Shown here: piece after piece, positions 1 to 49,423 of the stretch
Layout of the letters: each line of letters begins with the position of its first letter
Numbering within the stretch: the first letter of the stretch is position 1
Assembly (NCBI GenBank): GCA_016210205.1
Contig: JACQUO010000033.1
Span: forward strand, 1 to 49,423
DNA from: Chloroflexota bacterium
Lineage (GTDB): Bacteria > Chloroflexota > Dehalococcoidia > JACQUO01
Length of the DNA: 49,423 bases
Reading direction: 5' to 3'
Made by a program: the position numbers and the translations under genes
Notes under the pieces: generated by a model
Seen by the model: the letters and a program-made list of their open reading frames with translations, nothing else
Database searches by the model: none
Told to the model about the DNA's origin: nothing

Positions 1-190
1 GGCGTCCCCATAACCTGGAGGGAGAGGGGGAAGAGAGAGGAGGACTGGGGGACACCCCCAAACCCCCGGCAGGGGCCTTTCCCCTGCACCCCCAGTATGG
101 CGTCCCCATAACCTGGAGGGAGAGGGGGAGGGGAAAAGGACTCGGGGACACCCCCAGACCCCCCGCGGGGGGCTTCGCCCCCTGCACCAC
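1..190. repeat. Two tandem copies of the GC-rich palindromic intergenic repeat
   Basis: Two consecutive copies of a roughly 95-base unit run from 1-99 and 100-190. Each starts with GGCGTCCCCATAACCTGGAG and continues through a G-rich stretch, a GGGGGACACCCCC palindrome and a C-rich hairpin (ggggcttcgcccc type). The same words recur at about a dozen places in the window. The first copy is probably cut by the window edge. No coding potential is seen. Confidence 0.8.
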
Positions 191-318
191 GCACAGCTAA
201 ACGGCCCGAGTGGTGGGATATAAAGAGGTCCAGCTCACCATCGGAGTGAATTTCGGGATGAGTTCTAGGCAGGCCCCAAGGCCCTATGGGAAGGCCGGGG
301 CCGCCAAAGGAAGCGCTT

Positions 319-993
319 ATGCCTGAGGGGGATGCTCTCTACGCCATCGCCTCCCACCCGTTCTTCGCTGGCCTGGCGCCGGAGGTCCTGTCCCAAATCC
401 GCCCCCGCTTGAAGCTTCGCTCCTGCGGCCGGGGCGAGGTGGTCATCCTGGAGGGCCAGCCCTGTCAGGGGCTGTATTTCGTGCAGTCGGGGCACATCCG
501 CATCTTCAAGAGCTCCCCCGAGGGGCGGGAGCAGGTGCTGCGCATCATGGGGCCGGGGGACTCCTTCAACGAGGTCCCGGTCTTCGACGGCGGCCCTAAC
601 CCCGCCAGCGCCGACGCCCTGGAACCAGCCACCCTGCTGGTCTGGCCCCAGGAGCACGCCCTGGCCCTGGTGCGGGAATACCCCGAGTTGGCCGCCGCCA
701 TCCTTCAGGTCTTCGCCAGCCGCCTCCGCCACCTGGTGAACCTGGTGGAGGATCTCTCCTTCCTGCGGGTCACGGAGCGCATCGCTCGCATCTTACTCCA
801 GTATGCCTCACCGGGGAAGGGTGTGGCCGCGAGCCTGACCCAGCAGCAACTGGCCGCCCTGGCGGGCACCGCCCGGGAGATGGTGGGCCGCTCCCTCCGT
901 GCCCTGGAGGGCCGGGGGGCCATCAAGGTGGAGCGGGGACGCATCCAAATCCTGGACCCTAAAGCTCTGGAGGAGATGCTCCAGAGGCCATGA
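319..993 (+). CDS. Crp/Fnr family transcriptional regulator
   Basis: This is a one-component regulator of the Crp/Fnr family, about 224 residues. The N-terminal two thirds is a cyclic-nucleotide-binding-type beta barrel (GRGEVVILEGQPCQGLYFVQSG, split here as GRGEVVILEG and GLYFVQSG), followed by a dimer helix. A C-terminal winged helix has the recognition-helix pattern TQQQLAALAGTAREMVGRSL. I see no Fnr-type four-cysteine cluster, so oxygen sensing through Fe-S is unlikely. I chose ATG 319 because AAAGGAAG lies about 6 bases upstream; an in-frame ATG at 286 would add 11 unlikely residues. It precedes a membrane protein, a DUF1858 gene and a ScdA-N gene, so it may control an NO or redox response (inference). 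Confidence 0.9.
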   Translation: MPEGDALYAIASHPFFAGLAPEVLSQIRPRLKLRSCGRGEVVILEGQPCQGLYFVQSGHIRIFKSSPEGREQVLRIMGPGDSFNEVPVFDGGPNPASADALEPATLLVWPQEHALALVREYPELAAAILQVFASRLRHLVNLVEDLSFLRVTERIARILLQYASPGKGVAASLTQQQLAALAGTAREMVGRSLRALEGRGAIKVERGRIQILDPKALEEMLQRP

Positions 994-1027
994 GAACGGG
1001 CTTGGTCCTGGCCTGCGCCCTCTGGGT

Positions 1028-1184
1028 CTGGTGTCGCGTCACCAAAGTGAGGATACCTCACCCCTTGGCCCCCTCTCTGGGGGACACCCCTTCGCTTCGC
1101 TCAAGGGCAGGCCTCAGCCCCGCCTGCGGGGGCTTCGCCTCCGGCACCCCCGTTTGGCGTCCCCATGATATGGCAGGCCTCTAG
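1028..1184. repeat. MITE-like repeat element with CTAG-containing termini
   Basis: The left end CTGGTGTCGCGTCACCAAAG matches left ends near 39958 and 46207. The right end, ...ATGGCAGGCCTCTAG, is a degenerate form of the ATAACCTGACAGGACACTAG right ends at 20067 and 40225. Inside are a CTCACCCC tract, GGGGGACACCCC and a GCGGGGGCTTCGCC-type hairpin. Length is about 157 bases. It lies between the regulator gene and the small membrane protein gene. Confidence 0.6.
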
Positions 1185-1248
1185 GCTCCACCCTTCTGAG
1201 ACAAAAGTCACATACCAGGGGGCTTCCTAGCCTTAGGATGGAGGTGTT

Positions 1249-1662
1249 ATGAGCAGGACGACTTTAGGATTCATCTTCTCCAGCATGGTCTATCTGACCC
1301 TGGGGGTAGCCCTGGGGGTAGCTTTCCTGATATTCCCCGACCTGAAGGTCCTGCGCACCGTCCATGTCCACCTCAACCTGGTGGGCTTCGTCAGCTTCAT
1401 GATTTTCGGGGTGGCCTTCCACATCCTACCCCGCTTCAAGGGCCAGCCCCTTCACAGCGAGGGCCTGGCCTGGCTCCAGCTCTGGCTGGCCAATATCGGC
1501 CTGCTGGGGCTGGTGGCCTTCCAGTGCCTGGAGGTGCTGCACCTGGCTCGGGGAACTTGGCTCACCCTGGGGCTGGCCGCCTCGGGGGTCCTCCTGGGCC
1601 TATCTTTCTATCTCTTCCTGTACAACATGCTGCGGACTCTCACCGCCAAGGACGCGGAATAG
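1249..1662 (+). CDS. Small heme-copper-oxidase-subunit-I-like membrane protein
   Basis: This 137-residue protein is almost entirely hydrophobic, with four predicted membrane helices (roughly residues 5-29, 36-58, 72-94 and 102-125). The second helix carries the pattern VHVHLNLVGFVSFMIFGVAFHILPRF. This resembles the histidine-bearing helix of the cbb3/NorB branch of heme-copper oxidase subunit I, but the protein is far too short to be an oxidase. Small proteins of this kind are often found beside DUF1858/ScdA-type genes and Crp/Fnr regulators. A role in heme or NO handling is inference. An AGGATGGAGGTGTT stretch lies just before the ATG. It is followed 36 bases later by the DUF1858 gene, probably in one transcript. 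Confidence 0.7.
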   Translation: MSRTTLGFIFSSMVYLTLGVALGVAFLIFPDLKVLRTVHVHLNLVGFVSFMIFGVAFHILPRFKGQPLHSEGLAWLQLWLANIGLLGLVAFQCLEVLHLARGTWLTLGLAASGVLLGLSFYLFLYNMLRTLTAKDAE

Positions 1663-1698
1663 CCATTCAGGCAATAGGACGAACTAAGGAGGAATGAC

Positions 1699-1908
1699 AT
1701 GACGGAGAGCAAGGTCAAGTTCCACAAGAACATGCTCATCGGCGAGGTGGTCAAGCAGAGCCCCGAGGCCAGCAAGGTCATCGAGAAGTACTTCGGGCGC
1801 GGCTGCTTCACCTGCCCCGGCATCAAGATGGAGTCCTTGGCCTTCGGCTCCACCATGCACGGGGTGAAGGTGGACAAGCTGGTGGAAGAGCTGAACCAGC
1901 TAGTTTAG
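1699..1908 (+). CDS. DUF1858 domain protein
   Basis: A 69-residue single-domain protein. The pattern LIGEVVKQSPEASKVIEKYFGRGCFTC (shown in parts: LIGEVVKQSPEAS, GRGCFTCPG) matches DUF1858, a small all-helical domain. A CxxC pair (C-F-T-C, about residues 36-39) follows the 'K-Y-F-G-R-G' turn. DUF1858 often accompanies ScdA/hybrid-cluster and iron-sulfur repair proteins. The biochemical role is not established; metal or Fe-S binding by the cysteines is inference. AAGGAGGAATGAC gives a strong ribosome-binding site. It lies 9 bases upstream of the ScdA-N gene, so the two are surely co-transcribed. Confidence 0.85.
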   Translation: MTESKVKFHKNMLIGEVVKQSPEASKVIEKYFGRGCFTCPGIKMESLAFGSTMHGVKVDKLVEELNQLV

Positions 1909-1917
1909 GAGAAGGCT

Positions 1918-2130
1918 ATGAAGACAAGGGAGATAAGCGGCTCCACCCTCATCAACCAGGTGGTGCTGGCTCACCCGGAGACCCTGCCGGTGTTCCACCG
2001 CCACGGCATGGATTCCTGCTGCGGGGGCGCCCTGCCCCTAGAAAAAGTGGCCCAAGTCCACGAGGTGGACCTGGGCAAACTGCTCTCGGAGCTCCAGGAG
2101 GCCGTGGCCCGAAAGGCCAAATCCCTCTAA
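1918..2130 (+). CDS. ScdA N-terminal (DUF542/RIC-like) domain protein
   Basis: A 70-residue protein matching only the N-terminal domain of ScdA/RIC/YtfE, the iron-sulfur cluster repair proteins. The signature is HRHGMDSCCGGALPLEK, with the family's CCGG motif (about residues 35-38). The C-terminal hemerythrin-like di-iron domain of full RIC proteins is absent. In the full protein the domain is linked to repair of nitrosatively or oxidatively damaged clusters; the stand-alone form is less understood. AGGAGAAGGCT precedes ATG 1918. With the DUF1858 gene it forms a two-gene unit of CxxC/CCGG mini-proteins. Confidence 0.85.
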   Translation: MKTREISGSTLINQVVLAHPETLPVFHRHGMDSCCGGALPLEKVAQVHEVDLGKLLSELQEAVARKAKSL

Positions 2131-2285
2131 CAAGGTATCCCCTTGGGGGATGGGTTTAATATCTGAGGGACACCCCTTCGCTTCGCTCAAGGGCAGGCCC
2201 GAGACCCCCGTCAAAGGGGCTTCGCCCCTCGGAACACCCCTTTTTCAGCAGCCTGCTAAGCCCGCCATCTTTCTGCAACGGGAGG
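2131..2285. repeat. Intergenic GC-rich repeat, 'AAGGTATCCCCTT' subtype
   Basis: The element begins AAGGTATCCCCTTGGGGGAT and ends near CTTTTTCAGCAGCCTGCTAAG. The same start recurs inside the repeat near 40030, and the same TTTTTCAGCAGYCTG end recurs near 4157. It contains a GAGGGACACCCC palindrome and a GGGGCTTCGCCCC hairpin. It separates the plus-strand ScdA-N gene from the convergent TPR gene. Confidence 0.6.
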
Positions 2286-2295
2286 GGGGCCTCCT

Positions 2296-3120
2296 TCACT
2301 CCTCCTCGGGGGGCTCCCCCTCCTCTTCTGCCCCGCTGCGGCGAGGGGCGCTGAGCTCCTCCCCGCCTTCGATGGTGTATCCGGCCTCTTCATCCTCATC
2401 GCCCTCCTCCCCCAGTTCGTATCGGATGGGGCGCTCCTTCATGTAAGGGGCAAAGCCGTCGTGGGCTCGGGAGGGGAAGGAGGGTCTCCCCACCTGACTG
2501 GGGTCCTGGAAGGTCTCCCGGATGACGACTCTGACGCTGGACTCGTTAAGGCTGGCGATGGCGGCGGCATAGAGGTTCCCCCCCTCCATGAGGCGGACCA
2601 GCCGGAGCCCTAGCTTGGGCTCCACCTGGCCGATGTAGTCCCCCGAGGCCGTCGCCACCACCAGGTTCTGGCCCTCGGCCTTGAGCTTCACCTCGTCCCC
2701 CGCCACCAGGTCTAGCCAGTGCTCCTTGGGGCCTAGCTGCAATAAATCCGTGACCCCGGTCTTGCCCGTCTCCTCGATGAACAGCTCCGGCGATACCTGG
2801 CGGCGCTCCCGGCCGACCCCGTGGGCGGGCGGGGCGGGCATTTGCACGCTAAGCCGCTCCAGGTTCTTGCTGGCGATGCCGTTATAGGGGTCTAGCTTGA
2901 CGGCCTTCTGGTAGGCCTCCAGGGCCTCGTCCCGGCGGCCCAGCTCCATGAGGGCCTTGCCCAGGCGATTATAGGCGTCCACATCGGTGGGCGCCACCTC
3001 CAGGATGCTCTGGTTCACCAGCACCGCCTCTTCCCAGCGGCTCTGCATGGCCAGGACGATGGCCTCCTTGGCCTTCTGTCGCCTGAGGCGGGCTTTTTCA
3101 TCGGAGGGGAAATTTACCAT
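2296..3120 (-). CDS. TPR-repeat protein
   Basis: About 274 residues. After a basic N-terminus (KARLRRQKAKEAI) there are about two tetratricopeptide repeats (for example AYNRLGKALMELGRRDEALE), so a protein-protein interaction role is likely. The middle (about 140-240) is a beta-rich region of unknown fold, with phrases such as WLDLVAGDEVKLKAEGQNL. The C-terminus is an acidic low-complexity tail rich in Glu, ending in repeated Glu and Pro. I chose ATG 3120 (MVNFPSDEK) because GGGAGCGG lies about 5 bases upstream; an in-frame start at 3156 has no such site. The VOC gene lies 86 bases upstream on the same strand. No specific function is recognised. Confidence 0.75.
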   Translation of the reverse strand: MVNFPSDEKARLRRQKAKEAIVLAMQSRWEEAVLVNQSILEVAPTDVDAYNRLGKALMELGRRDEALEAYQKAVKLDPYNGIASKNLERLSVQMPAPPAHGVGRERRQVSPELFIEETGKTGVTDLLQLGPKEHWLDLVAGDEVKLKAEGQNLVVATASGDYIGQVEPKLGLRLVRLMEGGNLYAAAIASLNESSVRVVIRETFQDPSQVGRPSFPSRAHDGFAPYMKERPIRYELGEEGDEDEEAGYTIEGGEELSAPRRSGAEEEGEPPEEE

Positions 3121-3206
3121 TATTCCGCTCCCAAAGAGAGATAGGGCCGTGGTCAACCCAGGTCACGAGGGCCTGAGCCCGCCGCGGCGGCGAAGGGGGA
3201 CTACTC

Positions 3207-3611
3207 CTAGTGGGCTGAAGACACCTGCATGAGGATGCCCCGGGTGTGGCGGGGGCTGACATAGGCCACCTGGCGGGAGGGGTCCATCTCAAAAGCCTGC
3301 TCTCGCACATTCATTCCGGCCTTGTTCATGGCCTGGACATGGGCGGTCAGGTTGTCGGCTTCCAGGGAAATCATATAGACGCCCTCCCCCTGGGATTCCA
3401 GCCTCTTCACCATGGGGTGCTCCGCCGGAGCGCCGGCGGGCTGGATGAGCTCTACGTTGCCGTGCTCCAGTCGGAAGAAGGCGTTGATGAAGCCACCCCG
3501 TCCCTCCTTGCGCACCGTCTGGGGGGCGAAGCCCAGGATGGTGGTGTACTGGGCGATGGCCGCATCCAGGTCCTTGACCGCAATCACCAGGTTGGACACT
3601 CCTTTAATCAC
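3207..3611 (-). CDS. VOC family protein (methylmalonyl-CoA epimerase/glyoxalase-like)
   Basis: A 134-residue protein with two beta-alpha-beta-beta-beta units of the vicinal oxygen chelate superfamily. It starts with the typical NLVIAVKDLDAAIAQYTTIL and contains ...FFRLEHGNVELIQPAG in the first half. Length and the HGNVELIQP phrase resemble methylmalonyl-CoA epimerases, but the exact reaction cannot be assigned from sequence alone. The superfamily usually binds a divalent metal through His and Glu. It lies upstream of the TPR gene on the same strand with an 86-base gap, so co-transcription is possible. Confidence 0.8.
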   Translation of the reverse strand: MIKGVSNLVIAVKDLDAAIAQYTTILGFAPQTVRKEGRGGFINAFFRLEHGNVELIQPAGAPAEHPMVKRLESQGEGVYMISLEADNLTAHVQAMNKAGMNVREQAFEMDPSRQVAYVSPRHTRGILMQVSSAH

Positions 3612-3719
3612 CGCAGCCTCCTTCTCTCTCTTGCCGCTCTTTCCCCGCGGGCCAGCCTACAATTTGGAGACAGCAGATTAACGCATCCTGGCGGCAAAGT
3701 CAACCCCCCGAAACAGGCC

Positions 3720-3930
3720 GTTTAGCAACGCCTGGCGACCATCCCCCTGACCCCCTTCCTGACCAGGAAGGGGGAATTGAGTGAAGCCGGAGGACACCGC
3801 CAGGCCCCCGCCAAAGGGCTGCGCCCTCTGGACTCCCCTATCCTATCCCTGACAGGAGATTGCTGGGGAACGCCCCTTCGTCCGCCTGCGGCAGGCAGAG
3901 CCCCCTTATAACCCCGTTTCTAAACGCTCT
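3720..3930. repeat. Intergenic GC-rich palindromic repeat
   Basis: Contains CCCCCTTCCTGACCAGGAAG (inverted repeat), a GGAGGACACCGCC variant of the core palindrome, a CCCCCGCCAAAGGGCTGCGCC hairpin in pieces, and CTGGACTCCCC as in other copies at 25970 and 32380. It fills much of the 577-base gap between the divergent VOC and ruvB genes. No coding sequence is seen in the gap. Confidence 0.55.
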
Positions 3931-3993
3931 TTATGACAGATTGGCCTGAAAGGGGGGGATGCTGGGCCGACCCCAATTTCCCTTCTTCTCATC

Positions 3994-4023
3994 CTGGCTA
4001 CAAGCTGGGACGTCTGCTATAAT
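3994..4023 (+). promoter_or_regulatory. Weak candidate promoter for ruvB
   Basis: A TATAAT hexamer sits at 4018-4023, about 170 bases before ruvB. The -35 region 17-18 bases upstream (CTGGCTA) is a poor match, so this is only a candidate. Confidence 0.3.
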
Positions 4024-4074
4024 TGAACCGTTGAACTATTCGTGTGGAGACCGCTGAAATAGTCTATGTCAACC

Positions 4075-4180
4075 CTCTATTCCCCCCAGTCTTGGGGGAC
4101 AAAAGGAATCTGGGGGACACCCCCAGACCCCTGGCAGGAAGTATTCTGCGCCTCTTTTTCAGCAGTCTGGTATGGCCTTA
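4075..4180. repeat. Intergenic GC-rich repeat upstream of ruvB
   Basis: Contains CTGGGGGACACCCCCAGACC, the core palindrome of the family. It ends with CTCTTTTTCAGCAGTCTGG, the same end as the copy at 2131-2285. It stops just before the ruvB start. Confidence 0.6.
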
Positions 4181-4188
4181 GCGCCTGA

Positions 4189-5265
4189 TTGAGCCCGATG
4201 AAAGCACCCCAACCCGAGCGCATTCTCTCTCCCAAGCTCAAGGCCGAGGACTCCGTCCTGGAGCGCAGCCTGCGCCCCAAGCGCCTGGATGAGTATGTGG
4301 GTCAGGACAAGCTCAAGGCGAACTTGCGCATCGCCCTGGCCGCGGCCCAGGCCCGGGGCGAGGCCCTGGACCACATCCTCCTCTATGGGCCTCCGGGCCT
4401 GGGGAAGACCACCCTGGCCAACATCATCGCTGCGGAGATGGGGGTGAACCTGCGCATCACCTCTGGCCCTGCCATCGAGCGGCCCGGGGATCTGGCGGCC
4501 ATCATCACCAACCTCCAGCAGCACGACATCCTCTTCATCGACGAAATCCACCGTTTGAGCCGGGCTGTGGAGGAGGTGCTTTACCCGGCCCTGGAGGACT
4601 TCGCCCTGGACATCGTCATCGGCAAGGGGGCGGGGGCCCGGAGCCTGCGGCTCCACCTGCCCCAGTTCACCCTGATTGGGGCCACCACCCGCTACGCCCA
4701 GCTCAGCCCGCCCCTGCGGGACCGCTTTGGCGCCGTCTATCGCCTGGACTTTTACCGGGAGGAGGACATCGCCGCCATCCTGGCCCGCTCCGCGGCCATA
4801 TTGGGGGTGCAGCTGGAGGAGGCGGGCCGCCAAGAGATAGCCTGCCGGGCCCGGGGCACGCCCCGGGTGGCCAACCGCCTCCTCAAGCGGGTGCGGGACT
4901 ATGCCCAGGTCAAGGCCCAGGGGGCTGTCACCCTGGAGGTGGCCGTAGCAGCCCTGGCGCTCCTGGAGGTGGACAGCCTGGGCCTGGATGAGGTGGACCA
5001 CCGGGTGCTGCGGGCCATCGTGGACAAGTTCGGGGGGGGGCCGGTGGGCCTGGAGACCATCGCCGCGGCCATCAGCGAGGAGTCTGACACCATCATGGAT
5101 GTCTATGAGCCGTATCTGCTCCAGCTGGGCTTCCTGGAGCGCACCCCTCGGGGACGGCTGGCCACTCCGCGGGCCTACGAGCACCTGGGAATCCCCTATC
5201 CCGGCCAGGCCCCTGGGGCCGACGCGGGGCCGGCCCAGGGTCGGCTCTGGGCCCCCCGAGAGTAG
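4189..5265 (+). CDS. ruvB: Holliday junction branch migration helicase RuvB
   Basis: RuvB is the hexameric AAA+ motor that drives branch migration of Holliday junctions with RuvA. The sequence shows the RuvB N-terminus ([12 protein letters not shown]), Walker A GPPGLGKT (about 67-74), Walker B FIDEIH (about 116-121), sensor 1 [20 protein letters not shown] with the arginine-finger region, and the C-terminal winged helix. Full length is about 355 residues, normal for the family. The start is uncertain: TTG 4189 or ATG 4198, neither with a strong ribosome-binding site. ruvA and ruvC are not adjacent. The MFS gene begins 8 bases after the stop, so they are likely co-transcribed. Confidence 0.97.
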
Positions 5266-5272
5266 AGCGGCC

Positions 5273-6463
5273 ATGCCCTCTATGGCCACTCCGGCCCGGC
5301 AGGAGCGGCTCTTCACGCCGCCGTTCCTGCTGACCTCTGCTTCCACCTTCGCCTTCTTCAGCAGCTTTCAGTTGCAGCTGCCCACCCTGCCTCTCTACAT
5401 TCTCTTCATCGGCGGCAACGAGTCCCAAATAGGGCTAATCCTGGGTATTTTCACCGTCACTAGCATCACCCTACGCCCCTTCGTGGGGCGGGCCAGCGAT
5501 GTGCGCGGGCGGCGTATCTTCATGCTGGTGGGGGCCATCATCTTCATCGTTGCCCCCCTGCTATATGGCATCACCAGCTCTATCCCCATACTGTTGGCCT
5601 TGCGGCTGTTCCACGGGGTAGGCATCGCCTGCTTCACCACTACGACCACCGCCCTCATCGCGGACATATCCCCTGTCCGTCGGCGCGGCGAGGCCATGGG
5701 CTACTTCGGCATGTTCAGCAACCTGGCTATGGCCATAGCCCCCGCCCTGGGCATAGTCATCCTCACCGCCACCAACTTCGTCATCCTCTTCGTAGCCTCC
5801 GCCGGGCTGGCCTTGCTGGCATTGATACTGGCTTTTTTTATCCGTGAGCCTCGCGGCCAGGGGGCAGCGAACAACAATCGGGCGGCCCTTTTCAGCCGGC
5901 CCGCCCTTATCCCCACCCTGCTGGTCACCTGCCTCACCCTCACCTACGGGGCGGTAATCTCTTTTCTACCTCTCTACGCCGTGGAGCACGGGCTGGCCAA
6001 CCCAGGGTTCTTCTTCACCGCCTATGCTGTGGCCCTCATCCTGGCCCGGGCCGTGGCAGGGAACCTCTCCGACCGTTTCGGGCGTGGCCCTGTGCTCCTG
6101 CCCGGATTCCTGGTGCTGGCCGTGGCCACCGGGCTCCTGGGAATGGCCACCTCTCTGACCGCTCTCCTGCTCCTGGGTTTCCTCTACGGCGTAGGCTTTG
6201 GGTCCATCCACCCTGCCCTTTCGGCCTACCTTCTGGACCACATCGGCGGGGAATCGAAGGGAGCCGCTATGGGGACATTCACAGCCGGTTTCGACCTGGG
6301 CATCGGGGCCGGCTCCATAGTGGGCGGGTTCCTGGCCGAGGGGATGGGCCTGAGCCTGATGTTCGGCCTGGCGGCCCTGCCGGCCCTGGCGGGCCCGGTC
6401 ATCTTCGTAATTCGAGAGAGGGGTTGGGGCCTCAATCGGGCCCAGGGTGCGGAACATGGCTGA
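5273..6463 (+). CDS. Major facilitator superfamily transporter
   Basis: About 396 residues with roughly 12 predicted membrane helices, an inner-membrane secondary transporter. The MFS motif A between helices 2 and 3 is present (RPFVGRASDVRGRR), as is its second-half counterpart (AGNLSDRFGRGP). That indicates a true MFS carrier. The substrate cannot be read from the sequence; the closest general type is a drug/metabolite efflux-like MFS. The start ATG 5273 lies just after the ruvB stop codon; ATG 5282 is an alternative. The end overlaps the start of queH by 8 bases, so ruvB, this gene and queH look like one operon. Confidence 0.9.
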   Translation: MPSMATPARQERLFTPPFLLTSASTFAFFSSFQLQLPTLPLYILFIGGNESQIGLILGIFTVTSITLRPFVGRASDVRGRRIFMLVGAIIFIVAPLLYGITSSIPILLALRLFHGVGIACFTTTTTALIADISPVRRRGEAMGYFGMFSNLAMAIAPALGIVILTATNFVILFVASAGLALLALILAFFIREPRGQGAANNNRAALFSRPALIPTLLVTCLTLTYGAVISFLPLYAVEHGLANPGFFFTAYAVALILARAVAGNLSDRFGRGPVLLPGFLVLAVATGLLGMATSLTALLLLGFLYGVGFGSIHPALSAYLLDHIGGESKGAAMGTFTAGFDLGIGAGSIVGGFLAEGMGLSLMFGLAALPALAGPVIFVIRERGWGLNRAQGAEHG

Positions 6464-7034
6464 GGAGAAGGCTCGGGAGGAAATCCTCCTCCACGCCTGC
6501 TGCGGCCCCTGCAGCACCTACAGCGTGAGCCGCTTGCGGGAGCTGGGGCTGACCCCCACCGGCTACTGGTGGAATCCCAATATCCACCCCTTCATGGAGC
6601 ATGAGCGCCGCCGCCAGTCCCTGGGGGACCTGGCTCAGAAGATGAGGCTACCCCTCATTGAGGGGAAGGGCTACGAGATGGTGGAGTTCTTGCGGCGGGT
6701 CACGGGTAAGGAGGGGGACCGCTGCGGCGACTGCTATCTGTTCCGGCTGGGCCAGGCCGCCCAGGCCGCCAAAGAAGCCGGCTTCAGGGCCTTCACCACC
6801 ACCCTGCTGATTTCCCCCTATCAGCGCCACGGCCTGCTCAAGGAGGTGGGCCAGCAGGCAGGACGGGAGCACGGGGTGGAGTTCTTCTACGAGGACCTGC
6901 GGAAGGGGTTCGGGGAGAGCCGCCGGATGACCAAGGAGCTGGGCCTCTACCGCCAGCAGTATTGCGGGTGCATCTACAGTGAGTGGGAGCGCTACGGCGG
7001 GGTGAAGCTGGGGGAGGGTTTCCGCTGGGCGTGA
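6456..7034 (+). CDS. queH: Epoxyqueuosine reductase QueH
   Basis: QueH (formerly DUF208) reduces epoxyqueuosine to queuosine in tRNA, the last step of queuosine synthesis, and is unrelated in sequence to QueG. The family cysteines are visible: HACCGPCS near the N-terminus (about residues 14-20), GDRCGDCYLF in the middle, and QQYCGCIYSE near the end. These bind an Fe-S cluster and a metal in characterised members. Length, 192 residues, is typical. ATG 6456 overlaps the MFS gene; GTG 6447 is an alternative start. The rest of the queuosine pathway is not in this window. Confidence 0.93.
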   Translation: MAEEKAREEILLHACCGPCSTYSVSRLRELGLTPTGYWWNPNIHPFMEHERRRQSLGDLAQKMRLPLIEGKGYEMVEFLRRVTGKEGDRCGDCYLFRLGQAAQAAKEAGFRAFTTTLLISPYQRHGLLKEVGQQAGREHGVEFFYEDLRKGFGESRRMTKELGLYRQQYCGCIYSEWERYGGVKLGEGFRWA

Positions 7035-7082
7035 GGGGACGCACCCCCTCTCCACTCTCACAGCACATCTACAGATGTCCCC

Positions 7083-7140
7083 CTGAGCGTAGCGAAGGGT
7101 CTAAGCCCTCTGCCTCCTGGAGATTCTTCGCTGGGCTCAG
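7083..7140. repeat. REP-like inverted repeat (CTGAGCGTAGCGAAG type)
   Basis: CTGAGCGTAGCGAAG (7083-7097) is paired with CTTCGCTGGGCTCAG (7126-7140), an imperfect inverted repeat with a 28-base interior. Related words (CTTCGCTTCGCTCAAG) occur inside repeats at about 1090 and 2170. It lies between queH and cooS. Confidence 0.6.
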
Positions 7141-7178
7141 TATGATATGGGGAAGTATGACGCTTCAGGGTACAATCG

Positions 7179-7208
7179 TTGACACCCTTTATGCCTTTAT
7201 AGTAAGAT
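7179..7208 (+). promoter_or_regulatory. Sigma-70-type promoter of cooS
   Basis: TTGACA (7179-7184), an 18-base spacer and TAAGAT (7203-7208). It lies about 46 bases before the cooS start codon, which has a strong AAGGGGAGG ribosome-binding site at 7239-7247. Confidence 0.75.
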
Positions 7209-7254
7209 TAAATTTGCGGTCTACGCAGATTCATCCTTAAGGGGAGGTTTTTTT

Positions 7255-9222
7255 ATGCCCCAGAAGAAGAGCATCGACCCGGCGGCCCTGCGGATGCTGG
7301 ACCTGGCCCAGGGCCAGAACATCCTCACCGCCTTCACCCGGGCCGACAGCACCAAGCCCTGTCCCATCGGGGCCGACGGCAACTGCTGCCGCAACTGCTG
7401 GATGGGCCCCTGCCGCTTTGTGGGCAAGACCAACAACGGAATTTGCGGCGCCACCCGGGAGACCATCCAGGCCCGCAACCTGGCCCGGGCCATCGCCGCG
7501 GGCAGCGCCTCCCACTCGGACCACGGGCGCGACCTGGCCCACCTGATGGCCGCCATCGGCAAGGGCGAGGCCCCCGACTACAAGATTAAGGATGAGGGCA
7601 AGCTCCGCATCGTGGCGGGCTACTTCGACATCAAGACGGAGGGCCGCACCAACGAGGAGATTGCCAAAGACCTGGGGGAGGCCGCCCTCAGGGACTTCGG
7701 CCGCCAGGATGGCGAGATTACCTACATCAAGCGCGCCACCCCCAAGCGCCAGGAGATGTGGCGCAAGCTGGGCCTGACCCCCAAGGGGGCCGACCGCGAG
7801 GTGGTGGAGGTATTCCACCGCACCCACATGGGCAACGACCAGGACCCCGAGGACATCCTGGACGCCGCCCTGCGCGCCTCCCTCACCGATGGCTGGTGCG
7901 GCTCCATGATTTCCACCGACTTCTCCGACATCATCTTCGGCACGCCCACCCCGGTATCGGCCAGCGCCAACCTGGGGGTGCTCAAGGAGGATGAGGTCAA
8001 CATCATCGTCCACGGCCATGAGCCCCAGGGGGCAGCCATGGTGCTGGAGGCCGCCAGCGACCCCGAGATGATTAAGTATGCCCAGTCCAAAGGGGCCAAG
8101 GGCATCAACCTCTCGGGCATCTGCTGCACCGCCAACGAGGTCCTCATGCGCCAGGGCATCCCCCTGGCGGGGAACTTCCTGCACCAGGAGTTGGCCATCC
8201 TCACGGGGGCGGTGGAGGCCTTCATTGTGGATGTGCAGTGCATCATGGAGGCTTTAGTCCCCCTGGCGGGCAAGTTCCACACCAAGATAATCACCACCTC
8301 GCCCAAGGGCAGGATTCCGGGGGCCACCCATATCCCCTTTAGCGAGCACGACGCCATGACGGTAGCCCGGCTCATCGTCAAGACGGCCATCGACAACTAC
8401 CCCAATCGGCCCAAGCAGGTGAACATTCCGGACACCTCCAACACCCTCATTGCCGGCTTCTCCCACGAATACCTCAACTACATGCAGGGGGGCATGTTCC
8501 GGCAGTCCTTCCGGCCCTTGAACGACAATGTGGCCAACGGGCGCATTCGGGGCGTGGCCGGGGTGGTGGGCTGCAACAACGCCACCATGACCCAGGACGA
8601 CTCCCACATCAACATCATCCGGGAGCTCATAAAGAACGATGTCCTGGTGCTCACCACGGGCTGCGGCGGGCACGCCTGCGGCAAGTTCGGCATGCTCTCG
8701 CCGGAGATGATGGAGAACGCCGGGCATGGCCTCAAGGAGGTCTGCCAGGCCATCGGCATCCCGCCGGTGCTGCACATGGGCTCCTGCGTGGACAACTCCC
8801 GCATCCTCACTGCAGCCACTCAGATGGCCACTGAGGGCGGCCTGGGGGAAGATATCAACGACCTGCCCGCGGTGGGCATCGCCCCGGAGTGGATGACGGA
8901 GAAGGCCCTGGCCATCGGCGCTTACTTCGTGGCCTCGGGGGCCTATGTCATCTTCGGCGGCCCCAACCCCGTGGCGGGGAGCGAGGCCATCCAGAAGCTC
9001 ATCAGTGCGGGGTGGGAGAAGAAGGTGGACGGGAAGCTGGAGTTCGTGGAGGGCTGGGAGAATATCGTGGCCAAGACCCTGGCCCACATCGACGCCAAGC
9101 GCAAGGCCCTGAAGTTGGTGGAGTGGGACCCCAACCGCTTCGCCCCCAGCGCCTCGTATGTCCCCGGCGAGATGTATCCCGCCGAGGCCTACGCCGCCGG
9201 CAAGCGCTCCGCCAAGGCCTAG
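7255..9222 (+). CDS. cooS: Ni-Fe carbon monoxide dehydrogenase catalytic subunit
   Basis: CooS oxidises CO to CO2 reversibly at a Ni-4Fe-4S C-cluster. The 655-residue length is usual. Cluster ligands are all visible: D-cluster C36 and C44; B-cluster C45, C48, C53 and C64; C-cluster His in HGHEP (H255) and cysteines in GICCTANE (290/291), DVQCIM (329), VVGCNNA (440), TTGCGGHACG (470) and MGSCVDN (511). Nothing points to loss of activity. The gene is monocistronic, with a consensus promoter and a downstream terminator. There is no cooC, cooF, hydrogenase or acetyl-CoA synthase gene nearby, so its electron acceptor cannot be told from context; ferredoxin is likely. Oxygen sensitivity of the family contrasts with the ACIII operon further on. 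Confidence 0.97.
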   Translation: MPQKKSIDPAALRMLDLAQGQNILTAFTRADSTKPCPIGADGNCCRNCWMGPCRFVGKTNNGICGATRETIQARNLARAIAAGSASHSDHGRDLAHLMAAIGKGEAPDYKIKDEGKLRIVAGYFDIKTEGRTNEEIAKDLGEAALRDFGRQDGEITYIKRATPKRQEMWRKLGLTPKGADREVVEVFHRTHMGNDQDPEDILDAALRASLTDGWCGSMISTDFSDIIFGTPTPVSASANLGVLKEDEVNIIVHGHEPQGAAMVLEAASDPEMIKYAQSKGAKGINLSGICCTANEVLMRQGIPLAGNFLHQELAILTGAVEAFIVDVQCIMEALVPLAGKFHTKIITTSPKGRIPGATHIPFSEHDAMTVARLIVKTAIDNYPNRPKQVNIPDTSNTLIAGFSHEYLNYMQGGMFRQSFRPLNDNVANGRIRGVAGVVGCNNATMTQDDSHINIIRELIKNDVLVLTTGCGGHACGKFGMLSPEMMENAGHGLKEVCQAIGIPPVLHMGSCVDNSRILTAATQMATEGGLGEDINDLPAVGIAPEWMTEKALAIGAYFVASGAYVIFGGPNPVAGSEAIQKLISAGWEKKVDGKLEFVEGWENIVAKTLAHIDAKRKALKLVEWDPNRFAPSASYVPGEMYPAEAYAAGKRSAKA

Positions 9223-9260
9223 CGCCGACACTTCAGCCGATACGCCCAGAAGATACGAAG

Positions 9261-9290
9261 GGAGGCCCGCCATCTGGCGGGCCTCCGCTC
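9261..9290 (+). terminator. Rho-independent terminator of cooS
   Basis: Perfect 11-bp stem GGAGGCCCGCC / GGCGGGCCTCC with an ATCT loop (9261-9286), then GCTCTTT. It lies 38 bases after the cooS stop codon. Confidence 0.85.
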
Positions 9291-9324
9291 TTTCCCCCGT
9301 TGCCGCCACTTTAGCTCTGTGCTA

Positions 9325-9530
9325 TCATGACCCCTAATCCCCTCGCGGGGTGTGGGGTCTCCTCCCCTGCCGGGACTAAGGTGCTCTCCCTCAGGTACTG
9401 GGACACGGGAGTCCAGAGGGCACAGCCCTTTGGCGGGGGTCTGGGGGTGTCCCCCAGACTATATTCTAATATTCCCCCCTTCTCCTGCAGGAGAAGGGGG
9501 CCAGGGGGATGAGGTATACGGCAGCGGGCA
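9325..9530. repeat. Intergenic GC-rich palindromic repeat (reverse orientation)
   Basis: Reads GGCGGGGGTCTGGGGGTGTC, then CCTTCTCCTGCAGGAGAAGG (perfect palindrome), then CCAGGGGGATGAGGTAT. This is the reverse complement of the order in most other copies. It separates the cooS terminator from gatC. Confidence 0.65.
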
Positions 9531-9582
9531 ACGCCGCTCCACTAGTATCCCAAGGCCGCTGCCACCACCAGGGAGACATAGC

Positions 9583-9870
9583 TTGACCATCAGCCGCCAG
9601 GAGGTGCTGCACATCGCCCGGCTGGCCCGCCTGGGCCTGGCCGAGGCCGAGGTAGAGCGCCTGCGGGAGCAGCTCTCCGCCATCCTGGAGCACTTCGCCG
9701 CCCTGGCCGCGGTGGACACCGAGGGCGTCCCCCCCACGGCCCAGTCCATCGAGCTTCAGTCCATCATGGCTCCGGATAAAGTTCAGCCCTCCCTCCCCCA
9801 GGACGACATCCTGGCCAACGCCCCCCGCCGCCAGGAGGACTGCTTTAGGGTCAAGGCGGTGCTGGAATGA
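9583..9870 (+). CDS. gatC: Asp/Glu-tRNA(Asn/Gln) amidotransferase subunit C
   Basis: GatC is the small scaffold subunit of the GatCAB amidotransferase, which converts misacylated Glu-tRNA(Gln) or Asp-tRNA(Asn) to the correct amide. The 95-residue protein has the family start ([18 protein letters not shown]) and C-terminal [17 protein letters not shown] chose TTG 9583 because GGGAG sits 7 bases upstream and the homologous part starts there; an upstream in-frame ATG would read through repeat sequence. The stop overlaps the gatA ATG by 4 bases, showing translational coupling. gatB is not in the window. Confidence 0.92.
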
Positions 9871-11330
9871 AGCCCCGCGAGCTGGTGGGCCTGACCGCCC
9901 ACCAGGCCGCCCGTCTCCTGGCGCGGCGAGAGGTCTCCGCCGTGGAGCTGACCCGGGCCGTCCTGGAGCGCATTGGAGCCGTGGACGGCAAGGTGCGCGC
10001 CTTCGTCACCGCCACCCCCGACCTGGCCCTGGAACAAGCCAGGCTGGCGGATGAGCGGCTCCAGGCGGGGGAGCGAGGGCCGCTGCTGGGGGTGCCCGCG
10101 GCCATCAAGGATGTGATTTGCACCAAGGGGGTGCGCACCACCTGCTCCTCCCGGATGCTGGAGGGTTTTGTGCCGCCCTATGACGCCCATGTCATGAACC
10201 GGCTCTACCAGGCGGGCCTGGTGATGGTGGGCAAGACCAACCTGGACGAGTTCGCCATGGGCTCCTCTACGGAGAACTCCGCCTTCTTCCCCACCCACAA
10301 CCCCTGGGATGTGACGCGGGTGCCCGGCGGCTCCAGCGGCGGCTCGGCGGCGGCGGTGGCCGCGGACGAATGCCTCTACGCCCTGGGCTCCGACACCGGC
10401 GGCTCCATTCGGCAGCCCGCGGGCTTCTGCAGCATCGTGGGCCTCAAGCCCACCTACGGCCGGGTGAGCCGCTACGGCCTGGTGGCCTTCGCCTCCTCCC
10501 TGGACCAAATTGGCCCCATGGCCAAAGATGTCACCGACTGCGCCCTGGTGCTGGGGGCCATATCCGGCCACGACCCCCGGGACTCTACCTCGGCGCCCAA
10601 CCCCGTGCCCGACTACACCCGGGCCCTGGTGCCCGACCTCCGGGGCCTGCGCCTGGGGGTGCCCCGGGAGTACTACGCCGAGGGGATGCAGCCGGAGGTG
10701 CGCCAGGCCATGGAGATGGCCCTGACCAAGCTCCAGGAGCTGGGGGCCACCATAGACCGGGAGGTGTCCCTGCCCAGCACGCCCCACGCCCTGGCGGTGT
10801 ATTACATCCTGGCCCCCTCCGAGGCCTCGGCTAATCTGGCCCGCTACGACGGGGTCAAATACGGCTTCTCCGCCCCTGGCGAGACCATGTGGGAGGCCAT
10901 GGAGCACACCAAGCAGTTCGGCTTCGGGCCGGAGGTGAAGCGGCGCATCATGCTGGGAACCTACGCCCTCTCGGCGGGCTACTACGACGCCTACTACCTC
11001 AAGGCCCAGAAGGTGCGCACCCTCATCAGGCGGGAGTTCGACCAGGTCTTCGAGCGCTGCGACGCCCTGGTCACCCCCACCTCGCCCACGGTGCCCTTCC
11101 GCCTGGGGGAGAAGGCGGAGAGCCCCCTCCAGATGTATCTCAGCGACATTTATACTATTCCCGTGAACATCGCCGGCCTGCCGGGGCTCACCGTGCCCGC
11201 GGGGTTCGTGGAGGGGCTGCCGGTGGGCCTGCAGCTCATAGGGAAGCCCTTCAGCGAGGAGACCCTGCTGCGGGTGGGCTACGCCTACGAGCAGGCCACG
11301 GCGTGGCATAAGCGCAAGCCAAGTCTTTGA
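9867..11330 (+). CDS. gatA: Asp/Glu-tRNA(Asn/Gln) amidotransferase subunit A
   Basis: GatA is the amidase subunit that releases ammonia from glutamine for tRNA-bound Glu/Asp amidation. The amidase-signature catalytic residues are in place: K81 (PAAIKDVIC), S156 ([10 protein letters not shown]) and S180 ([11 protein letters not shown]), matching the Ser-cisSer-Lys arrangement of characterised GatA. The 487-residue length is normal and the C-terminal [20 protein letters not shown] is family-typical. It follows gatC with a 4-base overlap. The Lrp-type regulator gene starts 22 bases after the stop. Confidence 0.97.
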
Positions 11331-11352
11331 ATTTAACCTTGGGGGGTAAGCC

Positions 11353-11838
11353 ATGAGCAACCATGAAATCCTGAAAATCCTGGAGCAGGACGCCCGCACC
11401 ACCCCGGAGCGGCTCGCCACCATGACGGGGATGTCGGCGGCGGCGGCGGAGAGCGCCATCCGTGACGCCGAGGCCGAGGGCGCCATCGTCAAGTACAAGA
11501 CGGTGGTGAACTGGGAGAAGGCGGGAGTGCAGAAGGTGTGGGCCCTCATCGAGGTGAAAATCGCTCCCCAGCGGGACCGGGGCTTCGACGCCGTGGCGGA
11601 GCGCATCTACCGCTTCCCCGAGGCCCGCTCGGTGTATCTGGTCTCGGGCACCTACGACTTGGCGGTGCAGGTGGTGGGGGACACCATGCAGGAGGTAGCG
11701 ACCTTTGTGGCCAACAAGCTGGCGCCCATCGAGGGGGTGCAGGGCACCGTGACCCATTTTCTCCTGAAGCGCTTCAAGGAGGATGGGGACATCCTGGAGG
11801 GGCCGGCCCCCAGCCGCCGCCAGCCCTATGCGCTGTAG
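11353..11838 (+). CDS. Lrp/AsnC family transcriptional regulator
   Basis: A 161-residue Lrp/AsnC regulator. The N-terminal winged helix (about 3-60) reads NHEILKILEQDARTTPERLA. The C-terminal RAM ligand-binding domain (about 70-145) includes VYLVSGTYDLAVQVVG. Such proteins bind amino acids and control nearby amino-acid genes; the aminotransferase gene that starts 9 bases downstream is the likely partner (inference). A GGGGGG-rich ribosome-binding site lies before ATG 11353. Confidence 0.92.
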   Translation: MSNHEILKILEQDARTTPERLATMTGMSAAAAESAIRDAEAEGAIVKYKTVVNWEKAGVQKVWALIEVKIAPQRDRGFDAVAERIYRFPEARSVYLVSGTYDLAVQVVGDTMQEVATFVANKLAPIEGVQGTVTHFLLKRFKEDGDILEGPAPSRRQPYAL

Positions 11839-11847
11839 AGGACTGCC

Positions 11848-13056
11848 GTGCAGCAGCTAGCCCGCTGGCTGGGCCTAGGTGCTCGCCCGCCGCGGCGAGC
11901 CCTGGTCTCGCGGCGGGTGCAGGGCATTCCGCCCTCGGGCATCCGCAAGTTCTTCGACCTGCTCTCCACCATGGAGGGGGTCATCTCCCTGGGGGTGGGG
12001 GAGCCGGACTTCACCACCCCCTGGCACATCAGCGAGGCGGCCATCGCCGCCTTGGGTCAGGGCTACACCATGTACACCTCCAACTACGGCCTGCTGGAGC
12101 TGAGGCAGGAGGTGGCCCGCTACCTCAAGGAGCGTTACGGCCTGGCTTACGACCCCAAGACGGAAATCCTGATTACCACCGGCGTCAGCGAGGGTATCGA
12201 CCTGGCCATGCGGGCCATCTTGGACCCGGGGGACGAGGTGATGTGTCCCGAGCCGTCCTATGTCTCCTATATGCCCTGCGTGGCCCTGGCGGGGGGCGTC
12301 TTCGTGCCCATACCCACCCGGGAGGAGGACGATTTCCGGGTGCGGGCCAGTGCTCTGCAGGCTCGGGCCACCGCACGCACCAGGGCCATCATGATGGGCT
12401 ACCCCAACAACCCCACCGGCGCGGTCATGGGCCGGGGCGACCTCTTCGGCGTGGCCGAGGTGGCCGCCCGCCACAGCTTGCTGGTGGTCTCCGATGAGAT
12501 ATACGAGCGCCTGGTCTATGACGAGAAGCACACCTGCTTCGCCTCCCTGCCGGGGATGCAGGAACGCACCATCCTCCTGGGAGGGTTCTCCAAGTCCTAC
12601 GCTATGACGGGCTGGCGGGTGGGCTATGCCTGCGCCCGGGCCGAGATAATCGAGGCCATGATGAAGGTGCACCAGTACACCATGCTCTGCGCCCCCGTCA
12701 TGGCCCAGATGGCGGCCCTGGAGGCCCTGCGGACGGGTGATAAGGATGTGGAGGAGATGCGGGCCGACTACGACCGCCGCCGCCGGGTCATGGTGGCGGG
12801 CCTGCGAGAGATTGGCCTGCCGTGCTTCGAGCCCCGGGGGGCCTTCTACGCCTTCCCCTCCATCAAGGGGACGGGCCTCACCTCGGCGGAGTTCGCGGAG
12901 AAGCTGCTCTTCGAGGAGAAGGTGGCGGCGGTGCCCGGCTCCGCCTTCGGGGAGAGCGGGGAGGGCTACCTCCGCTGCTGCTACGCCACCTCGCTGGGGG
13001 AGATAGAGGAGGCCCTGGCGCGCATGGGCCGGTTCTTGCGGCGGCACAAACAGTAG
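11848..13056 (+). CDS. Class I/II PLP-dependent aminotransferase
   Basis: A fold-type I aminotransferase, 402 residues, of the aspartate/aromatic aminotransferase group often encoded next to Lrp regulators. Visible active-site elements are GYPNNPTGAV (N188, binds PLP), VVSDEIYE (D216, pairs with pyridine N), and GGFSKSYAMTGWRVGY with K249 forming the Schiff base. The substrate amino acid is not determined. The start is GTG 11848 with GAGG 7 bases upstream. A degraded copy of its last 16 codons is found 1 kb downstream (14063-14113). Confidence 0.94.
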   Translation: MQQLARWLGLGARPPRRALVSRRVQGIPPSGIRKFFDLLSTMEGVISLGVGEPDFTTPWHISEAAIAALGQGYTMYTSNYGLLELRQEVARYLKERYGLAYDPKTEILITTGVSEGIDLAMRAILDPGDEVMCPEPSYVSYMPCVALAGGVFVPIPTREEDDFRVRASALQARATARTRAIMMGYPNNPTGAVMGRGDLFGVAEVAARHSLLVVSDEIYERLVYDEKHTCFASLPGMQERTILLGGFSKSYAMTGWRVGYACARAEIIEAMMKVHQYTMLCAPVMAQMAALEALRTGDKDVEEMRADYDRRRRVMVAGLREIGLPCFEPRGAFYAFPSIKGTGLTSAEFAEKLLFEEKVAAVPGSAFGESGEGYLRCCYATSLGEIEEALARMGRFLRRHKQ

Positions 13057-13137
13057 TGATGGGCTGGCCTGGATAATGCCAGCACCGGTATTGTGGAGCG
13101 ACCTTAAGGGATTTCACAGAAGGAGGAGGAGGACAAC

Positions 13138-13566
13138 ATGACCACCAGACGGCGAAGTGAGCCCAGCCAGAAGCGCCCCAAAGAGAGCGTGGCCGAGAAG
13201 TATGTGAAGAACGTCATGGCCATGGTCAGAAAAGCTGCCCCACCCCCAAGGCTAATTGGCCCGAGACCATGCCAGTGTGGCAGCTTACACACACTCGCAG
13301 ACCCAGTCCCAGTCACCGTCTCTGTCAAACAATACGCAGGCTACAGAGAGGTTACCGTAGCGGCTCCAAGTGGCGCAGTGGTTTTAGTCCGAGATGTCGA
13401 TAGTTCTTCCAATAATGACACTGGAACTGTCGGAAGCAGTGGTAGCGTCACCCTCACTATTAGGAGGGGAGGGCCGACAGGAGGGCCGGGGCAGAACGCA
13501 CAAGTCCTCTATCATATCCAATGGACAGATGCAAATGGCACGCATGTCGTGCTCGGGGGCGCATGA
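13138..13566 (+). CDS. Unknown protein with basic N-terminus and beta-rich C-terminus
   Basis: I do not recognise this 142-residue protein. The first 40 residues are basic and proline-containing (MTTRRRSEPSQKRPKE). One CQCG motif occurs at about 45-48. From about 58 onward the sequence looks like a beta-sandwich-type domain (VPVTVSVKQYAGYREVTVAA) with a Ser/Gly-rich linker (VGSSGSVTLTIRRGGPTGG). No signal peptide or membrane helix is evident. A very strong site, AAGGAGGAGGACAAC, precedes ATG 13138, so expression is likely. It sits inside the strip bounded by the aminotransferase 3' end and its degraded duplicate. Confidence 0.65.
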   Translation: MTTRRRSEPSQKRPKESVAEKYVKNVMAMVRKAAPPPRLIGPRPCQCGSLHTLADPVPVTVSVKQYAGYREVTVAAPSGAVVLVRDVDSSSNNDTGTVGSSGSVTLTIRRGGPTGGPGQNAQVLYHIQWTDANGTHVVLGGA

Positions 13567-13748
13567 GCGCCCGGCTGATTTGAGCCCCTAAATCTATCAC
13601 GGCCAGGCAAAGGATGCCCCATCCCAAAGGCAACCTGGTCTCCCCACGGGGAGTTTCCTCAGGGTTGGAGTCGCCCGGCAGGATTGTGCGTAGGCGAGCA
13701 GTTGGGGGGTGATTTTCTTGAGTCTGCCCAGTTTCCTCCCAAAATATC

Positions 13749-13776
13749 TTGACAAGCCTAAGAAAAAGTGTAATAT
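13749..13776 (+). promoter_or_regulatory. Promoter of micropeptide cassette 1
   Basis: TTGACA (13749-13754), 16-base spacer, TAATAT (13771-13776). The context TCTTGACAAG...GTGTAAT...TCAAG.CAATGA is shared with the promoter of cassette 2, showing common ancestry. Confidence 0.75.
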
Positions 13777-13782
13777 GAATTT

Positions 13783-13904
13783 CAAGCAATGAGGCGATAT
13801 ACTCTGAACCTGAAACCAAAACCTGGGCAAAGCTACGACAGTAGTAGCTGCCAAATCAATATGGGATAAAGGCGGGGAAATGGGTTTCCCCGCCTTGCTT
13901 TTAG
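13783..13904 (+). ncRNA. Structured leader of micropeptide cassette 1
   Basis: Between the promoter and the ribosome-binding site is a leader of about 125 bases. It holds an imperfect stem (GGCAAAGCTAC / GTAGTAGCTGCC, about 13834-13860). A perfect 12-bp stem follows: AAGGCGGGGAAA / TTTCCCCGCCTT (13869-13880 and 13885-13896) with a TGGG loop, then TTGCTTTTAG. The last hairpin looks like a weak intrinsic terminator placed before the Shine-Dalgarno site, so attenuation or release of a short RNA is possible (inference). The hairpin is conserved in cassette 2 with a different loop. Confidence 0.45.
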
Positions 13905-13923
13905 AGAGGAGGTGATATCTACA

Positions 13924-13983
13924 ATGGCTAAACCCGGAAAGCCCGGCAGCAAACCCGCTGGCAAGCCCGGCCCCAAGAAGTAA
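13924..13983 (+). CDS. 19-residue Lys/Pro/Gly micropeptide (cassette 1)
   Basis: A tiny gene encoding MAKPGKPGSKPAGKPGPKK. Evidence that it is real: a perfect AGGAGGTGAT anti-16S site (13907-13916) 7 bases before ATG; a near-consensus promoter upstream; and a second copy at 14374 in which the coding and translation signals are preserved although the rest diverged. Differences between copies in the shared first ten codons are synonymous (AAA/AAG, CCC/CCT). The peptide is highly basic, with no membrane segment. No family is recognised; nucleic-acid or anionic-surface binding is only a guess. Confidence 0.65.
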   Translation: MAKPGKPGSKPAGKPGPKK

Positions 13984-14002
13984 GTAGCTCGGGTAAGTCC
14001 GT

Positions 14003-14050
14003 AGGGGGTGTAAGGAATTCCTTACACCCCCTGCGTTGCTCCCGAGCAAC
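14003..14050. terminator. Perfect 30-base palindrome plus second hairpin after cassette 1
   Basis: AGGGGGTGTAAGG, AATT, CCTTACACCCCCT form a 30-base perfect palindrome (14003-14032). GTTGCTC-CC-GAGCAAC (14035-14050) follows directly. The first is likely the transcription end of cassette 1, although no run of T follows, so another role cannot be excluded. Confidence 0.55.
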
Positions 14051-14062
14051 AAGGCCCGTACT

Positions 14063-14113
14063 GCCGAGATAGCGCAGGCCCTGGCGCGCAGGGAGCGTTT
14101 CCTGCGGCGGCAC
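14063..14113 (+). pseudogene. Degraded duplicate of the aminotransferase 3' end
   Basis: The stretch GAGATAGCGCAGGCCCTGGC and its continuation matches the end of the aminotransferase gene (13000-13047) at about 80% of positions over some 48 bases. In the same frame it reads AEIAQALARRERFLRRHAK against GEIEEALARMGRFLRRHKQ. It has no start or upstream part of the gene. It marks the left edge of a tandem duplication that also copied the micropeptide cassette. Confidence 0.65.
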
Positions 14114-14204
14114 GCCAAAGGTCGGAGGACAGCCTCATCATCGGAAGTGACTGACACCATTCTTGGCAGTCTCGGCAGGCTTCCCAATTTTACCCCCAAA
14201 GGTC

Positions 14205-14232
14205 TTGACAAGGAAGGAGGCCGGTGTATAAT
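14205..14232 (+). promoter_or_regulatory. Consensus promoter of micropeptide cassette 2
   Basis: TTGACA (14205-14210), 16-base spacer, TATAAT (14227-14232): both hexamers perfect. Confidence 0.85.
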
Positions 14233-14238
14233 TTTCTC

Positions 14239-14353
14239 AAGTCAATGAATAAGCGCTCGCTAGTCATGAAGCCTGAACCGAGTAGTAGTTGTAGTTGTCT
14301 ACAATCTAAAGGGACAATGGCGGGGAAATAGCGATTTCCCCGCCTTGCTTTTA
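14239..14353 (+). ncRNA. Structured leader of micropeptide cassette 2
   Basis: Holds TTGTAG-TTGT-CTACAA (about 14289-14304). An 11-bp stem GGCGGGGAAAT / ATTTCCCCGCC (14319-14329 and 14334-14344) with an AGCG loop follows, then TTGCTTTTAG. From TTTCCCCGCC to the fourth codon of the peptide the sequence is almost identical to cassette 1, while the leader further upstream is diverged. Confidence 0.45.
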
Positions 14354-14373
14354 GAGAGGAGGTGATATCTACA

Positions 14374-14427
14374 ATGGCTAAGCCTGGAAAGCCCGGCAGC
14401 AAGCCGCCCTCTGGACCAAAGCGGTAA
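14374..14427 (+). CDS. 17-residue Lys/Pro/Gly micropeptide (cassette 2)
   Basis: Encodes MAKPGKPGSKPPSGPKR. The first 11 residues equal those of the cassette 1 peptide and the tail differs in length and sequence. The same AGGAGGTGAT site lies 7 bases before the ATG. A perfect TTGACA/TATAAT promoter lies upstream and a strong terminator downstream, so this is a complete one-gene transcription unit. Confidence 0.65.
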   Translation: MAKPGKPGSKPPSGPKR

Positions 14428-14444
14428 TATAACTGGGTGCGGCC

Positions 14445-14494
14445 GTGGGGGTGGAAGGGGCAATCCTTCCACCCCTACATTTCGCTGCTTTTTG
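14445..14494 (+). terminator. Terminator of micropeptide cassette 2
   Basis: Stem GGGGTGGAAGG (14448-14458) / CCTTCCACCCC (14465-14475) with a six-base loop, extended by GTG/TAC pairing, followed by a T-rich ATTTCGCTGCTTTTT. Confidence 0.75.
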
Positions 14495-14560
14495 GGCCCT
14501 ATGGTTCAAAACTGAATAAAGAAGCAATTATGGCTCCAGCATCCTTAAGGGAGGCAAAAC

Positions 14561-14869
14561 ATGGCAAATACCGAAAACCGCAAAAGATTGGCTAAGGCTT
14601 GGTTGGCAGATGTCCCCACGGACAAGGTGTTCTGGTGCCAAGATGGCCGGGTGCTAAAGAACCTGGGCGAGTTGGCCGTGGCTCTGCGGCAGATGTCCGC
14701 GGATACCTACCTCTACCACGCCAATGCCCAGAAGAACGACTTCAGCAAGTGGATTAAGGATGTCCTCGGCGATGAGACTCTGGCCAAGGACCTGCAGAAG
14801 GTGAGCAACAACCACGCCGCCGCCCAAAAGGTGGAGGCCAGGGTGAGCTGGCTCAGGGCCCGGGCCTAG
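14561..14869 (+). CDS. DUF5752-like protein
   Basis: A 102-residue soluble protein. The core reads VFWCQDGRVLKNLGELAVAL, then TYLYHANAQKNDFSKWIKDV. This resembles the DUF5752 pattern of a DG.v.knL.eL segment, a Y-H pair and NDFs.WI.dvlgD, found in archaea and bacteria. I am moderately sure of the family; its function is unknown to me. AAGGGAGGCAAAAC precedes the ATG. It follows the cassette 2 terminator, so it either has its own weak promoter or depends on read-through. It is followed by a strong terminator. Confidence 0.6.
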   Translation: MANTENRKRLAKAWLADVPTDKVFWCQDGRVLKNLGELAVALRQMSADTYLYHANAQKNDFSKWIKDVLGDETLAKDLQKVSNNHAAAQKVEARVSWLRARA

Positions 14870-14901
14870 CTGCCAGCGCGGCGATAAGCCGCTTGAAACA
14901 T

Positions 14902-14933
14902 AAGCCCCCAGGATTCACCTGGGGGCTTTCCCT
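14902..14933. terminator. Bidirectional terminator between convergent genes
   Basis: AAGCCCCCAGG / CCTGGGGGCTT with an ATTCA loop (14902-14928), then TTCCCTT. It serves the DUF5752-like gene and possibly also the convergent aldolase gene. Confidence 0.85.
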
Positions 14934-15010
14934 TATATAACGCTGGAATGGCTCCCCATCCTTGGCTCTTAAAAGCCGGACGACGGCCAGGCCACATTCC
15001 CCACGAGCAA

Positions 15011-16324
15011 TTACCGGCCCGGCGTTGATTTGGTTACGAATTTTTCCACGAGGGCAGCCGTCCCCACCACATTCAGCTTTTGAAAGAGCAGCTCGAAGCG
15101 TTTTTCCAGCTCTTCCCGTATCCCATCGAGATTCTCTTGGGGGAGGTTCCAAAGCTCCTGCTTGAAATCACCAAACCCCTTCTTGCGAGTTTTATAGAGG
15201 AACTGCTCCACTGTTTCCCCTGGCTTTTTCTCGTTGCTGTATTTGTCCAGGAGACGGCTGTTAATCTCGCCCAGGAGTTTTCTGGGAAAAAAGGGGCTGT
15301 CATAGATGATGTTTTGAAACCCCGTGGCCAGATGGACCTCCGCGGTGCCGGCCTGGGGAAACAGCTCGAAGGCCTCATCGGGAAGGGTGGAGGCACCGTG
15401 TTGGACCGCGCCGCAAAGTCCATATTCTTTCCGTGCCACCTGGGATAGCTCTGAGAGTACCTTAAAATCAAGCTCCATCCTGGCGACGGAGCCATCGGGC
15501 AATACCACCCCCCCGTGGGTGGTCCCGGTCTGAACGCTTATCTTGGAGATGCCCTTGAGGTCAGGGCCTAGCAAGGCCAGATATCCGGCCATGAAAGCCC
15601 TCAGGTCCCCCACGGTGCTGTTGGTCTTCCCCACTTCCCCAATCTCACCCCCCACAGAAATCGTCGCTCCACCGAACCCAGGCCCAGTGCTCCGTATAAA
15701 CTTAGTCAAATAGGCGGTGGCCCAGCAGTTCTTCTCTTGCTGCTTGTTAAGGCTCCGCTCTTCCAAATTCACCAGGGTGGAGGCATCGATGTCAATGTTT
15801 AGAAATCCGGCTGACACTGACTCCGTGATGAGGTCTTTGAGGGCATCCATCTCCTTTTCCGGCTCAAGGTTGAATTTGCTCAAATTGACCTGAAAATGGT
15901 CCCCTTGCAGGAAAACAGGCCCCTTGAACCCCTCTCTTACGGCCGCCGCCAGGATGCAGGTGGCATATTCCCTTGGCCTTTGTCTCGTGTAGTCTATCTC
16001 AGAGCGGGCGATTTCGAAGATAAGGGCGCCAACCTTATGTTTTATGGCCGCTTTGAAAACAGCCCTGGCTACTTGGTAGGTCATGCCCCGGATGTTTATG
16101 GCCGGGACGGTCCTACCGCTGTAAAGCCCTTGGCCCGCGGCCTCGTAGAGGGCTTGAATGCTGGCGGGGAAAATCCCATGGGCGGAAGCCAGACCTTGAA
16201 TTGTGCGCCGGCACTCTTCTCTTTGCTGGCTGTCGGCGGCGAAGACCACCTTCCCCACCAGGTCATCGATTTCGTCTCCCGACGGCAGTGGCTTCGCTCT
16301 GACCGGGCGCGCATCTTTATCCAT
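15011..16324 (-). CDS. Class II fructose-bisphosphate aldolase-like protein
   Basis: A 437-residue metal-dependent aldolase of the class II (FbaA/GatY/KbaY) superfamily, predicted to cleave fructose 1,6-bisphosphate or a related sugar. Zinc-site and phosphate-loop motifs are visible: LQGDHFQVN (H143), SVGGEIGEVG, TGTTHGGVVLPDGS and VQHGASTLPDEAF. It is about 100 residues longer than typical FbaA, with an extra N-terminal segment and a charged C-terminal extension; long forms are known. The gene overlaps the end of the phosphofructokinase gene by 8 bases (ATGGATAA), with GAGGG upstream. The coupling strongly suggests it handles the product of that kinase. Confidence 0.88.
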   Translation of the reverse strand: MDKDARPVRAKPLPSGDEIDDLVGKVVFAADSQQREECRRTIQGLASAHGIFPASIQALYEAAGQGLYSGRTVPAINIRGMTYQVARAVFKAAIKHKVGALIFEIARSEIDYTRQRPREYATCILAAAVREGFKGPVFLQGDHFQVNLSKFNLEPEKEMDALKDLITESVSAGFLNIDIDASTLVNLEERSLNKQQEKNCWATAYLTKFIRSTGPGFGGATISVGGEIGEVGKTNSTVGDLRAFMAGYLALLGPDLKGISKISVQTGTTHGGVVLPDGSVARMELDFKVLSELSQVARKEYGLCGAVQHGASTLPDEAFELFPQAGTAEVHLATGFQNIIYDSPFFPRKLLGEINSRLLDKYSNEKKPGETVEQFLYKTRKKGFGDFKQELWNLPQENLDGIREELEKRFELLFQKLNVVGTAALVEKFVTKSTPGR

Positions 16325-17459
16325 GGGGCTTCACCCTCAAACTTTCGGGGCGTAAAATAGTGCGGCGTCCATTATAAGTGTCAATATCGTATTGGGTCTC
16401 GGCATTCACGAGGCTCAGCCTGCCGATGACCGCTTCAAGGGGCACCGCCGTAATCTGGCCGCCTTTGTAGCTGACCATTTTCCCGAAATCTCCCCTCACC
16501 AGCAAATCGACGGCGGCGATGCCAAAATATCGCCCCATTCTACGGTCATAGGCGCAGGGAGCGCCGCCCCGTTGCAGGTGGCTCAGGACTATGCTGCGGG
16601 TCTCTATTTTGGTGGCTTGTTGGATTTCTCCCGCCAGGAAGTCAGCGATACCTCCAAGGGCCTTATGGCCGAAGCTATCCTCCTTGGCTCCCTTCACGAA
16701 GTCTGGATATCCTACCGGCTTGGCCCCCTCGGCCACCAGGATGATGTCATACCTGGCCCCGGCTCTTCGTCCCTCCAGGACCAGTTGGTTCACCTTCTCC
16801 AGGGAGAAATCATGCTCTGGGATGAGGATGATAAAGGCTCCACTGGACTCCCCTCCTTCCAAAGCCAGCCAGCCGGCGTGTCTTCCCATGGTCTCCACCA
16901 CAAATATCCTCTGGTGAGAGGCGGCGGTGGTTCTCAGTTTGTCCACATCTTCGGTGATTATCGTCAGGGCCGTCTCGAATCCCAGGGTATAATCCGTCTC
17001 CGGCAGGTCTTTGTCTATGGTCTTGGGGATGCCGACGACATTGACCCCGGCTTGGGATAAGCGGCAGGCAACCCCCAGGGTGTCATCACCCCCTATGGCT
17101 ACGATGGCTTCCAAGCCAAGCTTTTCAATGTTGCTCAGCAGGGTTTTCGAGCGGTCGTCCTTGGGGTTGTAGGGATTGGTGCGCGAGGTCCCCAGCTGGG
17201 TCCCTCCAAATCTGTCCCAGGTCCTGACCACCTCGGAGTTCAGGGGGGTGATGTGCTCTGACCGATATGGGGCCGTGGGGTCGACGGAGATGAGACCCTT
17301 CCAGCCATCCCGAATCCCCATGACCTCGTACTGGATACCCTGCTCGCGGGGCAGGCGTTCATCGAGGGCGGTTTTCACCACCCATTTGATGGCAGGGTTC
17401 AGCCCGGCGCAATCGCCGCCGCCGGTGAGTATGCCTATCCGGCTCTTTCGCTTCGCCAC
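16317..17459 (-). CDS. 6-phosphofructokinase, predicted pyrophosphate-dependent
   Basis: A 380-residue PfkA-superfamily enzyme that phosphorylates fructose 6-phosphate. The phosphoryl-donor residues are diagnostic: ATP enzymes have GGDGS and PGTIDND, whereas this protein has GGDDT (D126) and PKTIDKD (K146). Asp and Lys at these two positions are the known signature of PPi-dependent forms, which run reversibly. The catalytic TIDxD motif is kept, as is METMGRHAGWLA-type sequence (VETMGRHAGWLAL). The start is GTG 17459 with GGAG 8 bases upstream. It is the first gene of a two-gene unit with the aldolase. Confidence 0.92.
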   Translation of the reverse strand: MAKRKSRIGILTGGGDCAGLNPAIKWVVKTALDERLPREQGIQYEVMGIRDGWKGLISVDPTAPYRSEHITPLNSEVVRTWDRFGGTQLGTSRTNPYNPKDDRSKTLLSNIEKLGLEAIVAIGGDDTLGVACRLSQAGVNVVGIPKTIDKDLPETDYTLGFETALTIITEDVDKLRTTAASHQRIFVVETMGRHAGWLALEGGESSGAFIILIPEHDFSLEKVNQLVLEGRRAGARYDIILVAEGAKPVGYPDFVKGAKEDSFGHKALGGIADFLAGEIQQATKIETRSIVLSHLQRGGAPCAYDRRMGRYFGIAAVDLLVRGDFGKMVSYKGGQITAVPLEAVIGRLSLVNAETQYDIDTYNGRRTILRPESLRVKPHG

Positions 17460-17545
17460 AATTTATCTCCACATTATGCCTATCCACCCGGGCCACAGAG
17501 GTGTTGCCTCAACTGGGGGCGGTGGCCATGGTGTATAAAAGGTCG

Positions 17546-18535
17546 CTAGTAGCCTTTTTCCTTGTCCACCACGTTGATGAGGGGTTTTCCTGTGAGATAG
17601 CGCTTCAGGTTTTCGCAGAACAGGGCCACGGTGCGGCCAGGGCCCTGGTCGGTCCCACCGGCAATGTGGGGGCTCAGGATGAGATTGGGGATTTCCCAGA
17701 GCGGGCTATCTGGAGGGAGAGGCTCTTTTTCAAAGACATCGACGCCAGCCCCAGCCAGGCGCCCCTCCTGCAGGGCCTGCACCAGAGCCCGCTCCTCCAC
17801 CAAGGCCCCCCGGGCCACGTTGATTAAGAAAGACGAGGGCTTCATGGCCCGGAGCTGGGTCTCTCCCATGAGGTGGCGGGTATCTGGCAGGAGCGGAAGG
17901 CAGAGGAACACGAAGTCGCTGCGGGCGAGAAGAGTCGCTAGCTGCGGCGGGCTGTAAAGCTCATCCACATCCGGGTCCTTTTCGCCCGGTTGCGCCCCGC
18001 GCCGGATGGCCAGGAGCTTCATGTCGAAGGCCCGCATCCGGCGAGCCACCTCCCGTCCGATGTGCCCCAGGCCCACAACGCCCGCGGTCTTGCCCGCCAG
18101 GAGGACCGTGGACACGTGGCGTTCCCAGCGCCGCTCCCGCTGAGCCTGGAGAAGCTGGGGGGCGCGCCGGGCCAGCATGAGCGCGAGGGCCAGGGCATGC
18201 TCCGCCACCGGCACGGCGTTTCCCCCGCTGGCGCTGGTAACGACCACCGGGCTCTCCAGCAGCCCGGTTCCCGGCAGCATATCCGTTCCGGCCTGGAAGA
18301 GCTGGACCCAGCGCAAGCGAGGGGCACGGGCCAGCAGGTTGGGAGGCATCCGCAGGGCAAAAAGGGCTTCGGTTTCGGCGAGGGCCTTATCCAGGGCCGT
18401 CGAGGGAGCGCCCCGGAATTCCTGGCGTATTAGCTCGGCGCCGGGCGTCGCCTTCACACGGGCGTCAACGCTAGCGATGGAGTCCAGATGCTCCTTATCC
18501 AGGGACAAACCCACCAGGACATTCACGGTTTCCAA
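17546..18535 (-). CDS. D-isomer-specific 2-hydroxyacid dehydrogenase
   Basis: A 329-residue NAD(P)-dependent dehydrogenase. The nucleotide-binding loop is GVVGLGHIGREVARRM, followed by LLAIRR; basic residues there favour NADP (inference). Catalytic Arg, Glu and His are visible in INVARGALV, DVFEKEPLP and LSPHIAGGT. The N-terminal substrate domain is degenerate, so glyoxylate, hydroxypyruvate or another 2-oxoacid are all possible. The start is TTG 18535 or GTG 18526. It lies 86 bases upstream of the phosphofructokinase gene on the same strand and may be co-transcribed. Confidence 0.9.
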   Translation of the reverse strand: METVNVLVGLSLDKEHLDSIASVDARVKATPGAELIRQEFRGAPSTALDKALAETEALFALRMPPNLLARAPRLRWVQLFQAGTDMLPGTGLLESPVVVTSASGGNAVPVAEHALALALMLARRAPQLLQAQRERRWERHVSTVLLAGKTAGVVGLGHIGREVARRMRAFDMKLLAIRRGAQPGEKDPDVDELYSPPQLATLLARSDFVFLCLPLLPDTRHLMGETQLRAMKPSSFLINVARGALVEERALVQALQEGRLAGAGVDVFEKEPLPPDSPLWEIPNLILSPHIAGGTDQGPGRTVALFCENLKRYLTGKPLINVVDKEKGY

Positions 18536-18738
18536 GTCAGCACATCCTGTCTTCTAGAGTTATTCTATCCTAACGAAAAGGGCTTTCAGGCGCAACAACC
18601 TGAAGCCCAAGCAAAGTAATAGAAAAGGTTTTACCTTTTATCCTGTATGGTGGGGCTCTAGGGACAGCGCTCAAACTCCCTGCGGACGGACCTGGGGGGC
18701 AGGCTGAGGCAACTTTTGGGTTGCCGGCCCATCGGAGA

Positions 18739-19659
18739 TCACTGATTCTTGAGGTACGGCTTTATAACCGACGGAATGCGATTCACGTACAATGCCTTTT
18801 CATCACCCCTCATCACAGTTCTAAAGTGTGGGTACAACTCCGTTATGTCCTCCGAGAACTTATTCCACAAGAACACAGCATCAAAGGGAACGCTAGCAAT
18901 CTTGTGAGCAATATCAGGGTTATCTCGCACAAATGCTAGATCCCTTAGTCCAGTGCTGGCAGCATAGACAAGAAGCCATTTCTGGGCCGCGTGATTCCAC
19001 GCATAACTAGAGGCCTTGGCAGCCTTCGCTTTTATTACTTGTATCAAAGGTTCAGTAGGGTCTCCCACCTCCCCAGACTGAAGATGCCCACACCACCACA
19101 AGATACCCGTTTCTGGATAGCAGTTTTGGAGGTAAACATGGCGTACAAAAGTATTTAGTGTGGGATATTCCTCAGAAGCGAAGGCATCGACGGTTCTGGA
19201 TGGGCCAAGGGTGCTAGCAAGACTTTCGCAAATCTGGACAAGCTCCATTTGGAGCCTTTTGGGGTCGAACTGGTCAAAGATATCCGAGGAAGTGCTCCTG
19301 AAATGAAGTGCCCCATAAATATATCGGAGCCCTTTCCTATCCAGCTCGCTTCTGAGGGAAGTGGCGAACGCCTTCCATCGCGAGTGCAACCGCCTTTCCA
19401 TTGAACCACCCTTCTGCCCATCGAAGGGAGAATCAGCGCTGAACATGGTCAACTCGCAACCAACAACAACCGAGCCATCCCCAAAGGTGATCCTGAAGTC
19501 GGGACGCTCACCATCTTCTATTCCATAAGACGTGAGTTGCAGCCTCGCAAGAAAGCCCTCGAGTATATGACGTTCCAGGTTCTTGCCTGAGCGGTCGCCA
19601 TAAAACACGCTAGAGGGGAGTTCTTCCTTGAGTGTCCTTTTGTGCCGATTCGTGCTCAT
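18739..19659 (-). CDS. Unknown protein, possible PD-(D/E)xK nuclease-like fold
   Basis: A 306-residue soluble protein that I do not recognise. Around residues 30-72, an E in the ERHILEGFLARL helix, RPDFRITFGDGSVVVGCELT (D in RPDF, E in GCELT) gives the spacing of a restriction-endonuclease-like core; the lysine normally following E is replaced by Thr, so activity is doubtful. The rest is helical with several Trp and aromatic residues. Base composition is clearly less GC-rich than flanking genes and codon use is less biased, and it sits next to tRNA-Ile, which suggests horizontal acquisition. No integrase or obvious attachment repeat is seen. Confidence 0.6.
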   Translation of the reverse strand: MSTNRHKRTLKEELPSSVFYGDRSGKNLERHILEGFLARLQLTSYGIEDGERPDFRITFGDGSVVVGCELTMFSADSPFDGQKGGSMERRLHSRWKAFATSLRSELDRKGLRYIYGALHFRSTSSDIFDQFDPKRLQMELVQICESLASTLGPSRTVDAFASEEYPTLNTFVRHVYLQNCYPETGILWWCGHLQSGEVGDPTEPLIQVIKAKAAKASSYAWNHAAQKWLLVYAASTGLRDLAFVRDNPDIAHKIASVPFDAVFLWNKFSEDITELYPHFRTVMRGDEKALYVNRIPSVIKPYLKNQ

Positions 19660-19736
19660 TGATTACATAGACTGGGTGACTGTTACGCGTCTAGCTTGGA
19701 CTACTTGCTTACTCAGCCTTCACAACGATTGTGAAT

Positions 19737-19813
19737 TGGTGGGCCATCCTGGATTCGAACCAGGCGCCTCAGTCTTATCAGGACTGCGCTCTAACCGACT
19801 GAGCTAATGGCCC
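19737..19813 (-). tRNA. tRNA-Ile (anticodon GAT)
   Basis: On the minus strand GGGCCAT pairs with ATGGCCC in the acceptor stem. The D-arm is AGCTCAGTCGGTTAGAGC, the anticodon stem-loop is CAGTC CTGATAA GACTG with anticodon GAT, and the T-arm is CTGGTTCGAATCCAG. A discriminator A and an encoded CCA (19737-19739) follow. All stems pair well. Confidence 0.97.
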
Positions 19814-19856
19814 GAAGCGCCCTCAAGTATAGACGCCGTCTTTTGGCCGTGTCAAG

Positions 19857-20067
19857 CTAATGTCCTCTCCCTGGGTCATGCCTCACCCCCTGGCCCCCTC
19901 TCCTGCCGGAGAGGGGGGAGATAAGGGTTGGGGGGATGCCCCCAAACCCCCTTGCAGGGGGCTGCCCCTGCACCCCAGCGACGGCGAATGGGAAGAAGAG
20001 GGGGGGATAGCAGGGACAGCGCCCCCGGCACCCCAGTAGGGCGTCCCATAACCTGACAGGACGCTAG
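19857..20067. repeat. MITE-like repeat, right end overlapping the radA stop codon
   Basis: Left end CTAATGTCCTCTCC; right end ATAACCTGACAGGACGCTAG. These are imperfect inverted repeats of each other (CTARTGTCCTSTC). Interior: CCTCTCCTGCCGGAGAGG palindrome, GGGGGGATGCCCCC and CTTGCAGGGGGCTGCCCCTG. The terminal CTAG (20064-20067) contains the TAG stop codon of radA on the minus strand. Confidence 0.65.
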
Positions 20068-21461
20068 GGCTTCCTTCGCCCCTCCGGGGGCGGGCCCGCC
20101 AGCCCCAGGGCCAGGGCCTCTCCCACGGTGGCGGCGTGCAGGAGCTTTAGCCCCGCCGGCGCCCTCACCCGCCGCCGACCCAGGGGCGGCACCAGGCAGG
20201 CCGTGAACCCCAGCCGGGCCGCCTCCATGAGCCGGCGCTCCGCCTGAGTGGCCCAGCGGAGCTCGCCGGTGAGGCCCACCTCCGCCAAAGCCGCCAGGTC
20301 GGCCACCACGGGGCGGCCACGCAGGGAGGAGGCGATAGCCAGAGCCAGGGCCAGGTCCGCGGCCGGCTCCACCACCCGGAGCCCGCCCACGGCGCTGGCA
20401 ATGATGTCCTGACTCCCCAGGGAGAGGCCGGCCCGGTTCTGGAGCACGGCGGCCACCAGCAGGAGCCGGCTTATGTCAAGCCCGGTGGCGGTGCGCCGGG
20501 GGTTCCCGAAGGCGGTGGGGGAGGTGAGGGCCTGCACCTCCACCAGCAGGGGGCGGCTGCCCTCCAGGACAGGGGCCACCGCGGAGCCCACGGCCCCGGC
20601 CACCCGCTCCGCCAGGAAGGCCTCGGAGGGGTTGGCCACGGGCACCAATCCCTCCTCCTCCATCTGGAAGACCCCTATCTCGTTGATGGAGCCGAAGCGG
20701 TTCTTGACCCCCCGCAGCAGGCGCAGGGCGCTGAAGCGCTCCCCTTCCAGAGAGAGCACCACATCCACCAGGTGCTCCAGGTCTTTGGGGCCCGCCAGCC
20801 CCCCCTCTTTGGTGACATGGCCCACCAGGAAGATGGGGACATGGCTGGCCTTGGCCCAGCGCATGAGGCGAAGGGCGCAGTGGCGCACCTGGCCCAGGGA
20901 GCCGGGCGCCAGCCCCAGGTCCTCGTCGTAGATGGTCTGGATGGAGTCCACCACCGCCAGACGGGGGCTGAGCGTCTCCAGGGCCGCCATGATGGCCTCC
21001 AGGCCGGTCTCGGCCAGGAGGTAGAGGCCAGGGGCTGCCAGGCCCAGGCGCTCCGCCCGCAGCTTCACCTGGTGCTCCGACTCCTCGGCGGAGGCATAGA
21101 GGGCTGTCGCCCCTGCTGCCGTCGCCGAGCTCGCCGCTTGCAGGAGCAAGGTGGACTTGCCGATGCCCGGCTCACCGCCCATGAGGACGAGGGAGCCGGG
21201 GACCAGCCCCCCGCCCAGGACCCGGTCCAGCTCCGCCAGGCCCGTGGGGCGCCGCGGCAGGGGGGCGAGGTCGATGGCGGCGAGGAGGCGAGGGCCGCCA
21301 CTCCCTCCGGGTAAAGGCGGGGATGCGGCGGCACGAGAAGAGGGCGAAACCTTCACCTCCGCCATGGTGTTCCACTGGCCGCAGGCGGGGCAGCGCCCCA
21401 GCCACTTGGGGGCCTCCGCGCCGCACTCCTGGCAGAGGAAGCGAGTTCGGGGCTTGGGCAT
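20064..21461 (-). CDS. radA: DNA repair protein RadA
   Basis: RadA (Sms) is a RecA-like ATPase that helps branch migration during recombinational repair. The N-terminal four-cysteine zinc finger is FLCQECG...CPACG (about residues 9-32). Walker A is GGEPGIGKST, the RadA-specific KNRFG motif occurs in GVKNRFGSINEIG, and a C-terminal Lon-protease-like domain follows (SAVGGLRV...). Length about 465 residues is standard. ATG 21461 has AAAGG 6 bases upstream; TTG 21467 is an alternative. It follows clpC on the same strand but a terminator lies between. Its stop codon lies in a repeat end. Confidence 0.96.
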   Translation of the reverse strand: MPKPRTRFLCQECGAEAPKWLGRCPACGQWNTMAEVKVSPSSRAAASPPLPGGSGGPRLLAAIDLAPLPRRPTGLAELDRVLGGGLVPGSLVLMGGEPGIGKSTLLLQAASSATAAGATALYASAEESEHQVKLRAERLGLAAPGLYLLAETGLEAIMAALETLSPRLAVVDSIQTIYDEDLGLAPGSLGQVRHCALRLMRWAKASHVPIFLVGHVTKEGGLAGPKDLEHLVDVVLSLEGERFSALRLLRGVKNRFGSINEIGVFQMEEEGLVPVANPSEAFLAERVAGAVGSAVAPVLEGSRPLLVEVQALTSPTAFGNPRRTATGLDISRLLLVAAVLQNRAGLSLGSQDIIASAVGGLRVVEPAADLALALAIASSLRGRPVVADLAALAEVGLTGELRWATQAERRLMEAARLGFTACLVPPLGRRRVRAPAGLKLLHAATVGEALALGLAGPPPEGRRKP

Positions 21462-21517
21462 GGACAACCTTTCTTCCTTGGCCCGACTTCAGGGCCCCCA
21501 GGCCCCACCCTATGCAA

Positions 21518-21546
21518 AGAAGAAGGCCCCAGAGATTGGGGCCTTC
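21518..21546 (-). terminator. Terminator of clpC
   Basis: On the minus strand GAAGGCCCC / GGGGCCTTC with a seven-base loop (21522-21546), followed by TTCTTTGC. It lies 44 bases after the clpC stop and before radA. Confidence 0.8.
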
Positions 21547-21589
21547 AGAAAGAGCGACGGTGTCCAGCCTCTCAGAAGGCTGGGCAGGA

Positions 21590-24064
<2,475 letters not shown>

Positions 24065-24079
24065 GTTGCACCTCCTGTA

Positions 24080-25330
24080 TCAGGCTGTGCCTGTAATCGG
24101 GGCCGAATGAGGTTCGGGGTCCTCTGCCGGCCGCTCTCTGGTGGTGGACGCTTCCCCTGGCTGAGACTGAGGGGCTATCTCCTGGGCCTCTTCGTGATGA
24201 GCCTGCTTCAGGCTCAGGCCCAGGCGCTGTCGTTCCAGCTCGATGCGCAGTATCTTCAGGGGGAAGACCTCCCCCTCCTTCACTACTTCTTTAGGATGGC
24301 CTATCCTCCGGTCCGAGAGCTCGGAGATATGGATAAGTCCCTCCACGCCGCCCTCAATCTGGGCGAAGGCCCCGAAGGGAGCCAACTTGGTGATGGTCCC
24401 AGTGACGACTTGTCCCTCCTGGAACTTGCCCACGATTTTCCCCCAGGAGTCGCTCTGGGCCCGGCGGAGGCTGAGGGCAATCTTCTTGGCTTCCCGGTCC
24501 AACTTCAAGACCAGGACCTCCACCTCTTGCCCCAGCTTCACGACCTCCTCGGGGCTGGCGAGACGGCCCCAGGCCAGCTCGGAGAGCCGGATGAGTCCCT
24601 CGATGCCACCCAAGTCCACAAAGACCCCGAAGTCCCGGATGCCGGTGACCCGGCCTTTCTGGACCTGCCCTTCCTGAATTTCCCCCAGGAGCTTCTCTCG
24701 CTGCTGGCTGCGCCACTCCTGGACTGCCGCCCGTTCGGAGAGGATGAGGCGGTTGCGGCGGCGGTTAAGCTCCAGCACCTTGAGCTGCAGCTCCCGGCCC
24801 ACGAAGGCCGAGAGGGGGTTTTCGACCTGTCCCTCGGTGGGCATCACGGGGCGGGTGGCCAGTTGGGAAAGGGGGATGAACCCGTTCACCCCCACTACCT
24901 CCACCAGCAGACCGCCGCGGTTGCAGCCCGTGACCTTGCCCGTAACCAGGGCTCCATTTTCCAGGCTCTTCTGGAGCTCCAGCCAGCCTCGCTCCCCCAG
25001 GGCCCGGTCCACAGAGAGGACCATTGACCCTTCGCTGTCCTCAGAGCGCACTACATATACCAGGAGAGCATCCCCCACCTTCAGCTCGGTGATTTTCTCG
25101 GCGCTTAAGGAGCGTGCCTCGTGCAGTGGGAGCATCCCTTCGGACTTGGCGCCCACATCCAGGAGCACCCCGTCCCGGTCGATGCGCATCACCACTCCTT
25201 CCACCACATCGCCCCGGCGGAGGGTGACTACGCCCTTGCTCTTGCCCGCCAGGAGGGCTTCCATGGGGTTGGCGTCGCCGCCCTCTCCTTCGCTCTGGGG
25301 GCCAGCGGGCCGGAGGATGCTGGTGGTCAA
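24080..25330 (-). CDS. rpsA: S1 RNA-binding-domain protein (30S ribosomal protein S1 type)
   Basis: About 416 residues with four S1 RNA-binding domains, e.g. GDVVEGVVMRIDRDGVLLDVG, GALVTGKVTGCNRGGLLVEVV, GQVQKGRVTGIRDFGVFVDLG and GQVVTGTITKLAPFGAFAQIE. Four domains are typical of S1 from Gram-positive-like phyla, which assists translation initiation and mRNA binding. I chose TTG 25330 because AAGGAG lies 8 bases upstream; the next ATG (25264) has no good site, and farther upstream starts would read through nonconserved sequence. It is the first gene of the S1-clpC unit and sits 160 bases downstream of the 5S rRNA gene. Confidence 0.88.
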   Translation of the reverse strand: MTTSILRPAGPQSEGEGGDANPMEALLAGKSKGVVTLRRGDVVEGVVMRIDRDGVLLDVGAKSEGMLPLHEARSLSAEKITELKVGDALLVYVVRSEDSEGSMVLSVDRALGERGWLELQKSLENGALVTGKVTGCNRGGLLVEVVGVNGFIPLSQLATRPVMPTEGQVENPLSAFVGRELQLKVLELNRRRNRLILSERAAVQEWRSQQREKLLGEIQEGQVQKGRVTGIRDFGVFVDLGGIEGLIRLSELAWGRLASPEEVVKLGQEVEVLVLKLDREAKKIALSLRRAQSDSWGKIVGKFQEGQVVTGTITKLAPFGAFAQIEGGVEGLIHISELSDRRIGHPKEVVKEGEVFPLKILRIELERQRLGLSLKQAHHEEAQEIAPQSQPGEASTTRERPAEDPEPHSAPITGTA

Positions 25331-25424
25331 ATATGGCTCCTTAATAGTCCACGTTCCTCTTCGACTTCCGGTGGGGAGAGGGCAAAGGACGTAGATTCCA
25401 CAAAGGTATTTTAACACAGCAACC

Positions 25425-25470
25425 TGGAAAAGGAAAGGGCCGCGCTCTTTGTCGAGGCGCCGGCCCTTTC
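25425..25470 (-). terminator. Terminator of the 5S rRNA gene
   Basis: On the minus strand GAAAGGGCC / GGCCCTTTC (25433-25441 paired with 25462-25470) with a long interior, followed by CTTTTCC. It separates the 5S gene from rpsA. Confidence 0.75.
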
Positions 25471-25493
25471 ACCTTGCGGGAACGAGTAAAGCT

Positions 25494-25611
25494 TTCCGGC
25501 AGTGGCCTATTTTCCCAGGAGGCTGCCCCCCAAGTATCGTCGGCGCTGGGGCGTTTCACTTCCGTGTTCGGGATGGGAACGGGTGGGTCCACCCCGCTCT
25601 AACCACCGGAA
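25494..25611 (-). rRNA. rrf: 5S ribosomal RNA
   Basis: The minus-strand sequence has the conserved 5S core CCCGTTCCCATCCCGAACAC, then GGAAGTGAAACGCCCCAGCG, and helix I formed by CCGGTGG / CCACTGCCGG ends (extended to GCTTTCCGG / CCGGAAAGC). Length is about 118 bases; exact ends are approximate. No 23S or 16S gene lies next to it: upstream are repeats and the ndh gene, downstream a terminator and rpsA. Confidence 0.93.
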
Positions 25612-25784
25612 AGCCTAAGGGTTCTAATTGAAGAAAACATTCTCAGGTAGGGATTATAGCGGGTGGGATGATGCAGGTCAAGCCCTTGCCCTGTCTATTG
25701 TGTCATATGTTTCTGAACGAGCGCAGACGCTTCTGGGCGAGCGTGGGAAGGGCCTGGCAGGCTCTTTAAATCTCCCAGTATCCT

Positions 25785-26020
25785 GGGCACCTCACCCCCT
25801 TCTCTCCCCCTCTCCTTCTAGGAGAGGGGGAGAGAAGGAAGACTGGGGGACACCCCCCAGACCCTCGGCAGGGGGCGTTCCCCCTGCACCCTCGGGTCTC
25901 CCATGTCTCTGCCGTAGTGAGGGAAAGGGGAAGCTGGAGGACACCCCTAGACCCCAGCCAAAGGGGCTTTGCCCCTCTGGACTCCCCCATCCAGAGCCTG
26001 GGGGTTGCCGCTAGACACTA
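25785..26020. repeat. Intergenic GC-rich palindromic repeats (two units)
   Basis: Contains CCTCTCCTTCTAGGAGAGGG, GACTGGGGGACACCCCCCAG and GGGGGCGTTCCCCCTGCACC. A second unit follows with GCTGGAGGACACCCCTAGAC and GGGGCTTTGCCCCTCTGGAC. It fills the 470-base gap between the 5S gene and ndh. No coding sequence is supported there. Confidence 0.65.
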
Positions 26021-26084
26021 CCCCATGGCTAAACGACCCCCTCTGGCCTCGGAATTGTCCGCTGGCGCGGCTTTTGCTTCCCCC

Positions 26085-27320
26085 TCACTCAATGCGAGCG
26101 GTGTCCCGCTGGAAGACATAGTCAAAGGTCCAGTCCAGGGCCACGCTCACCTGGTTACGGAAGCCAGGGAGCTTCCACAGGTGCGCCAGTCGCCAGACGA
26201 GCCAGGCAGGGAAGCCGTTGAAGCAACGGCCCCCAAGGCGGGCCAGGGAGGCGTTGCGGCCCAGGGCCACCAGGTCTCCCTGGTCCTGGAAGCGGAAGGG
26301 CTGGGGCGACTCCCCCAACACCGCCCGGGCGATGTTGCGGCCCACGGCTACGCCCTGCTGGGTGGCCACCTGGGCGGTGCAGGCCAGGGGCTGCCCCGTC
26401 TTGGGGTTGAGCAGGAAAGCGTTGTCCCCCACGGCCCAGACCCCGTGCCAGAGAGGGACCTCGAAGGTCTCGGCCACCTCCAGGCGGCCATCCCGGGCCT
26501 TGCGGGCGGGCAGGGGCTCCAACAGGGGATTGGGGCGGATGCCGGTGGCCCAAATCACAGTGCTCACGGGGATATGTTTGCCTTCAGCGGTATGGATGCG
26601 CTCCTGGTCGATGCCCACGATGCGGGTGTTGAGATAAATGGGGATGCCCAGGGCCTGGAGCTTCCTAAGGGCCAGGGCCCCCAGGCGGGTGTCCACGCCC
26701 GCCAGGAGGCCGGGTGAGGCCTCGATGAGGGAGATGGCTATCTCATGGGGGTTGAGGCGGGGATAGTCCCGGGCCAGGACCTTGTGGGCCAGGTCGTAGA
26801 GGGAGGCCACCACCTCCACCCCGTTGGCCCCGCCACCCACCACGGCGAAGGAGAGGAGCTGGCGCCGCTCCGCCTCCCGGGGCTCCAGGTCGGCGCGGCG
26901 GAACATCTCCAGGATGCGGTACTTGATGGCCATGGCCTCCCGCAGGGTCTTCATGGGGAGGGCGAAGCTCTCGGCCTTGGGCACCCCGAAGAAGTTGTTG
27001 ACGCTCCCCAGGGCGATGAGGAGATGGTCGTAGGCCAGCTCGCCCACCTCGGTGATGACCTGGCAGCCGGCCAGGTCGATGCGGCGCACCTCCGCCTCGT
27101 AGAAATCGAGGCGCCGCCGCCGCAGGCCGCGCAGGGGATAGGCCAGATGGCCCGGCTCCACGGCGCCGGTGGCCGCCTGGTAGAGCATGGGGGTGAAGAG
27201 GCTGTAAGGGTGGCGGTCCACCAGGGCAATCTCCACCTCGGGATGGCGGCGCAGGCGCCGCTCCAGCTCCAGGGCGGCGTTGAGGCCGCCGAAGCCCGCG
27301 CCTAAGATGACGATTCGCAT
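26085..27320 (-). CDS. Type II NADH dehydrogenase (NAD(P)/FAD-dependent oxidoreductase)
   Basis: A 411-residue flavoprotein of the NDH-2 family, a non-proton-pumping enzyme that passes electrons from NADH to quinone at the membrane face. The FAD motif is IVILGAGFGGLNAA (3-16); the NAD motif is FAVVGGGANGVEVVAS. The AVGDNA-type second FAD contact (VWAVGDNAFL) is present, and the C-terminus carries amphipathic aromatic segments typical for membrane attachment. AAGGGGGGTAA precedes the ATG. With the neighbouring ACIII operon it would form a short NADH-quinol-ACIII respiratory chain. Confidence 0.9.
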   Translation of the reverse strand: MRIVILGAGFGGLNAALELERRLRRHPEVEIALVDRHPYSLFTPMLYQAATGAVEPGHLAYPLRGLRRRRLDFYEAEVRRIDLAGCQVITEVGELAYDHLLIALGSVNNFFGVPKAESFALPMKTLREAMAIKYRILEMFRRADLEPREAERRQLLSFAVVGGGANGVEVVASLYDLAHKVLARDYPRLNPHEIAISLIEASPGLLAGVDTRLGALALRKLQALGIPIYLNTRIVGIDQERIHTAEGKHIPVSTVIWATGIRPNPLLEPLPARKARDGRLEVAETFEVPLWHGVWAVGDNAFLLNPKTGQPLACTAQVATQQGVAVGRNIARAVLGESPQPFRFQDQGDLVALGRNASLARLGGRCFNGFPAWLVWRLAHLWKLPGFRNQVSVALDWTFDYVFQRDTARIE

Positions 27321-27382
27321 TTACCCCCCTTGTGAATCCAAGTTTGAGGCTAACATATGTAATCAATGGCGGTCAAGAGCAA

Positions 27383-27412
27383 AGAAAAACCCCGCTCAAG
27401 GCGGGGTTTATT
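27383..27412. terminator. Terminator after the 29-residue membrane protein gene
   Basis: AAACCCCGC / GCGGGGTTT with a TCAAG loop (27387-27409). On the minus strand it is followed by TTCTTTGC. It ends the small gene at 27432-27521 just before ndh. Confidence 0.85.
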
Positions 27413-27431
27413 TAGTTAGCTCAATCTGTGT

Positions 27432-27521
27432 TTAGAATTTCATACGGGCGGTTAGAATTATTGCCGCCACGGCCCAGAGACAAAAAGCGAATGCTACTAA
27501 TAAAAGGGTGAGTTCTGCCAT
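27432..27521 (-). CDS. 29-residue single-pass membrane protein
   Basis: A short gene on the minus strand encoding 29 residues: MAELTLLLVAFAFCL, then a further hydrophobic run, and a basic end TARMKF. One membrane helix spans about residues 4-23. Evidence that it is real: AAAGGAGGTGGGCAG directly before ATG 27521; a near-consensus promoter at 27651-27679; and a strong terminator 20 bases after the stop. No family is recognised. Its location between the ACIII operon and ndh suggests a small respiratory accessory subunit, as with CydX or CcoQ-type peptides in other systems (inference). Confidence 0.65.
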   Translation of the reverse strand: MAELTLLLVAFAFCLWAVAAIILTARMKF

Positions 27522-27650
27522 CTGCCCACCTCCTTTCTAGATTTTTTTCAAATGCGTTCCCTTTCTCATACCTAGCTTCTCTTTCAACTTCCCTCACTTG
27601 CGCCTCCCCCAGTTTTGAGAGGCAAACGGAAACCTCCTTCCTTTATATTT

Positions 27651-27679
27651 ATATTATCACAAACCTCAAAAGAATTCAA
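27651..27679 (-). promoter_or_regulatory. Promoter of the 29-residue membrane protein gene
   Basis: On the minus strand TTGAAT (27679-27674), 17-base spacer, TAATAT (27656-27651). The transcript would have a leader of about 125 bases with a second AAGGAAGGAGG site near 27635 and a possible 13-codon TTG leader ORF (27625-27584), which is weakly supported. Confidence 0.65.
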
Positions 27680-27691
27680 CAGCGCAGGCCA

Positions 27692-28222
27692 TCACTGGCC
27701 CTCCCCTTTTTGGGCCACTTCCTGCACCAGGAGCACCAGGAGCCAGCGCTCCTGGGAGGCCAGGAGCTTACCAAAGGGGGGCATGTTGCCCAGGCCATTA
27801 GTGAGAATCCAGTAGAGCTCGCCGGCGCTGCGGGCTTGCACCCGGGGGCTGGCGTAATCCACGGGGGGGACAGCCCCCGCCGCCTGAAAGCGGGCGGCCA
27901 TGGGGCCGTCGCCACGGCCCCCGGGGCCGTGGCAGGCGGCGCAGTTCACCCCATAGAGCTGCCACCCCGCCGCCAAGGCCGAGGGCGAAGGGGCCAGAGG
28001 GATGGCCAGAGTCTGGGCCTCGGTGAAGGTGTAATCCACCTCCTTGCCGGTGATGGGCACCGCGGAGGCCGGCGGGGAGAGGCGCGGCGGCTCCCCCGCC
28101 CGGTAGGATGGCTGGTAGTGCATCTCGGGGAAGACATCAAAGGGGTAGGCCCCCACGGAGCAGCCCGCTGCCAGAAGGGCCAGCCCCAGCGCCAGCGCCA
28201 CAGCCGTCCCTCGCCCTACCAT
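27692..28222 (-). CDS. actE: Alternative complex III subunit ActE (monoheme cytochrome c lipoprotein)
   Basis: A 176-residue exported protein. A lipoprotein signal (ALGLALLAAGC, Cys about 21) anchors it to the outer face of the membrane. One heme c site, NCAACHGPGGRGDG (about 94-107), with a likely axial Met in GNMPPFGK, makes it a class I monoheme cytochrome. ActE donates electrons onward from ACIII. It overlaps the actD stop by 7 bases and is the last gene of the operon. Confidence 0.88.
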   Translation of the reverse strand: MVGRGTAVALALGLALLAAGCSVGAYPFDVFPEMHYQPSYRAGEPPRLSPPASAVPITGKEVDYTFTEAQTLAIPLAPSPSALAAGWQLYGVNCAACHGPGGRGDGPMAARFQAAGAVPPVDYASPRVQARSAGELYWILTNGLGNMPPFGKLLASQERWLLVLLVQEVAQKGEGQ

Positions 28223-28743
28223 CGCTGCCTGATATCCGGGTGGCGTTTTATTTCCAGCACCCCCGCCTCCTTGAGGGCAGCCTCGGCCTGGGGGCGGCGC
28301 GCCTCGGGGCAGGAGACCAGGACGCCCAGATACCCCCCGGTGATGCGCCGGTCGTAGAGCCCCAGGCCGGGCCGGGGCAGGCGCATCTCGAAGAGCACCC
28401 CGATGACGGTGAAGATGATGGCCCCCAGCAGCGTCGCCTCGTAGGCGATGATGAACATGGGGGGCAGGGCGAGGATGGGCTTGCCCCCCGTCACCAGGGG
28501 GAACGAAAGCTGGGTCCCCACGGTGAGCAGCAGGGCCACGGTGAAACCCGAGAGGGCGCCGACGAAGGGGAACACATAGACCCGATGCTTCACCGGCTTC
28601 TCCCCGAAGGCCCCCTCGGGGTAGGGGGCGCCGGAGAGGATTTCGTACTCCTCCCGGGGGAACCCCGCCCGCTCCAGGGCCTCCACGGCCCGGGCGGCGC
28701 TGGGGGCATCCTGGCAGAGGGCCAACAAAAGCTCTTTTGCCAT
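28216..28743 (-). CDS. actD: Alternative complex III subunit ActD (DUF3341)
   Basis: About 175 residues. An N-terminal ferredoxin-like soluble part (LLALCQDAPSAARAVEALER...) is followed by two membrane helices (about 80-100 and 115-137) and a C-terminal segment (GYLGVLVSCPEARRPQAEAAL). This is the DUF3341 layout of ActD, an integral ACIII subunit. ATG 28743 is preferred because GAGGAG lies 8 bases upstream within the actC stop region; an overlapping GTG 28752 is possible. Confidence 0.9.
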   Translation of the reverse strand: MAKELLLALCQDAPSAARAVEALERAGFPREEYEILSGAPYPEGAFGEKPVKHRVYVFPFVGALSGFTVALLLTVGTQLSFPLVTGGKPILALPPMFIIAYEATLLGAIIFTVIGVLFEMRLPRPGLGLYDRRITGGYLGVLVSCPEARRPQAEAALKEAGVLEIKRHPDIRQRW

Positions 28744-28748
28744 AAGCC

Positions 28749-30125
28749 TCACTCCTCTCGGATGACAGCCTTCACCCTGGCCCGGCCCACCTCCACCTCT
28801 TGGCGCAGCACCTGCCCCTCCTTCTGGTCATAGAGAGGGATGAGGGGAAAGAGGCGGGAGAAGACCAGGAACCCTAAACACACCAGGGCGAAGGAGCCGG
28901 CAATCAACAGGATTTCCACGATGCTAGGGGCATAGGAGCCCCAGACGAAGGTAAAAGGCTCCTTGCGGGCCAGCCCGGGGACGATAATCAGGAACCGCTC
29001 CAGCCACATGCCGATGTTCACCAGCACGGACAGCAGCAGCATCAGCGGGATGTTGCGCCGCACCCGCCGGAAGAGCCACAAGGGCACGGGGATGAAGAAG
29101 GCGGTAAGGAGGAAGACGATGAAGAGGCCGGCCCAGGGCATCTGGAAGACCACCATCTCACGCAGGGCCACCTCGGGGCCGTCCTGGCCATAGAGGCCGA
29201 AGGCGAACTCCAGGGCGAAGAAGTAGAACCAGGCCAGCCCCACCGCCACCAGGAGCCGCCCCAGGGCGTCGAAGTGCTCCGGGCGGATATAGGCCTTCCA
29301 CCCATAGAGGTAGCGCACCAGGGCCATGACGGTGACCACCGCGGAGACCCCCGAGTGGATGGCGCCCAGCACGAAGTAGGGGGCGAAGATGGTAGCATGC
29401 CAGCCCTCCACGGCGGTAGCCACGGCAAAGTCCCAGGACACCACGCTATGCACCGAGATGAAGACGGGGAGGATGAGGGCGGAGAGCAGGATGCCGACGA
29501 GGGCCTGGAGTCGCCACTGGCGGGACATCCCCCGCCACCCCAAGGACAAGGCCCCGTAGAAGTAGTGGCGCCAGCCCAGGCTCCGGTCCCGCAGGGTGGC
29601 CAGGTCCGGGAGCAGGGCCACATAGATGAAAAGGGTAGCGCCGGTGAGATAGGAAAAGATGGCGGCGGGGTCCCAGACCAGGGGCGAGCGCACATTGGGC
29701 CAGATGCCCCGGGCGAAGTCGTAGGGGAAGACCCAGTAGAGGGTGCGCCAGGGTCGCCCGCTGTGGATGATGGGGAAGAGGGCCGCGGTGAGCAGGGCCA
29801 GGATGGTGAGGAGCTCCGCGGCCCGGGTCACGGGGCGGCGCCATTCCGCCTGGGCCAGCCGCAGGATGGAGGAAATCATCACCCCGGCGTGGCTTATCCC
29901 CACCCAGAAGACGAAGTTGGTTATCATGAAGCCCCAGAACACGGGGCGGTTGAGCCCGGTGACCACCAGGCCCTGGGTCAGCATCCAGATGAAGGCCCCC
30001 ACTGCGGCGGCCACCACCAGGCCCAGAAGCCCCACCACCGGCCAGAACCAGCGGGGAGTGCCATAGACCGGCGCCAGCAGGTCCAGGTTTATCTCGGTGT
30101 CGGAGAGGATGCGGCGTTCTTCCAT
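28749..30125 (-). CDS. actC: Alternative complex III subunit ActC (NrfD-like)
   Basis: A 458-residue NrfD/PsrC-family quinol-interacting membrane subunit with about 10 helices. Family-typical ACIII phrases are present: FWGFMITNFVFWVGISHAGV, then HSGRPWRTLYWVFPYDFARG. ActC holds a quinol site and is thought to carry proton pathways. Its stop overlaps or abuts actD, and it starts 7 bases after the other NrfD-like gene. Confidence 0.93.
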   Translation of the reverse strand: MEERRILSDTEINLDLLAPVYGTPRWFWPVVGLLGLVVAAAVGAFIWMLTQGLVVTGLNRPVFWGFMITNFVFWVGISHAGVMISSILRLAQAEWRRPVTRAAELLTILALLTAALFPIIHSGRPWRTLYWVFPYDFARGIWPNVRSPLVWDPAAIFSYLTGATLFIYVALLPDLATLRDRSLGWRHYFYGALSLGWRGMSRQWRLQALVGILLSALILPVFISVHSVVSWDFAVATAVEGWHATIFAPYFVLGAIHSGVSAVVTVMALVRYLYGWKAYIRPEHFDALGRLLVAVGLAWFYFFALEFAFGLYGQDGPEVALREMVVFQMPWAGLFIVFLLTAFFIPVPLWLFRRVRRNIPLMLLLSVLVNIGMWLERFLIIVPGLARKEPFTFVWGSYAPSIVEILLIAGSFALVCLGFLVFSRLFPLIPLYDQKEGQVLRQEVEVGRARVKAVIREE

Positions 30126-30132
30126 ATCAATA

Positions 30133-31500
30133 TCAATCCGGCTTGGCGATGACGGTCACTTTGCGCCGCAGGAAAGCCCGCTCCACCCTAAGTTGCTCCC
30201 CTTCCGCCACCTCCCACCGGGAGAGGGACGGTATGAGCCTGGTAGCCAGGAGATAGAGCAAGGCCACCCCCGCCACTGCTGCCGCCAGCACCAGCCAGTC
30301 GCCGGCCTGGGGCAAACGGGGGGCGGGCAGGGCCTGGAGAACGGGGCCGGCCTCCTCCACGGAGAAGGCGGCCACATAGAGGCGGATGCGGTCGAAGAGC
30401 AGGCCCGCCAACACCAGCAAGGCCGCGAAGGTGGGGCCCAGGATGCTGCGACGCACGCCGTTCCACAGGAGAACGAGAAAGGGGGCCAGGAAGCTCAACA
30501 CGAAGGCGGGAAGGAAGGCCCACAGGTAGGGGCCCGCGATAAAGAGCTGGAGCACAAGCTCTTCGATGGGACGCCTCCCATACCAGAGGACGATGAAGCC
30601 GCTCCACCAGAAATAGAACCAGAGCAGGCAGAGGGCCAGAAGGAGCTTCCCCAAGGCCCAGAACTGCTCACGCCCGATATAGGCACCCAGGCCACCCCAC
30701 CACCGCACCAGGAAGAGGACCACTATAAGGGTCGCCAGGCCCCCCTGGAGGCCGCTCACCACATTGTAGGCCGGGAAGAGGGAGTCCTGCCAGCCCGGCA
30801 CCAGGCTCTGGGCGAAGTCGGTGGAGATGAGGGTCTGGGCCAGGACGAAGGCCAGGAAGTAGCAAGCCCCCAGGGCCGTGAGGGCGGCGCGCAGGGCCCT
30901 CCACTGCCGCTCGCCGCCCTGCCAGGAGAGGGCCAGGAGGGCGAAGAGACGCCGACCGCGGGCCCCCTGGTCTCGGGCGGCGGCGAAATCGGGGATGGCC
31001 CCCACATAGAGGAGCGCCAGGCCGCAGAGCGTCAGTCCGGCTATGACCAGGGTGTCCCAGAGGTGGGGCGCCCCCGGCCAGCCGAACCAGAGGCTGCTCT
31101 GGGGCTGGGAGGCGGGCACCAGCCGCAGCAACGGCCAGAACCAGGCCAGGATGAGCAGCCCCGCCACGGCGAAGAGCTCCGAGGCCCGGGCCAGGGGCCG
31201 GCGCCAGTGGGCCCCGGTGAAGCGCAGCCCCGCCGAGACCAGGGGCGCGGCCCCCACGGTGGAGAGGAGGATGGAGAAGGCAGCCGCATAGTAGCCCCAG
31301 GGGGCCCGGTGGGCAAACCCCGCCTGCCAGAGAGAGACCACGCTCAGCAGGCCCGCCAGGAATATGGCCCCCAGGACGGCCACGGCCAGCCAAAAGACCC
31401 AGCCCCCCCGCAAGAGAGGCGAGAGGCCCGCCGCCGCCACCCCGGGGGCAATCCCCGGCTCCCGGCCTTGAGGCTCAGAGGTTAGACTAGCTTCGCTCAA
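30133..31500 (-). CDS. Alternative complex III subunit ActF-like (second NrfD-like)
   Basis: A 455-residue second NrfD-like polytopic protein (about 10 helices), more divergent than ActC. Sequence such as STVGAAPLVSAGLRFTGAHW replaces the ITNFVFWVG region. In most ACIII operons the order is actABCDEF; here the ActF-like gene precedes actC. I name it by role only, because its sequence is too diverged to exclude a second ActC-type origin. TTG 31500 is the likely start; it overlaps the Fe-S gene by 14 bases. Confidence 0.8.
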   Translation of the reverse strand: MSEASLTSEPQGREPGIAPGVAAAGLSPLLRGGWVFWLAVAVLGAIFLAGLLSVVSLWQAGFAHRAPWGYYAAAFSILLSTVGAAPLVSAGLRFTGAHWRRPLARASELFAVAGLLILAWFWPLLRLVPASQPQSSLWFGWPGAPHLWDTLVIAGLTLCGLALLYVGAIPDFAAARDQGARGRRLFALLALSWQGGERQWRALRAALTALGACYFLAFVLAQTLISTDFAQSLVPGWQDSLFPAYNVVSGLQGGLATLIVVLFLVRWWGGLGAYIGREQFWALGKLLLALCLLWFYFWWSGFIVLWYGRRPIEELVLQLFIAGPYLWAFLPAFVLSFLAPFLVLLWNGVRRSILGPTFAALLVLAGLLFDRIRLYVAAFSVEEAGPVLQALPAPRLPQAGDWLVLAAAVAGVALLYLLATRLIPSLSRWEVAEGEQLRVERAFLRRKVTVIAKPD

Positions 31501-32209
31501 GGCGCTCCACCTTCATGAGATAGACCACATTGGGGTCCGTCCCCATCTCCTCCAGGAGGCGATAGGCCCGGGCCGACGCCGCCTGAAGCAGGCGGGCCAC
31601 CCGGCTCTGGGGGTCGTTTCTGTCGCCGAAGACCAGGGCCTCGGTGGGGCAGGCCTGGGCGCAGGCGGGGACGATGTCCCCATCGCGCACGGGACGGCCC
31701 TGGGCCCGAGCCTCGCGCTTGCCCCGGTTGATGCGCTGGAGGCAGAAGGTGCACTTCTCCATGATGCCCCGGCTCCTGACGGTGACATGGGGGTTTAGGC
31801 CATTGTTCAGGGGCGGGGGCCAGACATGCTCCTGGAAGTTGAAAAAGCGCACCTGGTAGGGGCAGTTGTTGGCGCAAAAGCGGGTGCCGATGCAGCGGGG
31901 ATAGACCTGGACATTGAGCCCCTCCGGGTTGTGATAGGTGGCATAGACGGGGCAGACGGGCTCGCAGGGGGCGTTGTTGCAGTGCTGGCAGAGCACGGGG
32001 AGAAAGCGGGCCTTGCCCTGGGGGAACTCCCCCTCCCAGTAGCGCTCAATGCGAATCCAGGCCTTGGCCCGGCGCTGAAGGAAGGCTTCCTCCAGGTTGA
32101 GGGAGACATTGTTCTCCGCCTGGCAGGCCACCACGCAGGCCTGGCAGCCGGTGCAGCGGTCCAGGTCCACGGCCATGGCCCAGCGGTGGACTGGAGGACT
32201 ATCTGCCAT
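31487..32209 (-). CDS. ACIII iron-sulfur subunit (ActB2-type, four-cluster ferredoxin)
   Basis: A 240-residue protein with four cysteine groups: CTGCQACVVACQ, CQHCNNAPCEPVCP, CIGTRFCANNCP, and CTFCLQRINRG...CAQACPTEAL. This matches the NrfC/PsrB-like Fe-S half of ActB (three 4Fe-4S and one 3Fe-4S in characterised ACIII; cluster types here are inference). In many organisms this part is fused to the C-terminus of ActB; here it is a separate gene. It is cut off from the ActB1 gene by 574 bases of repeats. No signal peptide of its own is seen, so it probably travels with the Tat-exported ActB1. Confidence 0.9.
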   Translation of the reverse strand: MADSPPVHRWAMAVDLDRCTGCQACVVACQAENNVSLNLEEAFLQRRAKAWIRIERYWEGEFPQGKARFLPVLCQHCNNAPCEPVCPVYATYHNPEGLNVQVYPRCIGTRFCANNCPYQVRFFNFQEHVWPPPLNNGLNPHVTVRSRGIMEKCTFCLQRINRGKREARAQGRPVRDGDIVPACAQACPTEALVFGDRNDPQSRVARLLQAASARAYRLLEEMGTDPNVVYLMKVERLERS

Positions 32210-32239
32210 CTCGTTCTCTCATTACTTGCGTAGCGGCAC

Positions 32240-32787
32240 CCAAATCATGGCGTCTTGAAGTTATCATCTCCAAGAGCATATACCTCAACCCCCTGGCCCC
32301 CTTCTCCTGCAGGAGAAGGGGGGAAAGAGGATAACTGGGGGACACCCCCAGACCCCTGCCAGAAGGGCCTGGCCCCTCTGGACTCCCCGCGCTGGCCGTA
32401 TGCAGGAGAAAAAGCTGGGGATAATACCCCAAACCCCTAGCAGGGGACACAGCCCCCTGCACCCCCATATTTTCCTCCATACCGCAGGAGAGGGGGAAGA
32501 TAGCGTATTTGAGGGACACCCCCAAACCCCCGGCAGGGCACAGCCCTGCACCCACGATGGGCCAACTTGCTGCCCAACAATGCGTGAAGGACGAGGAGCA
32601 GAAACCCAACCACTTTATACTCCCCTAGCTGCCGATGATGCCTTTGCAGGGGGAATATTGTGCTGGGGGCACACCCCAGCCCCCCTGCCAATTGTTTGCC
32701 CTCGGGACTCCCCTGCGATGGTGGAGAAGGCCTGAGTGAGTCCCCCAACACACGAAATGAGGCCGCACAATCCAGACAGAACACTAG
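32240..32787. repeat. Cluster of GC-rich repeats inside the ACIII operon
   Basis: At least three units lie in tandem: CCTTCTCCTGCAGGAGAAGG with CTGGGGGACACCCCCAGACC (32306-32355); a middle unit ending CACCCCCATATTTTCCTCC; and GAGGGACACCCCCAAACCCC with GGCAGGGCACAGCCCTGC (32511-32552). The right end reads CCAGACAGAACACTAG, whose reverse complement (CTAGTGTTCTGTCTGG) matches the family's terminal repeat. Its CTAG holds the actB1 stop codon. The whole 574-base gap between the two ActB genes has no credible coding sequence. Confidence 0.7.
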
Positions 32788-35006
32788 AGCCTCTGCACCC
32801 GCACCAGCTCGTGGCCGGGGAGCTGGCGGGCCGGCATCAGCCCTTCGAACTTGGGCAAGGGGACTTTCTTCCCCGTGGGGGTCAGCCTGACCCGGGTGGC
32901 GGCCCAGGCCAGGGCGCCCGTGGCCCCATCGGTCAGCGGGGCCAGGATAGACATGACATTGACCCCGCGGCCCTGGGCATAGCGGCCGGAGTCGGCGTGG
33001 CCCTGGCCCAGGGGGATGGCCACTACCTCCGGCGGGTTCAGGGGATGGAGATAGACCGGGGCCTCCAGACGGCCGTGGGGCGACTCCACCAACACCATGT
33101 CCCCCTCCTCCAGTCCCAGCTCCCGACCCCGGGCCTCGTTCACCTCCACCCAGGTCTGCCAGGCCACCGTGGTCAGGGGGTCCGGGGTGGCCTGGAGCCA
33201 GGGCAGGGGAGCGCCCCGGCCATCGTAGAGGGCCTGACCAGGGAAGGGGATGAGATGGAAGGGGTAGTCCCGCTGGTCTCCCGAGTAGGCCGGCTGAGGG
33301 TCCACCTCCAGGCGGGAAAGGGACAGCGAGGCTGGGGCCGCCGGCTCCTCCTGCCACCAGCCCCCCTGCTGCAGAGCGCCGTGCCAGTAGGCCGCGCCCG
33401 CCGGCGCCCGGACTGAGCCGCCCCGGCCCGCCAGGCTCATGACATCCGCCTGAATCATTTCCGCGAAGGAGGCCCAGGGCAGGGAGTCCTTCAGGCCCAA
33501 GTCCTGGCCCAGGGCCAGGAGGAGAGCGGCGAAGCTGCGGGTATCACCCCGGGGGCGCACCACGGGCTGCTGCAGGCCCAGGGTGGCGAAGCCGGGGCCT
33601 GGGTCGGGCACCTGGCTCCCCCACTCCTCTAAAGGCGCCGGCGTAGGGAGGATGAGGTCGGCCTGGGCCGTGGTGTCGTCCCAGAAGCTGTTGAAGCTCA
33701 CGATGAAGGGGATTTTGTCCAGCGCCCGCGGGAACTCCAGAGACGCCGGCAGCCCATGCCGCGGGTCGGCGCCGCAGACCAGCATCACCTCCACGGGCTG
33801 CCCCGTGCCGGAGATGAGCCCCCGGGCCAGCTCCCGCCATTGGGCCAGGGGGCTGGCCCCGACCCCAGGGAGACCCAGGCCAGCCCCGCCCGGGTTGGGC
33901 CGCAGGCCCCGACTCCCCACCAGGGCATTGAGGGCATAGATGGCCTTGAGGTTGAAGAGGCCGTTGGTGTGGGCGCCGGCGGGGCCACCGCCCAGGGCCA
34001 GGGGGCGTGGGCTCCCGGCGAAGGCCCGGGCCAGGGCCCGGATGTCGGCGCCGGGCACGCCGGTGGCTGCGGCGGCCGGCTCGGGGCGGAAGCGAGCCAG
34101 ACCCCCTTCCCCCAAAGCAGCGGCCAAGGCGCTGGCGGCCGCCTTATCCCCCAGGCCCTCCTCGACCATCACTTGGGCCAGGCTCAAGGCCAGCACTCCC
34201 TCGGCTCCCGGGCGCACGGGGAGCCACCAGTCGGCGTTGGCCCCGGTGAGAGAGAGGTGCGGCTCCACCTGCGCCAGGAGGCTCCGGCGGCCCTCCCCGC
34301 GGAAGCGGCCGTAGGCCCGGGAGAAGCGCACCGGGGAGAGCCAGGTCCCCAGAAAATCCGCCCCGAAGGAGAGGATGAAGTCGGCCTCGTCCAGGGCGAA
34401 ATCGGGGAGAGCCTCCCCCCCGGTGGCATCCTTCCAAGCGGCCCTAAGGGTTGTGTCCTCCAGGGACGCGAAGGCCAGATGGCGAGCCCCATAGGCGGCG
34501 GCGAAGCGCTGCGCTACCAGGGCCTGGTGGCCCTGAAGCGGCCCGGTGGCCAGGAGCACCGAGCCGGCCTTGCCCTCCCCCCGAAGACGGGCCAAGCGCT
34601 GGGCCAAGTCCCTGAGGGCCTCGTCCCAGCCTATCTCTTGATGCTGGCCCGAGCCCCGCCCGCCCATGGCCTTTTGGGGACGGAGGATGCGGTCGGGGTG
34701 ATAGAGTCGCTGCACCGCGGCCTGGCCCCGGGCGCAGAGCTTGCCCTGGTTGACGGGATAGAGGGGGTTGCCCTCGACCTTCACCGCCCGCCCCTCCACC
34801 ACCCGGACCTGGATGCCGCACCCCGCGGGGCACTCCCGGCAGAGGGTGGCATACCAGGCATCGGTCCCCGCCACCAGGTCCTCGGGCAGGCGGGCCGGGC
34901 TCTGGGCTAGGAGCTCGAGCTGGGGGAAGGCGCAGGCGCCCGCCAGGGCCCCCGCGGTGGAGAGGCCCGCGGCCGCCAGGAACTGCCGCCGGCTGATGCG
35001 CGTCAA
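32784..35006 (-). CDS. actB: ACIII subunit ActB1 (molybdopterin-oxidoreductase-like)
   Basis: A 740-residue Tat-exported protein (SRRQFLAAAG signal) of the molybdopterin oxidoreductase superfamily. It corresponds to the N-terminal B1 part of ActB; phrases such as SFGADFLGTWLSPVRF are typical of the ActB/Ttr-like branch and no clear Mo-ligand residue is seen. Unusually for an ACIII B1 domain as I know it, an intact 4Fe-4S motif C-x2-C-x3-C-x27-C is present (C56, C59, C63, C91). The C-terminal Fe-S half is a separate gene downstream. TTG 35006 has AGGAG 6 bases upstream. The TAG stop lies in a repeat terminus. Confidence 0.88.
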   Translation of the reverse strand: MTRISRRQFLAAAGLSTAGALAGACAFPQLELLAQSPARLPEDLVAGTDAWYATLCRECPAGCGIQVRVVEGRAVKVEGNPLYPVNQGKLCARGQAAVQRLYHPDRILRPQKAMGGRGSGQHQEIGWDEALRDLAQRLARLRGEGKAGSVLLATGPLQGHQALVAQRFAAAYGARHLAFASLEDTTLRAAWKDATGGEALPDFALDEADFILSFGADFLGTWLSPVRFSRAYGRFRGEGRRSLLAQVEPHLSLTGANADWWLPVRPGAEGVLALSLAQVMVEEGLGDKAAASALAAALGEGGLARFRPEPAAAATGVPGADIRALARAFAGSPRPLALGGGPAGAHTNGLFNLKAIYALNALVGSRGLRPNPGGAGLGLPGVGASPLAQWRELARGLISGTGQPVEVMLVCGADPRHGLPASLEFPRALDKIPFIVSFNSFWDDTTAQADLILPTPAPLEEWGSQVPDPGPGFATLGLQQPVVRPRGDTRSFAALLLALGQDLGLKDSLPWASFAEMIQADVMSLAGRGGSVRAPAGAAYWHGALQQGGWWQEEPAAPASLSLSRLEVDPQPAYSGDQRDYPFHLIPFPGQALYDGRGAPLPWLQATPDPLTTVAWQTWVEVNEARGRELGLEEGDMVLVESPHGRLEAPVYLHPLNPPEVVAIPLGQGHADSGRYAQGRGVNVMSILAPLTDGATGALAWAATRVRLTPTGKKVPLPKFEGLMPARQLPGHELVRVQRL

Positions 35007-35024
35007 GCTAGCTCCTTATCATCG

Positions 35025-35648
35025 TCAGTAATGGCAGGTGGCGCAGTCGGTGGGACCTCCTGAGGCCCGATGGCAGGAGAGACAGTCCCCCATATTCAGG
35101 GCGCGCACCTGGCGCACCTCGGTCATGGCCTTCACCTCGCCGTGGCAGGTGGCGCAGGTTAGGCCAGCCTGGATATGGGCCCCATGCTGGAAGTGGACAT
35201 GGTCGGGCAGGCGGTGCACCCGAAGCCAGTTGAGGGGCTGCTCTTTTCCCGCCGCCTCGTATAGCGGCTTCAAATTAGGGTTGTCTTTCCCCACCACTTT
35301 GTGGCAGAACATGCACTGCTCCAGGGAAGGATAACTGGCAGCGGCGGCGGTGGCGGCGGTGCGGTGGCAGAAGGTGCACTCTAGCCCCAGCGTCCCGGCA
35401 TGGATGGTGTGGGGGAAAGCCATGGGCTGGGGAGGTAGGGTGGCGGCAGCGGCGCGGAAGCCGAAGAGCGCGGCGAAGAGGGCCGCGGCTCCCAAGACCA
35501 GGACCAGGACGCCCAGGGCCACTGCTTTGGGATGGCGGGTGGCCCCCTGCCAGAGGAGACGGGAGAGGAAAAGGGTCAGCCCCACGGCAATCACCAGGAG
35601 CACGGTGAGAAGGGCCAGGGCGAACTTTAAGGCTCGCCAAAGCAGTCT
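35025..35648 (-). CDS. actA: ACIII subunit ActA (pentaheme cytochrome c)
   Basis: About 207 residues: two N-terminal membrane helices (about 8-32 and 45-68) then an exported domain with five CxxCH heme sites (CTFCH, CMFCH, CATCH, CLSCH, CATCH). That is the ActA pentaheme type, which links the complex to downstream electron carriers. The start is uncertain: ATG 35660 touches its GAGGAG, so GTG 35648, 9 bases from that site, is preferred; a TTG at 35690 would add 14 residues. Confidence 0.88.
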   Translation of the reverse strand, partial: RLLWRALKFALALLTVLLVIAVGLTLFLSRLLWQGATRHPKAVALGVLVLVLGAAALFAALFGFRAAAATLPPQPMAFPHTIHAGTLGLECTFCHRTAATAAAASYPSLEQCMFCHKVVGKDNPNLKPLYEAAGKEQPLNWLRVHRLPDHVHFQHGAHIQAGLTCATCHGEVKAMTEVRQVRALNMGDCLSCHRASGGPTDCATCHY

Positions 35649-35691
35649 CACGCCACCCATCTCCTCAAAGGGCGGCCGGGCCGAGCGCAAC

Positions 35692-35982
35692 TCACTGCCA
35701 GAACCTGGGGTAGAACTCCAGGAGGGCGGGCAAGGCCCTCAGCACCTGTATGAGCAGGAAAACCGCGGCCGCCCCCGCTACTAATGACACCACGCCCAAA
35801 GGCATCTGAAGCCGCAGCCACCCCGGAGAGAGATGCCCGGTGCTCACCAAGGAGGGGAGGATGGCCTGGCCCAAGAGCAAAGAGCCGCCGAAGGTGATGG
35901 TGGCAGGAAGTAAGACCCACAGAAAAATAATAGTGGCCTGCAGGCTATTCCAGCCAGCGGCGCCAAGGATGTCGGGAGCCAT
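35692..35982 (-). CDS. Small two-helix membrane protein at the head of the ACIII operon
   Basis: A 96-residue protein with two or possibly three membrane helices (about 13-35 and 58-80), starting MAPDILGAAGWNSLQ. No family is recognised. ATG 35982 has GAGGAG 8 bases upstream. It is the first gene of the run leading into actA with almost no gap, so it probably belongs to the complex or its assembly (inference). Confidence 0.65.
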   Translation of the reverse strand: MAPDILGAAGWNSLQATIIFLWVLLPATITFGGSLLLGQAILPSLVSTGHLSPGWLRLQMPLGVVSLVAGAAAVFLLIQVLRALPALLEFYPRFWQ

Positions 35983-36189
35983 GTTCAAGCTCCTCTTCCT
36001 GCAGCTCTCGGAAGAGGGTCGCAGGGCGGGTTTCAGACAGAGTCAAAGCAAGGATACAGGGTGTCCCACGGCCCAGTCAAGGCCATCTCTGGCCCTTAAA
36101 AAAACCACTTCCCGTCTTTATTGCTTTTGCCAGGCAGACGCAAGACCCTTGACAAGGGTTAAGGCCCATGACGGAAGAGGGCTGAGGCT

Positions 36190-36490
36190 GTGGGTGACAG
36201 GGAGAACCTTCGCATCCCCTCCAGCCGCTAAGCTCGCCCCAGGGTGCAGGGGACACTGCCCCGCCGGGGGACTGGGGCTTGCTCCTTCGTGCCTGAGCCC
36301 TCCAGGGCGAAGCCTGAGCGAAGCCGAAGGGGTATCCCCAGCGGCCCCCCCCACTACACAGCCCGGGCCGTAATCCCAGGGGAGTCTAGAGGGGCTTCCC
36401 CCTCTGGCGGGGGACTGGGGGTGTCCCCCAGAACTTTTTTCCTTCCCCCTCTCCTGCGGGAGAGGGGGACCGAGGGGGTGAGGTATAGGG
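36190..36490. repeat. GC-rich repeats upstream of the ACIII operon (reverse orientation)
   Basis: Contains GGTGCAGGGGACACTGCCCC and GGCGAAGCCTGAGCGAAGCC. It continues with GGGACTGGGGGTGTCCCCCA, then CCCCCTCTCCTGCGGGAGAG and GAGGGGGTGAGGTATA. The order is the reverse complement of most other copies. It lies in the 608-base gap between the 98-codon gene and the GIY-YIG-like gene. I see no gene in this gap. Confidence 0.6.
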
Positions 36491-36590
36491 CTGCCACCAA
36501 GGCTCATCAGATTTGAGTGCGGCAACACTATTTGGCCCCGTAAGGGCACGGCCTAAGCCGCACCCCTAATTACACACACACCACTAAGTA

Positions 36591-36800
36591 CTAGTTCTTC
36601 TTATAACGCCGCTTACCTCCTGTGCGTTCCCACTTCAACGCGGCGTCTTTTGTGGTTCTACGCCCCACTTGCTTAATCTTCGAACCTGGGTATACGCTTT
36701 GATGCTCTTGCTCCCTCCGGCTTAAGTCATTAGTTATGCCACGATGAACGACCTTGCCACCTTGTTTGAGGTGGTATTTATGAGTATCGCGCTCGGCCAT
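36591..36800 (-). CDS. GIY-YIG-like mini-protein
   Basis: A 69-residue basic protein. HKYHLKQGGKVVHRGITNDL followed by SRREQEHQ resembles the core of GIY-YIG domains (Y-x-L, G-I-T-N-D-L-x-R-R-x-x-E-H), and KQVGRRTTKDAALKWE completes the pattern. It lacks the C-terminal catalytic Glu/Asn part of full nucleases, so nuclease activity is doubtful. AAGGAG lies 8 bases before ATG 36800. Base composition is lower in GC than the neighbours, suggesting recent acquisition. Confidence 0.65.
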   Translation of the reverse strand: MAERDTHKYHLKQGGKVVHRGITNDLSRREQEHQSVYPGSKIKQVGRRTTKDAALKWERTGGKRRYKKN

Positions 36801-36879
36801 CTTGCAACTCCTTAGAAAAAAAATTAACTCCGATTTGTATTCTACTAGACCACTCTTACGTTGTCAATCAACAAGATTT

Positions 36880-37851
36880 TTATCCCCAGAGATGGCAGAC
36901 CACCAGCCGGCCGTCCACCTCCGTGGCCTGGGGCACCACCGTGGGGCAGGGCGCGAAGGCGCGGTGGCAGCGGGGGTGGAAGGGGCAGCCCCCCGGCGGG
37001 TTCATGGGGGAGGGCACCTCACCCCCCAGCAGGATGCGGGGCCAGCGCCGCCGGCCCGCCCTCGGCGGCAGGGCGGCGGAGAGCAGAGCTTCAGTATAGG
37101 GATGCAGGGGGAAGGAGAAAACTTCCTCCTTGCGGGAGAGCTCCACGATTTTCCCCAGATACATCACCGCCACCCGGTTCGCCACATAGCGAATCACCCC
37201 CAGGTCGTGGGCGATGAAGAGGTAGGACAGCCCCAAGTCCTCCTGGAGGTCCTTCATCAGGTTCAGGATTTGGGCCTGGATGGAGAGGTCCAGGGCGCTC
37301 ACCGGCTCGTCGGCCACCAGGAGGCGGGGGCTGGTGGCCAGGGCTCGGGCGATGCCCACCCTCTGCTTCTGGCCCCCGCTGAACTCATGGGGGTAGCGGT
37401 GGATGTGCTCCCGCTCCAGCCCCACCTTGAGGAAGAGCTCCTCCACCCGCTCCCCGCGCTCCTTCCCCACCTGCATCCCGTGGATGAGGAGGGCCTCCCC
37501 CACGGAGTCCCCCACGGTCATCCGGGGGTCCAGTGACGATTGGGGGTCCTGAAAAATCATCTGCACCTGGCGACGGAAGCCCTTCAGCTCCAGCCCCTGC
37601 AGGCGGAAGATGTCCCGACCGCGGAAGAGGGCGTGGCCGGCGGTGGGATGTTCCAGGCGCAGCACCAGACGCCCCAGGGTGGACTTGCCGCAGCCCGACT
37701 CCCCCACTAAGCCCAGGGTCTCCCCCTCCCCGATGGCGAAGGAGACGCCGTCTACCGCCCGCACCACGCCTACGAGAGGTGTGAAGAGCCCGCCCCCCAC
37801 GGGGTAATGCTTCTGGAGTCCCTGAAGCTCCAGCAGGCTGTTAGACGACAC
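36880..37851 (-). CDS. Peptide ABC transporter ATP-binding protein (OppF/DppF type)
   Basis: About 323 residues. Walker A is GESGCGKSTLG, the signature is EFSGGQKQRVGIARAL, Walker B is LLVADEPVSALD, and the C-terminal oligopeptide/dipeptide extension contains CPFHPRCHRAFAPC, a possible Fe-S site. It is the second ATPase of the importer. Start GTG 37851 overlaps the end of the other ATPase gene by 11 bases; longer readings upstream would be out-of-frame shadow sequence. Confidence 0.93.
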   Translation of the reverse strand: MSSNSLLELQGLQKHYPVGGGLFTPLVGVVRAVDGVSFAIGEGETLGLVGESGCGKSTLGRLVLRLEHPTAGHALFRGRDIFRLQGLELKGFRRQVQMIFQDPQSSLDPRMTVGDSVGEALLIHGMQVGKERGERVEELFLKVGLEREHIHRYPHEFSGGQKQRVGIARALATSPRLLVADEPVSALDLSIQAQILNLMKDLQEDLGLSYLFIAHDLGVIRYVANRVAVMYLGKIVELSRKEEVFSFPLHPYTEALLSAALPPRAGRRRWPRILLGGEVPSPMNPPGGCPFHPRCHRAFAPCPTVVPQATEVDGRLVVCHLWG

Positions 37852-38830
37852 GGGCCAGCACCTGCGGATAGAGGAAACAGGCCACCTGTTGTCCGGGGGC
37901 CACCTCCGCCAGCTCGGGCCGGTGGCGGCGGCACACGGGCAGGGCGTAGGGACACCGCGGGGAGAGGAGGCAGCTCTGGGGCGGGTCGATGAGGCTGGGG
38001 GGCTGGCCGGGGATGGTCTTGAGCCGCCCGTCGCCTCCCAAGTCGGGGATGCAGGCCAGGAGGGCCACAGTGTAGGGGTGGCAGGGCCGACGCAGGACTT
38101 GCTCCAGGTCACCCGTCTCGGCCATCCGTCCCCCGTACATGACCACCACTCGGCCCCCCAGCTCCGCCACTGCCCCCAGGTCGTGGCTGATGAAGATAAG
38201 GGACATCTCCCGCTCCTGCCGCAGCCGCTTCAGCAGGTCTAAAATCTGGGCCTTGGTGGTGACATCCAGGGCGGTGGTGGGCTCGTCGGCCACCAGGACT
38301 TCCGGGCCGCAGGAGAGAGCGGCGGCTATCATGGCCCGCTGCTTCATCCCACCGGAGAACTGGTGGGGATAGTCCTGGAGGCGGCGTTCCGGCAGGGGGA
38401 TGCCCACCTGCTGGAGCAGGGAGACGGCCCGGGCCCGGGCCTGCCGGGCTGAAAGGCGCAGGTGCAGGCGCAGGGGCTCCATGATTTGTGCCCCCACGGT
38501 GAGCACCGGGTTCAGGCAGGACTGGGGGTCCTGAAAAATCATGGCCAGGGCCCGCCCCCGCAACCCCCGCAGCCGCGAGGCGGGCGCCGTGAGCAAATCC
38601 TCTCCCCGGTAGCGGGCCTGGCCCCCCAGGATGCGGCCCCCCAGCCCCTGGATGAGGCCCAGCACCGCCAGGGCCGTGGCCGTCTTGCCGCAGCCTGACT
38701 CTCCCACCAGGCACAGGGTCTCCCCCCGGGCCAGGTCGAAGGAGACCCCGTCCACGGCCTTGACCTCACCCCGGATGGTGAAGAAGGAGGCCCGCAGGTC
38801 GCGAACCTCTAGGATGACCTCAGAGGCCAC
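37841..38830 (-). CDS. Peptide ABC transporter ATP-binding protein (OppD/DppD type)
   Basis: About 329 residues. Walker A GESGCGKTATALAV, signature FSGGMKQRAMIAAAL, Walker B VLVADEPTTALD, and the C-terminal SLIDPPQSCLLSPRCPYA extension of the Opp/Dpp family. GTG 38830 starts 3 bases after the permease stop, with GGAGG 8 bases upstream. It pairs with the ATPase gene downstream to energise the importer. Confidence 0.94.
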   Translation of the reverse strand: MASEVILEVRDLRASFFTIRGEVKAVDGVSFDLARGETLCLVGESGCGKTATALAVLGLIQGLGGRILGGQARYRGEDLLTAPASRLRGLRGRALAMIFQDPQSCLNPVLTVGAQIMEPLRLHLRLSARQARARAVSLLQQVGIPLPERRLQDYPHQFSGGMKQRAMIAAALSCGPEVLVADEPTTALDVTTKAQILDLLKRLRQEREMSLIFISHDLGAVAELGGRVVVMYGGRMAETGDLEQVLRRPCHPYTVALLACIPDLGGDGRLKTIPGQPPSLIDPPQSCLLSPRCPYALPVCRRHRPELAEVAPGQQVACFLYPQVLARVV

Positions 38831-38832
38831 CC

Positions 38833-39927
38833 TTAGACCTCCGTCCGGGGGTCGAAGGCGTCCCGCAGCCCGTCCCCGAGGAAGTTGAAGGCCAGCACGG
38901 TGAAGAAGAGCAGCACCCCCGGCTCCACGGCCACCCACCAGGCGGTGTCCAGGGTCTGCTGGCCGGCGTTGAGGACTCGCCCCCAGGAGGCCACAGAGGG
39001 GTCGCCCAGGCCCACGAAGCTCAGGGCCGACTCGGCCAGGATGATGCCGGGGATGGACAGGGTGGCGATGACGATGATGGGACTCATGACATTGGGAATG
39101 AGGTGGCGGAAAATCACCCGGGCCGGGCTGGCCCCCAGGGCCCGGGCCGCCAGGACGAACTCCCGGGTGCGCAGCGACAAGGCCTCGGAGCGCACCAGAC
39201 GCGCCGTGCCCGTCCACCCCGTCAGTCCGATGACGACGATAATCAGGGTGAGGCTGGCGCCATAGAGAAACACGATGAAGATGAGCAGCAGAAAGAAGGG
39301 GAAGGTCATCATGATGTCGGTGAAGCGCATGAGGGCGTTGTCCACCCAGCCCCCGGCGTAGGCGGAGGTCACCCCCAGGACCGCCCCTAAAAACACCGCC
39401 AGCCCCGTGGCCAGGAGGCCCACCTGGAGGGAGACCCCGGCCCCCGAGACCAGCATGGCCAGCATGTCCCGGCCCTTGTCGTCGGTGCCCAGGGGATGCT
39501 CCCAGACGCCCGGCGTCTCCTTAGCGATGAACTGGCCGGCGCTGAGGTCAAAGGTGGACTGGGAGATGGTGAACCCCAGCGGCGGCAGGTTCTTCTCCGG
39601 GAAGTTCACCCTGGTGGGGCTCTGGGTGAAGAAGGGGCCGATGACCGCGAGGAGCACCAGGAAGACGATGAACCAGAGCCCAGCCACCGCCAGGCGGTTG
39701 CGCCGGGTGCGTCGCCAGTAGTGGGCCGTGAGGCGACGGTTGGTGTAGAGGGGCATGGCCCCATAGAGCAGCATCAGGACGCCCAGGAAGGCATAGAAAA
39801 AAGCCAGGGGGGGCAGCAGCGTCAGGCCCAGCCAGCCCTGGGCCAGGCCCACCGCGCCCAAAAGGAGGAGCAGACCCAGCGCCGTGGCGTGGCGCCGGCC
39901 GCCCAGGCGGCTCACCAGAGACTTCAT
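38833..39927 (-). CDS. Peptide ABC transporter permease (DppC type)
   Basis: About 364 residues. An N-terminal pair of membrane helices precedes the usual DppC layout: RRNRLAVAGLWFIVFLVLLA, a periplasmic loop, HPLGTDDKGRDML, then the binding-protein-dependent transport domain with its EAA loop (AARALGASPARVIFRHLIPN). ATG 39927 has AGAGG about 6 bases upstream. A repeat element separates it from the DppB gene on the same strand, so the operon is interrupted but probably still read through. Confidence 0.92.
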   Translation of the reverse strand: MKSLVSRLGGRRHATALGLLLLLGAVGLAQGWLGLTLLPPLAFFYAFLGVLMLLYGAMPLYTNRRLTAHYWRRTRRNRLAVAGLWFIVFLVLLAVIGPFFTQSPTRVNFPEKNLPPLGFTISQSTFDLSAGQFIAKETPGVWEHPLGTDDKGRDMLAMLVSGAGVSLQVGLLATGLAVFLGAVLGVTSAYAGGWVDNALMRFTDIMMTFPFFLLLIFIVFLYGASLTLIIVVIGLTGWTGTARLVRSEALSLRTREFVLAARALGASPARVIFRHLIPNVMSPIIVIATLSIPGIILAESALSFVGLGDPSVASWGRVLNAGQQTLDTAWWVAVEPGVLLFFTVLAFNFLGDGLRDAFDPRTEV

Positions 39928-39957
39928 GAGTCCTCTCAAGGAATCATCCCACCCAGC

Positions 39958-40225
39958 CCAGGGTCGCGTCACCCAAATGAGGATACCTTACAGGCGGCTG
40001 AAAAACACCCCCAAACCCCCTTGAGGGGGTTCAAGGTATCCCCTTCGGGGATGAATTTATATCTGGGGAACACCCCCAAACCCCCGCCAAAGGGACAAGG
40101 CCCCTCTGGACTCCCCCTCTCGTCCGGCTGGCGATGGCGGCACAACCAGGCATCTCCAGCCCCCCGGCGGGGGCTTCACCCCCTGCACCCCAGTATGACA
40201 TCAAAATAACCTGACCGGACACTAG
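39958..40225. repeat. MITE-like repeat inside the peptide-transport operon
   Basis: Left end GGGTCGCGTCACCCAAATGA; right end ATAACCTGACCGGACACTAG (reverse complement CTAGTGTCCGGTCAGG). Inside: AAGGTATCCCCTTCGGGGAT as in the 2131 copy, CTGGGGAACACCCCC, and GCGGGGGCTTCACCCCCTGC. The terminal CTAG (40222-40225) contains the stop codon of dppB. Confidence 0.65.
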
Positions 40226-41184
40226 TCATATCTTATGCGGGGGTCCAGATAGGTATAGAGCACATCGGTTATCAGGTTCACCAGGAGCACCACCAGGGCG
40301 CCGATGAGGGTCACCGCCACCACCACCGGGTAGTCCTGGGCGAAGACGGCGTTGAAGGAGATGCGGCCCAGGCCGGGGATGCCGAAGATGATTTCCGTAA
40401 GATAGGCCCCGCCGAAGACGATGCTCCCCAGGTCAAACATAATGATGGTGACGATGGGCAGCATGGCGTTGCGCAGCACATGCCGGAGGATGACGGTGCG
40501 CTCTGGCACCCCCTTGGACCGGGCGAAGAGGACGAAGTCCTTGCGCAGGTTGTCCAGGGTGGCGGAGCGGGTGTAGCGGGTGTAGCCCGCCATCATCCCC
40601 GTGCTCAGGGTGAGGACCGGCAGCACCAGGGCCTTGAGGTTGTCCAGGGACAGGATGGGCAGGGCGGTGTCATAGTAGGTCTTGAACCAGCCCAGCTTCA
40701 CCGAGAAGATGAGGATGAGCATGATGCCCAGCCAGAAGTTGGGCAGCGCGATGCCCACGAAGGAGAAGAAGGTGGCGATGTAGTCGGCGCGGCTGTATTG
40801 CCGCACGGCGGAATAGACGCCGATGAGGATGCCCAGGAACACGGCCACTATGGTGGCCAGGAGGATGAGCTGGAAGGAGTAGACCCAGTGCCGCCCCAAA
40901 AGCTCCAGGACCGGCATGGAGGTGGAGAGGGACCAGCCCCAGTCGCCCCGCACCAGGCTCCCCACATACTGGAAGTACTGCTCGTGGATGGGGCGGTTCA
41001 GGCCGTAGCGAGCCTCGATGGAGGCGATGACCTGAGAGATGTCCTGGCCCCGGGCGGTGAGGTTCAGGAGATACTTGTCCGCCGGGGAGGAGGGGCTAAG
41101 CCGCAGCAGGACGAAGGTGATGGTGAGCACCCCCCAGGCGATAAGGAGGGTGTAGAGGAGCCGCTTTATGATGTAGCGCCGCAT
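40222..41184 (-). CDS. Peptide ABC transporter permease (DppB type)
   Basis: A 320-residue permease with six helices. It starts with the family phrase MRRYIIKRLLYTLLIAWGVL, has a large external loop (DISQVIASIEARYGLNRPIH) and an EAA loop (ARSKGVPERTVILRHVLRNA). It lies 23 bases after the binding-protein gene. Its TAG stop codon lies in the CTAG end of the adjacent repeat. Confidence 0.94.
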   Translation of the reverse strand: MRRYIIKRLLYTLLIAWGVLTITFVLLRLSPSSPADKYLLNLTARGQDISQVIASIEARYGLNRPIHEQYFQYVGSLVRGDWGWSLSTSMPVLELLGRHWVYSFQLILLATIVAVFLGILIGVYSAVRQYSRADYIATFFSFVGIALPNFWLGIMLILIFSVKLGWFKTYYDTALPILSLDNLKALVLPVLTLSTGMMAGYTRYTRSATLDNLRKDFVLFARSKGVPERTVILRHVLRNAMLPIVTIIMFDLGSIVFGGAYLTEIIFGIPGLGRISFNAVFAQDYPVVVAVTLIGALVVLLVNLITDVLYTYLDPRIRYD

Positions 41185-41207
41185 CCTGCCCTTAGGCCCT
41201 CTTGGGC

Positions 41208-42932
41208 CTATTCATAGAACCAGCGGTGGAAATTGTAGCCCATGTTAATCCCCGGCTCAATCCCCTTGACCCGCTTCTGGATGCCCGTGTTGCCGTACTG
41301 GAAGGCCAAGAAGTTCACCGGCTGGTCCTGGGCGATGACGCGGGAGAGCTCAGCGTAGAGCTTCTTGCGGTTCTCGGGGGACACGGCTTCGGCGGACTTG
41401 ACCCGCTTGAACAGGGCGTCCACCGCCGCGCTGTTATAGCCCCAGAAGTTGAGGCCACCGGAGGAGGTGAGGAAGACCTCCTGGCCCGAGGGGGCGATAG
41501 GGTTGGAGGAGAAGCCGATGATAATCATGTCCCAGCGCTCCTGGCTCACCGCCCTGGGGCCGCTGTTGAACTGGGCCTCCCCCGCGGCGCTGGGAACTTT
41601 GTTCTTGAGGTAGTTATTGAGGAGCGTGGGCCAGGGCACCAGCTTCAGCTCCACCTCCACCCCCAGGTCCGAGAGCTCCTGCTGGATGAGGGCCGCGGTG
41701 TCCTCCCGGGTCTTATTCCCCACATTGGTGGCCAGGACCAGCTTCAGGGGTTTGCCCCCCTTGTCGCTGAGGCGGAAGGAGCCATCGGCCCCCCTGGCGC
41801 CGTAGCCCGCCGCTATGAGCGTCTCTCTAGCTTTGTCTTTGCTGTAGAGGGGTTCCACCCCGTACTTGTCCACCCCCTCCTCGGTGTACCAGGGCGAGGG
41901 CTTGGGTAGGAAGGAGAAGGCGGGCTCGCCGAACCCCAGGAGGATTTGCTCCACCACCTGTTTCTTGCTCACCGTCACGGAGAAGGCCTGGCGCACCCGC
42001 GGGTCCCGGAAGCCCTCCCAGCCGTTGTCCCGCATATTGTAGGCCAGGAGCAGGTAGCCCGTGTCGGGGGTGGTGTAGACCTCGAGGTTGGCCTTGCTTT
42101 TGAACTTGGCCACCTGGGCTGGGTCGATGCCGGCGGCAGTGATGTCCCCGGCCTCAAGAGCCGCCATGGTGGCAGCAGGGGTACCGAAAATCTTGATGAT
42201 GCGCTCGGTGAAGAAGGGGGCACCATCCTCCTTGCCCAGGAAGAACTCCGGGTTGCGGGCCACCACATACTTGTCGTTGCGCACCCAGTCCTTGAACTTG
42301 TAGGGGCCCAGATTCCCGGTGTAGGTCAGCTTGTTGAACTCCTCGGCCTCAGTGAAGGCCTTAACATTGCCCTCGTATTTCTGGGCGATGTGCTTGGGGT
42401 AGGGGGTGAGGCCGATGAGGGCGTTATCGAAGAACTCCGGGTCCACCGTCTGCCGCACAATGCGGAAGGTGGTGGCGTTCACCACCTCCGGCTTCACGAA
42501 GACGGGCTGGCCCCCCACCTGCTCCTGCCAGTCGCCCTTGTAGGGGAAGTTGAGCCAGTCAGAGAACATGAGGCTCTTGAGGGTATAGACATAGTCCTCT
42601 GCGGTGACTCTGACGCCGTCGCTCCAGTGGAGGTCGTCGCGGATGGTGATGGTATAGACCAGGCCGTCGGGGGAGACCTCCACCGGCTTGGCCAGATGGC
42701 GGAGCTGCACTTCAAACTTGTTGTTGTAGGTGGCCAGGGAGTCCAGGGTCTGACCGGCGTAGGAGAGGGAGGCGGAGTCCGCCGCCAGAATCCAGTTGAG
42801 GGTCTCGGCATCGCCGGCGGAGGTGCCGGAGATGTACTGGTCCCGGGCCTGCCGCTGGGGGGCACAGGCCGCCCCAAAGAGGATGAATCCCAGAGCCAGC
42901 GCCAGCCCCAGGGCCGTTAGCTGCTTTTTCAC
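41208..42932 (-). CDS. Peptide ABC transporter substrate-binding lipoprotein
   Basis: About 574 residues of the family 5 extracellular solute-binding proteins (DppA/OppA). The signal peptide KKQLTALGLALALGFILFG ends in a lipobox GAAC, so the protein is membrane-tethered outside. Typical phrases are GLVYTITIRDDLHWSDGVRV and PYKFKDWVRN. It is predicted to capture peptides or a related ligand. GTG 42932 has GGGAGG 4 bases upstream. It is the first gene of a five-gene importer read from the promoter at 42966-42994. Confidence 0.94.
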   Translation of the reverse strand: MKKQLTALGLALALGFILFGAACAPQRQARDQYISGTSAGDAETLNWILAADSASLSYAGQTLDSLATYNNKFEVQLRHLAKPVEVSPDGLVYTITIRDDLHWSDGVRVTAEDYVYTLKSLMFSDWLNFPYKGDWQEQVGGQPVFVKPEVVNATTFRIVRQTVDPEFFDNALIGLTPYPKHIAQKYEGNVKAFTEAEEFNKLTYTGNLGPYKFKDWVRNDKYVVARNPEFFLGKEDGAPFFTERIIKIFGTPAATMAALEAGDITAAGIDPAQVAKFKSKANLEVYTTPDTGYLLLAYNMRDNGWEGFRDPRVRQAFSVTVSKKQVVEQILLGFGEPAFSFLPKPSPWYTEEGVDKYGVEPLYSKDKARETLIAAGYGARGADGSFRLSDKGGKPLKLVLATNVGNKTREDTAALIQQELSDLGVEVELKLVPWPTLLNNYLKNKVPSAAGEAQFNSGPRAVSQERWDMIIIGFSSNPIAPSGQEVFLTSSGGLNFWGYNSAAVDALFKRVKSAEAVSPENRKKLYAELSRVIAQDQPVNFLAFQYGNTGIQKRVKGIEPGINMGYNFHRWFYE

Positions 42933-42965
42933 GACGCCTCCCTCACAAACATCTGGATAAACTCT

Positions 42966-42994
42966 ATCATATAAGAGCGCCTGAAGGTAGTCAA
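42966..42994 (-). promoter_or_regulatory. Promoter of the peptide-transport operon
   Basis: On the minus strand TTGACT (42994-42989), 17-base spacer, TATGAT (42971-42966), about 30 bases before the binding-protein start codon. Confidence 0.7.
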
Positions 42995-43034
42995 AGGCCC
43001 CGAAGATGCCGACTTCCCAAAGTATCTTTTTAAT

Positions 43035-43064
43035 TTGTGTCTCCAATACACATGGCCTTATAAT
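43035..43064 (+). promoter_or_regulatory. Promoter of the OLD-family ATPase gene
   Basis: TTGTGT (43035-43040), 18-base spacer, TATAAT (43059-43064), about 40 bases before the start codon at 43106. Confidence 0.6.
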
Positions 43065-43105
43065 GGGGCCATGCGAACCAGCACACGAGAAATACTTAAA
43101 TAACG

Positions 43106-44872
43106 ATGCTTAAGTCTTTACAATTAGAGAACTTCCGGGGTTTCAGCAATCACACGTTGCCTCTAAAGCAACAAACAGTTATCGTCGGCGCAAATAATGC
43201 CGGTAAGTCAACAGTTATTGAGGCCCTCAGGCTCGTTTCCCTTATTACCAGTCGCTACAAGAACCTGCAATACAGTTTCCCTCGCCCTGGCACAGGTGTG
43301 CCGCTTACCTACAAAGTCGTGTCGCCATCCCTCGAAAACCTCGACATCAACTTCGATAATCTCTTTCACATGCTTGGGGGTCCCCCAGCTATCATCACGG
43401 CGGAATTTACTACCAATGAAGTCGTTGAGGTTTATCTCAGTGACCAGGCAAAGATGTATGCAGCTATCAAGGATTCACAGAGGGAAATAGTTAAAACCAA
43501 GAGTGAAGCAAGTAAAGTAAACCTTGATAATGTTTATATCCTTCCCCAAGTAGCACCTTTGGCTAGAGACGAGAAACTTCTCAATCAAGCTTATGTGCAA
43601 ACAAACCTGTCTTCTCCACTCGCTCCATTACATTTCCGAAATCAAATGCGACTGATGCCTGACGCCTATGATGAGTTCAGGCATTTAGCGGCGGAAACCT
43701 GGCCTGATTTGAGAATCCATGAGCTTTTAGTTGCAGGAGAACCCCCTAACGAACATCTTGCTCTCATTGTAAATGATGGCAACTTCGGCACAGAGGTTGC
43801 CTGGATGGGTCATGGGCTACAGATGTGGCTTCAAACAATTTGGTTTCTGGCACGAACTCCGAAAAATTCAATCGTTATTTTAGATGAGCCGGATGTGTAT
43901 TTGCACCCTGACCTTCAAAGGAAGCTGTTTAGGTTGGTCCGTTTGAACTATCGCCAAGTGATCGTTGCCACCCACTCCATCGAGATAATGTCTGAGGCTA
44001 ACCCTCGCGAGATCCTGGTAATTGAGCGAACACAAAAAAAGTCGCGGTTCGCAGATGACCACCCTTCAGTCCAACGGCTAATAGACCGAATTGGTAGCAC
44101 GCACAACATAGCCTTCGCTCGTTTGGGCACAGCGAAACGTGTCCTACATGTCGAAGGTGACGACTTGGATTTTCTAAACCACTTTCACTCTTTGCTTTTT
44201 AGTGACAGCCCTAGCCCCTTAGCGAATGTGCCAAGCCTCCCGATTGGTGGCTGGAGTGGTTGGGATTACGCGATTGGCTCAACAATGGTTTTGCACAATC
44301 ACGCAGGCGAACAGATTATTTCTTATTGTATTCTTGACCCCGACTACCATACCCCAAAACAAATCTCCGAGAAATACCAACAAGCGCAAGAAAAAGGTAT
44401 CAAGCTTCACATATGGAAGAACAAGGAAATCGAAAATTATCTACTAGTGCCTGAAGCGATAAGCAGGTTAATAAGTTTTCGTATGGGGCATAGGACGCCT
44501 CATCCTAAACCTGAAGAAATTAGCACCCAAATAGATGCAATTGCTGAGGAATTTAGAGAGGAGATTCTTGAACACTTGGGGACCGAATTCCTAAACGAAG
44601 ACCGTAGAGGTGGGCTTCCAACTGCTACCAGAAACGCCCGAAAGCTGGTTGACGCCGTTTGGCACACCCGTGACGGGCGTTGGTCTTTGGTTTCAGGAAC
44701 GGAGGCTCTTTCTCGCCTCTCGGATTGGGCTCACAAAGCGTTTGGGGTATCGTTCGGTCCAATGGCTGTGTTGAGGGAAATAAGAAGGCAAGAGATTCCA
44801 CCTGAAATGCAAGCTGTTCTCGGGGCTATTGAAAAAGGAAAACCATCGGCTTCAATTCGGGCAAAGACATAG
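43106..44872 (+). CDS. OLD-family AAA ATPase with TOPRIM-like domain
   Basis: A 588-residue SMC/RecF-like ATPase. Walker A is VIVGANNAGKST (about 26-37), Walker B VILDEPDVYLHPDLQ (about 257-271), and switch ATHSIEIMSEANPREILVIE. A TOPRIM-type region follows: LHVEGDDLDFL (about 347-357) and ILDPDYHT (about 409-416), then NKEIENYLL. This is the OLD/AAA_21-type layout of overcoming-lysogenization-defect endonucleases, including Gabija GajA. No GajB-type helicase is adjacent. Its AT-rich composition differs sharply from the flanks, so it is probably imported. A phage-defence role is inference. Confidence 0.82.
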   Translation: MLKSLQLENFRGFSNHTLPLKQQTVIVGANNAGKSTVIEALRLVSLITSRYKNLQYSFPRPGTGVPLTYKVVSPSLENLDINFDNLFHMLGGPPAIITAEFTTNEVVEVYLSDQAKMYAAIKDSQREIVKTKSEASKVNLDNVYILPQVAPLARDEKLLNQAYVQTNLSSPLAPLHFRNQMRLMPDAYDEFRHLAAETWPDLRIHELLVAGEPPNEHLALIVNDGNFGTEVAWMGHGLQMWLQTIWFLARTPKNSIVILDEPDVYLHPDLQRKLFRLVRLNYRQVIVATHSIEIMSEANPREILVIERTQKKSRFADDHPSVQRLIDRIGSTHNIAFARLGTAKRVLHVEGDDLDFLNHFHSLLFSDSPSPLANVPSLPIGGWSGWDYAIGSTMVLHNHAGEQIISYCILDPDYHTPKQISEKYQQAQEKGIKLHIWKNKEIENYLLVPEAISRLISFRMGHRTPHPKPEEISTQIDAIAEEFREEILEHLGTEFLNEDRRGGLPTATRNARKLVDAVWHTRDGRWSLVSGTEALSRLSDWAHKAFGVSFGPMAVLREIRRQEIPPEMQAVLGAIEKGKPSASIRAKT

Positions 44873-44902
44873 CTTAATTTATAACCCACTGGAGGCCCCA
44901 AG

Positions 44903-45412
44903 GTGACAGTCCTCTCCCGCCGGGAAATCGAGGCCCTGCTGGCAGTCCAGCCCCCCCTCCTGGAGGGCCTGGTGAGCCGGGAGGAGCAGCTCCAGCCCAA
45001 TGGGGTAGACCTCACCCTGGGGGAGGTGGCCCTGCTGGCGGGGCCCGGCCAGGTGGGAGCGGCGGCCCAGGAGCGGAGCCTCTCCGCCCTTGCCCCGCTG
45101 GCCTTCGACGGCCTGGGCTATATGACCCTGGTGCCGGGCTGCTATCTGGTGACCTTCAACGAGGTGGTCCGCCTGCCCAGGGGGCTCATGGCCCTGGGGA
45201 AGCCCCGCTCCAGCCTCCTGCGCTGCGGGGTGGCCATCCACAACGCCGTCTGGGACGCCGGCTATGAGGGGCGCTCCCAGGCCCTCATGGTGGTGTATAA
45301 CCCCATGGGGTTCCGCCTGCAACGCCGGGCCCGGGTCTTGCAGTTGGTCTTTCTGCGCTTGGGCCAGGAGACCGAGGGCTATCAGGGGCGCTTCCAGAAG
45401 GAGAACTTGTGA
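44903..45412 (+). CDS. dUTP diphosphatase / dCTP deaminase family protein
   Basis: A 169-residue trimeric dUTPase-superfamily protein that would keep uracil out of DNA by hydrolysing dUTP. The motif PRSSLLRCGVAIHNAVWDAG, followed by YEGR and RRARVLQLVFLRLG, closely resembles archaeal-type dUTPases rather than classic bacterial Dut. Deaminase activity as in Dcd cannot be fully excluded. GTG 44903 has GGAGG 8 bases upstream. GC content returns to the high genome level here. Confidence 0.85.
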   Translation: MTVLSRREIEALLAVQPPLLEGLVSREEQLQPNGVDLTLGEVALLAGPGQVGAAAQERSLSALAPLAFDGLGYMTLVPGCYLVTFNEVVRLPRGLMALGKPRSSLLRCGVAIHNAVWDAGYEGRSQALMVVYNPMGFRLQRRARVLQLVFLRLGQETEGYQGRFQKENL

Positions 45413-45418
45413 AAAGAG

Positions 45419-45443
45419 AGACAGCGCCGATGCGGCGCTGTCT
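45419..45443. terminator. Bidirectional terminator between convergent genes
   Basis: AGACAGCGCCG / CGGCGCTGTCT with an ATG loop (45419-45443). It lies between the dUTPase gene and the convergent lipoprotein gene. Confidence 0.75.
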
Positions 45444-45466
45444 GCAGTCAAGCTCAGAAACTAAAG

Positions 45467-45868
45467 CTACCTGACGTTGATGGTGACCGACTTCTCCACC
45501 ACTGGGTTGAGGGCCGAATGGTCATTGTTGTGAAGCTCGGCCTTGATGACGTGCCGGCCCGGGGTCAGCCCCTTGGCCACGCCCGCGGCGGTGCCCACCG
45601 GCCCCTGCAACTGGCCGTCAATCACCAGATGCCAGTGGCCCTTGCCAGCCTCCGGCGCCTTGCCGATGGCGTTGTTGTCCAGGGTGAAATAGGACACCGC
45701 GATGCTCACCGGGACATCAGGGCCGGTCACTGTGGCCCCCTCGCTGGGGGAGACGATAGAAAGGGTTGGGCTGTAGCTAGTGGTGCCATAACCAGTGGTG
45801 CCGCAGGCGGCGGCCACCAGCGCTAGCACGAAAAGGCCTGCCGCCAGGCCCGCTAGCTTTTTAGCCAC
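45467..45868 (-). CDS. Lipoprotein with a DUF4399-like domain
   Basis: A 133-residue exported lipoprotein: signal KLAGLAAGLFVLALVAAAC with the lipobox AAAC, then a Ser/Thr/Gly linker and an immunoglobulin-like domain (SIVSPSEGATVTGPDVPVSI...). The phrase GKGHWHLVIDGQLQGP resembles DUF4399-type proteins with a HxH core, which could bind metal (inference). Start GTG 45868 overlaps the end of the upstream mini-gene. It is the last gene of a three-gene unit of small envelope proteins. Confidence 0.75.
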   Translation of the reverse strand: MAKKLAGLAAGLFVLALVAAACGTTGYGTTSYSPTLSIVSPSEGATVTGPDVPVSIAVSYFTLDNNAIGKAPEAGKGHWHLVIDGQLQGPVGTAAGVAKGLTPGRHVIKAELHNNDHSALNPVVEKSVTINVR

Positions 45869-45963
45869 GGCAGTCTCCGATGGGTGATGCGGGTGAAGGC
45901 CACCACGCCGACGCCTAGGGCCAGCAGGCCGATGCCGACGGGAATCGCTATCCTTTTAATCAC
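45853..45963 (-). CDS. 36-residue single-pass membrane protein (paralogue B)
   Basis: Starts MIKRIAIPVGIGLLALGVGV and ends VAFTRITHRRLPWLKS. One membrane helix, basic tail. AGGAGG lies 9 bases before GTG 45963, within the end of paralogue A. The GTG overlaps that gene's TGA (GTGA), and its own end overlaps the lipoprotein start by 16 bases. The tail VAFTRITHRR is shared with paralogue A, so the two arose by tandem duplication. Confidence 0.6.
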   Translation of the reverse strand: MIKRIAIPVGIGLLALGVGVVAFTRITHRRLPWLKS

Positions 45964-46055
45964 GGTATAATCCTCCTATTGGTGATGCGGGTGAACGCCA
46001 CAGCGCCCACCACAAGGGCCGTCAAGCCGATGAACGCGGTGATGAACCATTTCAT
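45960..46055 (-). CDS. 31-residue single-pass membrane protein (paralogue A)
   Basis: Starts MKWFITAFIGLTALVVGA and ends VAFTRITNRRIIP. One membrane helix with a basic tail. AGGAGG lies 8 bases before ATG 46055. It is the first gene of the A-B-lipoprotein unit. Not recognised as any known family; a small envelope role or partner of the lipoprotein is inference. Confidence 0.6.
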   Translation of the reverse strand: MKWFITAFIGLTALVVGAVAFTRITNRRIIP

Positions 46056-46206
46056 GCTAATACCCTCCTGTATCGCTTCTGCTTCTTATTACCATCAAGT
46101 AATTATGCTCTTTGAGCCACCCGCTGTCAAGGACTCAAAGGGCCCAGTTGAGACGGGGAAAAGCCCGAGCCGGGCCCGCTCCGCCGGGTTTCAGGGGGCC
46201 TCAAGT

Positions 46207-46404
46207 CTAGTGTCGCGTCACGCAAATGAGGATATATCGCCTTGTCTTCTCCTAAGAATCATACCTCACCCCCGACCCCCTCTCCTGCTGGAGAGGGGGT
46301 AGATGTAGATATGGTATTTGGGGGACACCCCCAGACCCCCGGCGGGGGCTTCGCCCCCTGCACCCCCACACCAATGGCATTCCCATAACCTGACAGGATA
46401 TTAG
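46207..46404. repeat. MITE-like repeat with both termini recognisable
   Basis: Left end CTAGTGTCGCGTCACGCAAA; right end ATAACCTGACAGGATATTAG (reverse complement CTAATATCCTGTCAGGTTAT). Interior has CCTCTCCTGCTGGAGAGG, TTGGGGGACACCCCCAG and GCGGGGGCTTCGCCCCCTGC. Length is about 198 bases. It lies just before the deacetylase gene. Confidence 0.7.
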
Positions 46405-46430
46405 TAGGAAGGGATGGCGGGTAAAGCATC

Positions 46431-47585
46431 ATGACCCCAGGAGCCGCGAGCCTGAAGGCAGCCTATGTCTATAGCCCGGAGATGGCAGCCTATGAGGCCG
46501 AGCCGGGGCACCCCGCCGACCCGTCCCGCCTGCGGCTGGCCCACGCGCTCCTTCAGGGCTATGGGGCCTTCGCTCTCCCGGGGTCTCGCCTGGTGGACCC
46601 CCGTCCCGCCACCGAAGCCGAGCTCCTCACCTTCCACACGCCGGAGTATGTGGCGGCGGTCAAGGCCCTAAGCCAGGGGGACGCTGACATTGACCCCGTC
46701 CGCTTCAACCTGGGGCCGGGCACCGACAACCCCGTGTTCCCCGACATGTTCCCGCTGGGGCTGCTGGCGGTGGGGGCCACCCTCACCGCGGCGGAGCTGG
46801 TGGCCTCGGGGCAGGCCGCGGCCGCCTTCAGCCCCGCCGGGGGGCTGCATCATGGGCGCCCCAACGAAGCCTACGGCTTCTGCCTCTTCAACGATGTGGT
46901 CATCGCCATCCTGGCCTTGAGGCAGCGCGGTCTCCGTGTGGCCTATGTGGACATCGACGCCCACCATGCCGACGGCGTCCAGGATGCTTTTTATCAGGAC
47001 AGCCAGGTTCTGACCATCTCCCTGCATGAATCGGGGCAGAGCCTCTTCCCTGGGACGGGGGAGGTGGACGAAATCGGTTCTGGCCCGGGGCAGGGATACA
47101 ATGTGAACCTGCCCTTAGCCCCCGGCACCGGTGATGGGCCCTATCTGCGAGCCTTCCGCCAGATAGCCTTGCCCCTGCTTAAGGGCTTCAAGCCCCAAAT
47201 CCTGGTGGCCCAGCTGGGGGCCGACTGCCATTATCTAGACCGGGTGGCCCACTTGAGCCTCACCACCCGCGGCTACGCTCAGGTGGCCCAGGAGCTGGCA
47301 GCCTTTAAAGCGCCTCTGGTGGCCCTGGGAGGGGGAGGCTATAACATTGAGGCCGCGGCCCGCTGCTGGGCCCTGGCCTACGGGGCCATGATGGGGGTGG
47401 AGTGGCCGGACCAGCTCCCGGACTCGCTCCAGGATAGCTTCAGCGGCGAGGGCCTGCGGGACCGGGGCCAGCCCTACCGGGAACGGGACGCCCGGCAGCG
47501 GATTTACCACTACACCGAGTCCACCGTCATCCAGGCCAGGCGCCAGGTCTTCCCCTTCCACGGGCTGGAGGCGTCGCGGCCCTAA
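46431..47585 (+). CDS. Histone deacetylase family protein (AcuC-like)
   Basis: A 384-residue arginase-fold zinc hydrolase of the class I/II HDAC superfamily, which removes acetyl groups from lysine side chains, polyamines or small amines. Active-site motifs are intact: SPAGGLHHGRP (His pair), FCLFNDVVIA, VDIDAHHADG (metal Asp and His), and AQLGADCHYLD (second Asp). The bacterial relative AcuC deacetylates acetyl-CoA synthetase; the substrate here is unknown. An Eco1-like acetyltransferase gene lies 680 bases downstream. The stop overlaps the convergent TPR gene by 4 bases. Confidence 0.92.
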   Translation: MTPGAASLKAAYVYSPEMAAYEAEPGHPADPSRLRLAHALLQGYGAFALPGSRLVDPRPATEAELLTFHTPEYVAAVKALSQGDADIDPVRFNLGPGTDNPVFPDMFPLGLLAVGATLTAAELVASGQAAAAFSPAGGLHHGRPNEAYGFCLFNDVVIAILALRQRGLRVAYVDIDAHHADGVQDAFYQDSQVLTISLHESGQSLFPGTGEVDEIGSGPGQGYNVNLPLAPGTGDGPYLRAFRQIALPLLKGFKPQILVAQLGADCHYLDRVAHLSLTTRGYAQVAQELAAFKAPLVALGGGGYNIEAAARCWALAYGAMMGVEWPDQLPDSLQDSFSGEGLRDRGQPYRERDARQRIYHYTESTVIQARRQVFPFHGLEASRP

Positions 47586-48142
47586 AGCAGAGACAGACGG
47601 GCCACATCGTCCGCGGGGTCCAGCTCCAAGGCCCGGCGGAAGCAGGCCACGGCCCCTTCTTGGTCCTTTACCTCCGTGAGGCTCTGCCCCTGGCTAATCC
47701 AGGCGTCGATGTTGGCGGGGTCCAGCTCCAGAGCCCGCTGGAAGCAACGGATGGCCTCCCGATGGTTCCGCAGGCTGGCCTGGGTGAGCCCTTGGTAGAA
47801 CCAGACGCTGGCGAAGTTGGGTTCCAGCTCTAGGGCCTTGCCGAAGGAGACCAGAGCCCGTCGGCGCTGGCCCAAGAGCCACTGGGATAGACCGAGGTAG
47901 GACCAGGCCACGGGGTCGCTGGGGTCAACCTCAAGGGCATTCTTGAAGAAATCCCGCGCCGCCATGTTGGGGGCCGCATCCCCGGTGGGGAGGTTCTCCT
48001 CCCCCTCCTGGAGGGCAACATTCCCCTGAGCCCGGTTCGCCAACTCCTGATAACCCTGGTCCAGAGCCTTTTGCCCCTGGCGCAGCCACTGGAGGGCGCT
48101 TAGCTTACGGCGGCGGAAGAGGCGTCCGAGAAGCTCCACCAT
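47582..48142 (-). CDS. TPR-repeat protein
   Basis: A 186-residue soluble protein with three TPRs in the C-terminal two thirds (AWSYLGLSQWLLGQRRRALV..., VWFYQGLTQASLRNHREAIR..., AWISQGQSLTEVKDQEGAVA...). The N-terminus is basic (MVELLGRLFRRRKLS). Protein-protein adaptor role; no specific partner is seen. The ATG at 48142 is very close to its AGGAGGG, so GTG 48139 could be used instead. Confidence 0.85.
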   Translation of the reverse strand: MVELLGRLFRRRKLSALQWLRQGQKALDQGYQELANRAQGNVALQEGEENLPTGDAAPNMAARDFFKNALEVDPSDPVAWSYLGLSQWLLGQRRRALVSFGKALELEPNFASVWFYQGLTQASLRNHREAIRCFQRALELDPANIDAWISQGQSLTEVKDQEGAVACFRRALELDPADDVARLSLL

Positions 48143-48262
48143 CCCTCCTAAAAAGTGGCCAGGCCAAGTTCTCCATTGACGCTACCCTAAGGGAAGTATT
48201 ATGATTGTAGGTAATCTCTGCCCCAACACCCGCCCATTTTACCACGAAGGCACAAAACCTCC

Positions 48263-48949
48263 ATGAGGCTAGATTACCCCTCAGGCCTTTTGGCCCGGGC
48301 CTTGTTATATCTATGGGACGCCGTCCTGGCAGCCTGGGTTGTCCTGCGCACCATTGTGCGGGCCATTAGCGCCGCCCTGTACAACATCCCCGGGCGGCTG
48401 ACCATGCGCGCGGGCTGGTATTGCCCGCGGTGCCTCAAGCTCCATCCCACCCTATTGCACAAGGTCTATCACCGCAAGCGGTGCTCCGTGGCCCTCTCCG
48501 CCCCCATCCATGCCTGGGAGGAGAGCGCCATCTACCTGGTCTCCGCTGCCTCACCTTACGCCGAGCGGGAGCTGGCGGCCCAGGCGTCCCGCTTCGCCCA
48601 GCTGGAGACGAACTATGAGGACCCCACCTATTATCTGGGGGCCGAGGCCGCCATGCCGGAGCTCCAGCACCGAGTCTATCTTCTGGTCAACCCTCAAGGC
48701 ATCCGAGGCTATGCCGCCTACCTCTACCTCCCCAACTCCCGCGGCCCGGGGCGGCGCTGGTCCCTGCGCCTGGTGTGGGTCTCCCACCGGGAGCGCCACC
48801 GCGGGCTGGGCGCTCGGCTGCTCGTGGAGTCCGTGAAGCATCTAGGCCTGGAGCCTAAGGACATCGCCTACGCCGTGCCCTTCTCCAGGGAGGGCTACCG
48901 TCTGGTGAGCCGTTTCGTCAAGCCTGAAGAGCTCATCATGATTTCCTAG
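48263..48949 (+). CDS. Eco1/ESCO-like zinc-finger acetyltransferase
   Basis: A 228-residue protein. An N-terminal hydrophobic segment (about 11-40) may bind membrane. A zinc-finger-like group follows: CPRC (C54, C57), then H66-KVY-H70. That C-x2-C-x8-H-x3-H spacing resembles the finger before the acetyltransferase domain of eukaryotic Eco1/ESCO. The C-terminal part has a GNAT acetyl-CoA loop (VSHRERHRGLGARLL, R178-x-x-G-x-G) and IAYAVPFSREGYRLVSRFVK, which recalls the IAF.DPT..GK.fA..y end of ESCO. Family membership is my inference; it may be a distinct bacterial GNAT. Function unknown. Confidence 0.6.
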   Translation: MRLDYPSGLLARALLYLWDAVLAAWVVLRTIVRAISAALYNIPGRLTMRAGWYCPRCLKLHPTLLHKVYHRKRCSVALSAPIHAWEESAIYLVSAASPYAERELAAQASRFAQLETNYEDPTYYLGAEAAMPELQHRVYLLVNPQGIRGYAAYLYLPNSRGPGRRWSLRLVWVSHRERHRGLGARLLVESVKHLGLEPKDIAYAVPFSREGYRLVSRFVKPEELIMIS

Positions 48950-49007
48950 GACGCCCGGGCGCCGACACTAACCTGGACGTGGGATAGAAAATCTCCCTGG
49001 TTATGCA

Positions 49008-49036
49008 TTGACTTGTAAGGGCAAATCCCCTACTAT
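49008..49036 (+). promoter_or_regulatory. Promoter of the CoA-transferase gene
   Basis: TTGACT (49008-49013), 17-base spacer, TACTAT (49031-49036), about 140 bases before the start codon. Confidence 0.6.
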
Positions 49037-49175
49037 GGGGACGCTTTTTCCCCTGGTATAGTTGGGAGGGGATGACCCCGAGTTCACTCAAGGAGCCGCC
49101 CCTAGCACTTTTGGCTATCTTGGCGTAGTGTCAACCAGGCAGGTTCCAAAACTCCGATAATGAGGAGGTTTACGT

Positions 49176-49423
49176 ATGCCCGTTGACATCCTGGCGGGAA
49201 TCAAAGTCCTGGACCTGTCCCAGATGATTGCGGCCCCCTACGCCATCAAGCTCATGGCGGACTACGGGGCCGAGGTCATCAAGGTGGAAGAGCCCCTGGT
49301 GGGCGACCCCTCCCGCCACTACGGCCCCTTCAAGGACGACGACCCCCACCCCGAGAAATCCGGCCTCTTCCTCCACCTCAACAGCAACAAGAAGGGCCTC
49401 ACCCTCAACCTCAAGTCCGCCGA
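49176..49423 (+). CDS. CaiB/BaiF family (type III) CoA transferase, N-terminal part
   Basis: The first 82 residues of a family III CoA transferase, cut by the window end. The opening ILAGIKVLDLSQMIAAPYAI, then ADYGAEVIKVEEP, and NSNKKGLTLNL are diagnostic. These enzymes move CoA between carboxylic acids through a catalytic Asp that would lie beyond the cut. GAGGAGG lies 8 bases before ATG 49176. The acid substrate cannot be told. Confidence 0.92.
   Translation, partial: MPVDILAGIKVLDLSQMIAAPYAIKLMADYGAEVIKVEEPLVGDPSRHYGPFKDDDPHPEKSGLFLHLNSNKKGLTLNLKSA

Follow-up and report, generated by a model that had tools for sequence, protein, structure and literature searches.

Do two very short tandem genes in a Dehalococcoidia genome, each behind a promoter of its own, encode genuine peptides, and what controls their synthesis? 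Genes of 10-28 codons fall below the usual limits of annotation. The two units considered here lie on the plus strand at positions 13740-14495 of the window, that is, of the whole 49,423-nucleotide stretch of DNA analyzed, which belongs to a genome of 1.42 Mb in 34 contigs (87.5% complete).

Structure of the Two Units

Both units show the same order of elements: promoter, leader, GC hairpin followed by TTGCTTTTA, extended Shine-Dalgarno (SD) site AGGAGGTGAT, micropeptide gene, and a strong hairpin. The promoters, leader hairpins, extended SD sites, and micropeptide genes listed in the initial annotation were all found as described when sequence and coordinates were checked. The promoter of unit 1, TTGACA-16-TAATAT (13749..13776; the plus strand applies to all features below unless noted), matches the consensus at 10/12 positions and that of unit 2, TTGACA-16-TATAAT (14205..14232), at 12/12; they are the sole matches with at most two mismatches in the 49-kb window, where 0.2 would be expected. 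The extended SD sites (13907..13916 and 14357..14366) precede the genes of the 19-residue micropeptide MAKPGKPGSKPAGKPGPKK (13924..13983) and the 17-residue micropeptide MAKPGKPGSKPPSGPKR (14374..14427). A 68-base block reaching from the 3' arm of the leader hairpin to codon 11 is identical in both units save three third-codon positions, the leader and the peptide tail being the parts that differ. The two units are paralogous copies.

A strong palindrome or terminator had been claimed after each gene. Both elements are indeed stable, with -32.6 kcal/mol for the palindrome of unit 1 (14000..14035, no strand assigned) and -35.5 kcal/mol for the terminator-like hairpin of unit 2 (14445..14478), but the former has only a weak T-run. 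The extended SD is not specific to the cassettes; AGAGAGGAGGTGAT also occurs at another gene of the source genome. Between an aminotransferase gene and the cassettes lies a 142-aa ORF with a Lys/Arg-rich N-terminus (13138-13566, plus strand), for which there was no Pfam match.

Selection on the Encoded Micropeptides

Ten comparisons between close copies or close species yielded 31 synonymous and 3 nonsynonymous changes, against a synonymous share of 26% expected without selection. The corresponding P of about 2e-15 is approximate because some of the ten have a sequence in common (three copies from G105/G058, three from G044, and three Dehalococcoides-like genomes), one omitted codons lost to an indel, and that of unit 1 with unit 2 was restricted to the alignable codons 1-11; the direction of the excess is not in doubt. 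In the clearest pair, MFKSKPPAKPAPKK is identical between two genomes despite 7 synonymous changes. Over codons 1-11, units 1 and 2 differ at four synonymous sites only, in agreement with the early observation that codon differences at the start of the gene are silent. It follows from the synonymous excess that the micropeptides are translated and selected, and the purifying selection that the initial annotation had suspected is demonstrated at the sequence level.

The same counts bear on the idea that translation of the micropeptide ORF acts in cis only, through ribosome pausing at the Lys and Pro codons, the peptide itself having no role. Pro- and Lys-rich runs slow ribosomes, as this idea requires; yet the amino acids are kept while the codons change freely, and in most cassettes only a terminator follows the peptide 3', and we regard a purely cis-acting ORF as hardly credible.

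A Micropeptide Family in Dehalococcoidia

Homologous cassettes had been predicted in relatives. They are present in 21 other genomes of the class Dehalococcoidia, but the exact MAKPGKPG does not recur. Together with the source genome this amounts to 22 genomes from 15 family-level groups, which is a minimum, the search patterns having been biased. The relatives were brought out by relaxed patterns, in which GGAGG or GGTGA precedes an ATG and a tiny ORF ending in P-K-K or K-K before the stop, and by inspection of neighboring loci; no close relative of the source genome is among the genomes of the collection, every one listed being related to it as a member of the same class. Among the class genomes and GTDB220 contigs searched, MAKP behind AGGAGGTGAT begins a Lys/Pro peptide in the source genome only: in 393 class genomes the MAKP-type pattern matched, apart from the source genome, one unrelated 66-aa protein (G170), and its 48 matches in GTDB220 contigs included no recognizable relative. 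The exact-spacer pattern GGAGGTGATATCTACAATGGC had no match in IMG/VR, and the search of plasmids for the cassette pattern gave chance matches only. Finally, a search for KPAPKK/KPGPKK tails in 400 genomes of the phylum revealed, among the loci inspected, no tiny SD-led Lys/Pro ORF outside Dehalococcoidia.

The comparison establishes a family of predicted Lys/Pro micropeptides in the class. Its members have 10-28 residues, about 87% of them Lys, Pro, Ala, or Gly, usually end in PKK or PKKK, and mostly lie behind GGAGGTGA or GGGGGTGA. They include MASKGKPSGPAKPAPKK, MFKSKPPAKPAPKK, MFMRKPEPPRGPAKPPKK, MKKPPAKPAPKK, MKKPGKPAPKK, MFAKKGGAKPKK, MRAKTGQQKPTGGPLKPGIFKPGTAPKK, MAKKPAGKPAPKKK, MRCKKASKPAPKKK, MPAKKAPAKKAAKKK, MAAKKKAAKKKKK, MKGKPAPKKK, MQKKPAPGKPAPKR, and MVDKKPMAPAAKPGAPAAKPVKK, among others, as well as MPVKKAAGKAAAKAKPATKKK, which was read off the sequence. 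Two or three copies in tandem are common, each with its own SD in several cassettes. The family appears to be undescribed, as had been supposed for the window peptides: Pfam and NCBIfam gave no match for the two members that reach the 20 residues needed for a scan, Rfam gave nothing at gathering score for positions 13000-15000 of the window, and the open-access literature on Dehalococcoidia small proteins and Lys/Pro micropeptides contained nothing relevant.

Common ancestry across the class is hard to prove because the peptides are low-complexity, and the argument for it rests on the SD, the architecture, and the neighbors. The more distant members might be low-complexity ORFs that arose by convergence and do not form one family; this would suit their shortness and simple composition and the lack of any other occurrence of the exact window sequence. 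Such convergence seems unlikely to us in view of the common PKK end, SD, tandem copies, and upstream ORF/hairpin layout, and of the same divergent regulator found in several families. What the comparison shows is a micropeptide family under selection throughout a bacterial class, including single-contig genomes of 1.4-1.5 Mb, probably of Dehalococcoides, a culturable genus.

Pooled over 30 peptides, Lys makes up 40% of the residues, Pro 21%, Ala 19%, and Gly 8%; nearly all family members have a net charge of +5 to +8. The micropeptides are strongly basic, lack a signal sequence or hydrophobic part, and are expected to be disordered. Their Lys/Ala/Pro composition, high positive charge, and expected disorder resemble those of histone H1-like bacterial proteins rich in the same residues, such as Hc1, AlgP, and HU tails. 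However, the latter are long or form tails of folded domains, whereas the cassette peptides are free, 10-28 residues long, and equipped with their own SD and terminator. Composition and copy number suggest binding to polyanions as the most likely action of the micropeptide, which is at present a guess. Export or processing, as a signaling peptide, an antimicrobial peptide, or a RiPP precursor, would also suit short, cationic, strongly selected, and multi-copy peptides; but neither a signal sequence nor a leader region is present, no gene for maturation or export was noticed around the cassettes of the window, and the neighbors vary among relatives, which leaves this alternative improbable.

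Other small ORFs were encountered in the course of these searches. Two proteobacterial MAG contigs (L033 and L036) encode mutually similar small basic peptides, MAKPCKKVVRRVRLGNKPGPKPVRVRPHRRSPPKKC and MAKPKTTCRPVRTGKKPGPKNVRVKPHVRSTPKPIKPKCNCS, behind AGGAGGTGAT, possibly another undescribed small-protein family. An identical 9-residue ORF, MAIHPCLKK, which is not a Lys/Pro peptide, follows GGTGA in two genera (G261:C9:50005-50043 and G218:C31:1053-1091).

Upstream ORFs and Hairpins in the Leaders

The leaders had been viewed as drifting. Their sequences do differ between the units, but this is not mere drift, as each carries an upstream ORF (uORF) tied to the hairpin. The uORFs MRRYTLNLKPKPGQSYDSSSCQINMG of unit 1 (13789-13869) and MNKRSLVMKPEPSSSCSCLQSKGTMAGK of unit 2 (14245-14331) both start 6 nt past the predicted transcription start sites (TSS; ~13783 and ~14239), from which the leaders extend for 87 and 80 nt, respectively, to the hairpin. 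The stop codon of the uORF is situated one base ahead of the hairpin stem in unit 1 and within the hairpin loop in unit 2. The hairpins themselves, GGCGGGGAAA-UGGG-UUUCCCCGCC in unit 1 (13871-13894; -18.9 kcal/mol, z -3.5) and GGCGGGGAAAU-AGCG-AUUUCCCCGCC in unit 2 (14319-14344; -20.4 kcal/mol, z -4.8), are followed by the tail TTGCTTTTA, and the resulting terminator-like elements (13871..13903 and 14319..14353) are likely attenuators. From the expression signals we infer that the micropeptide is produced at a high level; given the tie between uORF and hairpin, its expression looks conditional rather than simply high.

The same arrangement recurs in relatives. In 12/16 leaders, units 1 and 2 included, the terminator-like hairpin and its T-rich tail beat shuffles (p <= 0.02), and the stem sequences are wholly different between lineages. 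The four others (G008, G011b, G010b, and G097, the last likely Dehalococcoides) have no hairpin of this quality; therefore, the attenuator, though common, is not present in every leader. Promoter and hairpin were both assigned in 13 leaders, a set chosen for having them. A uORF that starts within 30 nt past the TSS and is open into the hairpin was found in 8 of the 13 (1.2 expected), and in 11 if starts up to 100 nt are allowed (2.0 expected), the TSS being predicted from promoter sequences of which a few were assigned by eye. None of 2000 dinucleotide shuffle sets reached either count. In G010a, the ORF entering the hairpin starts late, at 44 nt. The uORF peptides vary freely and are poorly conserved, with no synonymous excess like that of the micropeptides; this is consistent with translation itself, and not its product, being what matters.

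A simpler explanation would see in the hairpin no more than a terminator or an mRNA-stabilizing element and in the uORF a separate tiny gene or an idle frame, with the micropeptide made by constant leaky read-through. It would account for the leaders that have no hairpin, for the weak conservation of the uORF peptides, and for G105/G058, where the hairpin is located 76-113 nt ahead of the micropeptide start and far from the SD. However, the uORF-into-hairpin arrangement is far more frequent than in shuffles, and the stretch from the end of the hairpin to the start of the SD in units 1 and 2 amounts to only 12 bases, T-rich tail included, too few for another promoter. We give this explanation appreciable weight but consider it clearly the weaker one, and translation-dependent attenuation is the reading followed below.

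Upstream of the hairpin, the leaders of units 1 and 2 have no structure beyond shuffles (z -0.8 and -0.1), which speaks against both a riboswitch and a classical antiterminator. No antiterminator was found, and the predicted fold of the full leader retains the terminator. Neither was a sensor amino acid common to the uORFs found; sets of close relatives for comparing leaders comprised only two genomes per family. There are no consecutive Cys codons, with one isolated Cys in the uORF of unit 1 and two separated ones in that of unit 2, and Cys is absent from the uORFs of most relatives. The leader word CGTAG/CGTAGT, present in G024, G105, G058, G032, G010, G028, G037, G044, and G097 (9/16 leaders, 1.5 expected), was rejected as a candidate signal, being not significant once all words are considered.

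Known Attenuators and the Proposed Mechanism

Ribosome-mediated transcription attenuation is established for leaders of the trp/his type, including ilvB1 in Mycobacterium tuberculosis (PMC13236596). Like these systems, the cassettes carry a leader ORF and, after it, a hairpin resembling an intrinsic terminator ahead of the structural gene. In contrast to the known systems, no antiterminator or run of a regulatory codon was found in the cassettes, in several members the uORF extends into the terminator, and what is regulated is a micropeptide instead of a biosynthetic operon. A classical attenuator with antiterminator and sensor codons was accordingly rejected for the cassette leaders, neither component having been found there; the control principle would be a variant of leader-ORF attenuation. 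The leaderless polycysteine uORF attenuators of mycobacteria (Canestrari et al. 2020, as cited in PMC13236596) appear from that citation to be similar: in the cassettes, too, the uORF is predicted to begin at the 5' end of the transcript or close to it, and uORF translation would regulate. Unlike the cassettes, where Cys is sparse in units 1 and 2, they are described there as controlling cysteine genes via Cys codons.

We propose that each unit is probably a complete tiny operon, in which a translation-coupled attenuator controls an abundant, disordered, polycationic peptide. The strong sigma-70-type promoter would give an RNA with almost no 5' UTR, and ribosomes would initiate at the 5'-end uORF, which reaches or enters the terminator-like hairpin just 5' of the micropeptide SD. 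A ribosome in the uORF close behind RNA polymerase would hold the hairpin open, allowing read-through and synthesis of the micropeptide from its strong SD, whereas in the absence of a closely following ribosome the hairpin would end transcription after about 120 nt. The product would be a soluble, disordered polycation, probably acting in trans on polyanions such as RNA, DNA, or polyphosphate. The predicted uORF-into-hairpin arrangement is shown by the comparison with shuffles; the direction, the mechanism, and the translation dependence of attenuation we infer from this layout. The recurring uORF-into-terminator layout provides a simple model of translation-coupled antitermination that lends itself to testing.

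A wider extension of this scheme, which we put forward tentatively and consider doubtful, is a class-wide system in which the leaderless uORF senses ribosome availability by melting the terminator, so that micropeptide output would report transcription-translation coupling. Free "histone-tail-like" polycations would then either compact RNA or DNA or affect ribosomes as translation conditions change.

Neighboring Genes

The small protein gene 3' of unit 2 (14561-14869, plus strand) belongs to DUF5752, which also neighbors the cassettes of G008 and G028. DUF5752 occurs in 14/100 class genomes searched, and most DUF5752 genes of the class have no adjoining cassette; the shared neighborhood suggests a candidate link only. 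Its AlphaFold model is confident (pLDDT 95) and mostly helical. The fold was tried as a clue to function and set aside, the profile being only weakly linked to archaeal OrfY (4cso) and revealing no function, and the literature on DUF5752 contained nothing relevant.

Several relatives carry, on the other side of the cassette promoter and in divergent orientation, a gene for a winged-helix protein (about 92 residues; Pfam HTH_24/MarR-like). This linkage is well documented at the level of predicted genes, the divergent gene adjoining 11 cassettes in 9 genomes: G105, G058, G032, G010 (twice, with two paralogs), G046 (twice), G011, and G013/G048/G097, the last being three single-contig genomes of one genus and hence not fully independent. 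The protein family occurs in 97/245 class genomes, and among 26 further winged-helix loci read many had no recognized cassette; the gene has no match in the source genome. At one more locus (L239, G114), a winged-helix gene is divergent from a region that ends in a DUF5752-like frame, with no recognized Lys/Pro peptide between the two. The winged-helix regulator is a frequent partner of the cassette, not a required one, and where present it provides a genetic handle on the cassettes.
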